A stretch of 64,000 nucleotides of DNA from NCBI RefSeq assembly GCF_003076755.1, contig NZ_QDKM01000002.1:186001-250000 (forward strand). Reading direction: 5' to 3'. The notes beneath the pieces were generated by a model. It saw nothing but the letters and a program-made list of their open reading frames with translations. It searched no databases and was not told the DNA's origin. Every line of letters begins with the position of its first letter. Positions within the stretch are counted from its first letter, which is position 1. The stretch comes from Pararhodobacter oceanensis (GTDB taxonomy: Bacteria > Pseudomonadota > Alphaproteobacteria > Rhodobacterales > Rhodobacteraceae). The position numbers and the translations under genes are program-made. Positions 1 through 64,000 of this stretch are shown piece after piece.

Positions 1-524
1 TTGACATGGCGGAAGTGATCGCCGGTCAGGGCACCTGCGGCTTGGAGATTGCCGAGCAGGCGGCGGAGGCGGGTGTTACCGAAGGGCGCGTGTTTGTGCC
101 CTGCGGCGGTGGCGGGCTGACCTCGGGCATCGCGCTGGCGCTGGAGGCGAAGGCGCCGGGGCTGCGGGTGCATCCTTGTGAGCCGGAGGGGTTCGACGAT
201 GTGGCGCGATCGCTTGCGGCGGGGGAGTTGCAGCGCAACGCGGCGCTGAGCGGCTCGATCTGCGATGCGATTGTGACGCCGCAGGCGGGGGAGATGACCT
301 GGCCGGTGATCCAGCGGTTGTGCGGCGCGGGGCAGGTGGTCAGCGACGAGGCGGCGCTGAATGCGTTGGCATTGGCGCATGACCATTTGAAAATCGTGAT
401 CGAACCGGGCGGCGCGGTGGCGCTGGCGGCGGCGCTGGCCTGTGAGGGCGACGGGCCGGTGATCGCGGTGGCCTCGGGCGGCAATCTGGACCGCGCGATG
501 ATGGTGCGCGCGCTGGACGCATGA
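1..524 (+). CDS. Threonine/serine dehydratase, C-terminal part (5' end outside window)
   Basis: PLP-dependent fold-type II enzyme that deaminates threonine or serine to a 2-oxoacid and ammonia. The window opens inside the gene; the frame is open from base 3 and the first internal Met is at base 6, so the true start lies upstream. Visible features are AGQGTCGLEI, which matches the family AGQGT.G.E motif, the PLP-phosphate glycine loop VPCGGGGLTSG, EPGGAVALAA and ASGGNLD near the end. The PLP lysine would be in the missing N-terminal half. The stop overlaps the start of the next gene by 4 nt (ATGA), so the two are probably co-transcribed. It could be biosynthetic, catabolic or part of an amino-acid-derivative degradation set; the visible part does not decide this. 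Confidence 0.85.
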   Translation, partial: DMAEVIAGQGTCGLEIAEQAAEAGVTEGRVFVPCGGGGLTSGIALALEAKAPGLRVHPCEPEGFDDVARSLAAGELQRNAALSGSICDAIVTPQAGEMTWPVIQRLCGAGQVVSDEAALNALALAHDHLKIVIEPGGAVALAAALACEGDGPVIAVASGGNLDRAMMVRALDA

Positions 525-772
525 GCCTGCCGGACCTGAGCGCTTTGGTGCAGGAGGGTGCGCGGCTGTCGGTGCGGGCGACCCCGAAAGCGCGGCGCAA
601 TGCGATTGAACAGGGCGATCCCCTGCGCATCTGGGTGACCGCGCCGCCCGATAATGGCCGCGCCAATGAGGCGATTCGCAAGCTGCTGGCCAAGGCGCTG
701 GGCATCGCGCCCTCGCGGCTGACATTGCTGCGCGGGCAGACCAGCCGCGACAAGCTGTTTCAGGTGGATTGA
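521..772 (+). CDS. DUF167 (YggU-like) family protein
   Basis: Small 83-residue protein of the DUF167/YggU family, whose biochemical role is not established. The family signature is clear: LSVRATPKARRNAI near the start, VTAPPDNGRANEAI in the middle, then KLLAKALGI and LLRGQTSRDK. Length is normal for the family. The start overlaps the preceding dehydratase stop by 4 nt, implying translational coupling. No signal peptide or membrane segment is seen, so it should be cytoplasmic. Confidence 0.85.
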   Translation: MSLPDLSALVQEGARLSVRATPKARRNAIEQGDPLRIWVTAPPDNGRANEAIRKLLAKALGIAPSRLTLLRGQTSRDKLFQVD

Positions 773-778
773 GCGCGG

Positions 779-1039
779 TTAGGGGATATCCGGTGTCTCG
801 CCCGGTTTGATCGGACGCAGACGGTAGATGCCCTCGGGCAGGTCCAGCGCGGCGCGCAATTCTTGCAACTGGCGCGGCGAGAAATGGACGAAATGCACCT
901 CGTCGGTGTCGGGGTCGACCTGCGAGACGGTGACCCCGGCGTCGTGATTTTCGATCACAATATCTTCGTGCAGGGGCGCGTCGCCCTCATCAATGATGGT
1001 GACCACGGTGGCGTCGAAATCGTGCTCGATGGTGAACAT
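779..1039 (-). CDS. Conserved hypothetical protein, 86 aa
   Basis: Not recognised. A short acidic cytoplasmic-looking protein starting MFTIEHDFDATVVTIIDE and ending in LRPIKPGETPDIP. The start was placed at the internal Met because the upstream 11 residues look like non-coding extension; the ribosome-binding site is weak for either choice. It faces the DUF167 gene convergently with only 6 nt between the stops. No catalytic or binding motif can be named. Confidence 0.6.
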   Translation of the reverse strand: MFTIEHDFDATVVTIIDEGDAPLHEDIVIENHDAGVTVSQVDPDTDEVHFVHFSPRQLQELRAALDLPEGIYRLRPIKPGETPDIP

Positions 1040-1108
1040 GGCCCATCGTAACCTGTTGTCGCGGGGCTGCAAAGGGGGCGTGGTGACCCCCTGTGCAATT
1101 GGCGGGCG

Positions 1109-2068
1109 TCAGTCGGTGTCGGTGATCGTGGCCGCGCCAAGCGCGACCTGCGCCACCTCGGTTTCGCCGAACAAGAGCCGCGCCTCGCTCAGACCCTCGG
1201 GCACCACCCAAAGCATCGTGCGCTCGCTGTCGTCGCCGACATCGGTGCCGCTGAATTGCGAATCAAGCAGACGACGCTGGAACCTTTCGCCGACCAGCCC
1301 CATGGTCTGGCCTGCGGCATCGACCAGCCGGAAGTTATGGGTGTGCCATGTAAAGCGGTCGTCGCCGTCGCTTTGGTTGGAGCCGGTGGCCTCGATCTCG
1401 ACCTCGATTTCCGCCAGCACCATGCCGGCGGGGGCTTGGATATAAGAGCTGATCGCGGTCTCGTCGCGCCCGTCCTGCAGCTCGGCGCGGCGGAAACGGG
1501 CGACTTCGCTGACCGAGAAATCGGCAAAGGAGGCCGCGTCTTGCGGTTGGCTGGGGGCGGGGATGGTGACGCTGCCCTGAAACTGGGTGTCGTCATCGCT
1601 GAACCGCAGGGTCGCCGTCGAGATGCCTTTGGGCACCACAAAGACGCCGTTCCAATGGATCGCTCCGGGGTCATCGGGAAAGTCGCGGGGGCGGCGGGCA
1701 GAGACGCTGCTGGGCCTGAGCAACATCTGGCCCCAGTTGGAATGGCTGCCGATGGGGCGCAATTCGCTGCCATCGGGAAGGATCAGATGGATCTCGCGGG
1801 TGTTGATCGAGACGCGGTCGAAATCATCGGTCCATGGCGGCTCGAAGACCATGCGCAGGTCCAGCAAGAGGCTGCCCGGCACATGCACATATTCGACGAT
1901 CCCCGCAGGGCGGTAGGCGCGTTCCTGCCAGCTAACCGCGGTGTCATAGGTGAAGCTCTGGCTGGTGCGCGCGGTCAGATTGACCTGTGCGATGGCGGGG
2001 AGCGCGGTGATCGCCGCCATGGCGCAAGAGAGGCAAAACGCCCGTGTGGTGTTGGAAATCAGCAACAT
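1109..2068 (-). CDS. Secreted hypothetical protein, 319 aa
   Basis: Not recognised. From the chosen Met the N-terminus reads MLLISNTTRAFCLSCAMAAI then TALPAIAQ, a signal peptide with an AIA-Q type cleavage site, so the product is probably periplasmic or secreted. The remainder is beta-rich in appearance with two similar-feeling halves (VVPKGISTATLRF and VVPEGLSEARLLF), suggesting a duplicated domain. A GAGGG ribosome-binding site lies 7 nt before this Met, which supports it over a start 20 codons upstream. It is followed upstream by metG on the same strand, about 110 nt away. Confidence 0.65.
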   Translation of the reverse strand: MLLISNTTRAFCLSCAMAAITALPAIAQVNLTARTSQSFTYDTAVSWQERAYRPAGIVEYVHVPGSLLLDLRMVFEPPWTDDFDRVSINTREIHLILPDGSELRPIGSHSNWGQMLLRPSSVSARRPRDFPDDPGAIHWNGVFVVPKGISTATLRFSDDDTQFQGSVTIPAPSQPQDAASFADFSVSEVARFRRAELQDGRDETAISSYIQAPAGMVLAEIEVEIEATGSNQSDGDDRFTWHTHNFRLVDAAGQTMGLVGERFQRRLLDSQFSGTDVGDDSERTMLWVVPEGLSEARLLFGETEVAQVALGAATITDTD

Positions 2069-2179
2069 AAATACCCTCGGAGATGACCCCCGCGCGGAAA
2101 TTGCGCGGGTCGAGGTAGCGTCGGGCAACCCGTGATTCGGGTCAACCCAACGCGGTATCTCTGTTGCAGAGGGGGCTGA

Positions 2180-3910
2180 TCAGGCGCGCACGCCCGAGAA
2201 ACGCGCCGCCCAATCGTCGCGCTGTTCGTCGGTGATTTTCGAGAACAGCACATCCGGCGTGGTGAAGGCATGGCCGGCGGGCAGGGTGGTGAGGGCATCA
2301 GAGATATCCTCGGGCCAGCGCCAGTCGTCGGCGCCCATCGCATCCATCATCGCGGCGGCAGCGTCGGGGACAAAGGGTTTCGAGAGCACCGCATAGAGCC
2401 GGATCAGGTTCAGCGCGAGGCGGATCTGCATGGCGGCCTGTGCGGGGTCGGTTTTGAACACCGACCAAGGCGCGGCCTCCTGCAGGTATTCATTGCCCAA
2501 GGCCCAGATGGCGCGCAATTCGGCGGCGGATTTGCGCACCTCCATGCCCTCCATCAGCGTTTCATAGCTGCGGATGCGACTGGTCAGATCGGCGATCAAC
2601 TGCGCCTCGGGGGCGCCCATGTCGCCGCCCTCGGGCACCGCCTCGGAGAATTTCGAGCGGCAGAATTTGGTGACGCGGCTGACCAGATTGCCCAGCACAT
2701 CGGCCAGATCCTTATTCACCGAGGCTTGGAAATTCTCCCATGTGAACTCGCTGTCGTTGCTTTCGGGCGCATGGCTGAGCAGCCACCAGCGCCAGTAATC
2801 GCTGGGCAGGATCGAAAGCGCCTGATCCATGAACACGCCGCGCCCCTGAGAGGTGCTGAACTGGCCGCCGTCATAGTTCAAGTAGTTGAACGATTTGATG
2901 TAATCGACCATCTTCCACGGCTCAGAGCCGTCGAAATTGGCGCCCATCTGGGTGGCGGGGAAGCTGAGCGTGTGGAAGGGGACGTTGTCCTTGCCCATGA
3001 ATTGGACATAGCGCACGTCATCGGCGCCCTCATCCTCGCGCCACCAGCGGCGCCATGCGGCATCGTCGAGCCCGTTGGCGTCGGCCCATTCGGCGGTGGC
3101 GGCGATATATTCGATCGGCGCGTCGAACCAGACGTAGAAGACCTTGCCCTCCATGCCCGGCCAGTCGTTGTCGCCATCCTTGACCGCGATGCCCCAGTCG
3201 AGATCGCGGGTGATGCCACGGTCGCGCAGACCGTCGCCGTCATGCAGCCATTTCTTGGCAATCGAGGTGGTCAGGATCGGCCAGTCGGTCTTGGTGTCGA
3301 TCCATGCATCCAGCTTGTCGCGCAGGGTTGATTGGCGCAGGAACAGGTGTTTAGTTTCGCGCACCTCAAGATCGGTCGAGCCCGAGATCGCGCTATGCGG
3401 TTCCACCAGATCGGTGGGGCTGAGTTGCTTGGTGCAATTCTCGCATTGGTCGCCGCGCGCGCGCTCATAGCCGCAGTTCGGGCAGGTGCCCTCGATATAG
3501 CGGTCGGGCAGAAAGCGCCGGTCCGCGTTCGAATAGACCTGTTTCTCGCTGACCTCGGAAATCAGCCCCGCGGCATTGAGGCGACCGGCCATATGCTGGG
3601 TCAACGCGTGGTTGCGCGCGCTGCTGGACCGGCCGAAATGGTCAAACGACAGCTTAAAGCCGCGGGCGAGAGCGGCTTGGGTCTCATGCATCTCGGCGCA
3701 GTAGATATCGACCGGCTGCTCGGCTTTGGCAGCGGCAAGCTCGGCGGGGGTGCCGTGTTCGTCGGTGGCGCAGATGAACATCACCTCATGACCGCGCGCG
3801 CGCATGTAGCGGGCATAGAGATCGGCGGGCAGTTGGCTGCCGACCAGATTGCCCAAGTGTTTGATACCATTGATATACGGTAACGCAGAGGTGATGAGAA
3901 TGCGCGCCAT
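2180..3910 (-). CDS. metG: Methionyl-tRNA synthetase
   Basis: Charges tRNA-Met with methionine in the cytoplasm. At 576 residues it is the short form without the C-terminal tRNA-binding extension. The class I HIGH motif is KHLGN at about residues 17-21. A CxxC...CxxC zinc knuckle is at C143, C146, C156 and C159. WFDAPIEYI and the KMSKS-equivalent QFSTSQG follow; the FSTS form is common in this lineage, though the first position is Gln instead of Lys. The last ~180 residues form the anticodon-binding helical bundle ([12 protein letters not shown] onward). The start is the ATG at the divergent promoter region shared with the PPC-like protein gene. Assignment is firm. Confidence 0.97.
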
Positions 3911-4088
3911 TTAGTCGATGCCCCGGATCTGCAGTGAAATGATTTCCCTAGCTCTTACAGCATGGTGGCGGCGCCTTCCATCCCCAGTGCACCCTTTGGT
4001 GAGGCAGGGTGCAAGGCGATTGACGCGAGGCGTTCTGGCAAGGCAGGGTAACCCGGCAAGCGTCATTTGCGCGTAAGAGGGATTTCAC

Positions 4089-5906
4089 ATGACCAAGTTT
4101 ATCTCGGGCCGTTTCAAGGGTGTGGGCGGCGGTGTGGCGGCTGTTGCGGCGCTGTCGCTGCCGGTTTTGCCGATCACTGCCGCGGCCCAGAGCGAGGGTG
4201 CGGCGGGCGGTTTTGCCATCGAAGTCGGCCCCTCGATCGACCCCTATCTGCCGGTGCGCGTGGGCGCGCGGGTGTTTGGCGAGGCTTCCGAGCCGGCCTC
4301 GGGATTTGTGCGCGGCTGTCAGGGCTTTGTGCTGCCCGAGAGCGCGGGAGCGGTGTTCGAGGTCACCGAGGAGATGGCGACGTTGGCCTTCACCGGCGCT
4401 GCCGAAGGGCTGGCGAGCATGGTTCTGGGCACGCCGGACGGGCTGTTCCAATGCGCCCTCGCCGATGAGCGCGGCTTGGCGGTGGTCAATATGGCCGGTG
4501 TCGCGCCCGGGCGCTATTCGGTCTGGCTGGGTGCCGCCGAGGGGGCACAGATCGACGCGCGGCTGTTTGCTTCGGACAGTGTGATCTCGGCGATCGAGAT
4601 CTTCGGCCTCGATATGGCGCATATGGGCGAGCCGCGCGTCGGTCGCCATGTGTTCAGCGCCAGCCTCGAGAGCGGACGGCAGGAGTTGGCCAGCGGCGCG
4701 ATTGTCAGCGCGGTCAGCGAGATGCGGCCCCTGAGCCCCGATTACTGCCCCGGCTACACCAATTTTGACGCCGCCGATGCGGTGTTGACGCTGGATGCCG
4801 AGATCGACCGGTTCAGCGTCTTTGCCACCTCGCAGCGCGATCTGACCATGGCGGTGGTGCAGCCCGACGGCGCGGTGATCTGCAATGATGATGCCTTCGA
4901 GCTGCATCCCGGTGTGGTCATCGACCGCGCGCAGGCCGGTGACTATCACGTCTTTGTCGGCGCCTATTCGCAGGGCGGCACCGCGAGTTTCGATCTTTTC
5001 GCCTCCGAGGGCGGGCCGGCGTTTTCGAATGCGATCCTTGATCTTGATGCCGCGCCGCGTGCCGGTTCGGCGCTGTTCGATATGGATGCCGCCGGTCAGG
5101 GGCAATTGCTGGCCGCCGGTCAGGTCAGCGCGGTTGATCCGATGGCGTCACTGGCCACCGGCAATTATTGCCCGGGCTATACCGATATCTCGGCCCCTGA
5201 TTTCGTCATGACGATGGATCAGGCGCAGCCGATGATCAGCCTCTATGCACGCTCAGAGACCGATCTGGTGCTGGCGGTGCGTGCGCCGGATGGCACTTGG
5301 CTGTGCAACGATGATAATTACCAGCTCAACCCCGGTGTCACCCTGCAAGAGGCGCAGGCGGGGGATTACCATGTCTTCGTCGGCTCCTATCACACCGGTG
5401 CGATGGGCGGGTATAACCTCTATGCCTCGATGGGTGCGCCGAACTGGCAGGAAACGCAGGGCGGCGGCGGCTCGGGGCTGGGGGTGTTGGATATCACCGC
5501 TGAACCGGCGATTGGCCGCATCGGCTTTGGCCCTGACACGCAGATTGATCCGCGGATCATTTTTGACATCGAGGCCAGCCAGACCGAGGCCTTTGGCATG
5601 GGGCCGGGCTGTGCCGGTTTCATCACCCCCGAGCGCCCTGATCTGGTGATCAATGCCGAAGCGGGGCTGCCGCAGCTGATGGTCTATATGGCTTCGGAGG
5701 CGGATGGCACGCTGGTGATCTCGGGTCCGGACGGGCAGATTTACTGCAATGATGATTTCGAGCAGTTGAACCCCGGGGTGATGATCCCGAATGCGCCGGC
5801 GGGGGATTATTCGGTCTTTGCCGGCACCTATAGCGGCACCGGCGGTCTGGCGACCCTTGGCGTGACGATTGCCGCGCCGCAATGGGTGATGGACCGTGAG
5901 CATTAA
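4089..5906 (+). CDS. Secreted protein with four PPC-like repeats
   Basis: A 605-residue exported protein with a signal peptide ending near ITAAAQ (residue ~34). The rest consists of four imperfect repeats of about 140-147 residues, each with a Cys near its start (about 76, 220, 361 and 508) and a second Cys in a CNDD-type motif. The repeat core runs CPGYT, then LTMAVVQPDG or similar, CNDD..ELHPGV, and AGDYHVFVGAY. This pattern resembles bacterial pre-peptidase C-terminal (PPC) beta-sandwich domains, usually appended to secreted proteases. Here there is no catalytic domain, but the next gene encodes a secreted trypsin-like protease without PPC repeats. The first repeat is the most diverged. 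RBS AAGAGGG precedes the ATG. Function is unknown; binding or partnering with the protease is inference. Confidence 0.75.
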   Translation: MTKFISGRFKGVGGGVAAVAALSLPVLPITAAAQSEGAAGGFAIEVGPSIDPYLPVRVGARVFGEASEPASGFVRGCQGFVLPESAGAVFEVTEEMATLAFTGAAEGLASMVLGTPDGLFQCALADERGLAVVNMAGVAPGRYSVWLGAAEGAQIDARLFASDSVISAIEIFGLDMAHMGEPRVGRHVFSASLESGRQELASGAIVSAVSEMRPLSPDYCPGYTNFDAADAVLTLDAEIDRFSVFATSQRDLTMAVVQPDGAVICNDDAFELHPGVVIDRAQAGDYHVFVGAYSQGGTASFDLFASEGGPAFSNAILDLDAAPRAGSALFDMDAAGQGQLLAAGQVSAVDPMASLATGNYCPGYTDISAPDFVMTMDQAQPMISLYARSETDLVLAVRAPDGTWLCNDDNYQLNPGVTLQEAQAGDYHVFVGSYHTGAMGGYNLYASMGAPNWQETQGGGGSGLGVLDITAEPAIGRIGFGPDTQIDPRIIFDIEASQTEAFGMGPGCAGFITPERPDLVINAEAGLPQLMVYMASEADGTLVISGPDGQIYCNDDFEQLNPGVMIPNAPAGDYSVFAGTYSGTGGLATLGVTIAAPQWVMDREH

Positions 5907-6019
5907 GCGCGGGGTTTGACCGCGTGCCGCCTCCGCCAGTGTCTGCGGGGGCGGCGGTATTTCAGTGATGGCCAGAGTTTCGGCATGGCCGTATTCCAGT
6001 GATAGCTGGGGGGAGCCCG

Positions 6020-7363
6020 ATGATTTTCATGACAGATATTTTGACCGTGAAATTTGCGCGTTTGGGGGCTGCAAGACTGGGCGCGGTGGCATTGGCCGCC
6101 GCGTTGTCATTTGCCCTGCCGCAGGTGGCGCTCGCGCAGGCCGACACCTGCCGCTGGGCCAATGACAATGAATGCGACGAGGCGCGCTATGGCGGCACCG
6201 GCGCTTGCGAGGCGGGCAGTGATGCCACCGATTGCCGCGAGATGGCCTCGGCCTGGCAGCGGTTGATGGCGGCGGTGCCCTCGGATGTGCGCGGGCAATT
6301 GGGTGAGGACACCTGCCGCTGGGCCAATGATCTGGAATGCGATGATCCCAATTTCGGCGGCACCGGCGCCTGTAATGCGGGCACCGATGCCTCGGATTGC
6401 CGCGCCTTGGCAATTGGCGGCGACAACACTTGCCGCTGGGCCAATGACAATGAATGCGACGAGCCGGGGATCGGCACCGGGGTCTGCACCTCGGGCACCG
6501 ATACCAATGATTGTCAGGCGATTGCTTTCCTGCGCAACCGCTCGAATTCCTGCGAGACCGCGTTCAACGGCATCTGCGAAGAGCCGGGCAGCGGTGGCGG
6601 CACATGCCGCGCCAATACCGACACCGCCGATTGCGTCGGCCGCCAGCGTCCGGCGACGGCGCGGGATCACTACTTTGGTCATGACGACCGGCAGCTGGTC
6701 GATGTCAATGTGATGCCATGGCGCGCGGTCGGCCTGTTGACGCTGGAAGACGGGCAATGCACCGCGGTGCTGATCGGCCCGCGGCTCTTGGCCACCGCCG
6801 CGCATTGCATGCAGGGCGAGAATGGCCAGCCGTCGAAAGCGGTGAGTTTCCGCGCCGGTGCCCGTGGCGACGGTGAATTGGGGCAGGCGAGCATCGTCTC
6901 TTCGGTGGTGGCGCCGGATTACTCGGATCAAAGCTCGCCTCCCGGTGGCGGCAATGGCGATGATTGGGCGCTGCTGACGCTGGACCGCGATCTCGGCAGC
7001 GAACTGGGCTATGTGCGCCCCTATGTGCTGAGCAAGGACGATCAGGCGGTGGTGCGGCACGGGCGGTTTATGGTTAGCCAGGCGGGCTATAGCTGGGACA
7101 CCGGCCGCTATCTCTCGGGACATGTGGATTGTCAGGTGTTGATGGCCTACCGCGACGGCTCGTTCATCCATACTTGCGACACCACGCGCGGCGACAGCGG
7201 CTCGCCGATCATGACGCTGGTCGATGGCGAATGGCGGTTGATTGCGGTCGACAGCCAGTTCTTTGAAGCGCAACCGCCGTTCCCGCAGATGTCGAGCTCG
7301 CATCTGGCGGTGGACACGCGGGCCTTTGCCGATGAATTGCGCCGCGCGGGGGCGTTGGACTGA
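6020..7363 (+). CDS. Secreted trypsin-like serine protease with four Cys-rich repeats
   Basis: Exported S1-family protease. The N-terminus is a signal peptide ending LPQVALAQ (about residue 40). Four repeats follow at about residues 41, 96, 135 and 175, with the pattern CRWANDNECDE...GTGAC...G(T/S)DA.DC and four Cys each; the last is the most diverged (CETAFNGICEE). The protease domain runs from about residue 232. It has TAAHC (His ~262), GDDWALL (Asp ~315) and CDTTRGDSGSPI (Ser ~393), so the catalytic triad is complete. The start ATG at 6020 follows a GGGGGAG ribosome-binding site; an in-frame GTG at 5999 is less likely, and ATG 6029 is possible. The gene lies 113 nt after the PPC-like repeat protein and may share its transcript. 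The substrate is unknown. Confidence 0.85.
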   Translation: MIFMTDILTVKFARLGAARLGAVALAAALSFALPQVALAQADTCRWANDNECDEARYGGTGACEAGSDATDCREMASAWQRLMAAVPSDVRGQLGEDTCRWANDLECDDPNFGGTGACNAGTDASDCRALAIGGDNTCRWANDNECDEPGIGTGVCTSGTDTNDCQAIAFLRNRSNSCETAFNGICEEPGSGGGTCRANTDTADCVGRQRPATARDHYFGHDDRQLVDVNVMPWRAVGLLTLEDGQCTAVLIGPRLLATAAHCMQGENGQPSKAVSFRAGARGDGELGQASIVSSVVAPDYSDQSSPPGGGNGDDWALLTLDRDLGSELGYVRPYVLSKDDQAVVRHGRFMVSQAGYSWDTGRYLSGHVDCQVLMAYRDGSFIHTCDTTRGDSGSPIMTLVDGEWRLIAVDSQFFEAQPPFPQMSSSHLAVDTRAFADELRRAGALD

Positions 7364-7423
7364 GCGCTTTCGGGTTATTAAGCGGCGCCGCGCGGGCGCG
7401 GCAAGGCTATGCTTAAGGGCGGG

Positions 7424-7487
7424 AGGGGGCGTTGCCCCCTCTTCGACGGTGTCGAATTCACCCCCAGGATACTTTTGGACAGATGAG
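7424..7487 (+). repeat. Two-hairpin intergenic element, copy 1
   Basis: Hairpin 1 is AGGGGGC (7424-7430), loop GTT, GCCCCCT (7434-7440). A second short dyad (GACGGTGTC) and a conserved tail CACCCCCAGGATACTTT follow. The same architecture recurs at 42971 and 55732. Here it sits between convergent genes and could act as a terminator for the protease gene, but the other copies do not sit only at gene ends. Confidence 0.6.
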
Positions 7488-7488
7488 G

Positions 7489-9666
7489 TTAGCTTGCGGT
7501 GATTGCCGGGCCTTTTGTGTGGGCGTGCAGGCTGCCGATGATCGCGGCGGGGTAGTGCGCGGCGTGGAGTTTGGTGAGGAGCGCCTCGGCCTGAGCTTGC
7601 GGGACGGCGGCGAGGAGGCCACCGGCGGTTTGCGGATCAAAGAGCAGGGCGGCGCGGGCATTGGCGGGGGCGCTGATCCGGCCGATGAGGGCGGCGCGGT
7701 TGGCGGGGGCGATGGTCGAGGCGGTGCCATTGGCGGCGAGGTCTTCGGCGCCGGTGAACAGTGGCACGGCGCTGAGACTGAGCGTGGCGGCGAGTTGGCT
7801 GGCGCGCAGCATCTCGTCAAGGTGACCGGCGAGGCCGAAGCCGGTGACATCGGTCATCGCATGGGCGTGGGGCGCGAGGATATTGGCGGCCTCGGCCTGC
7901 GAGCGGGTGAGCGCCTGCCAGAGTGCGGCAATTGCGCGACCCTCGGCGGCTTTACCCATTTCAGCGGCCAAGAGCGTGCCCGAGCCGATGGGTTTGGTCA
8001 GGATCAGCGCGTCGCCGGCCTGCGCACCGGCTTTGGTGAGGATCCTGTCGGGGGCGAGGCCGGTGAGGGTGACGCCGATGGTGAGTTCGGCGCCCAAAGT
8101 GGTATGGCCGCCGACCAAAGGGGCGCCTGCGGCGGTGAGGATTTCGGTGAGACCGGCCATGATTTCAGTGAGTTGGCGGGCCTGCAGCGCCTCGGATTGG
8201 CGCGGCAGGACCAGCGAGGCGAGCGCGGCCTGCGGGGTGGCGCCCATCGCCCAGATATCGCCAAGCGCATGGGTGGCGGCGATTTTTGCCATCAGGAAGG
8301 CGTCCTCACTGACGGCGCGCAGGTGGTCGGTGGCGATCACCTGTTGGACGCCGCCGGTCTGCAGGATCGCCGCGTCATCGCCCGCGCCGAGGACCACGTT
8401 ATCGCCGCCACCGAGCGTGGTGAGGGTCTGGCGCAGGAGGTTCGGCCCGACCTTGGCGCCGCAACCGCCGCACATCGGTTTGTCGCCGATCGTCTCGGGC
8501 AGGTCCAGCGCGTGTGGCTGCGGGAGTTGCGGGCGCGGCATCTGCGGCAGCTCATGGAACTTGCGCATGAATTTGGCGTCGATGCCGTCCTTGATCCGCC
8601 ACAGCCAGCGGCCCGACAGCGGCAAGCCCCATTTGTCGGCCAGCGCCGATTTCCCGCCCAAGGAGACCAGTTTCAGGTAGTCACGCTGCGGCTGGTAGCG
8701 GCGCATGGATCCGCCCGAGAGCGCGGCGCGCAGGTTATGGGTCAGGATCGGCGCTTGGCGCACCGCGAAGACCCCCGCCTTGGGGCGCGGCGCGTGTTGC
8801 ATATGGGCGCAATCGCCGACCGCGAAGACCTCTGGGTGGGAGGTGGAGCGCAGGGTCGCATCAACGGTCACGAAGCCCTCGGTGAGATGCAGGCCGCTGT
8901 CTTGGAGCCATGGTTGCGGGCGGCTGCCGGCGGCGCCGAGGGTGAGACCGGCGGCGATTTGGCGGCCATCGGTGAGGGTGACGCATTGCGCCTCGATCCG
9001 CGCAGGTTTTGCGTGGGGTATCAGCTCCACGCCCTGCCGGGTGAGCAAGGAAAGGAGGCGCTGGCGGGCGGCATGTCCGAGATTTGGCAGCGGGGTATCG
9101 CGCTCGATCAGGGTGATCTGGCGGGCGGGGAAATGGGCAAGGCGGTGCGCCATCGCCAGCGCGAGTTCCACCCCCGCGACACCCGCGCCGATGATCGCGA
9201 TATGCGGCGCGCGGGTCCCCGCCTCGATGTCGCGCAGAAATTCCGCCCAGCTTTCGGCGAACTGGCCGAGCGGTTTGGCGGCGGTGGCGTGTTCGGTAAA
9301 CCCCGGCAGATCGGGCAGGTCCGAGGTGATCCCGATATCGAGCGACAGCACGTCATAGGCGACGGGCGGGCGGCTCTTGAGGATGACCTTTTGGGCCTGC
9401 AGGTCGATACCCTCGGCGCGGCCAAGGATCAGCCGCGCGCCGGCATGGCGGGCCAGCGCCACGAGGTTCATCTCGAGCGCCTCGCGTTTGTAATGGCCGG
9501 CGATATGGCCGGGCAACATGCCGGTATAGGGGGCGGTGGGATTCGGGTCGATCAGCGTGAGGCGGGCGCCCGGCAGCGGGTCCATCGCCCATTTCAGCAG
9601 CGCCAGCGCATGGGCATGGCCGCCGCCGACAAACACCAGATCGCGTGTGAAAGGGAGGGTTTCCAT
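7489..9666 (-). CDS. selD: Selenide, water dikinase fused to an NDH-2-like FAD oxidoreductase
   Basis: A two-domain 725-residue protein. Residues 1 to about 370 form a pyridine nucleotide-disulfide oxidoreductase/NDH-2-like module: LVFVGGGHAHALALL is the first FAD dinucleotide site, IAIIGAGVAGVELALAMAH the second, and VFAVGDCA the FAD signature. From about residue 390 comes SelD, which makes selenophosphate from selenide and ATP. It shows CGGCGAKVG with the catalytic Cys/Lys region, GAGDDAAIL, ATDHLR, LVGGHT and DVTGFGLAGH. This fusion is known in several bacterial lineages; the oxidoreductase half is thought to supply reduced selenium or reductant, which is inference. The start METLPFTRD was chosen for its CGGAG ribosome-binding site; 38 further codons upstream are open but unlikely. 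No selA, selB or mnmH lies in the window, so the selenium use cannot be told. Confidence 0.93.
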   Translation of the reverse strand: METLPFTRDLVFVGGGHAHALALLKWAMDPLPGARLTLIDPNPTAPYTGMLPGHIAGHYKREALEMNLVALARHAGARLILGRAEGIDLQAQKVILKSRPPVAYDVLSLDIGITSDLPDLPGFTEHATAAKPLGQFAESWAEFLRDIEAGTRAPHIAIIGAGVAGVELALAMAHRLAHFPARQITLIERDTPLPNLGHAARQRLLSLLTRQGVELIPHAKPARIEAQCVTLTDGRQIAAGLTLGAAGSRPQPWLQDSGLHLTEGFVTVDATLRSTSHPEVFAVGDCAHMQHAPRPKAGVFAVRQAPILTHNLRAALSGGSMRRYQPQRDYLKLVSLGGKSALADKWGLPLSGRWLWRIKDGIDAKFMRKFHELPQMPRPQLPQPHALDLPETIGDKPMCGGCGAKVGPNLLRQTLTTLGGGDNVVLGAGDDAAILQTGGVQQVIATDHLRAVSEDAFLMAKIAATHALGDIWAMGATPQAALASLVLPRQSEALQARQLTEIMAGLTEILTAAGAPLVGGHTTLGAELTIGVTLTGLAPDRILTKAGAQAGDALILTKPIGSGTLLAAEMGKAAEGRAIAALWQALTRSQAEAANILAPHAHAMTDVTGFGLAGHLDEMLRASQLAATLSLSAVPLFTGAEDLAANGTASTIAPANRAALIGRISAPANARAALLFDPQTAGGLLAAVPQAQAEALLTKLHAAHYPAAIIGSLHAHTKGPAITAS

Positions 9667-9793
9667 TGAGTCTCCGAGGTTGATCCGTGGTAACCCGCGA
9701 CAGGGGCGATGGCGAGTGGGCATCGCGCGGATCTTTCCGGCGATTTCCCTCTTGACGGCGCTGGGGTGGTGCCATACCAAGCCGCCAATTCGT

Positions 9794-9870
9794 GGCGGAG
9801 TAGCTCAGCTGGTTAGAGCAGCGGAATCATAATCCGCGTGTCGGGGGTTCAAGTCCCTCCTCCGCTACCA
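9794..9870 (+). tRNA. tRNA-Met (CAT anticodon), probably elongator
   Basis: A 77-nt cloverleaf with encoded CCA. Acceptor GGCGGAG pairs with CTCCGCT (one G-U), the D arm is TAGCTCAGCTGGTTAGAGCA, and the anticodon stem GCGGA/TCCGC encloses loop ATCATAA with anticodon CAT. The T arm is GGGGGTTCAAGTCCCTC. The paired first acceptor base pair (G-U) argues against initiator tRNA, which has a mismatch there. A lysidine-modified tRNA-Ile2 also has a CAT anticodon; the body looks more like alphaproteobacterial elongator tRNA-Met. It stands alone between divergently oriented selD and the pgm 3' end. Confidence 0.92.
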
Positions 9871-9948
9871 ATTTTCCCAATCTCTCAAGTTACCGTCCCG
9901 CGATCAGCATGGGCTGATGCGGGCGTGTTTGGTGATCCGGCGCTGGGC

Positions 9949-11580
9949 TTAGGTTCGGACGTCGGGTTCGGAGCGGCCGGTGTGTTCGGTGAGGCGGCTC
10001 AGGGTGTAGGCGGCGTCGCGGAGGGGGGCGAGGGCTGTTTGCGGGTCTTGGCTGTGGTCGCCTTCGGCGGGTTCGTAGTGTTCGAGGTAAATGCGCAGGG
10101 TGGCGCCCTCGGTTCCGGTGCCGGACAGGCGGAATACCGCGCGGCCGCCGCCGTCGAAATAGACGCGGAGGCCCTGATGGGTGCTGACCGAGCCGTCGAC
10201 GGGGTCGTGATAGGAGAATTCATCGGCTTTGGTGACGGTCAGACCGGCGAAGCACTGGCCCGGGAGGGTGGGGAGTTTGTCGGACAGTTCGGCGACAAGC
10301 GCGTCGGCTTTGGACGTCTCGATGGCTTCGAAATCATGGCGGGAGTAGTAATCGCGGCCATAGGTTGCCCAGTGATCTGTGAGTATCTGGGCGACGGAGA
10401 GGTTGCGTTTGGCGAGGATATTGAGCCAAAGAAGCACCGCCCAGAGCCCGTCTTTTTCGCGGACGTGATCCGAGCCGGTGCCGGCGCTTTCTTCGCCGCA
10501 GATAGTGACGCGGCCGGCGTCGAGGAGATTTCCGAAGAATTTCCAGCCGGTTGGCGTTTCAAAATGTTCGATGCCGAGGCGCGCGGCGACGCGGTCGCTG
10601 GCGGCGCTGGTGGGCATGGAGCGGGCGATTCCGGCGAGGCCTTTTGTGTAGGCGGGCGCCAGATGGGCGTTGGCGGCAAGCACGGCGAGGCTGTCGGAGG
10701 GGGTGACATAGGCGCCGCGCCCGACGATCATATTGCGGTCACCATCACCATCCGAGGCGGCGCCGAGATCGGGGGCATTGTCGGACATCATCAGGTCCAT
10801 CAGGGTTTTGGCCCAGATGGGATTGGGGTCGGGGTGGCCCTTGCCGAAATCCTCTTTCGGGATGCCATTGACCACGGTTCCTTTGGGCGCGCCGAGGCGG
10901 TCCTCGAGAATTGCATGTGCATAAGGGCCGGTGACTGCGTGCATGGCGTCAAAACACATGCGGAAGCCGCCGGCGAATAAGGCGCTTATGGCGTTGAAAT
11001 CAAAGAGTTCTTCCATCAGGGCGAGGTAGTCGCTGACCGGATCGACGATCTCGACCTGCATCGCGCCGATCTTGGTGGTGCCGATCCGGGTGAGATCAAT
11101 ATCCGGCTGGTCGGAGATTTCGTAGCTACCTAGGGCTTTGGTCTCATTGAACATTTTGGCGGTGAGAGCCTCGGGTGCGGGGCCGCCGTTGGCGGCGTTG
11201 AATTTGACGCCGAAATCCTCGTCGATGCCGCCGGGATTGTGGCTGGCCGAAAGGATGAAGCCGCCGTCGGTGCCGTATTTGCGGATTAGATGCGAGGCGG
11301 CGGGGGTGGAGAGGATGCCGTTCTGGCCGATGATCAACCGTGTCGCGCCATTGGCGGTGGCGATTTTGACGATGGTCTGGATCGCCTCGGCGTTGAAAAA
11401 TCGCCCGTCGCCGCCGATGACAAAAGCCTTGCCGTGACCGCCGCCGATGGCGTTGAAAATCGACTGGATGAAGGCCTCGAGATACTGCGGGCGCATGAAA
11501 TCACGGGTCTTTTTGCGCAGGCCCGAGGTGCCGGGTTTCTGGTCATGGAAGGGTGTGATTTTGACGGATTGGGCGGTCAT
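9949..11580 (-). CDS. pgm: Phosphoglucomutase (alpha-D-glucose phosphate-specific)
   Basis: Interconverts glucose-1-phosphate and glucose-6-phosphate, feeding glgC or receiving the product of glgP. The 543 residues carry the PGM1-type signatures. These are GTSGLRKKT near the N-terminus, the phosphoserine motif LSASHNPGG, metal-binding DGDGDRN, the sugar-binding loop CGEESAGTGSD and the phosphate-binding RLSGTGTEGA near the C-terminus. It is the last gene of the glycogen block, 33 nt after glgA, and is probably co-transcribed. Assignment is firm. Confidence 0.96.
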   Translation of the reverse strand: MTAQSVKITPFHDQKPGTSGLRKKTRDFMRPQYLEAFIQSIFNAIGGGHGKAFVIGGDGRFFNAEAIQTIVKIATANGATRLIIGQNGILSTPAASHLIRKYGTDGGFILSASHNPGGIDEDFGVKFNAANGGPAPEALTAKMFNETKALGSYEISDQPDIDLTRIGTTKIGAMQVEIVDPVSDYLALMEELFDFNAISALFAGGFRMCFDAMHAVTGPYAHAILEDRLGAPKGTVVNGIPKEDFGKGHPDPNPIWAKTLMDLMMSDNAPDLGAASDGDGDRNMIVGRGAYVTPSDSLAVLAANAHLAPAYTKGLAGIARSMPTSAASDRVAARLGIEHFETPTGWKFFGNLLDAGRVTICGEESAGTGSDHVREKDGLWAVLLWLNILAKRNLSVAQILTDHWATYGRDYYSRHDFEAIETSKADALVAELSDKLPTLPGQCFAGLTVTKADEFSYHDPVDGSVSTHQGLRVYFDGGGRAVFRLSGTGTEGATLRIYLEHYEPAEGDHSQDPQTALAPLRDAAYTLSRLTEHTGRSEPDVRT

Positions 11581-11613
11581 GGCTCTCTCCTTTGCGGGGG
11601 CGGCTGGCGCGTT

Positions 11614-13071
11614 TTATGGCGTTGATTGAACGGGTTGCGGAGGCGAAAGGCCCGCGTAGACGGCGCGATAGGCCTGCGCCGAATGCGCCCAGCCGACCGG
11701 ATGGCGCATCGCGCGGCGCTGCAGTCCGGCCCAGACGCGGGGCTGTTGGTAGGTCTCGATGGCGCGGGTGATCGCCTGTCCCAGCATGGTGGCGTTGATC
11801 GGGGCGAATTGAAAGCCGGTCGCGCAATCCGCGGCGAGACCTGCGGCGTTGGCGTCGATGATCGTGTCGGCGAGGCCACCGGTGCGGGCGACAACCGGGA
11901 TCGTGCCGTAGCGCAGGGCGTAAAGCTGGGTCAGGCCGCAGGGTTCAAACCGCGAGGGGATGAGGATCGCGTCGCAGCCGCCCTGCATAAGATGCGACAG
12001 GGGTTCGTCATAGCCGATGATCACCCCGACCGCGCCGGAGTGGTGGTTTGAGGCGGCGATATAGGCGCTCTCAAGGGCTTTGTCGCCGGTGCCGAGAAGC
12101 GCCAATCTGCCGCCCTGTGCCACGAGATCGGGCAGGCAGTCGAGCAGCATATCGAGCCCCTTTTGCGCGGTCAGGCGGCTGACGACGCAAAACAGCGGCC
12201 CGTCCGAGGGGGTGAGGCCAAAGCGCGCCTCGATCTCGGCTTTGTTGTGGGCTTTCTTTTTGAGGCTGCGCGCCGAGTAGGGGGCGATGAGATCGGGGTC
12301 GGTTTCGGGGTTCCAGACATCGGTGTCGATGCCGTTGAGAATGCCGCTTAAATGCGCGCGGCGGGCTTGCAACAGGCCCTGAAGTCCCATGCCGAATTCA
12401 GGCGTCAGGAGTTCGGCGGCGTAGCTGGGGCTGACCGTGGTGATCGCCTGCGCGAGGGCCAAGCCTGCCTTGAGGAAGCTGATTTTGCCAAAGTATTCAA
12501 TGCCGTCCTGGGTGAAGAGCGCGGGATCAAGGCGCAGGGCGTGCAGGCGTGAGGCGTCGAAAATGCCTTGGAACGCGATGTTGTGGATGGTCATTACCAC
12601 CGGTGGCGCGGTTGTGCCGGATTGCTGCAGATAGGCGGGGAGGAGACCGGCCTGCCAGTCATGGGCATGGATGATATCGGGGCGCCAGCCGGCGGCGCCC
12701 TCGAGTGCAATCTGGGCGCCCACGTAAGAAAGCGCGGCGAAGCGGAGGTCGTTGTCGGGCCAATCCGCGCCTGCGGGAGTGAGGTAAATGCTGCCCTCGC
12801 GGTCATAAAGATGCGGCGCGACCAGAAGGAGGAGGGTCAGCCCTTCGGCGCTGGTCTCGATGAGTTCGGCGGGGCCGCCGAAGAGATCGGCAAAGCGCGC
12901 GACGCTGCTGCCGCCCGCCGCCAGATCCTGCAGTGCGGGGTAGGCGGGGAGCATCACCTTGACGCCCAGCCCCTCCGACGCCAGCGCTTTGGGCACCGCG
13001 CCGATGACATCGGCCAGACCGCCGGTTTTGACGAAAGGGGCGCATTCGGAGGCGACAAACAGCGTGTTCAC
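11614..13071 (-). CDS. glgA: Glycogen synthase
   Basis: GT5 glycosyltransferase adding glucosyl units from ADP-glucose to glycogen. It has the N-terminal ADP-glucose motif KTGGLADV (residues 15-22), HAHDWQAGL and the C-terminal motif SRFEPCGLTQLYALRYGT. Length of 485 is normal. The start codon is GTG (reading MNTLFVASECAPF), one base after the glgC stop, which means translational coupling. It acts downstream of GlgC and upstream of branching by GlgB. Confidence 0.96.
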   Translation of the reverse strand: MNTLFVASECAPFVKTGGLADVIGAVPKALASEGLGVKVMLPAYPALQDLAAGGSSVARFADLFGGPAELIETSAEGLTLLLLVAPHLYDREGSIYLTPAGADWPDNDLRFAALSYVGAQIALEGAAGWRPDIIHAHDWQAGLLPAYLQQSGTTAPPVVMTIHNIAFQGIFDASRLHALRLDPALFTQDGIEYFGKISFLKAGLALAQAITTVSPSYAAELLTPEFGMGLQGLLQARRAHLSGILNGIDTDVWNPETDPDLIAPYSARSLKKKAHNKAEIEARFGLTPSDGPLFCVVSRLTAQKGLDMLLDCLPDLVAQGGRLALLGTGDKALESAYIAASNHHSGAVGVIIGYDEPLSHLMQGGCDAILIPSRFEPCGLTQLYALRYGTIPVVARTGGLADTIIDANAAGLAADCATGFQFAPINATMLGQAITRAIETYQQPRVWAGLQRRAMRHPVGWAHSAQAYRAVYAGLSPPQPVQSTP

Positions 13072-13072
13072 G

Positions 13073-14332
13073 TCACATATCCAGCTTGTCGATCATCGGT
13101 TGCGTGATCAGGCAGACGCCTGCGGCCGAGCGGCGAAAGCGGGACGCGTCAAGCTCGGGGTCTTCGCCAACGATCAACCCGTCGGGGATGATCACGCCGC
13201 GATCAATCACCACGTTTTTGAGCCGCGCGTTGCGGTTGATCTCGGCATAGGGCATCGCGATCACGCCTTCGAGTTGCGAAAAGGAATGGGTTTTGACGCC
13301 GGTGAACAGCAAGCATTGTTCGAGCGACGAGCCCGAGATGATACAGCCGCCCGAGACCATGGAGGAGAGCGCATAGCCGCGGCGGCCCTCTTCGTTGTGG
13401 ATGAATTTGGCGGGGGGCGTCAGTTCGGAATAGGTCCAGATCGGCCAGTCGTTGTCGTAAAGATCAAGCTCGGGTTTGAAATCGGTCAGGTCGATATTGG
13501 CCTGCCAGAAGGCGTCAACGGTGCCGACATCGCGCCAATAAGCCTTGTCCTCGCGGCCCGAGCGCACGCAGGAGCGGCTGAACGGATGGGCGACGGCTTT
13601 GCCGGTTTTGACGATATGGGGGATGATATCGCCGCCAAAATCATGGCCGTAACCGGGTTCGGCGGCGCAATCGGCGAGCAGGGCAAAGAGGTAATCGGTC
13701 TTGAACACATAGATGCCCATGCTGGCCAGCGCGGTGTCGGGATCATTGGGCATGGCGGGCGGATCGGCGGGTTTTTCGACGAATTCAAGAATGCGATCCT
13801 CGGTGTCCACCTTCATCACGCCAAAGCCGGTGGCCTCGGCGCGGGGCACCTCGATACAGCCGACGGTGACATCCGCACCGCTGTCGACATGGTGCTGGAT
13901 CATCAGCGAATAATCCTGTTTGTAGATGTGGTCGCCGGCCAGAATGATGATGTATTTGGGCGCATAGCCTTTGATTACATGCTCGTTCTGGGTGACCGCA
14001 TCGGCGGTGCCTTTATACCAGTTTTCATTGTCGAGCTGCTGCGAGGCGGGGAGGATATCGAGCGACTCGTTGCGCTCTTCGCGAAAAAAGCTCCAGCCGC
14101 GTTGCAGGTGGCGGATCAGGGAGTGGGCCTTGTATTGCGTGGCCACGCCGATGCGGCGGATGCCCGAGTTGACCGCGTTCGACAGCGGGAAGTCGATGAT
14201 CCGGCTTTTGCCGCCGAAATACATTGCCGGTTTGGCGCGGCGGTCGGTGAGTTCATAGAGCCGGCTGCCGCGGCCACCGGCGAGGATAAAGGCCATGGTT
14301 TGCCGCGCGAGTCGTTGTGATTCCCTGTCCAT
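13073..14332 (-). CDS. glgC: Glucose-1-phosphate adenylyltransferase
   Basis: Makes ADP-glucose, the committed step of bacterial glycogen synthesis. The pyrophosphorylase motif [17 protein letters not shown] is near residue 14, followed by [15 protein letters not shown] and WYKGTADAV. The C-terminal left-handed beta-helix region contains the repeated V(I/V)[10 protein letters not shown]-type strands. It is 419 residues, normal for the allosteric homotetrameric type. The start ATG overlaps the glgB stop by one base (TAATG), and glgA follows after one base, so the three genes are tightly coupled. Confidence 0.97.
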
Positions 14333-16569
14333 TAGTCCGGCTCCTGATTGTGGTGTTGATCCGAGGTTTCTGCGGCGTCCGCCTGTAGCTGGAAAAACAG
14401 CGTCGAGAGGGGCGGCAGCGTCAGGGCGATGGAATGCGGGCGCCCCGAGGCGGCGATCTGGGCGCTATCGACGCCGCCGAGATTGCCGCGGTCACCGCCG
14501 CCATAGAGTGCCGCGTCACTGTTGAGGATTTCCACCCAGCGGCCCGGCGCGGGCACGCCGATGCGCCGTGCCTGCCGCTCGACGGGGGTGAGATTGGCGA
14601 CGATGAGCACCGGCGGCGATCCATCCGCGGGTTTGCGCAGCCATGCAAAGATCGATTCCTCCGCCGCGCCTTCTTCGATCCATTCGAACCCCTCGGGCTT
14701 GCAGTCCAACTGGTGCAGGGCGGGCCGGTCGCGGTAGAGGGTGTTGAGGTCGCGCACGAGGCGTTGCATGCCCGCGTGCAGGGGAGTGTCGAGCAGGTGC
14801 CAATCAAGCGAGCTGTCGTGGTTCCACTCGACGCTTTGGGCAAACTCGCAGCCCATGAACAGCAGTTTCTTGCCCGGATGCCCCCACATGAACCCGTAGT
14901 AGGCGCGCAGATTGGCGAATTTCTCCCAGCCGTCGCCGGGCATTTTGTCGATCATCGAGCCTTTGCCATGCACCACCTCGTCATGGCTGATCGGCAGCAG
15001 GAAATTCTCGGAAAACGCATAATGCAGGCCGAAGGTCATCTTGTGGTGATGGTATTTGCGGTGGATCGGGTCCTCTTGCATGTAGCTGAGCGTGTCGTTC
15101 ATCCAGCCCATGTTCCACTTGAACCCGAAGCCCAGCCCGCCCTGATCCGCAGGCCCGCTGACCGCCGGAAACGAGGTGGATTCCTCGGCGATGGTCATGA
15201 TGCCCGACGCCTCGGCATAGGCGAGGGTGTTGGTGCGTTGCAGGAAGGCGATGGCCTCGAGGTTCTCGCGCCCGCCGTCCTTGTTGGGCACCCATTCGCC
15301 ATCCTTGCGCGAATAATCGCGGTAGAGCATTGAGGCGACGGCATCGACGCGCAGCCCGTCGATATGGTGTTCCTTGAGCCAATAAAGCGCGTTGGCGGTG
15401 AGGAAATTCGCCACTTCGCGGCGGCCGTAGTTATAGACCAGCGTGTTCCAATCGGGGTGGAACCCCTCGCGGCGGTCGGCGTGTTCATAGAGCGGGGTGC
15501 CGTCGAACCGCCCGAGGCCGTGGGCGTCTTCGGGGAAATGGCCGGGCACCCAATCGAGGATCAGACCGAGGTCATTGGCGTGGCAGGCCTCAACAAAAGC
15601 GCGGAACTCAGCCAGCGTGCCGTGGCGGATGGTGGGGGCATAGAGGCCGACGGGTTGATAGCCCCAAGAGCCGTCAAAGGGGAATTCCGAGACTGGCATC
15701 AGCTCCAAATGGGTGAACCCCATGTCTTTGGCGTAGCGCACCAGTTGCTCGGCGTGTTCGGTGTAGCTGAGCGGGCGGTTGCCCTCTTCGGGGACGCGGC
15801 GCCAAGAGCCGAGATGCACCTCATAGACGCTGATCGGCTGGTCGATCCGCTGCAGGGCGGCGCGTTTGTCCATCCATGCGGCGTCGGACCAACCGTGGCC
15901 ATTGAGCGCGCGCACCACGGAGGCGGTTTTCGGCGGATGCTCGGCGCCAAAGCCGAAAGGGTCGGCTTTTTGCGGCAGGAGGTGGTGGTTGGCGTCGAGC
16001 AACTCGTATTTATAGGCCTCGCCCTCACCGATATCGGGCAGGAAAATCTCCCAGATACCCGTCTGGCCGCGCTGGCGCAGGGGCGTGCGGCGCCCGTCCC
16101 AGCCGTTGAAATTGCCGACCAGCGAGACGCGGCGGGCATTGGGCGCCCAGACCGCGAAATGGGTGCCCGTGCTGCCCTCATGCTGCATCACATGCGCGCC
16201 AAGCACCCGCCAGAGGTTTAGATGCGCGCCTTCGCTGAACAGATGCTCGTCCAACTCGCCGAGCACGGGGCCAAAGCGGTAGGGGTCTTGGCAGGTCCAA
16301 GTCTGCCCGTTTTGGGTGACGCGCAGCAGATAGGCAAAGGCGTTTTTGCGCCGCGTGGCCTCGCCGGTGAACAGACCGTCGGCACCGGCATAGGGCTGTA
16401 GCGTGGTGATCCGGCGGTGGGTTTTCGCGTCCAGCACCTCAACCGTGGAGGCGCCGGGAAAGAAGGCGCGGACAGAGAGCTTGCCACCCACATTATGCAG
16501 CCCCAAGACCGAAAACGGATCCGAATGCTCGCCTTTGGCAAGTCGCAGGGCGTCGGTGTGATCGATCAT
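14332..16569 (-). CDS. glgB: 1,4-alpha-glucan branching enzyme
   Basis: GH13 enzyme introducing alpha-1,6 branches into glycogen. At 745 residues it has the long form with an N-terminal extension (N1 plus CBM48) up to about residue 220. The catalytic barrel shows [26 protein letters not shown] (nucleophile Asp), [11 protein letters not shown] (acid Glu) and [13 protein letters not shown] (transition-state Asp). The C-terminal beta domain ends with a short unmatched tail rich in D, E and H. It lies between glgP (34 nt upstream) and glgC (1-nt overlap). Confidence 0.97.
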
Positions 16570-16603
16570 CGGGGCAACCCTTCTGGTTCTATGCGTCGCG
16601 GGG

Positions 16604-19003
16604 TCAGGTGGCGCGTGGCGAGGCGACCTTCCAAATCTCGTTGGCGTAGCCGCGGATGGTGCGGTCGGAGGAAAACCAGCCCATGCCGGCGGTGTTATTT
16701 GCGGCGAGGCGGGTCCAGCGGTCGGCGTTTCGGTAAGCCTGATCGACCGCGCGCTGGGCGGTGAAATAGGCGTCGAAATCGCAGGTCACGAGGAAGAAAT
16801 CCTGCTCATAGAGCATGTGCAGGATGCCCGCGTAACGCTCGCGGTCGCTTTGCGAGAAGACGCCGCTGGCGATCTGTCCCAGCACCCGTGTCAGGCGCGG
16901 GCTTTCCTCGATGGCGCGGCGGGAAAACCCGTGTTCCCTGCGGCGGGCCTCGACCTCTTGCGCGGTCAGGCCGAAGAGGAAGAAATTCTCGTGCCCGACC
17001 TGCTCGCGGATTTCGACATTGGCGCCGTCGAGCGTGCCGATGGTCGGGCTGCCGTTGAGCGAAAGTTTCATATTGCCGGTGCCCGAGGCCTCTTTGCCGG
17101 CGGTGGAAATCTGTTCGGAAAGGTCGGAGGCGGGGATCAGGAGTTCGGCCATCGAGACATTGTAATTCTCGGGGTAGACGACCTGCAGGAGGTCGCGGGT
17201 GCGGGGGTCGGAGTTGATCGTTGCCGCCACATCATTGATCAGATGGATGATCGATTTCGCCATCGCATAGCCGGGGGCGGCCTTGCCGCCGAAGAGTTTG
17301 ACGCGCGGGGTCCAATCGCCGTTGGGGCTGTCGCAGATGTCATTCCACAGGGCGATGGTCTCGAGGATATTGAGCAGTTGGCGCTTATATTCATGCACTC
17401 GTTTGATCTGCACATCGAACATCGCTTCGGGGTCGATAGTCACATCGTCGCGGGTCTTTAACCATGCCGCCAAACGGTGTTTGTTGCTCAGCTTGGCGGC
17501 GCGGAATTGCGCGCGGAAACCGGCGTCGTCGATATGGGGGCGCAGGCCGCCAAGGCGCTCAAGATCGTCCTGCCAGCCGTCGCCGATGGTCTCGGTGATC
17601 AGATCGCCCAGCGGTTTGTTGCAGGTATAAAGCCAGCGGCGCGGGGTTATGCCGTTGGTTTGGTTGATAATTCTGCCCGGATAGGCGGTGTTGAGATCGG
17701 CGAAAACGGTTTCTTTGACCAGTTCGGTATGCAGCGCCGAGACGCCGTTGATCGTATGGGCCATGATAAAGGCCAGTTCGCCCATCTTGACCTCGCCGTG
17801 GTCGATGATGCGGATATCCGAGCCGGTTTCCTTGGCGTGGGCGTCTTGAATCAGCTCGATAATCCGGTGATGGCGCGGGAGGATGCGGGCGAAAAGCCCC
17901 TCGGGCCAACGCTCCAAGGCTTCGGGCAGCAGGGTGTGATTGGTGAAGCCGAGACAGGCGCGGGCGGTGGCAATCGCGCGGTCCATCGGCATGCCGTGGA
18001 TATCGGCCAGAAGGCGCACCAGTTCCGGCCCGGCGATCGCGGGATGGGTGTCATTGAGCTGGATGGCGACGTGATCGGCGAGGTCGTCGAGCGCGTGGCC
18101 TTCCGACAGCAGGCGGCGCAGCACATCCTGCACCGAGGCGGCGGAAAAGAAGTATTCCTGCTTGAGCCGCAGTTCTTTGCCCTCGTCGGTGGTGTCGTCG
18201 GGGTAAAGCACGCGGCTGATCGTGCGGGCGAGGCTCTCGGGGGCGTTGGCGGCGAGATAATCGCCGCGGTTGAAGCTTTCCAGATCGAACAGCGTCAGGG
18301 GTTTCGCCGCCCAGAGCCGCAATGTGTTGGCCCATTGCGCCTGCCAGCCGATGATCGGCGTGTCATAGGCCGAGGCGAGGACGGATTCGCCGGGGTGCCA
18401 GACCGCCTTGCCCTCGGACTCGCTGACATAGCCGCCGAAATGGATCGGATAGGTGACCTCGGGGCGCTCGAATTCCCAAGCGTGGCGCTGCGAGAGCCAT
18501 GTTTCGGCGGTCTCGATCTGCACGCCATTCTCGAAACGCTGCTCGAACAGCCCGTGTTCATAGCGGATGCCGTAGCCATAGGCGGGGATCGCGAGGGTCG
18601 AGAGGCTGTCGAGAAAACAGGCGGCGAGGCGGCCCAAACCACCGTTGCCCAAGGCGGCGTCGGGTTCATTGGCGACGACGCGCTGGTAGTCCTGCCCGAG
18701 GTCAGTCAGTGCCGTGCGCGCCGCCTCTTCGACGCCGAGATTGATCGCCACGTCTTCGATCAAGCGGCCAATCAGGAATTCCATCGACAGGTAATAGACG
18801 CGTTTGGCCTTGGCCTCATAGGTGTCGCGGGTGGCGGCGAACCACGGATCGACCACCAGATCGCGCATCGCCAGCGACAAAGACATGCGCCAGTCATAGG
18901 TCGAGGCATGCGCCGCGTCTTTGCCCAGCGAGGTTTTCAAATGCGTGCTGATGCTGGCCTTGAGCGCGGCGGCATCAATCTGGGGGATGGCATCTCGGGG
19001 CAT
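16604..19003 (-). CDS. glgP: Glycogen/starch/alpha-glucan phosphorylase
   Basis: Releases glucose-1-phosphate from glycogen ends using phosphate and PLP. The PLP-lysine motif EASGTGNMKLSLNGSPTIGT and the conserved GNGGLGRLAACFLDS and ERLWAAKP-type segments are present. Length of 799 is normal. ATG at 19003 was preferred over the GTG two codons upstream because the purine-rich AAGAGA sits at better spacing. It opens the glg block 65 nt downstream of the fructokinase gene on the same strand, so readthrough from the polyol operon is possible; no terminator is obvious in between. Confidence 0.96.
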   Translation of the reverse strand: MPRDAIPQIDAAALKASISTHLKTSLGKDAAHASTYDWRMSLSLAMRDLVVDPWFAATRDTYEAKAKRVYYLSMEFLIGRLIEDVAINLGVEEAARTALTDLGQDYQRVVANEPDAALGNGGLGRLAACFLDSLSTLAIPAYGYGIRYEHGLFEQRFENGVQIETAETWLSQRHAWEFERPEVTYPIHFGGYVSESEGKAVWHPGESVLASAYDTPIIGWQAQWANTLRLWAAKPLTLFDLESFNRGDYLAANAPESLARTISRVLYPDDTTDEGKELRLKQEYFFSAASVQDVLRRLLSEGHALDDLADHVAIQLNDTHPAIAGPELVRLLADIHGMPMDRAIATARACLGFTNHTLLPEALERWPEGLFARILPRHHRIIELIQDAHAKETGSDIRIIDHGEVKMGELAFIMAHTINGVSALHTELVKETVFADLNTAYPGRIINQTNGITPRRWLYTCNKPLGDLITETIGDGWQDDLERLGGLRPHIDDAGFRAQFRAAKLSNKHRLAAWLKTRDDVTIDPEAMFDVQIKRVHEYKRQLLNILETIALWNDICDSPNGDWTPRVKLFGGKAAPGYAMAKSIIHLINDVAATINSDPRTRDLLQVVYPENYNVSMAELLIPASDLSEQISTAGKEASGTGNMKLSLNGSPTIGTLDGANVEIREQVGHENFFLFGLTAQEVEARRREHGFSRRAIEESPRLTRVLGQIASGVFSQSDRERYAGILHMLYEQDFFLVTCDFDAYFTAQRAVDQAYRNADRWTRLAANNTAGMGWFSSDRTIRGYANEIWKVASPRAT

Positions 19004-19067
19004 TTTCACGTCTCTTTTTCCTATGGGGCGGATTGCGGCGCCGGTCGCGGGCGGCGCCTCTTAGACC

Positions 19068-20000
19068 TCATGCGCCGACCTCATGCGCCCAGGGCGGGTT
19101 GGCGCCGTGCCGCGAGACGGTGATCGCGGCGACGCGGGTGCCGTAGTCGAGGGCTTGGGTCAGGTGTTCGGCGCTGAGGGTTTTGAGGCCCGCGAGGGTC
19201 AGCAGCCCGTGGCGTTGCAGACTGGCGAGAAATCCGGCGTTGAACGTATCGCCAGCGCCCACGGTATCGGCGACGGTGACTTTTTTCACTGGCACATCAA
19301 CGGTTTGATCGTCGCCGAAATAGGCGGTCGCGCCCTCGCTGCCGCGGGTGAGGATGAGGATATCCGGTCCTTGCTCGCGCAGGATGGCGGCTTTTTCACC
19401 CGGGGTCAGCGGGCCGGGGACGATCCAGTTGAGGTCTTCATCCGAGACTTTGAGGATATCGGTGACCGCGATCATCTGCGCCAGACGCCTGCGGTAGCGG
19501 GGCTCGTCGGAGATGAAACTGGCGCGGATATTGGGGTCCATGACGATCACCCGCTTGCCCGCCTCGTGCTGGGCCAAGGCGCGGTAGAATTCGGCGGCGG
19601 GTTCGTTGATCAGGCTGATACCGCCGAAATAAAGCGCGGTCACATCGCGCGGTATCCGCGGCAGATCAGCGGGGTCGAGCATCCGTCCGGCGGTGTTCTC
19701 GTCATAGAAGGTATAGGTGGCGTCGCCGTTATTCAGTTTGACAAAGGCCAGCGTTGTCGGGCGGTTGGAGATGATCACATGGGTGGTCGCGACCTCGCTG
19801 GCGTGGAGGTTCTCGATCAGCAACTCGCCAAAGAGATCGGTCGAGAGGCCGGAAAGAAAGCCGGTGGCGATGCCCAGCCGTCCCAGCGCGATGGCGGTGT
19901 TGAACACCGCGCCGCCGCCATGGGGCACCAGACAGGGCGCGCCCGCAGCATCGGTTGAGGGGATCATGTCGATCAGCGCATCACCGCAGCAAAGTATCAT
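19068..20000 (-). CDS. mtlZ: PfkB-family carbohydrate kinase, probable fructokinase
   Basis: Phosphorylates a sugar, most likely the fructose made by the adjacent mannitol dehydrogenase. The PfkB fold is shown by GGAVFNTAIALGRLG near residue 30 and signature 2, DTVGAGDTFNAGFLASL, containing the catalytic Asp and anion hole. Length from the chosen ATG is 310 residues, normal for the family; AGAAGGG is the ribosome-binding site. An 82-codon N-terminal extension is open but overlaps mtlK and is not supported. Gene order mtlK-mtlZ matches the polyol operon of Rhodobacter sphaeroides, hence the symbol, given by analogy. Confidence 0.88.
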   Translation of the reverse strand: MILCCGDALIDMIPSTDAAGAPCLVPHGGGAVFNTAIALGRLGIATGFLSGLSTDLFGELLIENLHASEVATTHVIISNRPTTLAFVKLNNGDATYTFYDENTAGRMLDPADLPRIPRDVTALYFGGISLINEPAAEFYRALAQHEAGKRVIVMDPNIRASFISDEPRYRRRLAQMIAVTDILKVSDEDLNWIVPGPLTPGEKAAILREQGPDILILTRGSEGATAYFGDDQTVDVPVKKVTVADTVGAGDTFNAGFLASLQRHGLLTLAGLKTLSAEHLTQALDYGTRVAAITVSRHGANPPWAHEVGA

Positions 20001-20046
20001 CGCGATGTGACCCTTCTGCTGTGGCGGCGGTTGTGCCAAGGCCGGT

Positions 20047-21528
20047 TCATGCGTTGCCCTCCACATGGTCTTGGAGCGTGCTGGCGGTGCCGTGTTCCTG
20101 CAGTCGGCGCAGGGCGGTTGCAAAGGCCTCGCGGAACACCGGATCACGGCCCACCGCACCATACACCGGCTCTTGATCAAGCCAAACCTCGGGTTCGCTC
20201 TGGGCGCGTTGGGCGGTGGCGTGGAGTTGGTCCCAGTTTGGATCATTGGGCGCGATGGTGCCGCCGTGTTCGTCCCGTCCGAGGCAATAGCGGCACCAGA
20301 GCGCCGAACTCAGCGCCAGACCCGCGGGCGGGCGGCCCGCTTGCAGGTTCTCGGCAATCGAGCCGACGATGAATTTGGGCTGGCGGTTGCTGCCGTCATA
20401 GCTGAGCCGCGAGATCGTATCGGCGACGCCGGGATTGGCAAAGCGGCCAAGGATGGTCTCGAGATACTCTTGCGGGGTGAAACCGGGGACGGGGGCGACA
20501 AAGGGCAGCACATCGGTCTCGAGGGTTTTGCGCAGATAGGCGTGGATCAAGGGATCGGTGACCGCGTCATGCGAATAGGTGAAACCGAGCATCGCGCCCG
20601 CATAGGCCATGATCGCATGGCCGCCGTTGAGAATGCGCAGTTTCATCTTCTCGAAACTGGCAATGTCATGGGTGAAGGTCACGCCGACTTCTTCGAGCGC
20701 GGGTCTGCCGTCGGTGAAACTATCCTCGAGCACCCATTGTTTGAAGGGCTCGCAGATCACCGGCGCCAGATCGGCAAGGCCGAAACGCTCGGCGACCAGA
20801 GCGCGCTCGCGGTCGCCGGTGGCGGGGGTGATCCGGTCAACCATACCGTTGGGGAAGGTGACATGCTCGTTGATCCATGCGGCGAGATCGGGGTTGATGC
20901 GCTGCGCGAGGCCGGTGATCACCGCGCGGGCGATATCGCCGTTGCCGGGCAGGTTGTCGCAGGACATGACGGTGAAGGGTTTGATCCCCTGCGCGCGGCG
21001 TGCGGCCAAGGCGGCGATGATTGCGCCAAAGGCCGAGTTGGGGGCTTGCGGTGCGGCAATGTCATGGAGGAGCGTCGGATGATCGGTGTTCAGATCGCCA
21101 TTGCCATCAAGGAAATACCCGCCTTCGGTGACGGTCAGCGAGACGATCCGCGTTTCGGGATCGGTCATCGCGTGGATCAGCGCGGCATTGCCTTGGGGCT
21201 CGACGGGGACAAAACCGGTCATCACCCCGATCACCGAGGCGGCGGCGCGGTCGAAATCCACTTCGACGACCGAATAGAGGCAATCTTGTTGCATAAGCAG
21301 ATCGCGGGTGGCTGTGTCGGGGTCGCGGACACCGGCGCCGATGATACCCCATGCAGGATCGCCGCCCGCGTTCATCAAGGCGTTGAGATAGACCGCCTGA
21401 TGCGCGCGGTGGAAATTGCCAAGGCCGATGTGCAGAATGCCGGGTTTGAGCGCGGCGCGGTCATATCTGGGCGGTGCGACAAGCGTGCGCAGCATCCCAA
21501 GATTGGCCTGTAACAACGGTGTGTTCAT
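20047..21528 (-). CDS. mtlK: Mannitol 2-dehydrogenase
   Basis: Oxidises D-mannitol (and often arabitol or sorbitol) to the ketose with NAD. It belongs to the long-chain polyol dehydrogenase family, with 493 residues. Family features are LHIGLGNFHRAHQAVYL near residue 32, TVTEGGYFLD and the catalytic segment KMKLRILNGGHAIMAYAG containing the conserved Lys, Asn and His. It lies between the transporter ATPase gene (83 nt upstream) and the fructokinase. The window has no short-chain sorbitol dehydrogenase, which in R. sphaeroides sits exactly at the ATPase-mtlK junction. Confidence 0.92.
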   Translation of the reverse strand: MNTPLLQANLGMLRTLVAPPRYDRAALKPGILHIGLGNFHRAHQAVYLNALMNAGGDPAWGIIGAGVRDPDTATRDLLMQQDCLYSVVEVDFDRAAASVIGVMTGFVPVEPQGNAALIHAMTDPETRIVSLTVTEGGYFLDGNGDLNTDHPTLLHDIAAPQAPNSAFGAIIAALAARRAQGIKPFTVMSCDNLPGNGDIARAVITGLAQRINPDLAAWINEHVTFPNGMVDRITPATGDRERALVAERFGLADLAPVICEPFKQWVLEDSFTDGRPALEEVGVTFTHDIASFEKMKLRILNGGHAIMAYAGAMLGFTYSHDAVTDPLIHAYLRKTLETDVLPFVAPVPGFTPQEYLETILGRFANPGVADTISRLSYDGSNRQPKFIVGSIAENLQAGRPPAGLALSSALWCRYCLGRDEHGGTIAPNDPNWDQLHATAQRAQSEPEVWLDQEPVYGAVGRDPVFREAFATALRRLQEHGTASTLQDHVEGNA

Positions 21529-21611
21529 TCACTTACCCCCGGGGGTTTCGGGCATATACCGATGCCGCTGACATGGTGGATCAGGGCGCGATTGTGCTGG
21601 CTGGTCCGCCG

Positions 21612-22616
21612 TTAGCTGATCCGCAGACCCTGCGCGTCGAATTTATGGATCTGGTCGGCGCGCGGGGTCAGGTGGACGGTGTCGCCGTGGTTCAGCGCCA
21701 CATCGCCAGCGATGCGCACGGTCACCGGATCGCAGCCGGGGACACCGTGGACATGCAGGAAGGTGTCCGACCCCAGATGCTCGGCGACGCCGACGGTGCC
21801 TTGCCAGAGCCCCTCGGTGGTCGAGATGTCGATATGCTCGGGGCGGACGCCGATGGTGGTGGCATTGTGTTTGGCGGCCTCAGTGCCTTCGACAAGGTTC
21901 ATCCGCGGCGAGCCGATGAAACCGGCGACGAATTTGTTGCGCGGCGTGTGATAGAGATCGAGCGGGCTGCCGACCTGTTCGATCACACCGGCCTGTAGCA
22001 CGACGATCTTATCGGCCATGGTCATCGCTTCGACCTGATCATGGGTCACATAGACCATCGTGGTCTTGAGCTTCTTGTGCAGTTCCGAGATTTCCATCCG
22101 CATGCCGACGCGCAGCGCGGCATCAAGGTTGGAGAGCGGCTCGTCAAAGAGAAAAGCGGCAGGCTCGCGGACAATGGCGCGGCCGATGGCCACCCGCTGG
22201 CGCTGCCCGCCCGAGAGCTGGCCGGGGCGGCGGTGCAGGTAGTCGGTGAGGTTCAGCGCCTTGGCGGCGGCTTCGATCCGGCGGTCCTGCTCGGCCTGAT
22301 CCATTTTCGCCATGCGCAGCGGAAAGGCGATGTTCTTGCGCACCGTCATATGCGGATAGAGCGCGTAGGACTGGAACACCATCGCCAGCCGCCGTTTCGC
22401 GGGGGGCAGGGCGGTGGCGTCCTCGCCGTCGATCTCGATCACCCCCGAGGTGGTATCCTCGAGCCCCGCGATCAGCCGCAGGAGGGTGGATTTGCCGCAG
22501 CCCGAGGGGCCGACAAAGACGACAAATTCACCGTCAACGATCTCGAGATCCAGAGGTGGAATGACCACCACATCGCCGAAAGCCTTTTTGACCTGCTTGA
22601 GTTGGATGCGTCCCAT
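21612..22616 (-). CDS. smoK: Polyol ABC transporter, ATP-binding protein (UgpC/MalK type)
   Basis: Energises sugar-alcohol uptake from the cytoplasmic side. Walker A is GPSGCGKST, the signature [14 protein letters not shown] and Walker [11 protein letters not shown], with the switch His in VTHDQVEAM. The C-terminal ~100 residues form the MalK-type OB regulatory domain ([11 protein letters not shown]). At 334 residues it is typical of the CUT1 family. It follows the second permease gene after 10 nt. Substrate assignment rests on the adjacent mannitol dehydrogenase. Confidence 0.93.
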
Positions 22617-22626
22617 TATATGTTCC

Positions 22627-23457
22627 TCACTTCACGGCGCCAAAGGTCAGACCGCGGACAAGTTGTTTCTGGCTGAACCAGCCAAGGATCAGGATCGGTG
22701 CGATGGCCATGGTCGAGGCCGCACTCAGCTTGGCGAAGAACAGGCCCTCGGGGCTGGAATAGCTGGCAATAAAGGCGGTCAGGGGCGCGGCATCGACCGA
22801 GGTCAGGTTCAGCGTCCAGAAGGCCTCGTTCCATGCCAGAATGAAGTTCAGCAGTAGCGTCGAGGCAATGCCGGGGATCGCCATCGGGGTCAGCACATAG
22901 AGGATTTCATCCTTGAGCGTGGCCCCGTCCATCCGCGCGGCCTCGAGGATCTCGCCGGGGATTTCGCGGAAATAGGTGTAGAGCATCCAGACGATGATCG
23001 GCAGGTTGATCAGCATCAAGATCACCACCAGCGCGGCGCGGTTGTCCAACACGCCTAGTCGGATGCACAGCAGGTAGATCGGATAGAGCACTCCCACCGC
23101 GGGCAGCATTTTGGTCGAGAGCATCCACAACAGGATGTCTTTGGTACGCCGTGAGGGCACAAAGGCCATCGACCATGCGGCGGGCACCGCGATCAGCACG
23201 CCAAGCAGCGTCGAGCCGCCCGCAATGATCACCGAGTTGGTCAGAAAACGCATGTAGTTCGAGCGCTCGAGCACGACGCTGTAATTCTCGAGCGTCCAGT
23301 CAAAGAACATGAACACCGGCGGGTTGGCGATCGCCTCGGCCTCGGATTTGAACGAGGTCAGGATGGTCCAGAGGATCGGAAAGAAGATCAGCAGACCGAT
23401 GCTCCAGGCGACCACGGTGTTGAGGGCTTTGCGTTGGGATGTGACGGCTCTTGCCAT
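22627..23457 (-). CDS. smoG: Polyol ABC transporter, permease (MalG type)
   Basis: Inner-membrane subunit with about six transmembrane segments, the first being [20 protein letters not shown]. The cytoplasmic EAA loop that docks on the ATPase is [21 protein letters not shown]. The ATG at 23457 is preferred; an in-frame TTG two codons earlier is closer to the GAGGAG ribosome-binding site and cannot be excluded. It begins 13 nt after the stop of the partner permease gene. CUT1 family; the polyol substrate is inferred from neighbours. Confidence 0.92.
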
Positions 23458-23470
23458 GATCAAATGCTCC

Positions 23471-24337
23471 TCAGTTATCCAGGTTCTTGCCGACGATGCG
23501 CATCAGGAAGATGGCGACGATATTGGCAAGGATGATGGCATAGACGCCGCCGGCACTGCCCAGCCCGATGTTCTGGCTTTCCAGCACGCGCTGGTAGATC
23601 AGATAGGTCAGGGTGCGGGTGCCAAAGGCGCCGCCGGTGGTGACGAAAATCTCGGCAAAGACCGCGAGCACAAAGATCGTCTGGATCAACACCACGATGG
23701 TGATTGCGCGGCTTAGATGCGGCAGCGAGATAAAGAAGAACCTTGCCAAGGGGGTGGCGCCGTCGATCTCGGCGGCTTCGAGTTGCTCGCTGTCGAGCGA
23801 TTGAATCGCGGTGAGCAGGATCAGGGTCGCAAAGGGCAGCCATTGCCACGAGACGATGAGGATGATCGAGAACACCGAGGCGTCTTGCAGCCAGACCAAG
23901 GGGTCAGCGCCGAAGAACCGCCACAGATGGGCGAGGACGCCGTTCACCGGGTCCATGAACATATTCTTCCAGACCAGCGCCGAGACCGTGGGCATCACAA
24001 AGAAGGGCGCGATGACGAGGATGCGGACAATGCCCTGTCCCCACATCGGCTTGTCGAGCAGGATCGCCAGCAAGACGCCAAAGACGATCGAGATCAACAG
24101 CACGCCGCCGACAATGATCAGGGTGGTCAGGACCGAGGGCCAGAAGGCGCTGGAAGAGACAAAGCGCGTGAAATTGTTGAAACCCGCAAAGCCAAGATCG
24201 CCACCGCGCAGGGGCAGATAATTGCGAAACGAGAACCACAAGGTCATGCACAGCGGCACCAGCATCCAGACGAGGAGCAAAAATACCGCAGGGGCCATCA
24301 TGATCCGCGCTGCAGATCGCGAGTGCTGGGTTGCCAT
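23471..24337 (-). CDS. smoF: Polyol ABC transporter, permease (MalF type)
   Basis: Second inner-membrane subunit of 288 residues, beginning with MAPAVFLLLVWMLVPLCMTL as first membrane helix and carrying the EAA loop EAAEIDGATPLARFFFISLP. It pairs with the MalG-type permease to form the translocation pore. Between it and the binding-protein gene there are 113 nt, the largest gap inside the transporter operon; in such operons this is often where an mRNA-stabilising hairpin lies, though none was established here. Confidence 0.92.
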   Translation of the reverse strand: MATQHSRSAARIMMAPAVFLLLVWMLVPLCMTLWFSFRNYLPLRGGDLGFAGFNNFTRFVSSSAFWPSVLTTLIIVGGVLLISIVFGVLLAILLDKPMWGQGIVRILVIAPFFVMPTVSALVWKNMFMDPVNGVLAHLWRFFGADPLVWLQDASVFSIILIVSWQWLPFATLILLTAIQSLDSEQLEAAEIDGATPLARFFFISLPHLSRAITIVVLIQTIFVLAVFAEIFVTTGGAFGTRTLTYLIYQRVLESQNIGLGSAGGVYAIILANIVAIFLMRIVGKNLDN

Positions 24338-24450
24338 GCCACATATCCTCTGCTGTGGGGCGCAATGGCCCGTGAGTTTTCGGCTGTAGGGAATAAACGG
24401 CCAGAGCCGGAGGGCGACGTTTGCCGCCTTCCGGTGTGACCTGAAGCGGC

Positions 24451-25791
24451 TTAGCGGTAGCCCGCCGCTTCCATCGCTTCATTGGTGATCGCTTGCGCGT
24501 TCTCCAGCGCTTCATCGACGCTTTGCTGGCCGGCGTAATAGGCCGAGAACTCCTGGCTGACTTCGGTCGCGATACCGGCAAACTCGGGGATCGCGGCGAA
24601 TTGGACGCCGACATAGGGTGTCGGCTCGACCGTCGAGTTGTTGGGATCAGCCGAGAGGATCGAGTCCAGCGTCATCTGCGCGAAGGGCACCTCTTGGTAG
24701 TTGGGGTTCTCATAGAGCGAGATCCGCGCCCCCGGAGGCACATTGGCCCAGCCTTCGTTCTCGGCGACCATGTCGATATAGCCGGTGCCGGTGGCCCATT
24801 CGATGAACTGCATGGCGGCGTCCTGCTGCTGGGTGCCCGCGGGGATCGCCAGCGCCCAAGCCCAGAGCCAGTTCGAGCGCCGCCCGAGGCCATTGTCGGG
24901 TGCCAGAGCAAAGCCGACGCTATCGGCAACGGTGGAATCCTCATTGGTCACGAAAGAGGCCGCAACGGTGGCGTCGATCCACATGCCGCAGAGGCCCTGC
25001 TGGAACATCGAGAGGTTCTCGTTAAACCCGTTGGTGGCGAAACCGGCGGGACCGGATTCCTGCATCATATCGTTAAAGAAGGTCAGCGTGTCGCGCCACG
25101 GCTGGGTGTCGAACTGGGCGTTCCAGTCCATATCGAACCAGCGCGCGCCAAAGGAGTTGGACATCGCGGTGATCAGCGCCCCGCCTTCGCCCCAGCCAGC
25201 CTTGCCGCGCAGGCAGATGCCGTTGACGTCATTGTCACGGTCGGTCATTGCCGCCGCCGCCTCGCGGATGAACTCCCATGTCGGTGCATCGGGCATCTCG
25301 AGCCCTGCGGCCTCCATCAGATCGGTGCGATACATGATCATCGAGCTTTCGCCGTAGAAGGGCGCGGCATAGAGCGTGCCGTCATGGCTCAGACCGCCGC
25401 GCATCGCGGGCAGGATGTCATCGACGTTGTATTCCTCCGAGAGCCCGTCCAGCGGCACCAGCCAACCGGCGGCGCCCCAGATCGGCGTCTCATACATGCC
25501 GATGGTCATGATATCGAACTGGCCGCCATTGGTGGTGATGTCGGTGGTCACGCGCTGGCGCAGCACATTCTCTTCCAGCGTCACCCATTCGACACTGATG
25601 CCGGTCTCTTCGGTGAACTGGTCGGTGTAACCCTGCATGCGGATCATATCACCGTTGTTGACGGTGGCGATGGTGATGGTCTGCGCGTGGCTATCGGCAA
25701 AACCCGTGCTGGTCATCAGCAAGGTCAGCGCGCTGGCACTGCAAGACAGGCGGCCGAATAAACCGCCAGAAAAACGCGACGTGTAAGACAT
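24451..25791 (-). CDS. smoE: Polyol ABC transporter, solute-binding protein
   Basis: Periplasmic receptor of the extracellular solute-binding family 1, 446 residues from the chosen ATG. The N-terminus is a signal peptide (ASALTLLMTSTGFADSHAQ) and there is no convincing lipobox, so it should be free in the periplasm. Typical family text is YTDQFTEETGISVEWV, DIMTIGMYETP and LWAWALAIPAGTQQQDAAM. The upstream sequence GGGGGAAT provides a ribosome-binding site for this Met; ten further codons upstream are open. It is the first transport gene, 164 nt downstream of the regulator gene. Confidence 0.93.
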   Translation of the reverse strand: MSYTSRFSGGLFGRLSCSASALTLLMTSTGFADSHAQTITIATVNNGDMIRMQGYTDQFTEETGISVEWVTLEENVLRQRVTTDITTNGGQFDIMTIGMYETPIWGAAGWLVPLDGLSEEYNVDDILPAMRGGLSHDGTLYAAPFYGESSMIMYRTDLMEAAGLEMPDAPTWEFIREAAAAMTDRDNDVNGICLRGKAGWGEGGALITAMSNSFGARWFDMDWNAQFDTQPWRDTLTFFNDMMQESGPAGFATNGFNENLSMFQQGLCGMWIDATVAASFVTNEDSTVADSVGFALAPDNGLGRRSNWLWAWALAIPAGTQQQDAAMQFIEWATGTGYIDMVAENEGWANVPPGARISLYENPNYQEVPFAQMTLDSILSADPNNSTVEPTPYVGVQFAAIPEFAGIATEVSQEFSAYYAGQQSVDEALENAQAITNEAMEAAGYR

Positions 25792-25955
25792 ATAATTCCC
25801 CCCAAAGGACTGACACGGCAACTTTCGGTTGCTGGCGGCCAGTATTCGTTATGGGGTGGGCATTTGTCAACATATTTGGGATATTGCTCATGGCGCAGAC
25901 GGGCAGCGCGCGGCGGGGTGAAAAACACCCGCCGAAAACAAGGCACTGGCTGGTG

Positions 25956-26912
25956 TCAGGCGAGTGCGAGCACCGCCGTGGCGGTCGCCTCATCGGTGAT
26001 CAGACCGTTGATCAGCCGCCCGCGACAGGCCGCGAGAATCGCCTTACGCTTGTTCTGGCCCACCGCCAGCCCGATAAACGGGCGCGGATTATCGGGGGTG
26101 ATTCTGGCGCTGGAGACCCGCCGGTTGGTGGCGCCCTCGATCAGGTTTCCGGCGGCGTCAAAGACCCAGCCGACGATCTCGCCGACCGCGCCCAGCTCGG
26201 TCAGCTCCTGACTTTCCTCGACCGAGATAAACCCGTCCATCACCAAAGGCGCGGTGGCGTCGATATGGCCGATGCCGACGAAACTGACATCGGCCTTGGC
26301 GCAAAGCTCATGGGTGCGCCGCACCGGCTCTTGGGCCAGCAGCAGCGGCAGTTCCTCGGCATTACGCACCAGCACCGGCAAGGGCATTGGGTTGTGTTTC
26401 GAGCCGATCCGGTGGGCCATACGCACGACGATATTGAAGGCCGTCGCGGTGCCATCGGTATGGGTGTTGCCGACCAGCGACACGGTATGGTGCTGCGGGC
26501 AATCCATCGTCGGCATATGCTCGATACAGGCGCGCAGTAGGCGACCGGTGCCGAGGGCGACGATCACCGGCGGTTCGGAGAGATAATATTTCTCGATCTC
26601 CACCGCCGTCGCCGCAGCCACCCCGTGCAACAGCCCCGGTGCCTCGGGATCGCTGGGCACGATTTCGCAAAAACTCAGGCCGAATTTCTCTTTCATCTGC
26701 GCGGCGAGATGCAGGCAATTCGCCACCGGATGATCGAGGCGGAATTTGATCAGCCCCTCGGCCACCGCTGTCGAGACCAGCCGCTGCGCGGTTTGCCGCG
26801 ACACGCCCAGCTTGCGGGCGATCTCGTCCTGATTGTTGCCGGCGACATAGTAAAGCCAACCGGCACGCGCGGCTTTGTCGAGTTTATCAATGATAACGCT
26901 GGGTTTCGCCAT
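25956..26912 (-). CDS. SorC-family sugar-binding transcriptional regulator
   Basis: DNA-binding regulator of 318 residues. The N-terminal helix-turn-helix is NNQDEIARKLGVSRQTAQRLVSTA (about residues 26-49). The rest is a SorC/DeoR-type sugar-phosphate sensing domain, with VALGTGRLLRACIEHM, VSLVGNTHTDGTA and FVGIGHID. It lies 164 nt upstream of the binding-protein gene on the same strand and 7 nt after the HAD gene, so it probably controls the polyol operon in response to a polyol or a phosphorylated derivative. Whether it activates or represses cannot be told. Confidence 0.88.
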   Translation of the reverse strand: MAKPSVIIDKLDKAARAGWLYYVAGNNQDEIARKLGVSRQTAQRLVSTAVAEGLIKFRLDHPVANCLHLAAQMKEKFGLSFCEIVPSDPEAPGLLHGVAAATAVEIEKYYLSEPPVIVALGTGRLLRACIEHMPTMDCPQHHTVSLVGNTHTDGTATAFNIVVRMAHRIGSKHNPMPLPVLVRNAEELPLLLAQEPVRRTHELCAKADVSFVGIGHIDATAPLVMDGFISVEESQELTELGAVGEIVGWVFDAAGNLIEGATNRRVSSARITPDNPRPFIGLAVGQNKRKAILAACRGRLINGLITDEATATAVLALA

Positions 26913-26919
26913 AAATCAC

Positions 26920-27588
26920 TTACTTTTGCTTCAAATTCGGGTCGAGGGCGAAGAAATCTGCCCAATTGTCAAATGTCGGCACCTGCGGGGGCGGGATCTG
27001 CGCAGGTTGCAGGTTCTTGAGATGCGATCCGCCGGTGAATTGCCACACCGGCATATGCGCCGCCTGTGCCGCGCGCAGACCCGGGACGCTGTCTTCGATC
27101 ACCAGACAGGCTTGGGGCGCGACCCCCATCTGCTGCGCCGCATAGAGGAAAAGATCCGGTGCCGGTTTACCATGTTTCACCTGACAGGTGGTAAAGACTT
27201 TGCCGGCAAAATGCACATCAAGACCGGTTATGGCCAGCGAATTCAGGGCGCGCTCGGGGTTGGAACTGGTGGCGACACAGGCGGGCACGGCGAGGTTTTC
27301 GACCACCGAGTGGATATGCGGCATCGGTTGCAGCTCGGCGGCGAAACGGGCCAGCAGCGAGGTTTGAACCGCCGCGGCAAACCTCTCGAACTCACCCGCG
27401 CGCGCGCCGATGCCATAGCTTCCGGCGACATCGACGAGGCTGCGCCCGACGCAATCACGGATCGCGGTTTGCTCATCTATATGGACGCCGAGATTGGCCA
27501 GTTCCTCGACCAGAACGCGCACCGAGATCGCCTCGGAATCGATCAGCACGCCGTCACAATCGAATATTATCAGCTGGATATCGGACAT
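26920..27588 (-). CDS. HAD-family hydrolase (beta-phosphoglucomutase-like)
   Basis: Haloacid dehalogenase-superfamily phosphatase or phosphomutase of 222 residues. Motif I is FDCDGVLIDSE with the nucleophile Asp, motif II CVATSSNPERAL, motif III lysine KHGKPAPDLFLYAA and motif IV VIEDSVPG. The cap is the alpha-helical subclass I type. It is the first gene of the polyol block, 7 nt before the regulator, with AAAGGGG as ribosome-binding site. A role in dephosphorylating a sugar phosphate of the pathway, possibly the regulator's ligand, is inference. Confidence 0.87.
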   Translation of the reverse strand: MSDIQLIIFDCDGVLIDSEAISVRVLVEELANLGVHIDEQTAIRDCVGRSLVDVAGSYGIGARAGEFERFAAAVQTSLLARFAAELQPMPHIHSVVENLAVPACVATSSNPERALNSLAITGLDVHFAGKVFTTCQVKHGKPAPDLFLYAAQQMGVAPQACLVIEDSVPGLRAAQAAHMPVWQFTGGSHLKNLQPAQIPPPQVPTFDNWADFFALDPNLKQK

Positions 27589-28127
27589 CGGGCACCCCTT
27601 TTGCCAAGGACGGTCGGTCGGTCTTCATTCTGTCGATCTGTTGCCATGGAGGGGCTGCGACGGGTCTTATAGCTAATGGCAAATCGCCGGCGATGGAATA
27701 CACCCCGATCGCGGCGAATTGTCGGCAGCGGGTTGATATGGTTAACATAGTGGCGGGTGATGGGCCTTGACGCGGAGCTCTGTGGCGGCTTTGCTGCGCT
27801 ATGGTCGGGGTTTCGGGCCTTGGCCGGTGTTGCGCGAAGCGGGCCAGTCCCTGATTCTCCCCGCGCATTGTTTCCAAATCAGCACCAGCGCCGCAAATAT
27901 CGCCGGATTGTCCTCTGGTCGCCGCATTGCGGCCATGTTTTGGCGGGATCAATAGCCGTAAGGAAATGGCCCATGGCGCGGCGGATAAGGTGAGTCGCGC
28001 GGGTGGGGCAAGTGATGTCAGGCGGATATGTGATGCGCGGTGTAGTGATCGAGGTTCTGGTAGATGTGGCACGGGCAGATGCGCTCTGTGCGGCCCGCGG
28101 TCATGGTAAATCCAGCAAGGCAGGTGG
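27589..28127. other. Intergenic region between divergent clusters
   Basis: About 540 bp separate the polyol block (leftward) from the PilZ-like/Ugd cluster (rightward) and must hold the promoters of both. A perfect 12-bp palindrome, ATCGCCGGCGAT, is at 27683-27694, about 95 nt upstream of the HAD start, and could be an operator for the SorC-type regulator. No convincing -35/-10 pair was found. Apart from a 38-codon ORF at the right end, nothing looks coding. Confidence 0.5.
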
Positions 28128-28131
28128 GTGA
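28015..28131 (+). CDS. Possible 38-residue leader ORF upstream of the PilZ-like gene
   Basis: Starts at ATG 28015 with GGTGGGG a few bases upstream, encodes MSGGYVMRGVVIEVLVDVAR and continues to a TGA that overlaps the start of the next gene (TGATG). The product has a short hydrophobic stretch. The stop/start overlap and the upstream purine run are consistent with a translated leader, but its size and lack of a known family make chance likely. Confidence 0.25.
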   Translation: MSGGYVMRGVVIEVLVDVARADALCAARGHGKSSKAGG

Positions 28132-30515
28132 TGCAGGGACAATTCGCACCGGTGCCCTTCACCGAGGTTTATATGCGCCATCTGGCAACGCTGGCCGCCT
28201 TTGAGGCGCCGCGTCCGGTGGCGCCGCCGTTGAATACCTATGAGCCGGTGGCCGAGGCGGTGGTTGCGTCGGGTGCTGGGACAGATACGGGGCCGGATGT
28301 TGGTCCGCAGGCGGTTGCGCCGGAGGCTGCGGCGCCGGTGGCGGATCACGGCGCGTATAACCCGCCGAAATACTGGCCCGAAGAGCTGCGCAAACATAAG
28401 CGTGCGCCCTATGCGTCTTTGGCTGAGGAGGCCTCGCCGTTTGAGGGCTTCGAGCCGGAGGCGGAGGAAGTGCCGCCAGCGCCGGAGCAAATGCGTCAGG
28501 CGCCCCGGCCTGCGCCGGTTCAGCCTGTGCCCCTGCAGGCCGCGCCCTCGCCATTCGTGCCGCAGCAACCCGTGCCGCCGCAGCCCGCTGTGCAGCAGCC
28601 CACCACACAACAAACCACCCCGCAGCCTGAGCGGCGTCAGCCCTATGCGCCCTATGTGCCGCCGCTGCGCGCGCAGGTGCCGCCAGCCGCTGCGGCCGCC
28701 TATACCCCGCCGCCGCCCTTCACCGCCTATGCGCCGCCGCAGCCCTATGCCGCAGCACCGCGCGCATCGCATCAGGCGCAGGCGCATCAGACGGGGCGTC
28801 AATCCGGGCATCAGTCCGCGCATCAGTCCGCCGAAGAGATGAAAGTCGCCTGGCAGGGGGTCGAATATCCGGTCGCTTGCTGGGATGTGCAGGGGTTTGA
28901 ACTGGCCGTCGAGATCCCGCGGGTCTTGGCACCGGGGCAGGGACGGCGGGGCGAATTTACCCTGTTGATCGGCACCGGCGGCACGCGCATCGAAATGCGG
29001 GTGCAGGCGCGCAGGATCGGCGCCGAGCCGGGTGCCGCGCTGCGCTATGAATTCATTGATATGGCTCCGGCGCAGGCGGGTGTCTTGCAGCGGATCATCG
29101 AGACTTCGGTGGTCAATCAGGCGATGGACCTGAGCCGCCAGTGGCATGCGCCGCAATCGCAGCAGCCACAACCTCAGTCAGCGCAGGCGCAGTCGGCGCA
29201 GCCGCAACCTCAGGATTGGGACCAATATCAGCCGCAAAATCAGGCGTTTAACCAAACGCCGAGCCAATCGTTCAACCACACACAGTCCCCGCCGCTGACC
29301 CGCAGCCAGACGGCGGTCCAGACCCAGACCGCGACCCAAACGGCCACCCAAACCGCGACCCAAGCCCAGACCGAGCCCAAAACAAAGGCGCGGTCGCTGG
29401 GCATTGTCTCGATGGTCAAACTGGCGCTGGCGGCGGTTATTCTGGCGGTTGCCGGGCTGCTGACTTGGTCGAGCTTTGCCACCGTGCAGGCGCGTTACGC
29501 GGCGGTGACGGTGGCGGCAACCAGCCTCTCGGTGCCGGTCGCCGGACGTTTGAACGCGATGACCGTGCAGCCGGGGCAAGAGCTGCGCACGGGTGAGGTT
29601 CTGGGCTTTGTGCATCCCGCCGATCAGGAGGCGCAGGTCGCGGCGCTTATCGAGCACCGCCGCGCGCTCGAAGTCGAACTGGCCGCATTGCGTTCGCAGC
29701 GCGGGGCGATGGCGCAGGGGGCGGATGCGGCAGCAATTCCGGCGCCGGCTGCGACGGGCGTGGATGGCGCGGCGCGGGCGCAGCTTGAGCAGGTTCTGGC
29801 GCTGGCCGAACGCCGTCTGGCGCTCGAGCGGGACCAGCTGGCGGCGATGGTTGCCAGCGATCTGCCCGCCGCCAGCCTGCAGCGCGATCGCGCGCAGCAA
29901 GAGGCTCTGGTCGCCGAGGCCGAGCGCGCGGTGCTGGAGGTGCAAACACAGTTGAGCACAACTGCTCCGGCGCCGATCACGATGATGCAAGGCGGGCTGG
30001 GCGACAGCGCGCCGATGGGGGCTTCGGATCTGCGGATTGCCAGTCTGAGCGATGAAATCGACGCGCTTTATGTCCGCGAATCGCGGCTGCAAAACGGTGA
30101 GGCGATCCTTTCGCCCTGCGACTGTGTGGTGCAGCAAATCGACCGCCGCGCCGGTGAATGGATCGAGCCGGGCGAGCAACTGGCGCTGCTGCGCGGGTCG
30201 GAAACGCCGGTGATCCATGCGCTCTTGGCCAGCGACGCGGCCCGCGAGATCGACATGGGCGACCGCGCGCGGATTGATCTGGCCGATGGCAGCCGTATCG
30301 AGGGCCGTGTGGCGCGGATGAATTACGAGGCGCAATGGCCCGGGTACACCGGTCTGCAGGCCGATGTATTTGCCGCCAACCGCTATGCGCGGGTGGAAAT
30401 CCAGCCGGATATGCCACTGACCGCGCCGGTCGGCACACGTGCCGAGGTTCAGTTGCAGACCAATGAATGGGTCGCGCGGACGACGGCTGCGCTCTACCGG
30501 ATGGTGGGTCTGTGA
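28128..30515 (+). CDS. Alg44-like membrane protein: PilZ-like domain plus HlyD-like adaptor
   Basis: 795 residues with three parts. Residues 1 to ~235 are a Pro/Ala/Gln-rich, low-complexity cytoplasmic region. Residues ~237-340 resemble a PilZ beta-barrel (EEMKVAWQGVEYPVACWDVQ onward). A Gln/Thr-rich linker leads to a single membrane helix at ~429-453 (KLALAAVILAVAGLLTWSSF). The rest is a periplasmic HlyD/membrane-fusion region with a lipoyl-like strand (SVPVAGRLNAMTVQPGQELR), a coiled-coil hairpin and LSPCDCVVQQI. This is the architecture of Alg44-type exopolysaccharide export co-factors. The PilZ-like part lacks a recognisable RxxxR and has WDVQGFE where (D/N)xSxxG is expected, so c-di-GMP binding is doubtful. 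The start is GTG 28128 or ATG 28131. Ugd follows after 67 nt. Confidence 0.75.
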   Translation: MMQGQFAPVPFTEVYMRHLATLAAFEAPRPVAPPLNTYEPVAEAVVASGAGTDTGPDVGPQAVAPEAAAPVADHGAYNPPKYWPEELRKHKRAPYASLAEEASPFEGFEPEAEEVPPAPEQMRQAPRPAPVQPVPLQAAPSPFVPQQPVPPQPAVQQPTTQQTTPQPERRQPYAPYVPPLRAQVPPAAAAAYTPPPPFTAYAPPQPYAAAPRASHQAQAHQTGRQSGHQSAHQSAEEMKVAWQGVEYPVACWDVQGFELAVEIPRVLAPGQGRRGEFTLLIGTGGTRIEMRVQARRIGAEPGAALRYEFIDMAPAQAGVLQRIIETSVVNQAMDLSRQWHAPQSQQPQPQSAQAQSAQPQPQDWDQYQPQNQAFNQTPSQSFNHTQSPPLTRSQTAVQTQTATQTATQTATQAQTEPKTKARSLGIVSMVKLALAAVILAVAGLLTWSSFATVQARYAAVTVAATSLSVPVAGRLNAMTVQPGQELRTGEVLGFVHPADQEAQVAALIEHRRALEVELAALRSQRGAMAQGADAAAIPAPAATGVDGAARAQLEQVLALAERRLALERDQLAAMVASDLPAASLQRDRAQQEALVAEAERAVLEVQTQLSTTAPAPITMMQGGLGDSAPMGASDLRIASLSDEIDALYVRESRLQNGEAILSPCDCVVQQIDRRAGEWIEPGEQLALLRGSETPVIHALLASDAAREIDMGDRARIDLADGSRIEGRVARMNYEAQWPGYTGLQADVFAANRYARVEIQPDMPLTAPVGTRAEVQLQTNEWVARTTAALYRMVGL

Positions 30516-30582
30516 TGCTCGCCGCCGGTCAGCGCGCGGGTTTGGCGCATATGTGGCGCTGGCGGCAGGGCGGAGGCGGGTG

Positions 30583-31773
30583 ATGCGGATTGCGGTGGCA
30601 GGATTGGGCTATGTTGGCCTCTCGAATGCGGTCTTATTGGCGCGGCAGCATGAGGTCTGCGCGATAGATATCGACCCCGCGCGGGTTGAGGCGGTGAATG
30701 CCGGACGCTCGCCGGTGATCGACGCGGAATGCAGCCGGTTTCTGGCCTCAGGCAGCCTTGATCTACGCGCCACGCTGGACCCGCAGGAGGCCTATTCAAG
30801 CGCTGAACTGGTGATAATCGCCACACCGACGAATTACGACGCGCAGACCCACGGGTTTGACACAAGCAGCATCGAATCGGTGATCGCGGCGGTGCGCGGG
30901 GTGAACCCTGACGCACTGATGGTGATCAAATCGACGGTGCCGGTGGGCTATACCGCGGCTTTGCGCGCGCGGCTGGGCTGCGACAACCTGCTGTTTTCGC
31001 CCGAGTTTCTGCGCGAGGGGCAGGCGTTGCAGGACAATCTGCACCCGTCGCGCATTGTCGTCGGTGATACCGGCGCGCGTGGAGCGATGGTGGCGGAATT
31101 GCTGCGCGCAGCTGCGGAAAAAACGGATGTGCCGGTGCTGTTGACCGATTCCACCGAGGCCGAGGCGATCAAACTCTTCGCCAATACCTATCTTGCGATG
31201 CGGGTGTCGTTTTTCAACGAATTGGACACAATCGCCATGGCCACAGGCATCGAATCGCGTGAGGTGATCGAGGGGCTGTGTCTGGACCCGAATGTTGGCA
31301 ATCATTACAACAATCCCTCCTTTGGCTATGGCGGCTATTGCCTGCCGAAGGACAGCAAACAGCTTTTGGCCAATTTCGCCAGCGTGCCGCAAGAGATGAT
31401 GCGAGCGATTGTCGATGCCAATGAGGTGCGCAAATCCTTCCTCGCCGAAACCATCTCCAAGAGGGTTGCGGCGGGGAGATCGGCGGGCGGCAAGGGGCTG
31501 GTCGGCGTCCACCGGCTGGCGATGAAACAGGGCTCGGATAATTTCCGCGAGAGCGCGCTGCAGGATATCATCCGCAAGCTGGATGCTTTGGGCGTCGAGA
31601 TGTTGATCTATGAACCGGCTTGGCCCGATGCGCGCTGTCTCGGTCATCCGGTCGAGCGCGATTTTGGACGGTTTTGTGCGGCGTCCGATCTGGTCATCGC
31701 CAACCGGATGACGCCGGATCTGGCGCCGGTTGCAGATAAAGTGTTCACCCGTGATCTGTTCGGAGCCAATTGA
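30583..31773 (+). CDS. ugd: UDP-glucose 6-dehydrogenase
   Basis: Oxidises UDP-glucose to UDP-glucuronate with two NAD, supplying acidic polysaccharide precursors. It has 396 residues and all core signatures. These are MRIAVAGLGYVGLSNAV (NAD site), IDIDPARV with the ribose-binding Asp, STVPVGYT, SPEFLREG with the catalytic Glu, EAEAIKLFANTYLAMRVSFF (Lys and Asn), NPSFGYGGYCLPKDSKQ (catalytic Cys), and KQGSDNFRESA for the UDP-sugar. The start ATG follows GGAGG by about 6 nt; the frame is open 48 codons further upstream but overlaps the preceding gene. It resembles the short E. coli-type Ugd. No matching glycosyltransferase is in the window. Confidence 0.94.
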   Translation: MRIAVAGLGYVGLSNAVLLARQHEVCAIDIDPARVEAVNAGRSPVIDAECSRFLASGSLDLRATLDPQEAYSSAELVIIATPTNYDAQTHGFDTSSIESVIAAVRGVNPDALMVIKSTVPVGYTAALRARLGCDNLLFSPEFLREGQALQDNLHPSRIVVGDTGARGAMVAELLRAAAEKTDVPVLLTDSTEAEAIKLFANTYLAMRVSFFNELDTIAMATGIESREVIEGLCLDPNVGNHYNNPSFGYGGYCLPKDSKQLLANFASVPQEMMRAIVDANEVRKSFLAETISKRVAAGRSAGGKGLVGVHRLAMKQGSDNFRESALQDIIRKLDALGVEMLIYEPAWPDARCLGHPVERDFGRFCAASDLVIANRMTPDLAPVADKVFTRDLFGAN

Positions 31774-31818
31774 GTAAACCGGTGTTAACGCGCCGCAGCG
31801 TTTGAGTGAGGTAGAGTA

Positions 31819-32946
31819 ATGCGTATTGCGATCATCGGCTTGGGATATGTGGCGCTGGGCGATGCCTTGGGCTTGGCGCGGCGTCATCAGGTGGTGCTGA
31901 CCGGTCCGGTGCCCGACCGTGTCGAGGCGATCAACGCCGGTGATTTCCCGCTGGGCGACCCGACGCTGGCGGCATATCTGGCGCGTCATCAGCTGGATAT
32001 CCGCGCGACGCTCGACACGGCGCAAGCCTTGGAGGGGGCGGAACTGGTGCTGATCTCGGCGCCTTTGGCGTTCAGCGCGGATGGTGAGGATTTCTGCACC
32101 AAAGAGCTGGAATCGCGTATTGAATTCGCCTTTCAGCGCTGCCCCGGCGTGCCGATTGTGCTGCGCTCGGCGGTGCCGATCGGCTTTACCGCGCAGATGC
32201 GCGCGCGATTGGGGGCCAGCGCGCTGCTTTATGCGCCGGAATTCCTGCGCGAATCGCATGCCTTGCAGGACACCTGCGCGCCGAAGTTCCTGATCGTCGG
32301 CGACCGTGGCGCATTGGGGGCGAAAGTCGCCGCGGTGTTGCAAAGCGCGGCGCTGCGGGGGGGTGCCGAGATCAAGCTGATGGGCGCGTCCGAGGCGGAG
32401 GCGGTCAAGCATTTCTCGCAGGCCTATCTGGCCGCAAGGGTGGCGTTTTTCAATGAACTGGACAGTTACGCGCTGTCCTTCGGGTTGAATGCGCGGCAGG
32501 TGATCGATGGGGTCTGCCTTGATCCGCGGATCGGCACCTATGCGAATAACCCCTGTTTCGGCATGGGCGGGCAGCGGGTGCCGCGCAGCACCCAACATCT
32601 GAACAAGGTGTTCGGTCAGGTGCCCTCGCAGGTATTGCCGACGGTGACCGGCAGCAACACGTCGCGGATTTCGCTGCTGGTGTCGAAAGTGATGGAGCGC
32701 GCGCCGCGCACCATCGGGATTTATAACCCCAAAGGGGTGTCAGGCGCGCGCGATCCGCTGACCTTGATCAGCGAAGGGCTCAAGGCCAAGGGCGCCGAGG
32801 TGCGCGAATTCACCGGCGATGCAAGCGCTGATCCCGAGGCTCTGGCCGGGTTCAAGGCGGCCTGCGATCTGGTGCTGGCGCAGCGGATCACCCCGGACCT
32901 GCATGATATCAGCGCCAAAGTGTTCAGCCGCGATCTATTCGCCTGA
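31819..32946 (+). CDS. Ugd paralogue with degraded active site (probable pseudoenzyme)
   Basis: A full-length 375-residue relative of the preceding Ugd, recognisable throughout (MRIAIIGLGYVALGDALGLA, VPIGFTAQMRARLG, APEFLRES, EAEAVKHFSQAYLAARVAFF). The key positions are altered. GLGYVG is GLGYVA, and IDIDP is TGPVP, losing the ribose-binding Asp. The Asn of KLFANTYLA is Gln. The catalytic-Cys segment GYGGYCLPKDSKQ is GMGGQRVPRSTQH, and the GSDNFR sugar-binding loop is gone. The reading frame is intact and the active-site Glu and Lys remain. It starts 45 nt after ugd in what looks like one operon. A regulatory or structural partner of Ugd, or a new activity, is inference; simple decay is the alternative, but there is no frameshift or internal stop. 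Confidence 0.8.
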   Translation: MRIAIIGLGYVALGDALGLARRHQVVLTGPVPDRVEAINAGDFPLGDPTLAAYLARHQLDIRATLDTAQALEGAELVLISAPLAFSADGEDFCTKELESRIEFAFQRCPGVPIVLRSAVPIGFTAQMRARLGASALLYAPEFLRESHALQDTCAPKFLIVGDRGALGAKVAAVLQSAALRGGAEIKLMGASEAEAVKHFSQAYLAARVAFFNELDSYALSFGLNARQVIDGVCLDPRIGTYANNPCFGMGGQRVPRSTQHLNKVFGQVPSQVLPTVTGSNTSRISLLVSKVMERAPRTIGIYNPKGVSGARDPLTLISEGLKAKGAEVREFTGDASADPEALAGFKAACDLVLAQRITPDLHDISAKVFSRDLFA

Positions 32947-32954
32947 AGCTGCGC

Positions 32955-33530
32955 CTAAGCCTGTGCCGGAGCTTCGCCTGAGGTTTCGCCCTTGGACAGG
33001 CTGAGCGCATAGCGGCGGATATCCTCGGGCCAATCCTGCATTTGCCTGGCGAAAGCCATAAGATCCCCCGCAAAGAGCGCGCGCGTGGCCTCTTCATATC
33101 CGGGGAGATCCCCGCCGAGCGCATGGATAAAGCGGTAGGCCGCCTCATGCGCCTGACGGGCCTCGGTGGCGCCGCCATCGGCGCGGCGGGCCTCATCAAC
33201 CAGCCGTCGCAGCGTCGCCGAAGCGCCGCCCTTTTGCTGCGAAAGCCACTCCCAATGCCGCGCCAGAAGCGTGATCTCGCGCGGGATCACGCCGAGTTTC
33301 GGGCGACCGGGGCCGCGTTTCTTGGGCGCTTCCGCGGGTGCTTCGGGCGCAGGTGCCTCAGGCTGGGGATAGCCGCGCGGGTCGATGTCGATGACCCGCC
33401 CCGAGCGATCCTCGAAGACCAAGAGCCCCTCGGTATCAGCGGTGTCGCGGGCGATCCGGTGCAGCGGGCCGCGGGCCAGCATTCGGGTGCCTTGAAAGGC
33501 GGTGCATTGGGTGGCGGGGTCTTGGGTCAT
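32955..33530 (-). CDS. DUF2239 family protein
   Basis: A 191-residue protein of the uncharacterised DUF2239 family. Recognisable pieces are TAFQGTRMLARGPLHRIA near the start, LLVFEDRSGRVIDIDPRG, then KKRGPGRPKLGVIPREITLL, RHWEWLSQQKGGASATLRRL and VDEARRADGG. The GRPKLG segment resembles an AT-hook-like basic patch. The start was placed at MTQDPATQ because AAAGGAG precedes it; 35 upstream codons are open but lack such a site. It is divergent from the GIY-YIG-like gene and convergent with the Ugd paralogue (8 nt apart). Confidence 0.8.
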   Translation of the reverse strand: MTQDPATQCTAFQGTRMLARGPLHRIARDTADTEGLLVFEDRSGRVIDIDPRGYPQPEAPAPEAPAEAPKKRGPGRPKLGVIPREITLLARHWEWLSQQKGGASATLRRLVDEARRADGGATEARQAHEAAYRFIHALGGDLPGYEEATRALFAGDLMAFARQMQDWPEDIRRYALSLSKGETSGEAPAQA

Positions 33531-33646
33531 GTTAGGTGCTCCTTTGCCGCCTTGAAACACAGGCGCGGGGGCTGAGTCAATATTACCCGTATAAAATTGA
33601 CGCGGCTTTTGCGAGCTGTTATGCAGCGGCAACACAGGAGACAGCG

Positions 33647-33970
33647 ATGCCCGAGACCCGCCGCGCGATGAGCGCCGCCTATAAGACCCGCAAATCCGAC
33701 GCGGGGATCTATGCCCTGCGTATGGGCGATGCGCTTTGGGTCGGCAGCACGCCGACGCTGGCCAGTATCGAGAACCGGCATGGCTTTACCCTGCGGCAGG
33801 GCTCGCATCCGAATAAAGCCTTGCAACAAGCGTGGCTTGCGGCGGGCGAGAGGTTCACGTTCGAGACCCTCGAGCATTTGGACCCCGATCTGAGCGACTT
33901 GGCGCGGGCGCGGTTGCTCAAGGAGCGTTTGGCCTATTGGCAGGAGGAGTTGGACGCGCCTAAGGTCTGA
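33647..33970 (+). CDS. GIY-YIG-like family protein, 107 aa
   Basis: Short protein whose N-terminal half contains AGIYALRMGDALWVGSTPTL, matching the GIY and YIG strands of a GIY-YIG nuclease fold, with WVG in place of YIG. RHGFTLRQGSHPNKALQQAW follows, a segment common to small stand-alone members found in Rhodobacteraceae. A Glu-containing region (FETLEHLD) could be the metal ligand. The start ATG has GGAG upstream. Loss of the second Tyr makes nuclease activity uncertain. It is followed closely by the enolase-superfamily gene. Confidence 0.65.
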   Translation: MPETRRAMSAAYKTRKSDAGIYALRMGDALWVGSTPTLASIENRHGFTLRQGSHPNKALQQAWLAAGERFTFETLEHLDPDLSDLARARLLKERLAYWQEELDAPKV

Positions 33971-33993
33971 GCCAAATGCAACCGGAGCCTTTG

Positions 33994-35154
33994 ATGACCA
34001 GCCTGAGCCGCCTCGATACCTTTCACAATGAATTCGTCTGCTTCGTCAAAGCCACCGCCGAGGATGGCGCGGTCGGCTGGGGGCAGACTTCAAGTTACAA
34101 CGCCGACATCACTGCGGCGGTGTTTCACCGGCAGATCGCGCCTTGGGCCTTGGGTCAGCCGGTGGGCGATATCGCGGCGCTGGTGAACCGGATCGAGCGG
34201 GCGGAGCATAAATACCCCGGCAGTTATCGCAGCCGCGCTTTGGCGGGTCTGGACACGGCGCTTTGGGATATGGCGGGGCGGCGCGCGGGCCTGCCGGTGA
34301 CGGCGCTGATCGGTGGCTCGGCGGGGGCGCTGCGCGCTTACGCCAGTTCGATGCTGCGCGATATCACCCCCGAGGCCGAGGCCGAGCGGCTGAAACGGAT
34401 TTGCGGCGAGCAGGGGTTCACCGCCGCCAAGTTCCGCATCGGCGCCGAATGCGGGCAGGATGTGGATCAATGGCCCGGGCGCACCGAGGCGGTGATCCCC
34501 GCGGTGACACAGGCGCTGGCAGGGATCGACACGCTGGCGGATGCGAACTCGGGGTTCTCGGTGGCGCGGGCTGTGCAGGTCGGGCGGATGCTGCAGGATC
34601 ATGGCGTCGGCCATTATGAAGAGCCGGTGGCGTGGTGGGATCTGGAGGCCACGCAGGCGGTGACGCAGGCGCTGGAAATTGATGTGGCTGGCGGTGAGCA
34701 GGAGTGCGATCTGGCGACATGGAAGCGGCTGATCGCGATGCGCGCGGTCGATGTGGTGCAGCCGGATGTGATGTATCTGGGCGGGTTATCCAACACGCTG
34801 AAAGTGGCGGGTTGGGCGGCTCAGGCGGGGCTGCCTTGCACGCCGCATGCGGCTAATCTGGGGCTGGTGACGCTCTGCACCATGCATCTGATGCGGGCGC
34901 TGCCGAACGCGGGGAAATACCTCGAATTCTCGATTGAGGGCGATGACTATTACCCGTGGCAGCGGGAGTTGTTTCTGGGCGATCCCTATGCGGTGACGGA
35001 TGGGCAGCTGCATGTCAGTGAGGCGCCGGGCTGGGGTGTCGAGGTCAATCCGGCGTGGCTGGAACGGGCCGAGCATCGCGCCTCGGTGTTTGGCGAGGAT
35101 GCGGGCAGCGATTACGCGCGGCTTTACAATGCGACGATTGCCAAGGGGCTGTGA
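33994..35154 (+). CDS. Enolase-superfamily enzyme (mandelate racemase/muconate lactonizing type)
   Basis: A sugar-acid dehydratase or racemase-like enzyme of the enolase superfamily, 386 residues. The barrel shows the KxR base motif AAKFRIG, metal ligands in DANSGF, YEEPVAWWD and AGGEQE, and a PHAANLGLVTL segment with a catalytic-type His. The N-terminal capping domain includes SRALAGLDTALWDMAGRRAG. The KxR plus His arrangement fits the mandelate-racemase subgroup, where substrates are usually acid sugars, but the substrate cannot be predicted. ATG at 33994 was preferred over ATG 33976 because CCGGAG sits at the right distance. It starts 23 nt after the GIY-YIG-like gene. Confidence 0.85.
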   Translation: MTSLSRLDTFHNEFVCFVKATAEDGAVGWGQTSSYNADITAAVFHRQIAPWALGQPVGDIAALVNRIERAEHKYPGSYRSRALAGLDTALWDMAGRRAGLPVTALIGGSAGALRAYASSMLRDITPEAEAERLKRICGEQGFTAAKFRIGAECGQDVDQWPGRTEAVIPAVTQALAGIDTLADANSGFSVARAVQVGRMLQDHGVGHYEEPVAWWDLEATQAVTQALEIDVAGGEQECDLATWKRLIAMRAVDVVQPDVMYLGGLSNTLKVAGWAAQAGLPCTPHAANLGLVTLCTMHLMRALPNAGKYLEFSIEGDDYYPWQRELFLGDPYAVTDGQLHVSEAPGWGVEVNPAWLERAEHRASVFGEDAGSDYARLYNATIAKGL

Positions 35155-35366
35155 CGCGCGGCGCTCTGGCAGGCGAAGCGCGGCGAATCGGCTCTGGCGG
35201 GGTGGCGAATCGCGGTGGATCGGCGGGCGGCGCGGCGTGCCTATCGCCTTCATATGCGGGTTATAGGCGCGATTTCGCGGTGCAGAGGGGCCGGCGATGC
35301 GCCGCTTGGCCGCAATCGCGCGGATGAGGTGCGGATACCATTGACGGGGGGTGTAAACCTGCTCAT

Positions 35367-37175
35367 ATGCCGCTCATGACCGATCTCGCCAAAATCCGCA
35401 ATTTCTCCATCGTGGCCCATATTGACCACGGTAAATCCACGCTCGCCGACCGGCTGATCCAGCTGACCGGCACTGTAGCTGCGCGCGAAATGAAGGCGCA
35501 GATGCTCGATTCGATGGATATCGAGCGCGAGCGCGGTATCACCATCAAAGCCAACACCGTGCGGATTGAATATCCGGCAAAGGATGGCGAGACCTATATT
35601 CTCAACCTGATCGACACGCCCGGTCACGTCGATTTCGCCTATGAAGTGTCCCGCTCGATGCGCGCTGTGGAAGGCTCGCTTTTGGTGGTTGATGCCTCGC
35701 AGGGTGTCGAGGCGCAGACGCTGGCCAATGTCTATCAGGCGCTCGACGCGGATCACGAGATTATTCCGGTGCTCAACAAGGTTGACCTGCCGGCTGCCGA
35801 GCCCGAGCGGGTGGCGGCGCAGATCGAGGATGTGATCGGCATTGATGCCTCGGACGCAGTGCAGATCTCGGCGAAATCGGGGCTGGGTATTCCCGATGTG
35901 CTGGAAGCGATTGTGCACCGTCTGCCGGCGCCCAAGGGCGACCGCGACGCGCCGCTCAAGGCGATGCTGGTCGATAGCTGGTATGACAGCTATCTCGGCG
36001 TTGTGGTGCTGATCCGCGTCATCGACGGGGTGATCCGCAAGGGCGACCGGATCAAGATGATGCAGACCGGCGCGGTCTACGGGGTTGATAAACTGGCGGT
36101 GCTCAAGCCGAAGATGATCGATATTCCCGAGCTGGGGCCGGGCGAGATCGGCATCTGGACCGGCAGCATCAAACAGGTGCGCGACACCCGTGTCGGCGAT
36201 ACGATCACCAGCGAGAAAAAGGGTTGCGAGGCGCCTCTACCGGGCTTTAAGCCGGCGCAACCGGTGGTCTTCTGCGGGTTGTTTCCGGTCGATTCCAATG
36301 ATTTCGAGCCGCTGCGTGAAGCGATCGAGAAGCTGGCGCTCAATGACGCGTCCTTCAGCTACGAGATGGAAACCTCGGCGGCGCTGGGCTTTGGGTTCCG
36401 CTGCGGGTTTCTGGGGCTGTTGCATCTCGAGGTGATTCGCGACCGGTTGGAGCGTGAATATGACCTTGATCTGATCACCACCGCGCCCTCGGTGGTCTAT
36501 CATGTGTTCATGCGCGACGGCACCAAGATCGACCTGCATAACCCTGCGGATATGCCCGATCTGACCCATGTTGACCGCATTGAAGAGCCGCGGATCAAGG
36601 CGACGATCATGGTCCCCGACGAATATCTCGGCGATGTGCTGAAACTCTGTCAGGACCGTCGCGGGTTGCAGGAAGACCTGACCTATGCCGGTAGCCGTGC
36701 GATGGTGATCTATGATCTGCCGCTCAACGAGGTGGTGTTCGATTTCTACGACCGGCTGAAATCGGTGACCAAAGGCTACGCGAGTTTCGACTATCAGATC
36801 ACCGGCTACCGCGAGGATAATCTGGTGAAAATGTCGGTTCTGGTCAACGACGAGCCGGTGGATGCGCTGAGCATGATGGTGCACCGCGACCGCGCCGAGA
36901 TGCGCGGGCGGGTGATGTGCGAAAAGCTCAAGGATCTAATCCCGCGGCATATGTTCAAGATCCCGATCCAGGCGGCGATTGGCGGGCGGGTGATCGCCCG
37001 TGAGACACTCTCGGCGCTGCGCAAGGATGTGACGGCGAAATGCTACGGCGGCGATGCCTCGCGTAAGCGCAAGCTGTTGGACAAGCAGAAAGCCGGTAAG
37101 AAGAAGATGCGCCAGTTTGGCCGCGTGGAAATCCCGCAATCGGCGTTTATCGCGGCGCTGAAGATGGACGATTGA
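35367..37175 (+). CDS. lepA: Elongation factor 4 (LepA)
   Basis: Ribosome-associated GTPase involved in translation initiation or back-translocation under stress. The 602 residues have the G motifs [10 protein letters not shown] (G1), RGIT (G2), DTPGHVDF (G3), NKVD (G4) and SAKSGLG (G5). EF-G-like domains follow, and then the LepA-specific basic C-terminal domain ([20 protein letters not shown]). Two in-frame Met codons (35367 and 35376) are possible starts. A strong terminator follows 26 nt after the stop. Confidence 0.97.
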
Positions 37176-37198
37176 GCGCCCTTAGAATTGAGTGACGG

Positions 37199-37272
37199 GT
37201 AGGGTGTGTGCTTTGCACGCACCCTTTTTCATGCGGTGTTCTGGTTCGGTGCGTGCAGAGCACACACCCTAC
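37199..37272. repeat. REP-like inverted pair flanking the RAYT gene end
   Basis: Two 25-bp units, at 37199-37223 and 37248-37272, are inverted copies of one another with a single mismatch (GTAGGGTGTGTGC... against its reverse complement). Each unit is itself an imperfect hairpin. The second overlaps the stop codon of the REP-associated transposase gene. This is the arrangement expected for a REP/BIME mobilised or bound by the neighbouring protein. Confidence 0.75.
37202..37229 (+). terminator. Rho-independent terminator of lepA
   Basis: Stem GGGTGTGTGC (37202-37211) pairs with GCACGCACCC (37215-37224) with one G-U pair, loop TTT, followed by five T (37225-37229). It lies 26 nt after the lepA stop and coincides with the left REP-like unit. 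Confidence 0.8.
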
Positions 37273-37766
37273 GGCTGAGGCTCGGGCCGTGAAAAATGCC
37301 CCATCGCCAGCTCGCGGTGGATCGAGGAAAAGGGCCAGTTGAACGGCGTCTTGGCGAGGTTTTGCTCGACCGGCGCGTTCCAGCAAAACCGCAGATGCCA
37401 GTGGTAATCCGCGTCATCGCGGATGTGATGTTCCCAAAACCGGCGTTGCCAGATACCGCGCTCGCGCCGTGCGATATGGCTGGCGCGCCGTGTCCCCCGT
37501 GGCAGCCCTTGCGAGAACCGCGTTTTGATCAGCCGCCAGCGGGTGGCGTAATCGGCGTCACGCTCGGGCAAGGTCCAGACGCAGTGTAGGTGATCGGGGA
37601 GCACGACAAAGGCGTCGATGATAAACGGGCGCTCGGTTTTGGTGCGGGCGACCGCATGGCGGAGGCGCTGGACCTCGTCGATCAACAGGCTGCTGCCGCG
37701 CTGGGCCAGAGCGACGGAGAAGAACACGGTGGCCCCGGGGAGCCTTGGGCGCAGATAGTTGGACAT
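37269..37766 (-). CDS. REP-associated tyrosine transposase-like protein (RAYT)
   Basis: 165 residues of the Y1/IS200-like HUH family that binds and processes REP hairpins. The HUH metal motif is LPDHLHCVWTLPERDADYAT, followed by RWRLIKTRFS and GIWQRRFWEHHIRDDADY. In typical RAYTs the next helix reads like HVDYIHxNPVKHG, with the nucleophilic Tyr. Here it is HLRFCWNAPVEQN, so the Tyr appears replaced by Phe. The C-terminal WPFSSIHRE segment is normal. The gene ends inside an inverted REP-like unit. It is a single-copy chromosomal gene without IS ends and may be domesticated or inactive for cleavage. Confidence 0.85.
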   Translation of the reverse strand: MSNYLRPRLPGATVFFSVALAQRGSSLLIDEVQRLRHAVARTKTERPFIIDAFVVLPDHLHCVWTLPERDADYATRWRLIKTRFSQGLPRGTRRASHIARRERGIWQRRFWEHHIRDDADYHWHLRFCWNAPVEQNLAKTPFNWPFSSIHRELAMGHFSRPEPQP

Positions 37767-37856
37767 CTGCTGATGGTAACCACGGAAGGGTTAACCAATC
37801 CTGAGCGTGCGGCAGGCCATATATGGGGCAGGAGAGGGCGCGCGTGCCTTGGGCGC

Positions 37857-39023
37857 TTACTCCGCCGCCTGATTGCTTACCGGTTTGGCGGGATTGGCGG
37901 GGGCGCCCATGCGTTCGTCTTCATCGCCGAAATCCGGCAGGCCTTCGCGGCTGAGCAGCACCGCAACGGGGCGGGCCGAGGGGATATGCGAGCAGACGAT
38001 CATGATCGCGACCATGATCGGGACCGCCAGAAACATCCCCGGGATGCCCCAGACCGCGCCCCAGAACGACAGCGAGACGATGATACCGAAGCTGGACACC
38101 CGCAGCGCGCGGCCCATCAGCATCGGGTCGATCACCGAGCCGAGCATGAATTGCACCATCCCTGCGATGACGAAGATCAACAGCGCGGTGGCCGGTTCCG
38201 GCACTTGGATCAGCGCGACGAGGGCCAAGAGGATCGTGGCGATGATCGAGCCGACCGAGGGGATGTAATTGAGCACGAAGGTCAATATCGCCATTGGTCC
38301 GGCGAAATCGAGGCCGAAGCCCTGCATCACCAGATAGACGGCAACGCCGGTGGCGGCGCTGACCCCGGTTTTGACCAAGAGATAATGGTTCACCCGCCGC
38401 ACGATGGAATGGATGATCCGCCCGACGCGCGCGGCGCGGTCCTTGTCGTCCATCAGGTTTTCCAGCTTGGTGCCGAACCACAGGCGCTCGGCGAACATAA
38501 AGCCGACGAAAAGGATCACCAGCGTGGTGGCGGAGAGGAGGTTACCGGCCTGACCGGCGAGGGTGGTGATATAGCTGGAGACCTGGATCGAGCGGATCGA
38601 GGCTTCGACGGTGGCTTCGGCCTCGGGCGAGAACAGCGCCGCGAGCCGCGCCACGGCCGCAATCGCTTGATCTGTATAGGTGAGGGTCGTTGTGACCACC
38701 GAGTTGACCTGCGAGATCACAATCGCCGAGAGGGTCAGGAGCACCACTGCAATTAGCGTAAAGGCGGCCATGGAGGCGAGCCAGTTGGTGATCTTCCACG
38801 AGCCGATGCGCAGCCGCGAGAAAGCGGTGATCGCGTCGGCGGTGAGCGCAAAGAGGATGATCGCGATGACCAGAGAGATCAGGATGAACCGCGCCTGCAC
38901 CAGAAGAAACAGGATCATCGAAAAGGCGATGATGCCCAGAAACCACGTCTGCAATCGGTATCTTTCGCCCAGCGACAGGTTGCGGGCGTTTTGGGATTTG
39001 GCGGCTTTGGATTTGGTCTGCAC
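37857..39023 (-). CDS. AI-2E family transporter (PerM/TqsA-like)
   Basis: Polytopic inner-membrane protein of 388 residues with about eight membrane segments, starting with a TWFLGIIAFSMILFLLVQAR helix after a basic N-terminus. Family motifs include LTFVLNYIPSVGSIIATI and SVIDPMLMGRALRVSS, with SFWGAVWGIPGMFLAVPIM following. Members export small solutes or exchange ions; a role in autoinducer-2 transport is only known for some. The start is GTG with GAAGGCG upstream. The gene stands alone between RAYT and the ccm operon. Confidence 0.88.
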   Translation of the reverse strand: MQTKSKAAKSQNARNLSLGERYRLQTWFLGIIAFSMILFLLVQARFILISLVIAIILFALTADAITAFSRLRIGSWKITNWLASMAAFTLIAVVLLTLSAIVISQVNSVVTTTLTYTDQAIAAVARLAALFSPEAEATVEASIRSIQVSSYITTLAGQAGNLLSATTLVILFVGFMFAERLWFGTKLENLMDDKDRAARVGRIIHSIVRRVNHYLLVKTGVSAATGVAVYLVMQGFGLDFAGPMAILTFVLNYIPSVGSIIATILLALVALIQVPEPATALLIFVIAGMVQFMLGSVIDPMLMGRALRVSSFGIIVSLSFWGAVWGIPGMFLAVPIMVAIMIVCSHIPSARPVAVLLSREGLPDFGDEDERMGAPANPAKPVSNQAAE

Positions 39024-39111
39024 GGTGATCGGCGCCTTCGGCGAATGGTTGTGAAAAACCCTAAGCGTTGCCGTCTATGCTGACAAGCGGGGGCTTCAGG
39101 CGGGGGTGGGC

Positions 39112-39780
39112 TTAGGCGCGGGTGGCGCGTTCCAGCACCGGCGCGAGATCGCCGTAGCCGGTGAAGCGGCGCTCATAGGCGAGCGAGAGTTTACCGGCCC
39201 AATATTCGGCGCGCTGATCAAGCTCGGGATTGTCGGTCTGCGCCAGATAGATCAGCGTCTCGTAATTGCCGAACATCATCTCAATCAACTCGGGGTGGCG
39301 GTCAAAGCCCATCGGACGCCAGACGAAGGCCTCGAACTGGCGGACCAAAAAATCGGTCAGGTAAAAGGCGGTGATCTCGTCGTCGGCGCGTTCGGCGAAA
39401 GCCTCGTTGCCGGTGAAAAACGAGTAGCAATGCGGGCCTTCGACCATTTCGACGCCGAGCGCCTCGCAGCGCGATTGCAGCAATCCGCCGGTGCCGCAAT
39501 CGGCATAGACCACCAGAATGCGGCGGTATTTGTCGCGGAATTTATGCACCGCCGCCTCGACCGCATCGGGGATTTTTTGCGGGTAGAGATGCAGGTTCGC
39601 GGGTAGGCAATGCAGATCGAGTTGATCCCAGCCGTTCATTGCCTTGAGCGCGAGGATTTCATGCGCCAATGCCCCGCAGGCCAGCGCCAACACCTTGCCC
39701 GACCCGCTGGCCTCCAACCCTTGGGTGGTCAGTTGCGCATCACTGGCGGCTGGGCTGGCTGGCGGGAATGGCTGGGTCAA
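39112..39780 (-). CDS. DUF1638 domain-containing protein
   Basis: 222 residues of the uncharacterised DUF1638 family: VLALACGALAHEILALK, LDLHCLPANLHLYPQKIPDA, ILVVYADCGTGGLLQ and EGPHCYSFFTG. Conserved Cys residues in ACGAL, DCGTGG and PHCY could bind a metal or cofactor. The annotated start is a TTG overlapping the ccmG stop; a later GTG or TTG is possible because the first ~25 residues look unstructured. It is the last gene of the ccm operon, on the same strand as ccmG. Its link to cytochrome maturation is positional only. Confidence 0.8.
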   Translation of the reverse strand: MTQPFPPASPAASDAQLTTQGLEASGSGKVLALACGALAHEILALKAMNGWDQLDLHCLPANLHLYPQKIPDAVEAAVHKFRDKYRRILVVYADCGTGGLLQSRCEALGVEMVEGPHCYSFFTGNEAFAERADDEITAFYLTDFLVRQFEAFVWRPMGFDRHPELIEMMFGNYETLIYLAQTDNPELDQRAEYWAGKLSLAYERRFTGYGDLAPVLERATRA

Positions 39781-40319
39781 TTGGTGGCTCCGGCGCGTTC
39801 CATGGCGGGGCGGATGCGGGTGGCGATGATCTCATCGGTCAGGGGGCCGGCGTGGCGCATGACGATATTGCCCTCGCCATCAACGACAAAGGTTTCGGGC
39901 AGGCCGAGCACGCCCCAATCCAGCCCCGTGCGGGCGCGGGGATCGGCGCCGATCGCGGCATAGGGATCGCCGAGTTCCTCTAGGAAATCCTCGGCGCGGG
40001 CCGGTTCGTCGCGGTAGTTGACGCCCAGAACGGTGACGCCCTCTTGCGTCAGATCCTCGAACAGCGGGTGTTCGGCGCGGCAGGGCGGGCACCAAGAGGC
40101 GAAGAAATTGACCAGCGTCACTTCGCCGTCGCGGATCATCTCATCGGTGAACAGAGTGCGTTCGCCGAGTGTTTCCAGCGTGATCTGCGGCGCCGGATGG
40201 CCAGCGCGGGCCGAGGGCAGATCGTCGCGGTCCTCGCGCAGATTGCCCACCGCCACAAAGGCGACAAACCCCGCCAGCAGCACCGGAGGGAGGATCAGGA
40301 GAGGGTTGATCTTAGCCAT
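39777..40319 (-). CDS. ccmG: Thiol:disulfide interchange protein CcmG/DsbE
   Basis: Periplasmic, membrane-anchored thioredoxin-like protein that reduces apocytochrome c cysteines before heme attachment. 180 residues: an N-terminal anchor (LLILPPVLLAGFVAFVAVG), then a thioredoxin fold with the active site FFASWCPPCRAEHP, the insertion typical of CcmG (VTVLGVNYRDEPA) and GLPETFVVDGEG. It overlaps ccmD by 8 nt upstream and the DUF1638 start downstream. Confidence 0.95.
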   Translation of the reverse strand: MAKINPLLILPPVLLAGFVAFVAVGNLREDRDDLPSARAGHPAPQITLETLGERTLFTDEMIRDGEVTLVNFFASWCPPCRAEHPLFEDLTQEGVTVLGVNYRDEPARAEDFLEELGDPYAAIGADPRARTGLDWGVLGLPETFVVDGEGNIVMRHAGPLTDEIIATRIRPAMERAGATN

Positions 40320-40476
40320 GTGTCTTCCGCTTCAATCGAGTTTCAACTTGCGCCAGCGCGCGTTTCACACGCCGCGCGCGCAGCCATATCCAACAGATAA
40401 GCACGCCCAGAAGGGAAAGCGAGGCGAGATAGGCCGAGACGATCTCGGTGGTATAGGCGCCCAGATCCGGCATCAT
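40312..40476 (-). CDS. ccmD: Heme exporter protein CcmD
   Basis: A 54-residue single-helix membrane protein that assists release of holo-CcmE from the CcmABC complex. The sequence begins MMPDLGAYTTEIVSAYLASL and continues through a hydrophobic helix into a basic RARRVKRALAQVETRLKRK tail, the typical CcmD layout. It overlaps the ccmC stop by 4 nt (ATGA) and ccmG by 8 nt. Its position between ccmC and ccmG confirms the identity despite low sequence conservation in the family. Confidence 0.9.
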   Translation of the reverse strand: MMPDLGAYTTEIVSAYLASLSLLGVLICWIWLRARRVKRALAQVETRLKRKTHG

Positions 40477-41219
40477 CCCGCCCCTCTTTCTTGTGCCCTT
40501 TCGCGGGCGGTGAGCGCCTGCATCCGGCGGGCGCGAATTTCAGTGCGGGTGCCGGCCAGAACCAGCGCCAGAAACAAAAGCACAAACCCGGTCATGCACA
40601 GATAGAGCGGGCCTTTATAGGCCCAATCCATCCGCTCGCCCGGGGCGACGCTGAGCGAGGCGCCCTGATGCAGCCCCTGATTCCAGAATATCGCCGCATA
40701 GCGCGAGAGCACGGCGAAAACCGATCCGACAAGGCAGAGAACCGACGTCAGATCGGCGGCGGTGTCGGGGTCCTCGATGGCGGACCAGAGCGCGATATAG
40801 CCGATGTAGAAGAGAAACAGGATCAAGAACGAGGTCAGCCGCGGATCCCAGACCCACCATGTGCCCCACATCGGTTGCCCCCAGATCGCGCCGGTCATCA
40901 GTGCGATCAGCGTCATCGTGGCGCCAATCGGGCCAGCGGCTTTGGCGGCGAGTGCCGAGACATGGTGGCGGCGGATCAGCCAGATCAGCGAGGTCACCAG
41001 CATCATCGCCCAGGCGTTGATCGCCAGAAAGGCCGAGGGCACATGCAGGAAGATGATTTTCACCGTCGAGCCTTGGCGGAAGTCATCGGGGGTGAAGAAA
41101 AATCCCCAGACCAGCCCGATCCCGATGGAGGCCGTCGCGAGGACCGCCGTCAGGGGCAGGAGAAAGCCCGAGACTTTCATGAATTTCACCGGATTAGCGT
41201 ATTCCCAGAGCGATGCCAT
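40473..41219 (-). CDS. ccmC: Heme exporter protein CcmC
   Basis: Six-helix inner-membrane protein that loads heme onto CcmE. The tryptophan-rich heme-handling motif is WGTWWVWDPRLTS, flanked by the conserved His residues in FLHVPSAF and in the later periplasmic loop (QGLHQGASLS). 248 residues is normal. It sits 85 nt downstream of ccmB, the only sizeable gap in the ccm operon. Confidence 0.96.
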   Translation of the reverse strand: MASLWEYANPVKFMKVSGFLLPLTAVLATASIGIGLVWGFFFTPDDFRQGSTVKIIFLHVPSAFLAINAWAMMLVTSLIWLIRRHHVSALAAKAAGPIGATMTLIALMTGAIWGQPMWGTWWVWDPRLTSFLILFLFYIGYIALWSAIEDPDTAADLTSVLCLVGSVFAVLSRYAAIFWNQGLHQGASLSVAPGERMDWAYKGPLYLCMTGFVLLFLALVLAGTRTEIRARRMQALTARERAQERGAG

Positions 41220-41304
41220 AGGGGGTTCCTAGTCGTTGTCTATTGAGGGCTCAAGGCACTAAGGCGTGATCGAAGGGGCGGGCGGTTGCGGGGCATGGCG
41301 GGCG

Positions 41305-41961
41305 CTACCTCAGGTTGATGCGCAGCGCAAAAGCGGCGGCAAAAGGCAGCAGGGCGAGCGAGCCTGCGGTGATCCCCGCAAGCAGGGCAAGCGGGGTGGT
41401 GATGTCGAGCCCCTGCGCCGCGCGGGTGACGGATTGGGCGCCAAAGACCAGTGTCGGCACGTAGAGCGGCAGCACCAAGAGCGATAGCAGCAGCCCGCCG
41501 CGTTTGAGCCCGACGGTGAGGGCGGCGCCGAAGGCACCGATCATGCTGAGCGCAGGGGTGCCGATCAGCAGCGAGAGGAGCAGCGCGGCATAGGCGGTGA
41601 TGGGCAGATTGAGGAGCACGCCGAGGAGCGGGGCGGCCAGTGCCAGCGGCAGGCAGGTGGTTAGCCAATGGGCAAGCGCCTTGATCGCGACGACGCCTTC
41701 CATCGGGATTGGCGAGGTGGCGAGAAGGTCCAGCGAGCCGTCTTCGAAATCGAGCGCAAACAGCCGGTCGAGGGACAACAGGCAAGCGAGCAGCGCGCCG
41801 ACCCAGAGGATGCCGGGGGCGATGAGGCCGAGGGTGCTCTGGTCGGGGCCAACGCCCAAGGGCACCAGCACCGCGAGGATCAGGAAGAAACCGAGGCCGA
41901 GGCCGAAGCCGCCGCCAGCGCGGAAGGCGAGGCGCAGGTCGCGGATCAGGAGGGCGCTCAT
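41305..41961 (-). CDS. ccmB: Heme exporter protein CcmB
   Basis: Inner-membrane permease subunit of the CcmAB ABC complex, 218 residues with about six hydrophobic segments. Conserved text includes [40 protein letters not shown] and [14 protein letters not shown]. The start overlaps the ccmA stop by 4 nt. ATP hydrolysis by CcmAB drives holo-CcmE release. Confidence 0.96.
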
Positions 41962-42590
41962 AGGAAGGCCCCGTCAAAGCCGAGATCGTCAAAGCCGAGA
42001 TCCGCGGGCATTTGAGCCTTATAGGGCGTGAGATCAAGGCGTGCGGCCTCGGAAAGTCCGAGGTCAATATGGGTGGCGATCAGCGCCGCACCGCCTGTTG
42101 CCAGATGCGTGCGGATGACCTCGGCAAAGAGCGTGACCGAGGCGGTATCGAGCGAGACCGTCGGCTCATCGAGCACCCAGAGCCAGCGTTTGGTCACCAA
42201 GAGCCGCGCCAGCCCGAGGCGGCGCTTTTGACCGGCGGAGAGGGTCTGCGCCGGGCGATCAGCGAGATCGGCGAGATTGAGGGACTGGAGCGCGGCGTCG
42301 ATGCCCCTGTGCCCGTGGATCGCGGCCCAGAATTGCAGGTTCTCGGCGACGGTCAGCGTGGCTTTGATCCCGTCGGCATGGGCGGCATAGGCGATTTGGT
42401 CAGGCGGGCAGGTGATCTGGCCTTGCAGGGCCGGTTGCAGCCCGGCGATGGCGCGCAGAAGCGTGGTTTTGCCGCAGCCATTGGGGCCGCGCAGCACCAA
42501 AGCTTCGCCCGCGTTCAGGGTGAAACTGACCCCTTCGAGCAGGGGGATGCCGCCGCGCGCGACGGCAAGATCGGTGACGCGCAAATCCAT
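41958..42590 (-). CDS. ccmA: Cytochrome c biogenesis ATP-binding protein CcmA
   Basis: ABC ATPase of the heme export complex, 210 residues. Walker A is [13 protein letters not shown], the signature [14 protein letters not shown] with the Ala typical of CcmA, Walker [13 protein letters not shown], and the H-loop ATHIDLG. It is the first gene of the ccmABCDG-DUF1638 operon. CcmE, CcmF and CcmH are not in the window and must lie elsewhere. Confidence 0.96.
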
Positions 42591-43060
42591 AGCGGTGGCT
42601 TAGCGGGTTTGCCACAGGGCTGCAAAGGAAACTGGGCGGGCGCGACAATCTGGACCGGTTGCGGCGGTGGTGATGGCGGGATGTTGGGGGAGGGGGTGCG
42701 TCGCTCGGGGCATCGAACCCCTCGCGCCGCGCGTGCGTGAAGCACGCAGGCCTGTTGCGAAGGTGGCGCGGTAAGGCCTTGCGTGGCGCATGGAGCTAAG
42801 GGGGGCGCCCGACCCTGGGTGGGCGCGCGCAACCGCGCCACTGCGCGCTGTGTTTCAAAGCAGTGATGCCGGTCGCGCCACTCAGGGCATCGCCAAGGCG
42901 CCCTCCCGGGGGGAGGGTCGGGCGCGGCCCGGGTTTCACCCGGGCCCTGACAGTTGATGAAGGTGAAAGCAGGGGGCTATGCCCCCTCGACGCGGGGCGT
43001 CTCACCCCCAGGATATTTGGGGCACAAAGTGGGGGTGGGCTGCGCTGGTGTGGGGCGTGG
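42591..43060. other. Hairpin-rich intergenic region upstream of ccmA
   Basis: About 470 bp with no supported gene. It should hold the ccm operon promoter, but no clear -35/-10 was identified. It contains several dyads: CCCTCCC/GGGAGGG at 42901-42917, a perfect 9-bp stem GGCCCGGGT/ACCCGGGCC at 42926-42946, and copy 2 of the two-hairpin element at 42971. Confidence 0.6.
42971..43030 (+). repeat. Two-hairpin intergenic element, copy 2
   Basis: AGGGGGC, loop TAT, GCCCCCT, then a second dyad GACGC..GCGTC and the tail CACCCCCAGGATATTTGG. It matches the copies at 7424 and 55732 in order and orientation. It lies just downstream of the Mth938-like gene and could terminate that operon, though the orientation is opposite to transcription. 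Confidence 0.6.
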
Positions 43061-43417
43061 TTACTCGGTGGCGAGGAGGGCGACGGCGACGCGGCGGCCC
43101 TCGGAAAGGAGCACGTTATAGGTGCGGCAGGCCGAGGTGGAGGCCATGATCTCGAGCGCGAGACCGGCCTCTTCGAGGGTGGTGCGGAAGGCGGCGGGCA
43201 GCGGGGTGATCTCGGGGCCGGTGCCGATGAACAACACGTCGATCTGGCCGGCGAGGCCGAGGAGGGTCTCGGTGTCCTCATAGCCGCCCCAGGCCGCAGA
43301 ATGGCCGGGGGCGAAGAGGGTGGGCGCCGGGTAGACCTCACCGCCGAGGCGGTAGAAATCCGGCCCGTAGCTTTCAATCGGCAAGGCATTGCCAAAATCG
43401 ACTTCGGTCACGCGCAT
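43061..43417 (-). CDS. Mth938-like (DUF498) domain protein
   Basis: 118 residues of the Mth938/AAMDC-like fold family, cytoplasmic and of unknown biochemical function. Recognisable pieces are VTEVDFGNALPIESYGPDFY, LGGEVYPAPTLFAPG, DVLFIGTGPEI and EIMASTSACRTYNVLLSEGR. The Met with CGGAG upstream was chosen; an upstream 42-codon extension overlaps secF. It follows secF by 4 nt, an arrangement (yajC-secD-secF-Mth938) seen repeatedly in alphaproteobacteria. Confidence 0.85.
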   Translation of the reverse strand: MRVTEVDFGNALPIESYGPDFYRLGGEVYPAPTLFAPGHSAAWGGYEDTETLLGLAGQIDVLFIGTGPEITPLPAAFRTTLEEAGLALEIMASTSACRTYNVLLSEGRRVAVALLATE

Positions 43418-43421
43418 GGGA

Positions 43422-44390
43422 TCACTCCGAGGTGGCGAATTGGGTGCCGGGCGTGTCGCCGCCGCCTTTGCCCCAGTCGCGTTTGATGCCCAGTTGCTTG
43501 ACCACCACCGAGGCGACATAGACCGAGGACCAAGTGCCGACAAAGACGCCCCAGATCATCGCGAAGACAAAGCCGCGGATCACATCGCCGCCGAGCACGA
43601 AGAGGGCGATCAGCGCGATCAGCGTGGTCACTGAGGTCATCAAGGTGCGCGACAGGGTCTCGTTGAGCGAGAGGTTTAGAACCTCGATGACGGGGCGCTT
43701 TTTGAACTTCACCAAATTTTCCCGCACCCGGTCGAAAACCACCACCGTGTCATTGAGCGAATAGCCGACGATGGTCAGAAGCGCGGCGATAATCGCCAGA
43801 TCAAAGCGCAGTTGCACCACCGAGAAGACGCCGATGGTCAGCACGATGTCATGGACCAGCGCCGCCACCGCGCCGAGGGCGAACTGCCACTCAAACCGCA
43901 GCCAGATATAGACCAGCACCGCGCCGAGGGCGGCGAGCACCGCCAGCACCGCTTGCTGGACCAATTCGCCGGAGACCTTGGGGCCGACCGATTCCACCGA
44001 GGTAAAGCGCAGGGTCGGATCGACCCCTTGCAGGGTGGCCTCGACCTGGTTGAGCACCTCGGGGGCCACCGCTTCGGCGCCGTCCTGGGTCTGGATGCGG
44101 ATCGTCGCCACATGCTGGTCGGCGGCATAGGTCGGATCGAAGACCTCGGTGATGGTGATATCGCCGAGATCGAGCGGCGCCAGCGCATCGCGGTAGGCGC
44201 CGACATCCACCGCCTGGGTGGCGTCGGTGCGGATCGAGGTGCCGCCGCGGAAGTCGATGCCGAAGTTCAGCCCGAAGGTGAAGAACGCCGCAATCGACAG
44301 CACCATCAGCAGCGCCGAGAGGCCGAAGGTGAAGCGCCAAGGGCCAAGGAAGTTGATATTGGTCTGATCGGGGACGAGTTTGAGTCGCAT
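43422..44390 (-). CDS. secF: Protein translocase subunit SecF
   Basis: Inner-membrane partner of SecD that uses proton motive force to complete protein export. 322 residues with six membrane segments. LNFGIDFRGGTSI is the periplasmic entry motif; VGYSLNDTVVVFDRVREN and NETLSRTLMTSVTTLIALIA are the classic membrane signatures. Ten nt separate it from secD upstream. Confidence 0.97.
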   Translation of the reverse strand: MRLKLVPDQTNINFLGPWRFTFGLSALLMVLSIAAFFTFGLNFGIDFRGGTSIRTDATQAVDVGAYRDALAPLDLGDITITEVFDPTYAADQHVATIRIQTQDGAEAVAPEVLNQVEATLQGVDPTLRFTSVESVGPKVSGELVQQAVLAVLAALGAVLVYIWLRFEWQFALGAVAALVHDIVLTIGVFSVVQLRFDLAIIAALLTIVGYSLNDTVVVFDRVRENLVKFKKRPVIEVLNLSLNETLSRTLMTSVTTLIALIALFVLGGDVIRGFVFAMIWGVFVGTWSSVYVASVVVKQLGIKRDWGKGGGDTPGTQFATSE

Positions 44391-44399
44391 GATCTGTCC

Positions 44400-46064
44400 T
44401 CAGAGCTTGAGCGTCTTGGGGCGGCGGCGCTCGAACCAGAACACGATCAAGAGCCGTGTCACAAAGAGCGCCGAGAATACCGAGGTGATGATCCCCAGCC
44501 CCAGCGTGATGGCAAAACCGCGCACCGGACCGGAGCCAAGCGCGAAGAGGATGGAGGCGGTGATAAAGGTGGTGATATTGGCGTCGAGAATCGCCGACAT
44601 CGCCTTCTCATAGCCCAGTTCAATGGCCCGTGCCGGACCGCGCGCGGTGCGCAATTCCTCGCGGATACGCTCGAAAATCAGCACATTGGCGTCGACCGCC
44701 ATGCCGATGGTCAGCACGATACCGGCAATGCCGGGCAGGGTCAGGGTGCCGCCGATCATCGAGAGGATCGCAAAGATCATCGCGATATTGAGCATCAGCG
44801 CGGTATTGGCGATGACGCCGAAGAGCCCGTAGCTGAGCCCCATATAGACCAGCACTGCCGCCATCGCGACCAGCGCGGCGATCTTGCCGGCGTCGACACT
44901 GTCCTGGCCCAATTCGGGGCCGATGGTGCGTTCCTCGAGGAAGTTCATCCCCGCAGGCAGGGCACCGGCGCGCAGAAGGATCGCCAGATTGGTGGTTTCT
45001 TCCAGCGTGAAACGGCCGGTGATGATGCCCGAGCCGCCCGAGATATGGGCCTGAATGACCGGCGCCGAGATCACCTCATTGTCGAGGACGATGGCAAAGG
45101 GGTTGCCGATGTTATCCGCGGTATAGAGGCCGAATTCGCGCGCCCCCGAGGGGTTGAAGCGGAAGCTGACCGCGGGGCGGCCGTTCTGGTCGAAATCGGG
45201 CTGCGCATCGACCAGTTGCTCGCCGGAGACCACCGGTGTCTGGTCGAGCACATAATAGACGCCCTCTTGGTCCATCGAGGGCAGCACCAATTGCCGCGGC
45301 GCCGGTGTGGTATTGGCGTCGCTGGTGGTGCGCACCACCGGATGGAAGGTCAGGCGGGCGGTGGTGCCGATCAGGTCCTTGAGTTCCTCGGCCGAGCCGA
45401 TGCCCGGCACCTGAATCAGGATCCGGTCGGTGCCTTGGCGCAGGATCGTAGGCTCGCGGGTGCCGACCTCATCAACGCGGCGGCGGATGATTTCCAGCGA
45501 TTGCGCCATCGTGCGGTCGTCGGTGGCCAGACGCTCGGCCTGCGAGAGGGTGATGACGATCTGCCCGTCCTCGATCGAGATCGCCAGATCCTGCTGGCCG
45601 ATGCCGGTCAAGGTCTGCATCGGGCGCGACAGGGTTTGCACGATTTCAAGTGCCTGCTGCAACCCGTCCTCGTTGGAGACCGCCACGCGCAATACGCCGG
45701 GATCCTCGGAGGGCATGCGGCGGACACCGCCGACGGTGGCACGCTCGGGGCGCAGGAGATCGCGGACCTCGGGCCAGAGCGCGTCGATACGGTCGACATA
45801 GACATCCGAGACCTGCACTTCGGCCAGAAGATGCGCACCGCCGCGCAGATCAAGCCCGAGGTTGATCAGATAGGAGGGCGCCCAATCGGGCCAGAGCGCG
45901 CGTTCGGCCTGAAGCTCGGGGCTGTCCTGCCCCGCTTCGATCAGGGCGACAGCGTCGTTATGGCGCTCGACACGGTCATAAAAGATATTCGGAACCGCAT
46001 AGATCACCGCAGCCAGACACAGCAAAATGATCAGCGCGCGTTTCCACATAGAGAGTTGCAGCAT
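44400..46064 (-). CDS. secD: Protein translocase subunit SecD
   Basis: Six-helix RND-type subunit of the Sec accessory complex, 554 residues. LGLDLRGGAHLLAEV is the conserved D1 motif after the first helix; the large periplasmic P1 region follows. The membrane half contains GMAVDANVLIFERIREELR and ANITTFITASILFALGSGPV. A GC-rich hairpin (GCCGCCC/GGGCGGC, 46127-46145) lies between yajC and secD and may modulate expression. Confidence 0.97.
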   Translation of the reverse strand: MLQLSMWKRALIILLCLAAVIYAVPNIFYDRVERHNDAVALIEAGQDSPELQAERALWPDWAPSYLINLGLDLRGGAHLLAEVQVSDVYVDRIDALWPEVRDLLRPERATVGGVRRMPSEDPGVLRVAVSNEDGLQQALEIVQTLSRPMQTLTGIGQQDLAISIEDGQIVITLSQAERLATDDRTMAQSLEIIRRRVDEVGTREPTILRQGTDRILIQVPGIGSAEELKDLIGTTARLTFHPVVRTTSDANTTPAPRQLVLPSMDQEGVYYVLDQTPVVSGEQLVDAQPDFDQNGRPAVSFRFNPSGAREFGLYTADNIGNPFAIVLDNEVISAPVIQAHISGGSGIITGRFTLEETTNLAILLRAGALPAGMNFLEERTIGPELGQDSVDAGKIAALVAMAAVLVYMGLSYGLFGVIANTALMLNIAMIFAILSMIGGTLTLPGIAGIVLTIGMAVDANVLIFERIREELRTARGPARAIELGYEKAMSAILDANITTFITASILFALGSGPVRGFAITLGLGIITSVFSALFVTRLLIVFWFERRRPKTLKL

Positions 46065-46164
46065 GGTGGAGCCTTGCTTGGGGTCGGGCCGACGATGGGG
46101 CGCGCGAGGGCGCTAAAAGGGCAAACGCCGCCCGAGGGGGGCGGCATCGGCGATCTTCGGCGGC

Positions 46165-46491
46165 TTATTCGGACGCGGCGGGTTCGGTCTTGGACAGAAC
46201 ATTGGTGACGGTGGCGCGGACCACACGGATTTTCACCCCGTCGGCGATCTCGACTTCGACTTCACCATCGTCCTTGACCTTGACGACCTTGCCGATGACG
46301 CCGCCAGCGGTGATGATCTGGTCGCCGCGGCGCAGGTTCTCGATCATCGTGCGGTGCTCTTTGGCCTTCTTTTGCTGTGGGCGGATCAGTAGCACCCACA
46401 TGATCCCGAAGATCAGGACAAAGGGGATCAGCGACGAGAACAGGCTGCCGGCGCCGCCCGCGGCTTGGGCATAGGCTGGGGTGATAAACAT
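46165..46491 (-). CDS. yajC: Preprotein translocase subunit YajC
   Basis: 108-residue single-pass membrane protein associated with SecDF. A membrane helix (LFSSLIPFVLIFGIMWVLLI) is followed by the conserved RPQQKKAKEHRTMIENLRRG and GGVIGKVVKVKDDG segments. First gene of the yajC-secD-secF-Mth938 operon; divergent from the FMN riboswitch and ribH. Confidence 0.96.
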   Translation of the reverse strand: MFITPAYAQAAGGAGSLFSSLIPFVLIFGIMWVLLIRPQQKKAKEHRTMIENLRRGDQIITAGGVIGKVVKVKDDGEVEVEIADGVKIRVVRATVTNVLSKTEPAASE

Positions 46492-46662
46492 AAGGCTCCT
46501 CAGGAGTGGTAAGAGTGTCGAAAACGCACAACACGGTCTATTTGGCGCGCACCCTATATGGGGGCTGTGGCGAGTTCAAGCGAGACCGGAGGGCGAAAAA
46601 ACCGCCGGAATGGCGATTTTTAGTGCTTGCCTTTGCGGCAATGGCAGAGCATTTCTGGGGCT

Positions 46663-46803
46663 GTTCTCAGGGCGGGGCGAAATTCCCCACCGGCGGTAAG
46701 CGGTCAGACCCGCAAGCCCGCGAGCGCCGCGCCGGTTTCGGAGCGGGTCAGCAGATCAGGTGCGATGCCTGAGCCGACGGTCACAGTCCGGATGAAAGAG
46801 AAC
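46663..46803 (+). promoter_or_regulatory. FMN riboswitch (RFN element)
   Basis: Closing stem GTTCTC (46663-46668) pairs with GAGAAC (46798-46803). Inside are the near-invariant RFN segments AGGGCGGGGCGAAATTCCCC, ACCGGCGGTAAG, AGCCCGCGAGCG, GCAGATCAGGTGCGATGCC and GAGCCGACGGTCACAGTCCG. It sits 77 nt upstream of ribH. The following GC-rich stem (GCGCC..GGGCGC near 46813-46830) could form the expression platform. FMN binding should lower lumazine synthase expression. Confidence 0.95.
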
Positions 46804-46880
46804 CCAGACTTCGCGCCGCCCTCGTGGGGCGCGTGGGACGGGGCGCCTTGGGTGATGTGTCGTTACCAAAGGAGATCGCT

Positions 46881-47315
46881 ATGACACCCACCCGTTTTGC
46901 ATTCATTAAGGCCCAATGGCATGCCGAGATCGTTGATCAGGCGCTGGAAGGCTTCACGCAGGTGATTGATCCGGCGCTGGTCGATGTGTTCGACGTGCCC
47001 GGCGCCTTCGAGATGCCCCTGCTGGCGCGCGATATGGCGGCCTCGGGGCGTTACGGCGCGGTCGCCTGTGCGGCGCTGGTCGTCGATGGCGGCATCTACC
47101 GGCATGAATTCGTCGCGCAGGCGGTGGTCGACGGGCTGATGCGGGCGGGGCTGGATACCGGCGTGCCGGTGCTCTCGGTCTCGCTGACGCCGCATCATTT
47201 CCAGCCGACCGCGCATCATATCGCGATCTACCAGACGCATTTCATCGAGAAGGGCCGCGAGGCGGCGCAGGCGGCGCTGGCGATCGGGCGGGCAAGGGCG
47301 CAGCTGGCGGCGTAG
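46881..47315 (+). CDS. ribH: 6,7-dimethyl-8-ribityllumazine synthase (RibH2 type)
   Basis: Penultimate enzyme of riboflavin synthesis. 144 residues reading TRFAFIKAQWHAEIVDQAL, FDVPGAFEMPLLARDM, CAALVVDGGIYRHEFVAQAV (with the catalytic His) and VPVLSVSLTPHHF. The form matches the stand-alone type-II enzyme of alphaproteobacteria such as Brucella RibH2, which is also controlled by an FMN riboswitch. The start ATG follows AAAGGAGA. No other riboflavin gene is nearby. Confidence 0.93.
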   Translation: MTPTRFAFIKAQWHAEIVDQALEGFTQVIDPALVDVFDVPGAFEMPLLARDMAASGRYGAVACAALVVDGGIYRHEFVAQAVVDGLMRAGLDTGVPVLSVSLTPHHFQPTAHHIAIYQTHFIEKGREAAQAALAIGRARAQLAA

Positions 47316-47385
47316 GGGCAGAGCGGGTATTGCGCGGGAACAAGGCGAAGCCCCGCTAACGTTGTGAGCTTGGCGTCACGCTATT

Positions 47386-47870
47386 TGCGCGGAATCAAGG
47401 CGAAGCCGCCGCACATCGCCAGTCCGCCCCTTCGGGCTGGCGATTTGGTGGCTGTAGGCGCGCCGCTTGGAGGGGGCTCGGATTGGGCTGCCATAAAGCG
47501 CGTCGTTCTACGGTGGGTCGCCATCCCGCGGACTGGCACTGCGCGGCTATGTGGCGAGTGTTGCAGGGGAGGCAGTTGTCTGTCGATGGGAGCGCGGCTT
47601 TCTTGGGCATCGTAGCAATGCGCCAATTGCACGGAATCAAGGCGAAGCCGCCGTGCATCGCCAGACCGCCCCCTGGGCTGGCGATCTGGTGGCTGTAGGC
47701 GCATCGCTTGAATGTTCGGCGGATACAGCCGCGATAAAACGCGCCACTCCACGGGCGGGTCGCCATCCCGCGGTCTGGCGATGCTCGGCTATGTGGGGCG
47801 TGTTGCTGGGGGAGCAAGTTCGCTGTTGTTGGAAACGCGGCGGCTTCGCCTTGATGGCGCGCGGGGCGAG
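47386..47870. repeat. Tandem ~242-bp duplication of composite dyad repeats
   Basis: Two imperfect units start at about 47386 and 47628, period 241-242 bp. Each contains module A (GGAATCAAGGCGAAGCCGCC, then a TCGCCAG..CTGGCGA hairpin) and module B (ATAAA..CGCG, then GGGTCGCCATCCCGCGG and a CTGGC..GGCTATGTGG tail). A reversed module A fragment (GCGGCGGCTTCGCCTTGAT) lies at about 47838-47856. The same modules, in reverse orientation, fill the gap at 60149-60530. No gene is supported between ribH and acnA. Confidence 0.8.
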
Positions 47871-47891
47871 CCTCCACCGTTTCCACCCAAC

Positions 47892-47921
47892 AAAAAAGCC
47901 CCGGCACTGCCGGGGCTTTTT
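47892..47921. terminator. Bidirectional Rho-independent terminator downstream of acnA
   Basis: GC stem GCCCCGGC (47898-47905), loop ACT, GCCGGGGC (47909-47916), flanked by six A on the left and five T on the right. Works for transcripts entering from either side; it ends acnA (19 nt after its stop). Confidence 0.9.
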
Positions 47922-47939
47922 CTATTCTCATGCAGTCTC

Positions 47940-50720
<2,781 letters not shown>

Positions 50721-51059
50721 GGGTAGGCTCCCTTCGGGTAAAGAGGGGTTTGGCTGGACTGCTCTTGCCCCATATGATGGGACCGATCAAGGGGGGGCGG
50801 CTCATTTTGTATACCATTGTGCACAAAAAGATGCCAGCCTGCGCCGGCTGGGTCTCGGGTAGGGGAACAGGTGGTGTAACGGGGTGTTGATCTGGCGTCT
50901 GAAGATGCGCTTTGCCCGCCGCCGCGAGCCGCGCGATTTCCTGCCCTCGCGCTTGCGGCCCTGTCACAAGACGGTGTAACCGCCGGTTCCGGGCTTGCCG
51001 CGCCTTGCATGACGGCGCATTTGCCGTTTGAGTGCTGACTGACGATAGGAGACGCATCA
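50721..51059. other. Intergenic region between acnA and the DUF1223 gene
   Basis: About 340 bp between divergent genes, holding both promoters. The only notable signal is an AT-rich dyad at 50805-50828 close to acnA. A ribosome-binding site TAGGAGA precedes the DUF1223 start. No coding sequence is supported on either strand. Confidence 0.5.
50805..50828 (-). promoter_or_regulatory. Candidate operator in the acnA promoter region
   Basis: TTTTGT (50805-50810) and ACAAAA (50823-50828) form an inverted repeat that encloses GTATAC and the palindrome TTGTGCACAA. It lies 85-108 nt upstream of the acnA start in an otherwise GC-rich stretch. The TTGTATAC half resembles sites of GntR/FCD-type regulators; this is resemblance only. 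Confidence 0.35.
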
Positions 51060-52166
51060 ATGATGCCCAATGCATATTCGCGGAGAGAGTTGCTTGCCGC
51101 GGATCAAATGGTGCCGCGCCAGACGGCTGAAGGCCGACAGCCAGTGGGCCAGGAGCTTATGGGCCAGTTGGTTGTGGGCGCTCCGGTTATGGGCGGGGCC
51201 GTTGCTGCGCTGTCGCCGGTTGCGCGGGGTGATGCCACGTTGAGCAGAGCGGATACCAAAGCTGTTTCGGTAATGCCGTCCCGTGTCGCGCGGGGGCTGG
51301 CGGCTCTGCGCCGTGGCACTGTGCTGGCGGCTGTGCTGGGCACTGTCGCGCTGGCGCCTGCCGCGGCGGTGGCACAGGAAGCGAGCGAAGAGCGCGCGGA
51401 TTATCCGGTGGTGCTGGAACTTTATACTGCGCAGGGCTGCGCCTCATGTCCGCCGGCTGATGATATGATGCTGGAACTGGCCGCGCGCGATGATGTGATC
51501 GCCTTGGCGCTGCATGTGGACTATTGGGATTACATCGGCTGGGCGGATTCCTTTGCCGATCCCGAACACGCGCAACGCCAGCAACGCTATGCACGGCGCC
51601 ACGGGCATTCGACGATCTACACGCCGCAGGTGGTGATCAACGGTATCGAGATCGTCGAGGGCTTCCGCGTCATGCAGGTGATGGAGATCATCGGCGAGCA
51701 ATTGCGCCGCCGCCCCGATATCGACATGCAGCTTGCGCGTATCCCCGGTGACCGGTTGCAGATCGAAGCCCGCCCCTATGACCATGTGGCGCCGGTGCTC
51801 GGCATGGCCTCGCGGCGTCAGGCGATGCCCAATGCGGTGGTCGGCACCCTGAGCATGGGCGATGCCGCCGCCTCCCCCGAGGCTGCGGTGCCCGCCGCGC
51901 CGCCGAGCGATGCCATCGGTGATGATATCTATTCGGTGCAGATGGTGCGCTATCGCCCGTTTGACGAGGTCGAGATCCTCAGCGGCGAGAATGCCGGATT
52001 GCAGGCGCGCTATGCCAATATCGTGATTGATTGGCAGTTGGTGACGACATGGGACCTGTCATCGCCCTTGGAGGTGACGGTGCCGCTGGCGGGGGATGAT
52101 CCGGTGGTGGTGATTGTGCAGGAATCCGGTCAGGGCGAGATCATCGCCGCGACCCGTCTTCGCTGA
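51060..52166 (+). CDS. DUF1223 family secreted thioredoxin-like protein
   Basis: The conserved part begins VVLELYTAQGCASCPPADDM, a thioredoxin-like CxxC site typical of DUF1223, and continues VDYWDYIGWADSFADPEHAQ and IYTPQVVINGIEIVEG. A signal peptide (RGTVLAAVLGTVALAPAAAV) precedes it, so the protein is periplasmic. The best ribosome-binding site (TAGGAGA) supports ATG 51060, which would put 71 residues before the signal peptide. The start at ATG 51273 would give a normal signal peptide but has no clear binding site. Total length from 51060 is 368 residues. Function is unknown. Confidence 0.8.
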   Translation: MMPNAYSRRELLAADQMVPRQTAEGRQPVGQELMGQLVVGAPVMGGAVAALSPVARGDATLSRADTKAVSVMPSRVARGLAALRRGTVLAAVLGTVALAPAAAVAQEASEERADYPVVLELYTAQGCASCPPADDMMLELAARDDVIALALHVDYWDYIGWADSFADPEHAQRQQRYARRHGHSTIYTPQVVINGIEIVEGFRVMQVMEIIGEQLRRRPDIDMQLARIPGDRLQIEARPYDHVAPVLGMASRRQAMPNAVVGTLSMGDAAASPEAAVPAAPPSDAIGDDIYSVQMVRYRPFDEVEILSGENAGLQARYANIVIDWQLVTTWDLSSPLEVTVPLAGDDPVVVIVQESGQGEIIAATRLR

Positions 52167-52198
52167 GCGCCGCTGACGGGCGGGCTGAGGGATCGCCC

Positions 52199-53089
52199 TT
52201 AGGGATTATCGGGCGTGTTTTTCCAGCGCCGGTGCAGCCAGAACCATTGCCCCTTATGCGCCATCACCCGTGCCGCCGCGCTGTCGTTGAGCGCTTGGGT
52301 CATGGTGGTGGCATCGCTATGCGGGATCGGCTCTTCGACCTCGATGGCAAAGCTGAACCCGTCGGCGTTGCGGGTGGCATAACCGGGCACCAGAAGCGCG
52401 TTGTATTTCAGTGCCAGTTTCGCCGCGGAGGTCGCGGTCCATGCGGGTTTGCCAAGGAAATCAAGCAGCTCGCCATGGGACATATAATGGTCAACCAGCA
52501 TCCCCAGCATGCCGCCCGCGCGCAAGAACCGCACCATATCCGCCATGCCGTGTTTGTCGCTGGGAAACAGCGGTTTGGCGATGCTTTCAATGGTAGCGAC
52601 ATAGCGCGCATTGGAGGCGGGATTGGACATCGGTTTATAAAGCCCGCCGACACGGAAACCGCGCGCGGTCAGCGCCGCGCGCCAAGCGTCGTAATTGCCG
52701 TAATGCGCGGTCACCAGAATCACCGGCCTGTTCTCGGCATGGGCCTGATCGAGCGCGGCAAGACCGGGCCCGTGGATCGGCATGTCACCGGCAAAGCGGG
52801 CAAACTCGGCGCCCGAGTGTAACTCCATCATCGCGCGCCCGAAATTATCCGCCACATCGCGGCAGACCGCGCGGATCTCGGCCTCGGGCATATCGGGAAA
52901 GATATAGGCGAGATTGGCGCGGGTGCGTTTGTTCAGGGCCAGCGGCGCAAGGATATTGCGGGCGATCCAGCCCATGGCGCGCACGCGGGTCTTATAGGGC
53001 AAGAGCCGCATCGCCCCGACCAGCGCCCCGATGGTGCGGTCCTCGATCCGGTGGCGGAGAGATAGCGGTGCTTGCGGGGTCTCGGTCAT
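52199..53089 (-). CDS. LpxL/HtrB-type lysophospholipid acyltransferase (1)
   Basis: Inner-membrane-associated acyltransferase that adds secondary acyl chains to lipid A. 296 residues with the HX4D catalytic motif at HYGNYDAW, plus ILAPLALNKRTRANLAYIFP and GMLVDHYMSHGELLDFLGKP. It is about 35% like its neighbour by eye and probably acylates a different position or uses a different chain length. It is 107 nt downstream of the second copy on the same strand. Confidence 0.88.
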   Translation of the reverse strand: MTETPQAPLSLRHRIEDRTIGALVGAMRLLPYKTRVRAMGWIARNILAPLALNKRTRANLAYIFPDMPEAEIRAVCRDVADNFGRAMMELHSGAEFARFAGDMPIHGPGLAALDQAHAENRPVILVTAHYGNYDAWRAALTARGFRVGGLYKPMSNPASNARYVATIESIAKPLFPSDKHGMADMVRFLRAGGMLGMLVDHYMSHGELLDFLGKPAWTATSAAKLALKYNALLVPGYATRNADGFSFAIEVEEPIPHSDATTMTQALNDSAAARVMAHKGQWFWLHRRWKNTPDNP

Positions 53090-53195
53090 AGGGTTCGCTC
53101 GGGGCTGGGTTCTGGCGTTCTAGACCCGGCGCGGGGGCGAGGCAAGCCACGGGGCTTTTGGGCGGATTCTGAGGAGCTACGGCTCTTGGGTGGAG

Positions 53196-54095
53196 TTACG
53201 GGTGATCGGGCTTGCGGCGTTTGTGCCACCAGACCCATTGCGCGGGATGGGCGCGGACCTGTGCGCCGATGCGCGCGTTGAGGTCTCGGGTCATCTGCTC
53301 GGGCGTGCTGTGCGCAACCGGCGTGTCGATATGGATGCGAAAACCGGGCGCCTCTGGCGTGCGGATGCCGAACACCGGCACCACCAAAGCGTCGTATTTC
53401 AGCGCCATCTCGGCGATCGACAGCACCGTGCGGGTGGGGCGGCCGAGAAAGTCGATCAACACGCCATTGGGCCGGTCGAGATCAATCAGAATGCCGAACA
53501 TTCCGCCCTTGCGCATGAACCGCAGCAGACCCTTGAGCCCCTCAGAGGTGTCGGGGAACATCGGCGCGCCCGAGGCGGAGACCGAGCGCACATAAAGATC
53601 ATTGAGCGCGGGGCTCGACATCGCTTTGTAGAACCCGCCGATATGATAGCCGCGCGCGTTCAGGGACAGGCGCGGCACATCGTAATTGCCGAAATGCGCC
53701 GAAACGAGGATCGCCGCGCGGCCCTGCGCCTTGGCCTCTTCGAGGGCGGCAAAGCCGGGGCCTTCGGGGGGCACGGTGGCGGCGAGACGGGCGAGGTCTT
53801 CGGGCGAGAGGATTTCGGTGGCGAGGCGCGCCAGATTGCCGGGCACCTGCGCGGCGATGCGTTGCGCCTGCGCCTCGGGCAGATCGGGCATGAAATGCGC
53901 CACCGCCGCGCGCACCTTGCGGCGCACCGAGGAGAGCCGCCCGACCAGATGCTCACCGAGCCAGCCCGAAAGCCGCACCCGCGCGGGGAACGGCAGGTAA
54001 GACAGCAGCGAGAGATAGGCCATGCCCAGCCGGTCGCGGCGTGTCTCGGTCGGGGTATCGGCACCGGTATCGGCATCGGGGGCAGGGGGGGACAT
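53196..54095 (-). CDS. LpxL/HtrB-type lysophospholipid acyltransferase (2)
   Basis: Second member of the family, 299 residues from the chosen Met. HX4D motif HFGNYDVP; GILIDLDRPNGVLIDFLGRP and HPAQWVWWHKRRK at the C-terminus. The start is uncertain: no strong ribosome-binding site precedes MSPPAPDAD, and an ORF extends 30 codons upstream. It lies between acpP, the acyl carrier that supplies its donors, and the first acyltransferase gene. Confidence 0.86.
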   Translation of the reverse strand: MSPPAPDADTGADTPTETRRDRLGMAYLSLLSYLPFPARVRLSGWLGEHLVGRLSSVRRKVRAAVAHFMPDLPEAQAQRIAAQVPGNLARLATEILSPEDLARLAATVPPEGPGFAALEEAKAQGRAAILVSAHFGNYDVPRLSLNARGYHIGGFYKAMSSPALNDLYVRSVSASGAPMFPDTSEGLKGLLRFMRKGGMFGILIDLDRPNGVLIDFLGRPTRTVLSIAEMALKYDALVVPVFGIRTPEAPGFRIHIDTPVAHSTPEQMTRDLNARIGAQVRAHPAQWVWWHKRRKPDHP

Positions 54096-54238
54096 GTGCG
54101 GCTTCGTATCTGGGAGGCTGGGAGCGCAGCAAGTGGCTGAGTGCGCAACAAGCGGTTGCCGGAGTTGTAGCGGCGCGCTTGGCAAATGGAAAGCGCGGCC
54201 GCCCCGAGTGGAGACGACCGCGCCAATTCATCGATCAC

Positions 54239-54266
54239 TTCGCCGGCGCATCTGCGCCGTGGCGAA
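54239..54266 (-). terminator. Hairpin immediately downstream of acpP
   Basis: CGGCGCA (54244-54250) and TGCGCCG (54253-54259) form a perfect 7-bp stem with a 2-nt loop, extended by an outer TTCGC/GCGAA pair. It adjoins the acpP stop. No T-tract follows, so it may stabilise the abundant acpP mRNA or terminate weakly. Confidence 0.45.
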
Positions 54267-54500
54267 TTAGACCGCTTTGGTGATGAAGCCCACCGCGTCG
54301 CCGAACGACTGGATGTTCTCGGCGGCGTCATCAGGGATTTCAATGCCGAATTCTTCTTCGAACGCCATGACCAGCTCGACAGTGTCAAGGCTGTCTGCGC
54401 CCAGATCGTCGATGAACGAAGCGTTCTCGGTGATCTTGTCTTCTTCGACGCCGAGATGCTCGACTACAATCTTTTTCACACGATCAGCGATGTCGCTCAT
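54267..54500 (-). CDS. acpP: Acyl carrier protein
   Basis: 77 residues, acidic, carrying growing acyl chains on a 4'-phosphopantetheine attached to the Ser of [18 protein letters not shown]. It starts [18 protein letters not shown]. It is typical in length and very strongly conserved. A candidate promoter lies 134 nt upstream. Donor for the neighbouring LpxL-type enzymes and substrate of FabG/FabF. Confidence 0.98.
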
Positions 54501-54954
54501 GTTCAGTCCTCGTTTACAAGCAGGCGGTGACCGCCCAGATATCTAGTTGCTCTCGCAAGCGGTGACGGCATGCACGCTGATGTCAACGCAAAGCCGGACC
54601 GGCGCGGGATCTTGCCCGGCTCAATCGACGCCGCCTATAGCACAGACAACTCGATTGGCAAACGTTTTCAGACACCCTTTGTCGGATCAAAGCGGGATCA
54701 AAAAACATTCGCTCGGGACGGTTACACAGTTTCCGGGTTTTGCCAAGTGTCGAAGATCATTGCCTTACTCGCTGCGCGGATTGGCGCGACTGGGCAGGGC
54801 GCGGAAAGCGGCGCGGTCCGCGCGTGCTGCAGCGCGGCAAAAATGCCACAGCCGATGCCAAGGAGCGGCGGCACTGATTCTGGGGGGTAATAGAGCGGCT
54901 GGCAGTCATCGGTCGGACTGCCAGCCGCTAGGGCGCCGCAGGGTGGTTGCGGGC
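54501..54954. other. Intergenic region between fabG and acpP
   Basis: About 450 bp, with the acpP promoter candidate at 54634-54661 and otherwise nothing recognised. Short ORFs here have no supporting ribosome-binding site or family resemblance. The size suggests acpP is transcribed separately from fabG. Confidence 0.5.
54634..54661 (-). promoter_or_regulatory. Candidate sigma-70 promoter of acpP
   Basis: On the minus strand, TTGCCA (54656-54661) and TATAGG (54634-54639) are separated by 16 nt. The position, about 134 nt upstream of the acpP start, implies a long untranslated leader. Confidence 0.45.
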
Positions 54955-55692
54955 TCAGAGCATCGCCATGCCGCCATTGACGTGCAGCGTGGTGCCGGTG
55001 ACATATCCGGCCTCGGGCGAAGACAGATAGAGCACCGCGGCGGCGATTTCCGCAGGTGAGCCCATGCGTCCGGCGGGGATCTGGGCGTTGATCTTGTCTT
55101 TTTGATCGTCGGTCAGCTTGTCGGTCATCGCGGTGGCAATGAAGCCCGGCGCCACGGCATTGGCGGTGATGCCGCGGGTGGCGACCTCGGCGGCAATGGA
55201 TTTGGTGAGGCCGATCATCCCCGCCTTGGAGGCGGCGTAATTCACCTGACCGGGGTTGCCGGTGGCGCCGACGATCGAGGAGATATTGACGATCCGACCC
55301 CAGCGCGATTTCATCATCGGGCGCATGACCGCGCGGCACAGGCGCATGGTGGCGGTGAGATTGACGTCGATCACCGAGGCCCAATCGTCATCGGACATGC
55401 GCATAAAGATCTGGTCGCGGGTGATACCGGCGTTATTGACCAGAATATCGAGCCCGCCCATCGCCGCAATCGCGGCTTTCGGCAGCGCCTCGACGGATTC
55501 GGGATCAGAGAGGTTGCAGGGCGTGACATGGGCGCGCTCGCCCAATTCCGCCGCCAGCGCGTTCAGCGGCTCTTCGCGGGTGCCCGAGAGGGCCACGGTG
55601 GCGCCGGCGGCATGCAGCGAGCGGGCGATTTCGGCGCCGATGCCGCCCGAGGCTCCGGTGATCAGGGCGCGTTTGCCGCTTAGGTCGAACAT
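54955..55692 (-). CDS. fabG: 3-oxoacyl-[acyl-carrier-protein] reductase
   Basis: SDR enzyme reducing 3-oxoacyl-ACP with NADPH in fatty acid elongation. 245 residues: ALITGASGGIGAEIARSLH (cofactor site), NNAGITRD, and the catalytic set Ser in NISSIVGATGNPGQ and Tyr/Lys in VNYAASKAGMIG. The start Met follows AAAGGAA; an upstream 51-codon extension crosses the two-hairpin repeat and is not supported. Divergent from fabF. Confidence 0.96.
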   Translation of the reverse strand: MFDLSGKRALITGASGGIGAEIARSLHAAGATVALSGTREEPLNALAAELGERAHVTPCNLSDPESVEALPKAAIAAMGGLDILVNNAGITRDQIFMRMSDDDWASVIDVNLTATMRLCRAVMRPMMKSRWGRIVNISSIVGATGNPGQVNYAASKAGMIGLTKSIAAEVATRGITANAVAPGFIATAMTDKLTDDQKDKINAQIPAGRMGSPAEIAAAVLYLSSPEAGYVTGTTLHVNGGMAML

Positions 55693-55731
55693 GGGAATTC
55701 CTTTGGTTCTTTGCGTGTGTTTTGGCCGTGC

Positions 55732-55791
55732 AGGGGGCCAGCCCCCTCTGGCCTGCGGCCATTCACCCCCGGAGTATTTCCGGCAAGATGA
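55732..55791 (+). repeat. Two-hairpin intergenic element, copy 3
   Basis: AGGGGGC, loop CA, GCCCCCT, then GGCCTGCGGCC and the tail CACCCCCGGAGTATTTCC. Located in the divergent fabG-fabF region, 40 nt upstream of the fabG start, hence inside a 5' leader and not a gene end. Confidence 0.6.
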
Positions 55792-55940
55792 TGCGGGCGC
55801 AGGTCTGGTGACGGTCTCATTGCGGTTGTAGCAAGCGAAAACCACTTGCGCCAGATATCGCTCGAAGCGGGCGGGTCGGGCTTTTCCCGCGCGGAAACAA
55901 TGTGTATCACGCTGGCGAAGCCTTAGTCGGAGGAATGCAG

Positions 55941-57203
55941 ATGCGCCGAGTCGTGGTCACGGGTCTTGGAATGGTGACGCCGCTTGCTTGCGGTGTCGAG
56001 GAAACATGGAAGCGCCTGCTGGAAGGCCAGTCGGGGGCAGGGCCGATCACACGGTTTGACGCCAGTCATCTGGCGACCACCTATGCCTGCGAAATCCCGC
56101 AGGGCGATGGCAGCGACGGCACGTTTAATCCCGATGACTGGATGGCGGCGAAAGAGCGGCGCAAGGTCGATGACTTTATTCTCTATGGTGTCGCGGCGGC
56201 GCAGCAGGCGGTGGAAGACGCCGGCTGGACGCCCGAGGACGAAGACAGCCGCTTGCGCACCGGCGTGATGATCGGCTCGGGGATCGGCGGGCTGACCTCG
56301 ATTGCCGATACCGCGATTGTGCTCAAGGAGCGCGGGCCAAAGCGGGTGTCGCCGTTCTTTATTCCGGGCGCGTTGATCAATCTGATCTCGGGGCAGGTGA
56401 GCATCCGCTACGGGTTTAAAGGCCCGAACCATGCGGTGGTCACCGCCTGTTCGACCGGCGCCCATGCGATTGGCGACGCGGCGCGGTTGATCCAATGGGG
56501 TGATGCCGATGTGATGGTCGCGGGCGGGGCCGAATCGCCGATCAGCGAGATCGGGATCGCCGGTTTCAACGCCTGTAAAGCGCTCTCGACCAAACGCGGC
56601 GACAATCCCACGGCGGCAAGCCGCCCCTATGACGCGGACCGCGACGGGTTCGTCATGGGCGAGGGCGCGGGCGTGGTGGTGCTGGAAGAATACGAGCATG
56701 CCAAGGCGCGCGGCGCGAAGATTTACTGCGAGATTGTCGGCTACGGGCTGTCGGGCGACGCCTACCATATCACCGCACCGTCGGAGGATGGCGAGGGCGG
56801 CTACCGCGCGATGGACGCGGCGCTGAAACGTGCCGGTTTGGAGCCTGCGGCGGTGGATTATATCAACGCCCATGGCACCTCGACCATGGCCGACACGATT
56901 GAGTTGGGCGCGGTCGAGCGGTTGCTCGGTGATGCGGCAAAGGATGCGACGATGTCCTCGACGAAATCCGCCATTGGCCATTTGCTGGGCGCGGCCGGGG
57001 CGGTTGAGGCGATCTTCTGCGTCTTGGCGATTCGCGACCAAGTGGCGCCGCCGACGATCAACCTTGATAATCCGGCGGTCGAGCCGAAGCTGGATCTGGC
57101 GGCCAATGAAGCGCGGCACCGTAAGATTGACGTGGCGCTGTCGAACTCCTTTGGCTTTGGCGGGACCAATGCCAGCCTCGTGTTGAGGAAGGTCACCGAC
57201 TGA
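55941..57203 (+). CDS. fabF: Beta-ketoacyl-ACP synthase II
   Basis: Condensing enzyme of fatty acid elongation, 420 residues. Catalytic Cys in VTACSTGAHAIGDAARLI, His in INAHGTSTMADTIE and KSAIGHLLGAAGAVEAIF, with the GFGGTNASLVL C-terminus. ATG 55941 was chosen because GGAGG lies 7 nt upstream; ATG 55935 is too close to it. The stop overlaps the mltG start by 1 nt (TGATG), giving a fabF-mltG operon. Confidence 0.97.
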   Translation: MRRVVVTGLGMVTPLACGVEETWKRLLEGQSGAGPITRFDASHLATTYACEIPQGDGSDGTFNPDDWMAAKERRKVDDFILYGVAAAQQAVEDAGWTPEDEDSRLRTGVMIGSGIGGLTSIADTAIVLKERGPKRVSPFFIPGALINLISGQVSIRYGFKGPNHAVVTACSTGAHAIGDAARLIQWGDADVMVAGGAESPISEIGIAGFNACKALSTKRGDNPTAASRPYDADRDGFVMGEGAGVVVLEEYEHAKARGAKIYCEIVGYGLSGDAYHITAPSEDGEGGYRAMDAALKRAGLEPAAVDYINAHGTSTMADTIELGAVERLLGDAAKDATMSSTKSAIGHLLGAAGAVEAIFCVLAIRDQVAPPTINLDNPAVEPKLDLAANEARHRKIDVALSNSFGFGGTNASLVLRKVTD

Positions 57204-58354
57204 TGTGGAAGCATTTCGCGGCAAACGCGCTGACGCTATTGATCGTCGGTCTGATCGTGCTTGCCGGACTGGCGGCGATGGCGCAGCGCAGCTTTGTTGC
57301 GGAGGGGCCGCTGGAGCAGGCGATCTGTCTGCGCATTGACCGCGGCGCCAATCTGCGCGCGGTGACGCGGTCATTGGAAGAGCAGGGCGCGGTGTCGAGC
57401 GGGATGCTGTTCCGCGTCGGCGCGCAATATGACGGGCGCGACAGTCAGTTGCGGTTCGGCTCGTATTTGCTGCCCGCCGAAGCCTCGATGACGCAGATTC
57501 TGGATATCATCACCCAGGGCGGGGCCTCGACCTGCGGCACCGAAGTGTTGCTGCGGGTAGGTGTGACGCGCGCGGAGTATCTGGTGCGGGAGCTGGATCC
57601 GGCGACCAATCGGTTCTCGGAGGTGCTGGAACTGCCCTTGGAGACCGAGGAATTCCCTGAGGAATATCAGGCGCTATCGGTCCTGCCCGACACGCGGTTC
57701 CGCATTGCGATTGCCGAGGGTGCAACCAGTTTTCAGGTGATGAACGCGCTGGAGAATGCCGAGTTTCTGAGCGGCGAGATTGCCGAAATCCCCGCCGAGG
57801 GCACGCTCTCGCCTGACAGTTATGAAGTGCGGCGCGGGGCGGATCGGGAAGAGCTGATCGGCGATATGCAGGCGCGGCAACTGGCGATCCTGACTTCCGC
57901 CTGGGAGACCCGTGCCGAGGGGCTGCCGCTGGCGACGCCCGAGGAGGCGCTGATTCTGGCCTCGATCGTGGAGAAGGAAACCGGCGTTGCCGAGGAGCGG
58001 CGGCTGGTGGCCAGTGTCTTCATCAACCGGTTGAACACGCCGATGCGGCTGCAGACCGACCCGACGGTGATCTACGGGATCACCCGTGGCCGCACGGTGC
58101 TGGGACGCGGGTTGCGGCGCTCGGAGTTGAACGCCGAGACGCCCTATAACACCTACCGCATCGACGGGTTGCCGCCGACGCCGATTGCCAATCCGGGCCG
58201 CGCCAGTATCGAAGCGGTGCTGAACCCCGAAGAAAGCGACTATCTGTTCTTTGTTGCCGATGGCACCGGTGGCCATGCTTTTGCCGAGACTTTGGCCGAG
58301 CATAACGCGAATGTCGCGCTGTGGCGGCGGATCGAGGCGGAGCGGAATCAATAG
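57203..58354 (+). CDS. mltG: Endolytic murein transglycosylase MltG
   Basis: Inner-membrane YceG-like enzyme that cleaves nascent peptidoglycan strands. 383 residues; N-terminal anchor (LTLLIVGLIVLAGLAAMAQR), a LysM-like region, then the YceG domain with ILASIVEKETGVAEERRLVA (catalytic Glu), FINRLNTPMRLQTDPTVIYG and TPYNTYRIDGLPPTPIANPG. Translationally coupled to fabF. The GTA cluster begins just downstream. Confidence 0.95.
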   Translation: MWKHFAANALTLLIVGLIVLAGLAAMAQRSFVAEGPLEQAICLRIDRGANLRAVTRSLEEQGAVSSGMLFRVGAQYDGRDSQLRFGSYLLPAEASMTQILDIITQGGASTCGTEVLLRVGVTRAEYLVRELDPATNRFSEVLELPLETEEFPEEYQALSVLPDTRFRIAIAEGATSFQVMNALENAEFLSGEIAEIPAEGTLSPDSYEVRRGADREELIGDMQARQLAILTSAWETRAEGLPLATPEEALILASIVEKETGVAEERRLVASVFINRLNTPMRLQTDPTVIYGITRGRTVLGRGLRRSELNAETPYNTYRIDGLPPTPIANPGRASIEAVLNPEESDYLFFVADGTGGHAFAETLAEHNANVALWRRIEAERNQ

Positions 58355-58394
58355 GGTTTGAGCCGCTGCCTGTTGCGCGTCAGGGTTGAAAATC

Positions 58395-58423
58395 TTGACT
58401 CAGCGCACGCAATAATGTAGTGA
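58395..58423 (+). promoter_or_regulatory. Candidate promoter of the GTA cluster
   Basis: TTGACT (58395-58400), 17-nt spacer, TAGTGA (58418-58423), about 100 nt upstream of g1. The -35 is good and the -10 is poor, consistent with a promoter needing an activator, as known for GafA control in R. capsulatus; no activator site could be identified. Confidence 0.35.
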
Positions 58424-58521
58424 TTGCGGCAAGCTGGAAGAATTGGGCAAGCGGCACGGGGCAACCTGATGCCGCTTTTCCTTTTCGCGCGCATGGAGCG
58501 GCGAAACAGCGGGCAACACGC

Positions 58522-58866
58522 ATGGATAACAACGATCCCGAGACAGGGGAGACGGCCTCGCACCATCTGGTGGCGCAGGCGGAACGGCAGTTGTTTGCGT
58601 CCGGGGAGGCTTTGGACGCGATTTTGGCAGAGATCAAAGCAGGCAATTTTGGCGCGACCAAGGATCTTTCGGGCGCCATATCCGGCCTGCGCAAAGGGTT
58701 GGAGGCGGTGTTCAGTGAACGCGCAAAGCTGGAAAAATTCGACGGTCAGCACGGACATAGATCCGGAGAGCTGGATCTCGCTGCCGCAGGCGCCGAGGTC
58801 CGACGCCGAATGGCTCGCCTGCGCGCCTCATTCGGTGCAGGAGGCGTTTCTGGCGGGGATGAGTGA
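58522..58866 (+). CDS. GTA g1-like small terminase subunit
   Basis: 114 residues beginning MDNNDPETGETASHHLVAQA, with a helical middle (ALDAILAEIKAGNFGATKDL) and a basic C-terminus (RRRMARLRASFG). Position as the first gene before the large terminase matches R. capsulatus GTA g1, shown to act as small terminase TerS. The ribosome-binding site is weak. It overlaps g2 by 152 nt if g2 starts at GTG 58715. Similarity by eye is modest; position carries much of the weight. Confidence 0.75.
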   Translation: MDNNDPETGETASHHLVAQAERQLFASGEALDAILAEIKAGNFGATKDLSGAISGLRKGLEAVFSERAKLEKFDGQHGHRSGELDLAAAGAEVRRRMARLRASFGAGGVSGGDE

Positions 58867-60148
58867 CGGCGCTTTGCTGGCGCTGCCGTGGTTGTTTGAT
58901 TTTTGGGCGATGCCGCATCAGGTGGCGCCCGCGGGCGATTGGCGCACATGGGTCTGTATGGGCGGGCGCGGCGCGGGCAAGACCCGTGCCGGTGCCGAAT
59001 GGGTGCGCGCGCAGGCCGAGGGGGCGACACCGCGCGACACAGGTGCGGCCTCGCGGATCGCGCTGATCGGCGAGACCTATGATCAGGCGCGCGATGTGAT
59101 GGTGTTTGGCGACAGCGGGATATTGGCCTGCTCGCCACCCGACCGGCGGCCGAAATGGGAGGCGACGCGGCGGCGGCTGGTCTGGCCGAATGGCGCGGTG
59201 GCGCAGTGTTTCTCGGCGCAGGACGCCGAGGCGTTGCGCGGGCCGCAGTTCGATGCTGCTTGGGCGGATGAACTGGCGAAATGGAAGGCGGCGCAGGAGG
59301 TTTGGGATATGCTGCAATTCGCCCTGCGTCTGGGCGAGGCGCCGCGCTGCATTGTCACCACCACCCCGCGCGGGCAGGCAACGCTGAAGGCGCTGCTGGC
59401 GCAGCCCTCGACGCGGGTGACGCAGGCACCGACACAGGCAAATAGGGCGTGGCTGGCGAAGAGTTTCCTCACCGAGATCGAGACCCGCTATGGCGGCACG
59501 CGGCTGGGGCGACAGGAATTGGAGGGCGTGCTGCTCGATGACACCGAAGGCACGCTGTTCCCGCAGGCGCTGATCGAGGCCGCCCGCTGCGAGGCGGTGC
59601 CTGCCTTCGACCGCGTAGTGGTGGCGGTGGATCCGGCGGTGACCGGCCATGCGGGCTCGGATCTCTGCGGTATCGTGGTGGTGGGTGCGGTGACCCGCGG
59701 GCCGGTGGCGGACTGGCGCGCCTATGTGCTCGAGGACGCCAGTATCCGCGCCGCCAGCCCCAGCGATTGGGCGCATGCCGCGATTGCCGCGATGCAGCGG
59801 CATGGGGCGGACCGGTTGGTGGCCGAGGTTAATCAGGGCGGCGATCTGGTGAAAGCCGTGTTGCAGCAGGTCGATCCCTTGGTGCCCTACCGCGCGGTGC
59901 GGGCGGCGCAGGGCAAGGTGCTGCGGGCCGAGCCGGTGGCGGCGCTTTATGAGCAGGGCCGGGTGCGGCATCTGCGCGGGCCGGGCGAGGGGCTTGGCGC
60001 GCTGGAGGCGCAGATGGCGCAGATGACCGCGCAGGGGTATCGCGGCGAGGGCAGCCCCGACCGTGTTGATGCGCTGGTCTGGGCGCTGCATGAGCTGATA
60101 CTGGCGCCGTCGATGGGGCAAAGACGGCCGAGCGTGCGGGTGGTTTGA
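58715..60148 (+). CDS. GTA g2-like terminase large subunit
   Basis: Packaging ATPase-nuclease, 477 residues from GTG 58715. Walker A MGGRGAGKTRAGAEW, Walker B AAWADELAKW and TTTPRG for coupling; the RNase H-like nuclease shows VVVAVDPAVTGHAGSD and LVAEVNQGGD. GTG 58715 was chosen because GGAGG lies 9 nt upstream and the sequence before the next Met (QEAFLAGMSDGALLALPWLF) is family-conserved. The long upstream frame to 58424 is an overlap with g1. Confidence 0.92.
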   Translation: MNAQSWKNSTVSTDIDPESWISLPQAPRSDAEWLACAPHSVQEAFLAGMSDGALLALPWLFDFWAMPHQVAPAGDWRTWVCMGGRGAGKTRAGAEWVRAQAEGATPRDTGAASRIALIGETYDQARDVMVFGDSGILACSPPDRRPKWEATRRRLVWPNGAVAQCFSAQDAEALRGPQFDAAWADELAKWKAAQEVWDMLQFALRLGEAPRCIVTTTPRGQATLKALLAQPSTRVTQAPTQANRAWLAKSFLTEIETRYGGTRLGRQELEGVLLDDTEGTLFPQALIEAARCEAVPAFDRVVVAVDPAVTGHAGSDLCGIVVVGAVTRGPVADWRAYVLEDASIRAASPSDWAHAAIAAMQRHGADRLVAEVNQGGDLVKAVLQQVDPLVPYRAVRAAQGKVLRAEPVAALYEQGRVRHLRGPGEGLGALEAQMAQMTAQGYRGEGSPDRVDALVWALHELILAPSMGQRRPSVRVV

Positions 60149-60660
60149 GAGCCGTGCATTGCCAGACCGCGGGATGGCGGGCCGACCGTGGAGCGGCGCG
60201 GTTTATGGTGGCCAAGCCCGATTGGCACCGAAAAGGGGCGATGAGCTTTGGGAAACGTTACCCTGTGCCGCCCTCGATGAGCCGTGCGTTGCCAGACCGC
60301 GGGGTGGCGATCCGACCGTAGAGCGAGGCAGTTTATGGTGGCAAAATCCGTGCGACAATCAAGCGACGTGCCTTGGGCAACCAAATCGCCAGCCCGGGGG
60401 GCGGTCTGGCGATGCGCGGCGGCTTCGCCTTGAGTCCGCGCGGGAGCAGGGCGGAGGGCGCCACGTGTTAGGAGCTGAGGGTTCAGTAGTCTGGGGATGC
60501 GCGGCGGTTTTGCATTGATGTCGTGCGGAGTGGCGCAGGTGTTGCGGCCTTCTTCCACCCCACCGCACGCTCCCTATCCAGAATCGTAATCCTTCACCGC
60601 GATAACTCCTCTCAAGCCCGAGGCACCGGATTTCACCGGCACCGCGACAAGGAGGCACTC
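60149..60660. repeat. Repeat-filled gap between GTA g2 and g3
   Basis: About 510 bp without a gene. It holds two module B copies (about 60149-60215 and 60278-60340, around GCCAGACCGCGGG.TGGCG), one module A copy (about 60381-60440, CCAAATCGCCAGCCCGGGGG through GCGGCGGCTTCGCCTTGAGT) and a degraded module A at 60496-60527. All are reverse-complement relatives of the ribH-acnA repeats at 47386-47870. A good ribosome-binding site for g3 (AAGGAGG) ends the region. Confidence 0.8.
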
Positions 60661-61869
60661 ATGTTCGATTTCTTTCGCAAACCCGAGGCGGCGCCCGTGA
60701 CCGTCCCCGAGGCCAAAGCCTCGGCAGTCGGGCCGCTCACCGCTGGCGGGGTCGGGCGGATGGCGGCGGTGAAAACCGCCATACAGCCGGTCTGGACCGC
60801 GCGCAACACCGTCTCGCTGACCCGCGCCGGGTTCCAGAACAACCCCGTGGGTTTTCGCGCGGTGCGGCTGATCTCCGAGGCCGCCGCCGCGCTGCCTCTG
60901 GTCCTGCAAAGCCCCGAGCAGCGGTTTGACCAGCACCCGCTTTTGACCCTTTTGCGGCGGCCCAATCCGGCGCAGGGGCGGGCGGAATTCCTGGAAGCGA
61001 TCTATGCGCAACTCCTGCTCTCGGGCAGCGCCTATATCGAGGCGGTGAACGGCGGTGATACCCCGCTGCCCAGCGAGCTGCATGTGCTGCGCGCCGATCG
61101 CATGCGCGTGGTGCCCGGCGCCGATGGCTGGCCCGCGGCCTATGATTATGCGGTCGGCGGGCGCAAGCACCGCTTTGTGATGGGCGAGGGTGCCGCGCCG
61201 ATCTGCCATCTGCGCGCCTATCACCCGCTTGATGATCATTACGGGCTGTCGCCGATCGAACCCGCCGCCGCCGCGCTGGATGTGCATTCGAGCGCCAGCC
61301 GCTGGTCGAAGGCGCTATTGGACAATGCCGCGCGGCCCTCGGGCGCGATTGTGTTTCGCGGCGAGGATGGGCAGGGCGCGATGACCGCCGAGCAATTCAC
61401 CCGCCTGCAGGACGAGATGGAGATGCATCACCAGGGCGCGCGCAACGCCGGACGGCCGATGCTGCTGGAAGGCGGGCTGGACTGGAAGCCGATGGGGTTT
61501 TCCCCCTCGGATATGGAATTCCACAAGACCAAAGAGGCCGCCGCGCGCGAGATTGCGCTGGCGTTCGGGGTGCCGCCGATGCTGCTGGGCATGCCCGGCG
61601 ATGCGACCTATGCCAATTACCAAGAGGCCAATCGCGGGTTTTACCGGCTGACCATCCTGCCCTTGGCGGCAAAGGTGACCGACAGTCTGGCGCATTGGCT
61701 CTCGGCGCATGCGGGCGAGGCGCTGGAGTTGAAACCCGATCTCGATCAACTGCCCGCGCTGGCGATTGAACGTGACCAGCAGTGGCGGCGCGTGGCGGAG
61801 GCAGATTTTCTGAGCGAGGCGGAGAAACGCGCGCTTCTGGGCCTGCCGCCGCGCCCCGAGGGCGCATGA
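60661..61869 (+). CDS. GTA g3-like portal protein (HK97 family)
   Basis: Forms the dodecameric head-tail vertex. 402 residues starting MFDFFRKPEAAPV; typical portal text is NTVSLTRAGFQNNPVGFRAV, NPAQGRAEFLEAIYAQLLLS, GSAYIEAVNG and KTKEAAAREIALAFGVPPML. The internal ORF extension to 60523 is rejected because AAGGAGG lies directly before ATG 60661. The stop overlaps the next gene by 4 nt. Confidence 0.93.
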   Translation: MFDFFRKPEAAPVTVPEAKASAVGPLTAGGVGRMAAVKTAIQPVWTARNTVSLTRAGFQNNPVGFRAVRLISEAAAALPLVLQSPEQRFDQHPLLTLLRRPNPAQGRAEFLEAIYAQLLLSGSAYIEAVNGGDTPLPSELHVLRADRMRVVPGADGWPAAYDYAVGGRKHRFVMGEGAAPICHLRAYHPLDDHYGLSPIEPAAAALDVHSSASRWSKALLDNAARPSGAIVFRGEDGQGAMTAEQFTRLQDEMEMHHQGARNAGRPMLLEGGLDWKPMGFSPSDMEFHKTKEAAAREIALAFGVPPMLLGMPGDATYANYQEANRGFYRLTILPLAAKVTDSLAHWLSAHAGEALELKPDLDQLPALAIERDQQWRRVAEADFLSEAEKRALLGLPPRPEGA

Positions 61870-62111
61870 CAGCGCAGCGGCGCGCGGTCGGCGGGTCGCG
61901 GTTTCTCTATGACAGTTTCGACCTCGCGCAGGCCCGGATCGACGCGCAGGAGCGGCTCGAGAACGAGCGCCGCGCGGGGTTGGAATATCGGTTGAACCGG
62001 ATCGAAGAGGTGCTGGAACGGTTGGAACGGCGGCTGTGGCTGGCGGTCTTCGGGGTCGCCTCGGGGGTGATTATTCACGGCGCGCTGGCGCTGATCGCGG
62101 CGGGGTTTTGA
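61866..62111 (+). CDS. GTA g3.5-like head formation protein
   Basis: 81 residues: a basic/amphipathic helical N-terminal part (FDLAQARIDAQERLENERRA, likely coiled coil) followed by a C-terminal membrane helix (LWLAVFGVASGVIIHGALAL). This matches in size, layout and position the small protein between portal and protease in R. capsulatus GTA (RCAP_rcc01685 family). ATGA overlap with g3. Confidence 0.8.
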   Translation: MTAQRRAVGGSRFLYDSFDLAQARIDAQERLENERRAGLEYRLNRIEEVLERLERRLWLAVFGVASGVIIHGALALIAAGF

Positions 62112-62155
62112 GGCCGGTGATGATTGTGAAAGCGTGGTTGAGAGCTTTTCTACCC

Positions 62156-62230
62156 GTCCGTGCCCTTGGCACGGACAGCCCCCGACCGCCCCCATGGGCG
62201 GGGGCTCCCCCCCGCCCGCGGTCGGGGGCT
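62156..62230 (+). repeat. Double hairpin between GTA g3.5 and g4
   Basis: Hairpin 1: GTCCGTGCC (62156-62164), loop CTT, GGCACGGAC (62168-62176). Hairpin 2: AGCCCCCGACCGC (62177-62189) and GCGGTCGGGGGCT (62218-62230), a perfect 13-bp stem with a 28-nt G/C-rich loop that has its own inner dyad. The two stems are contiguous. There is no T-tract. It could act as an attenuator or processing site in the head operon. Confidence 0.8.
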
Positions 62231-62273
62231 GACAGCACTATTCGATGCGGCGCATGGGGATAAGGGAGCGGGA

Positions 62274-62819
62274 ATGACGGTTTTGCACACTACAGAGTTG
62301 GAAATCAAACGCAGCCAGCCGGGCAAAATCCGCGCAGAGGGGGCGGTGATCAGCGGCTATGCCTCGCTCTTCGGGGTCAAAGATCGCGGCGGTGATATCG
62401 TGATGCCGGGCGCCTACGCCGCCAGTCTCGAGCGGTTGCGCGCGCAGGGGGGCCGCGTGCGGATGCTGTGGCAGCACAATCAAGGCGAGCCCATCGGCGT
62501 CTGGGACGAGGTCGTGGAAGACGCGCATGGGTTGCGGGTCTCGGGGCGGCTGCTGGCGGATGTCGCCAAGGGCCGCGAGGCGGCGGCCTTGATGGCGGCG
62601 GGTGCGGTGGACGGGCTGTCGATCGGCTACCGCACGATCAAGGCCGAAAACCTGCCCGGCGGCGGGCGCAAGTTGCTCGAATTGGACCTTTGGGAAGTGT
62701 CCTTGGTGACCTTCCCGATGCTCGGCGCGGCGCGGGTGAACACCAAACAGGACATCGGCGGGAGGATCACCTGCCTCGCGCAGGGGCTGGACGCGGCGAC
62801 GCAAGCGCTGCGCGGCTAA
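62274..62819 (+). CDS. GTA g4-like prohead protease (HK97 family)
   Basis: Serine protease (U35/HK97 prohead type) that matures the capsid, 181 residues. GYASLFGVKDRGGDIVMPGA is the N-terminal signature, MLWQHNQGEPIGVWDEV has the catalytic His, and GLSIGYRT the Ser; the conserved LWEVSLVTFPML follows. ATG 62274 is supported by AGGGAG. Followed 185 nt later by the capsid gene it processes. Confidence 0.92.
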   Translation: MTVLHTTELEIKRSQPGKIRAEGAVISGYASLFGVKDRGGDIVMPGAYAASLERLRAQGGRVRMLWQHNQGEPIGVWDEVVEDAHGLRVSGRLLADVAKGREAAALMAAGAVDGLSIGYRTIKAENLPGGGRKLLELDLWEVSLVTFPMLGAARVNTKQDIGGRITCLAQGLDAATQALRG

Positions 62820-63004
62820 GACCTGCCGCGATGGAGTTGACGGGCGAATTTCCGCATCGGGGGCGGGCTTTGCGCGGCAAAGGCCAACGCCCCAAGGGGT
62901 GAGTTCAATGCCAAATGGCATGCCTCGGCGCGAGTTGGGCCAGCGGTGACGGCGGCGCCAAGGGCGCAGTGACCGGACGATGATAAGAGAGAAAGGACGC
63001 AGAT

Positions 63005-64000
63005 ATGAGCAGCGAAATTCCCGGCTTCGGGCCGGATCAAGGGGCCGCGCGCGGGGTCAATGCAGCGCCCGCTACCCCACCTGCCACCGCGCCTGCCGTT
63101 GGGGCGGCGCCCGAGGCCGCGCATCTCAAACAAGCGATGGATGGATTTGTCCATGAAATCAAATCCTTCCGCGCAGACGTCATCGGCAATTTGAAACAAC
63201 AAGACGAGCGACTGACCATGATGGACCGTAAATTCACCACCAAGAGCAGCCGCCCGCTGCTGGCTCAGGGCGATGCGGGCGAGGGGCTGCACCTCAAGGC
63301 GTTTGACGCCTATCTGCGCAGCGGCGATGACGACGCGCTGCGTGGCATCATGCTGGAAGGCAAGGGCATGACCACGACGGTGAATAGCGAGGGCGGCTAT
63401 CTGGTAGATCCGCAAACTTCCGAGCGGATTCAAGGCGTTCTGTATGCCGCGGCCTCGGTGCGCGCGATTGCCAGCGTGGTGCAGGTCGAGGCGGGCTCGT
63501 TTGATGTGCTGGTTGATCACGGCGATGTCGGCTCGGGCTGGGCCACAGAGAGCACGGCGGTAACCGAGACCGGCACCGGTGCGATTGACCGGATTTCGAT
63601 CCGGCTGCATGAGCTTTCGGCGATGCCCAAAGCCAGCCAGCGGTTGCTGGAAGACAGTGCCTTTGACGTCGAGGGCTGGCTGGCCGAACGGATCGCGCAG
63701 AAATTCGCCCGCGCCGAGGCGGCGGCGTTTATCTCGGGCGATGGGGCTGACAAGCCGCGCGGCATTCTCGACCATGAAATCCTGCCCGAGGGCAGCGAGG
63801 TCTGGGGCCAGCTTGGCTATGTGGCGACCGGCACCGCGGGGGATTTCGACGCGGTCAATCCGGCGGATGCGGTGGTCGATCTGGTCTATGCGCTCGACGC
63901 CGGCTACCGTGCTAATGCGGGTTTTGTGATGAATTCGAAAACCGCCGGTGCGGTGCGCAAGATGAAGGACGGCGACGGGCGGTTTCTGTGGTCGGACGGG
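63005..64000 (+). CDS. GTA g5-like major capsid protein (HK97 fold), 3' end outside window
   Basis: The open frame from ATG 63005 runs to the window edge (332 codons, no stop). The first ~110 residues form an Ala/Pro-rich and helical scaffold/delta domain (HLKQAMDGFVHEIKSFRADV) that g4 would remove. The capsid domain starts near KGMTTTVNSEGGYLVDPQTS, with VLVDHGDVGSGWATESTA and SGDGADKPRGIL typical of HK97 gp5-like proteins. RBS AAAGGA precedes. Incomplete only because the window ends. Confidence 0.93.
   Translation, partial: MSSEIPGFGPDQGAARGVNAAPATPPATAPAVGAAPEAAHLKQAMDGFVHEIKSFRADVIGNLKQQDERLTMMDRKFTTKSSRPLLAQGDAGEGLHLKAFDAYLRSGDDDALRGIMLEGKGMTTTVNSEGGYLVDPQTSERIQGVLYAAASVRAIASVVQVEAGSFDVLVDHGDVGSGWATESTAVTETGTGAIDRISIRLHELSAMPKASQRLLEDSAFDVEGWLAERIAQKFARAEAAAFISGDGADKPRGILDHEILPEGSEVWGQLGYVATGTAGDFDAVNPADAVVDLVYALDAGYRANAGFVMNSKTAGAVRKMKDGDGRFLWSDG

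Follow-up and report, generated by a model that had tools for sequence, protein, structure and literature searches.

In the short UDP-glucose dehydrogenase (UGDH) of S. pyogenes, whose residue numbering is used throughout, the part of the structural literature consulted (PMC4794789) assigns the active-site roles: Asp29 serves the NAD ribose, Thr83 the nicotinamide ribose, Cys260 is the nucleophile and Asp264 the base, and Arg244 of subunit b lies 3.1 Å from the glucose held in subunit a. For the human enzyme, excerpts of PMC3184952 describe a contact between Arg260 of one protomer and the glucose bound by its partner, and a dimer similar to the obligate one of S. pyogenes. In both proteins this arginine stands 16 residues before the catalytic cysteine, as does the arginine of the LDPRIG motif in the proteins described here; a paper measuring the human R260A change was looked for in the literature and not found. 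A dead paralogue beside its live enzyme is already known as a kind. Trypanosome deoxyhypusine synthase becomes about 3000-fold more active through such a paralogue, with which it forms a 2:2 complex (PMC3663545, in excerpt).

The stretch analysed here, the window, comprises 64,000 nucleotides of the Pararhodobacter oceanensis genome. The open frame of 375 codons on which the original prediction was built was recovered on the plus strand at positions 31819–32946, starting with ATG, 45 bases 3′ of ugd1 (30583–31773, plus strand), which encodes the UDP-glucose 6-dehydrogenase Ugd1, an enzyme that forms UDP-glucuronic acid. Its product, a pseudo-UDP-glucose dehydrogenase of 375 amino acids here called pU2, was 44% identical to Ugd1 in a search of the window genome. 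Ugd1 matched PF03721, PF00984 and PF03720 and scored 320.4 against TIGR03026, above the cut-off of 189.8, whereas pU2 stayed below it (169.4) and gave no match to PF03720 at E 0.001; the equivalog NF011631 (cut-off 757) was reached by neither Ugd1 (515) nor pU2 (266.6). The closest PDB sequences to pU2 were the short UGDHs 3PHL, 3PID, 1DLJ and 1DLI. Its structure was predicted with a mean pLDDT of 91.5 and a pTM of 0.88 from a 66-row alignment, used instead of a 10-row alignment that gave a poor central domain, and the best six chains (3PLR, 3PID, 3PHL, 3PJG, 1DLI and 1DLJ) matched this model with query-normalised TM scores of 0.85–0.91. The predicted model thus contains the three-domain UGDH fold. 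On the other strand, a DUF2239 protein (32955–33635, minus strand) is encoded convergently with pU2, eight bases apart.

Within this fold the active site is erased. Every change listed in the original prediction was present in our alignments: the third glycine of the NAD loop is alanine (Gly12 to Ala, 31852–31854, plus strand), the motif of the NAD-ribose aspartate reads Thr-Gly-Pro in place of DID (Asp29 to Gly, 31900–31908, plus strand), Asn208 is Gln, the cysteine segment has Arg at position 260 (codon CGG, 32575–32577, plus strand) and Ser at Asp264, and the GSDNFR loop with Lys320, Asn325 and Arg327 is gone, missing in both alignments of pU2, which set the gap at different places. Two losses go beyond that list, Thr83 to Leu and Thr118 to Ala. 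Gly7, Gly9, Ser117, Pro140, Glu141, Glu145, Glu201, Lys204, Asn219, Arg244, Gly257 and Gly258 are kept in the window protein.

The same residues are gone throughout the family. All ten losses are common to the 12 pU2 sequences found, and in the NAD site the replacing residues are also the same in every one (Ala, Gly, Leu and Ala for Gly12, Asp29, Thr83 and Thr118); the Cys260 position holds Arg in six, Thr in three and Leu, Met and Ala in one each. No orthologue therefore retains the cysteine or the NAD motifs, with Gly12, Asp29, Thr83, Thr118, Asn208, Cys260 and Asp264 missing in 12/12. Gly7, Gly9, Ser117, Glu201, Asn219 and Arg244 are invariant, and Gly257 (9/12) and Gly258 (7/12) are partly kept. 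The earlier statement that the Glu and Lys of the active site persist holds for the window (Glu145, Lys204) but not family-wide, where Glu145 is found in 10/12 and Lys204 in 6/12, with Arg in the other six.

The 12 sequences, the window's included, each lie 3′ of a Ugd1, and one (L029) is cut by a contig end. They come from 5 of 18 genomes of the window's GTDB genus, 5 of 37 genomes of a second genus (g204) and two Rhodobacteraceae MAG contigs (L026 and L029); in a sixth genome of the window's genus (G005) the operon is present up to a contig end inside Ugd1. Absence from relatives, which the original prediction had named as a sign of recent decay, is contradicted by these 11 further orthologues in two genera, and since they come from independent genomes (10 full length, one cut), sequencing or assembly error and chance are excluded. 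No third genus with a full-length pU2 appeared when profiles were run against 394 family genomes from 393 genera (limit E 1e-95) and against two sets of order genomes, 292 at E 1e-115 and 390 at E 1e-118; the draws overlapped, truncated forms would fall below these limits, and a genus is missed when the genome drawn lacks pU2, as g204 was in the 394-genome search. Spread by plasmids was considered and rejected: tblastn gave 490 records, all below 60% identity (the best 20 of 490 at 39–42.5%), and blastn gave 42, with coverage of at most 29% of the gene among the 10 matches listed.

In trees pU2 formed one clade (support 100/100 with the first seven sequences, SH-aLRT 100 with all twelve). Together with Ugd1 it split from 20 of the 41 other Ugds with an SH-aLRT of 96.9 in a quick tree from which two dead Ugd1 were excluded, a joint placement that is unsure because of the long pU2 stem. 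This placement fits pU2 being, as we infer, probably a tandem duplicate of Ugd1.

We estimated dN/dS with a codon model in IQ-TREE and pairwise by NG86. The codon model gave 0.098 for six and 0.139 for eleven pU2, compared with 0.071 for four complete Ugd1, 0.087 for seven Ugd1 and 0.124 for eight ordinary Ugds of the genus; the neutral value that would have spoken for decay was not seen. Pairwise values for pU2 were 0.15–0.32 over six full-length pairs, highest and thus looser in the MAG pair (pU2 0.319, Ugd1 0.287). That value is one point in favour of pU2 being a decaying duplicate; another is that the locus does decay in places, having lost its polymer genes, and in three genomes the Ugd1 active site. 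Against this stand the purifying selection itself, 47 residues that are invariant in seven pU2 and differ from the Ugd consensus, and the open frames in two genera. The dN/dS tests refute decay as the general explanation of pU2, which we consider very improbable, and with the orthologues they rule out recent local decay. With 12 sequences in one clade, under purifying selection and with the same residues lost, the suggestion of a maintained pseudoenzyme is supported.

The neighbouring Ugd had been described as intact. Its cis active site is indeed complete, including the catalytic cysteine (codon TGC, 31339–31341, plus strand), but the position of the trans-acting Arg244 carries Asn (AAT, 31291–31293, plus strand), which had been overlooked. 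In pU2 the equivalent arginine is kept (CGG, 32527–32529, plus strand), as it is in 12/12 pU2. It is also kept in all 97 Ugds that are neither pU2 nor Ugd1, comprising 41/41 of the family set and 56/56 from IMG/VR contigs (53 distinct; 15 of 71 loci had been excluded as partial or distant). Among the 12 Ugd1, six keep it (G013, G015, G613, G629, G646 and G640), while it is Asn in the window and L026, Asp in L029, and Leu in NTK016B, P. marinus and G642. Nine Ugd1 are complete at the 13/13 active-site positions checked, and three of these, in the window, L026 and G642, lack Arg244.

In the Ugd1 tree the window groups with G013 (96/85), NTK016B and P. marinus with G015 (96/84), and G642 lies among the g204 sequences that have the arginine (its three-row fork supported at 100/95). 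Parsimony on the replacing residues was shortest with four separate losses, at 5 steps vs 6 with an Asn ancestor on the Pararhodobacter side; when only kept or lost was scored, two losses with two regains equalled four losses (4 steps each). Any CGN arginine codon differs from the Asn codons AAT and AAC at two bases, which would speak against easy regain. The following P values are post hoc, because the pattern was spotted before the statistics: given four losses distributed by branch length, P was 0.0025 for all falling in Ugd1 and 0.004 for three falling in complete Ugd1, and pU2 showed none of the four to five losses expected at the Ugd1 loss rate (P 0.006–0.015); given two losses, P was about 0.05 by branch length and about 0.12 for none in pU2 on the same branch lengths.

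A column scan checked, rather than discovered, the pattern. Of 97 columns invariant in the 41 Ugds, 38 were invariant in all pU2 too; in the nine complete Ugd1, 32 of these were never lost, four were lost once, Arg244 was lost three times and Leu214 seven times. Leu214, replaced by Ile, Val or Ala, lies in a long helix that contributes to dimer contacts (PMC4794789, in excerpt).

The loss of Arg244 in Ugd1 together with its retention in pU2 suggests that the two proteins work as a mixed pair. The explanation that we favour, tentatively and at a little less than an even chance, is that pU2 is a maintained, catalytically dead UGDH, probably a tandem duplicate of Ugd1, which forms the non-catalytic half of a Ugd1:pU2 dimer. 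In the solved UGDHs an active site requires an arginine of the partner subunit (Arg244 in S. pyogenes, Arg260 in human); in a mixed dimer only the site of Ugd1 would work, with pU2 providing its arginine. Ugd1's own arginine would point into the dead site of pU2 and be free to be lost; a mixed dimer thus predicts loss in Ugd1 only, as observed. The UGDH formed next to the acidic exopolysaccharide synthase would then have a single active site in each dimer, and the dinucleotide pocket of its second subunit would be remodelled and perhaps regulatory. The suggestion of a hetero-oligomer partner of Ugd thereby gains evolutionary support, of an indirect kind.

Some observations run against the mixed dimer. 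Six of the 12 Ugd1 retain the arginine despite pU2. In NTK016B, P. marinus and MAG CSSed162cmA_243 (3/12) the arginine of pU2 is kept although Ugd1 is dead, and so supplying it to a live site is not the sole reason for its conservation. Three genomes keep mainly the N-domain of pU2, with no Ugd1 nearby. Leu214 is kept in the window Ugd1. Moreover, over nucleotide-sugar dehydrogenases as a whole the conservation of Arg244 is only 76% (PMC4794789, in excerpt), and its loss may mean another substrate. On that account, since the residue contacts the glucose 2″ hydroxyl, Ugd1 would have changed substrate and pU2 would be unrelated to the change; the position varies among dehydrogenases of other sugars and is Lys in GDP-mannose dehydrogenase (PMC4794789, in excerpt). 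Ugd1 with and without the arginine, though, form one clade, and the loss was seen only beside pU2 (0/97 elsewhere), which leads us to regard a mere substrate change as improbable.

A dimer need not involve the arginine. As a structural chaperone or dominant-negative brake, pU2 would dimerise with Ugd1 and stabilise or limit it without giving the residue. In the window pU2 the dimer-forming central domain is the best kept (49% identity to the Ugd consensus, compared with 38% for the N-domain and 40% for the C-domain), and over four pU2 pairs its dN/dS is the lowest in two; the N-domain is lowest in the other two, and the loss of the trans arginine in Ugd1 is not predicted. We consider this role quite doubtful.

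A different kind of evidence came from lone copies of pU2 in three g204 genomes (G623, G627 and G645; L207:7316, L208:1403 and L209:6843), which by their surrounding genes, judged by eye, lie at three different places. Good conservation is limited to roughly the first 200 residues, which carry the pU2 motifs, and the central domain is eroded or deleted; in G645 a C-terminal fragment remains in frame. Neither Ugd1 nor polymer genes were found within 12–16 kb, and no second match in these genomes at E 1e-60. NG86 dN/dS of the lone N-domains was 0.15–0.22 (three genomes, 198 codons), part of the time it covers preceding the truncation. Their branches (0.27, 0.31 and 0.35) fall within the span of all intact pU2 (0.007–0.47) but are at or above the longest intact branch of g204 (0.27, the others 0.11–0.24), and some relaxation is therefore likely.

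All 12 pU2 and all three lone N-domains combine GxGxxA with the absence of an acidic residue at the end of β2, the Thr-Gly-Pro motif included. These are the two usual changes from NAD to NADP specificity (PMC5817062, in excerpt). Thr28 and Arg34 are invariant in pU2 and are candidates for contacting the 2′-phosphate, but Arg34 is common in Ugd too. Judged from its sequence, the N-domain of pU2 may have its own, Ugd-independent role, and the lone N-domains and this fingerprint leave some room for the binder of another ligand suggested originally.

These features also favour a free-standing ligand sensor, in which the N-domain would have exchanged NAD for a different ligand, NADP(H) being the simplest choice, and would report redox or nucleotide state, the pairing with Ugd1 being secondary. 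The fingerprint invariant in 12/12 and 3/3 (PMC5817062, in excerpt), the persistence of the N-domain at separate places despite erosion or deletion of the central domain, and its dN/dS over 198 codons would all fit. A new basic residue for the 2′-phosphate is, however, not obvious, and with Thr83, Thr118 and Arg327 gone from the nicotinamide half and the pyrophosphate contacts, the site may have no ligand at all; the lone branches fit some relaxation, their dN/dS partly predates truncation, and the arginine losses of Ugd1 would be left unexplained. We regard a sensor alone as possible, if unlikely. Returning to the mixed dimer, a two-part version of it can be conceived: the central domain of pU2 would complete the Ugd1 site in trans, and the N-domain, now specific for NADP(H) or some other nucleotide in place of NAD, would sense that ligand and gate the supply of UDP-glucuronate. 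In some species the N-domain would then have been freed as a stand-alone sensor, and the pair would persist beyond catalysis, as a dimer of dead subunits, in at least two species. This fuller scheme we hold to be rather unlikely as a whole.

The gene neighbourhood points to the pathway that the pair may serve. The full operon has the order HlyD, GT2, exporter, Ugd1, pU2. A GT2 polysaccharide synthase gene lies just upstream in 8/12 loci (L026, G013, G015, G613, G642, G629, G646 and G640), all eight with an exporter gene (Poly_export by Pfam in three, by similarity to that of L026 in five) and seven with a HlyD gene, the contig of G013 ending inside the GT2 gene. Relatives of the GT2 protein outside the two pU2 genera are 35–40% identical, and in 9 of 10 regions taken from 28 such genomes another nucleotide-sugar dehydrogenase (31–34% identical to Ugd1) stands beside the synthase. 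Alginate operons likewise carry a nucleotide-sugar dehydrogenase beside a GT2 synthase; by this analogy the Ugd1/pU2 pair probably feeds an acidic exopolysaccharide, which would be the product of the locus.

In the window the operon is reduced. Its first remaining gene encodes a HlyD-domain protein with a long N-terminal region, a layout that we take to be Alg44-like (28128–30515, plus strand; HlyD_3), and 42% identical to the HlyD of the L026 operon; a PilZ domain was looked for in the 200-aa N-terminal piece, and no Pfam match was obtained even at E 10. Only 67 bases (30516–30582) separate this gene from ugd1, the GT2 synthase and exporter genes being missing there, and the whole window genome gave no GT2 match at E 1e-15. 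When it was searched with pU2 at E 0.001, the sole family match besides Ugd1 was a UDP-ManNAc dehydrogenase (NCBIfam) beside wecB; Ugd1 is thus the only UDP-glucose dehydrogenase that this search found. A promoter scan of 27500–33700 found none, where 1.4 were expected, and 10 terminator-like sites, where 4.5 were expected, none of them tied to the operon. Elsewhere in the window, a small protein at 37269–37766 (minus strand), possibly RAYT-like, matches IS200-type transposases weakly (Y1_Tnp, E 0.053, below cut-off), and a regulator with a Sugar-bind domain (PF04198; 25956–26912, minus strand) lies beside a same-strand ABC transporter operon that by eye resembles sugar/polyol systems.

At three loci, those of NTK016B, Pararhodobacter marinus and the MAG CSSed162cmA_243 (L029), Ugd1 itself is dead, with no Cys260, a changed Asn208 and other losses. 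Both adjacent copies are dead at L027:2316–4648 and L028:2301–4627 (NTK016B and P. marinus). There the pair is flanked on one side by a TetR-type gene, in NTK016B with an RND efflux adaptor and permease on the other flank, and in L029 it follows a BCCT gene; no HlyD, GT2 or exporter genes were found in the stretches examined around the three pairs. An ordinary Ugd is encoded elsewhere in the genomes of NTK016B and P. marinus. Between these two, NG86 dN/dS was 0.165 for pU2, 0.142 for Ugd1 and 0.105 for the ordinary Ugd; both dead proteins are under purifying selection.

A live with a dead copy, a live copy without the arginine with a dead one, two dead copies, and a lone N-domain thus occur side by side as natural stages, which makes Ugd1/pU2 a good system for asking how heteromers arise from homomers and how a pseudoenzyme acquires a function of its own. 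As the cross-dimer residue is known from UGDH crystal structures, a single arginine suffices to test the idea. The original prediction knew of no described case, and we found no inactive UGDH paralogue or pseudoenzyme in the literature searched, which lay largely outside subscription journals and included PMC12632274; among the matches listed for Pararhodobacter exopolysaccharide papers, none concerned Pararhodobacter. Within that literature pU2 is an undescribed pseudoenzyme family.

Among known systems, pU2 resembles the short bacterial UGDHs of K. pneumoniae (3PLR/3PJG) and S. pyogenes (1DLI/1DLJ) in its predicted whole-length fold, its C-terminal RDLF-like motif and the six residues invariant in 12/12, and differs from them in lacking the ten catalytic and NAD-site residues named above. 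Alg8 and Alg44 are names attached to alginate-type exopolysaccharide operons, which share with the pU2 operon a GT2 synthase beside a nucleotide-sugar dehydrogenase and a HlyD-type protein; the pU2 operon differs by its Ugd with pU2 and by a Poly_export gene. Trypanosomes, for example, offer documented cases in which a dead paralogue completes or controls a live enzyme, and pU2, if the mixed dimer is true, would be a bacterial case; like those proteins it is a paralogue of a live enzyme that is kept by selection. The AdoMetDC prozyme of trypanosomes is also a dead paralogue that activates the live one, but it is reported to act by relief of autoinhibition and has an unrelated fold (PMC5201418). 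By analogy, the best precedent for Ugd1:pU2 would be trypanosome deoxyhypusine synthase, an unrelated enzyme in which complex and activation were measured, whereas pU2 is known from sequence; there a dead paralogue is kept next to a NAD-dependent partner that is impaired, and active sites form between monomers (PMC3663545, in excerpt), as would hold for Ugd1 and pU2.
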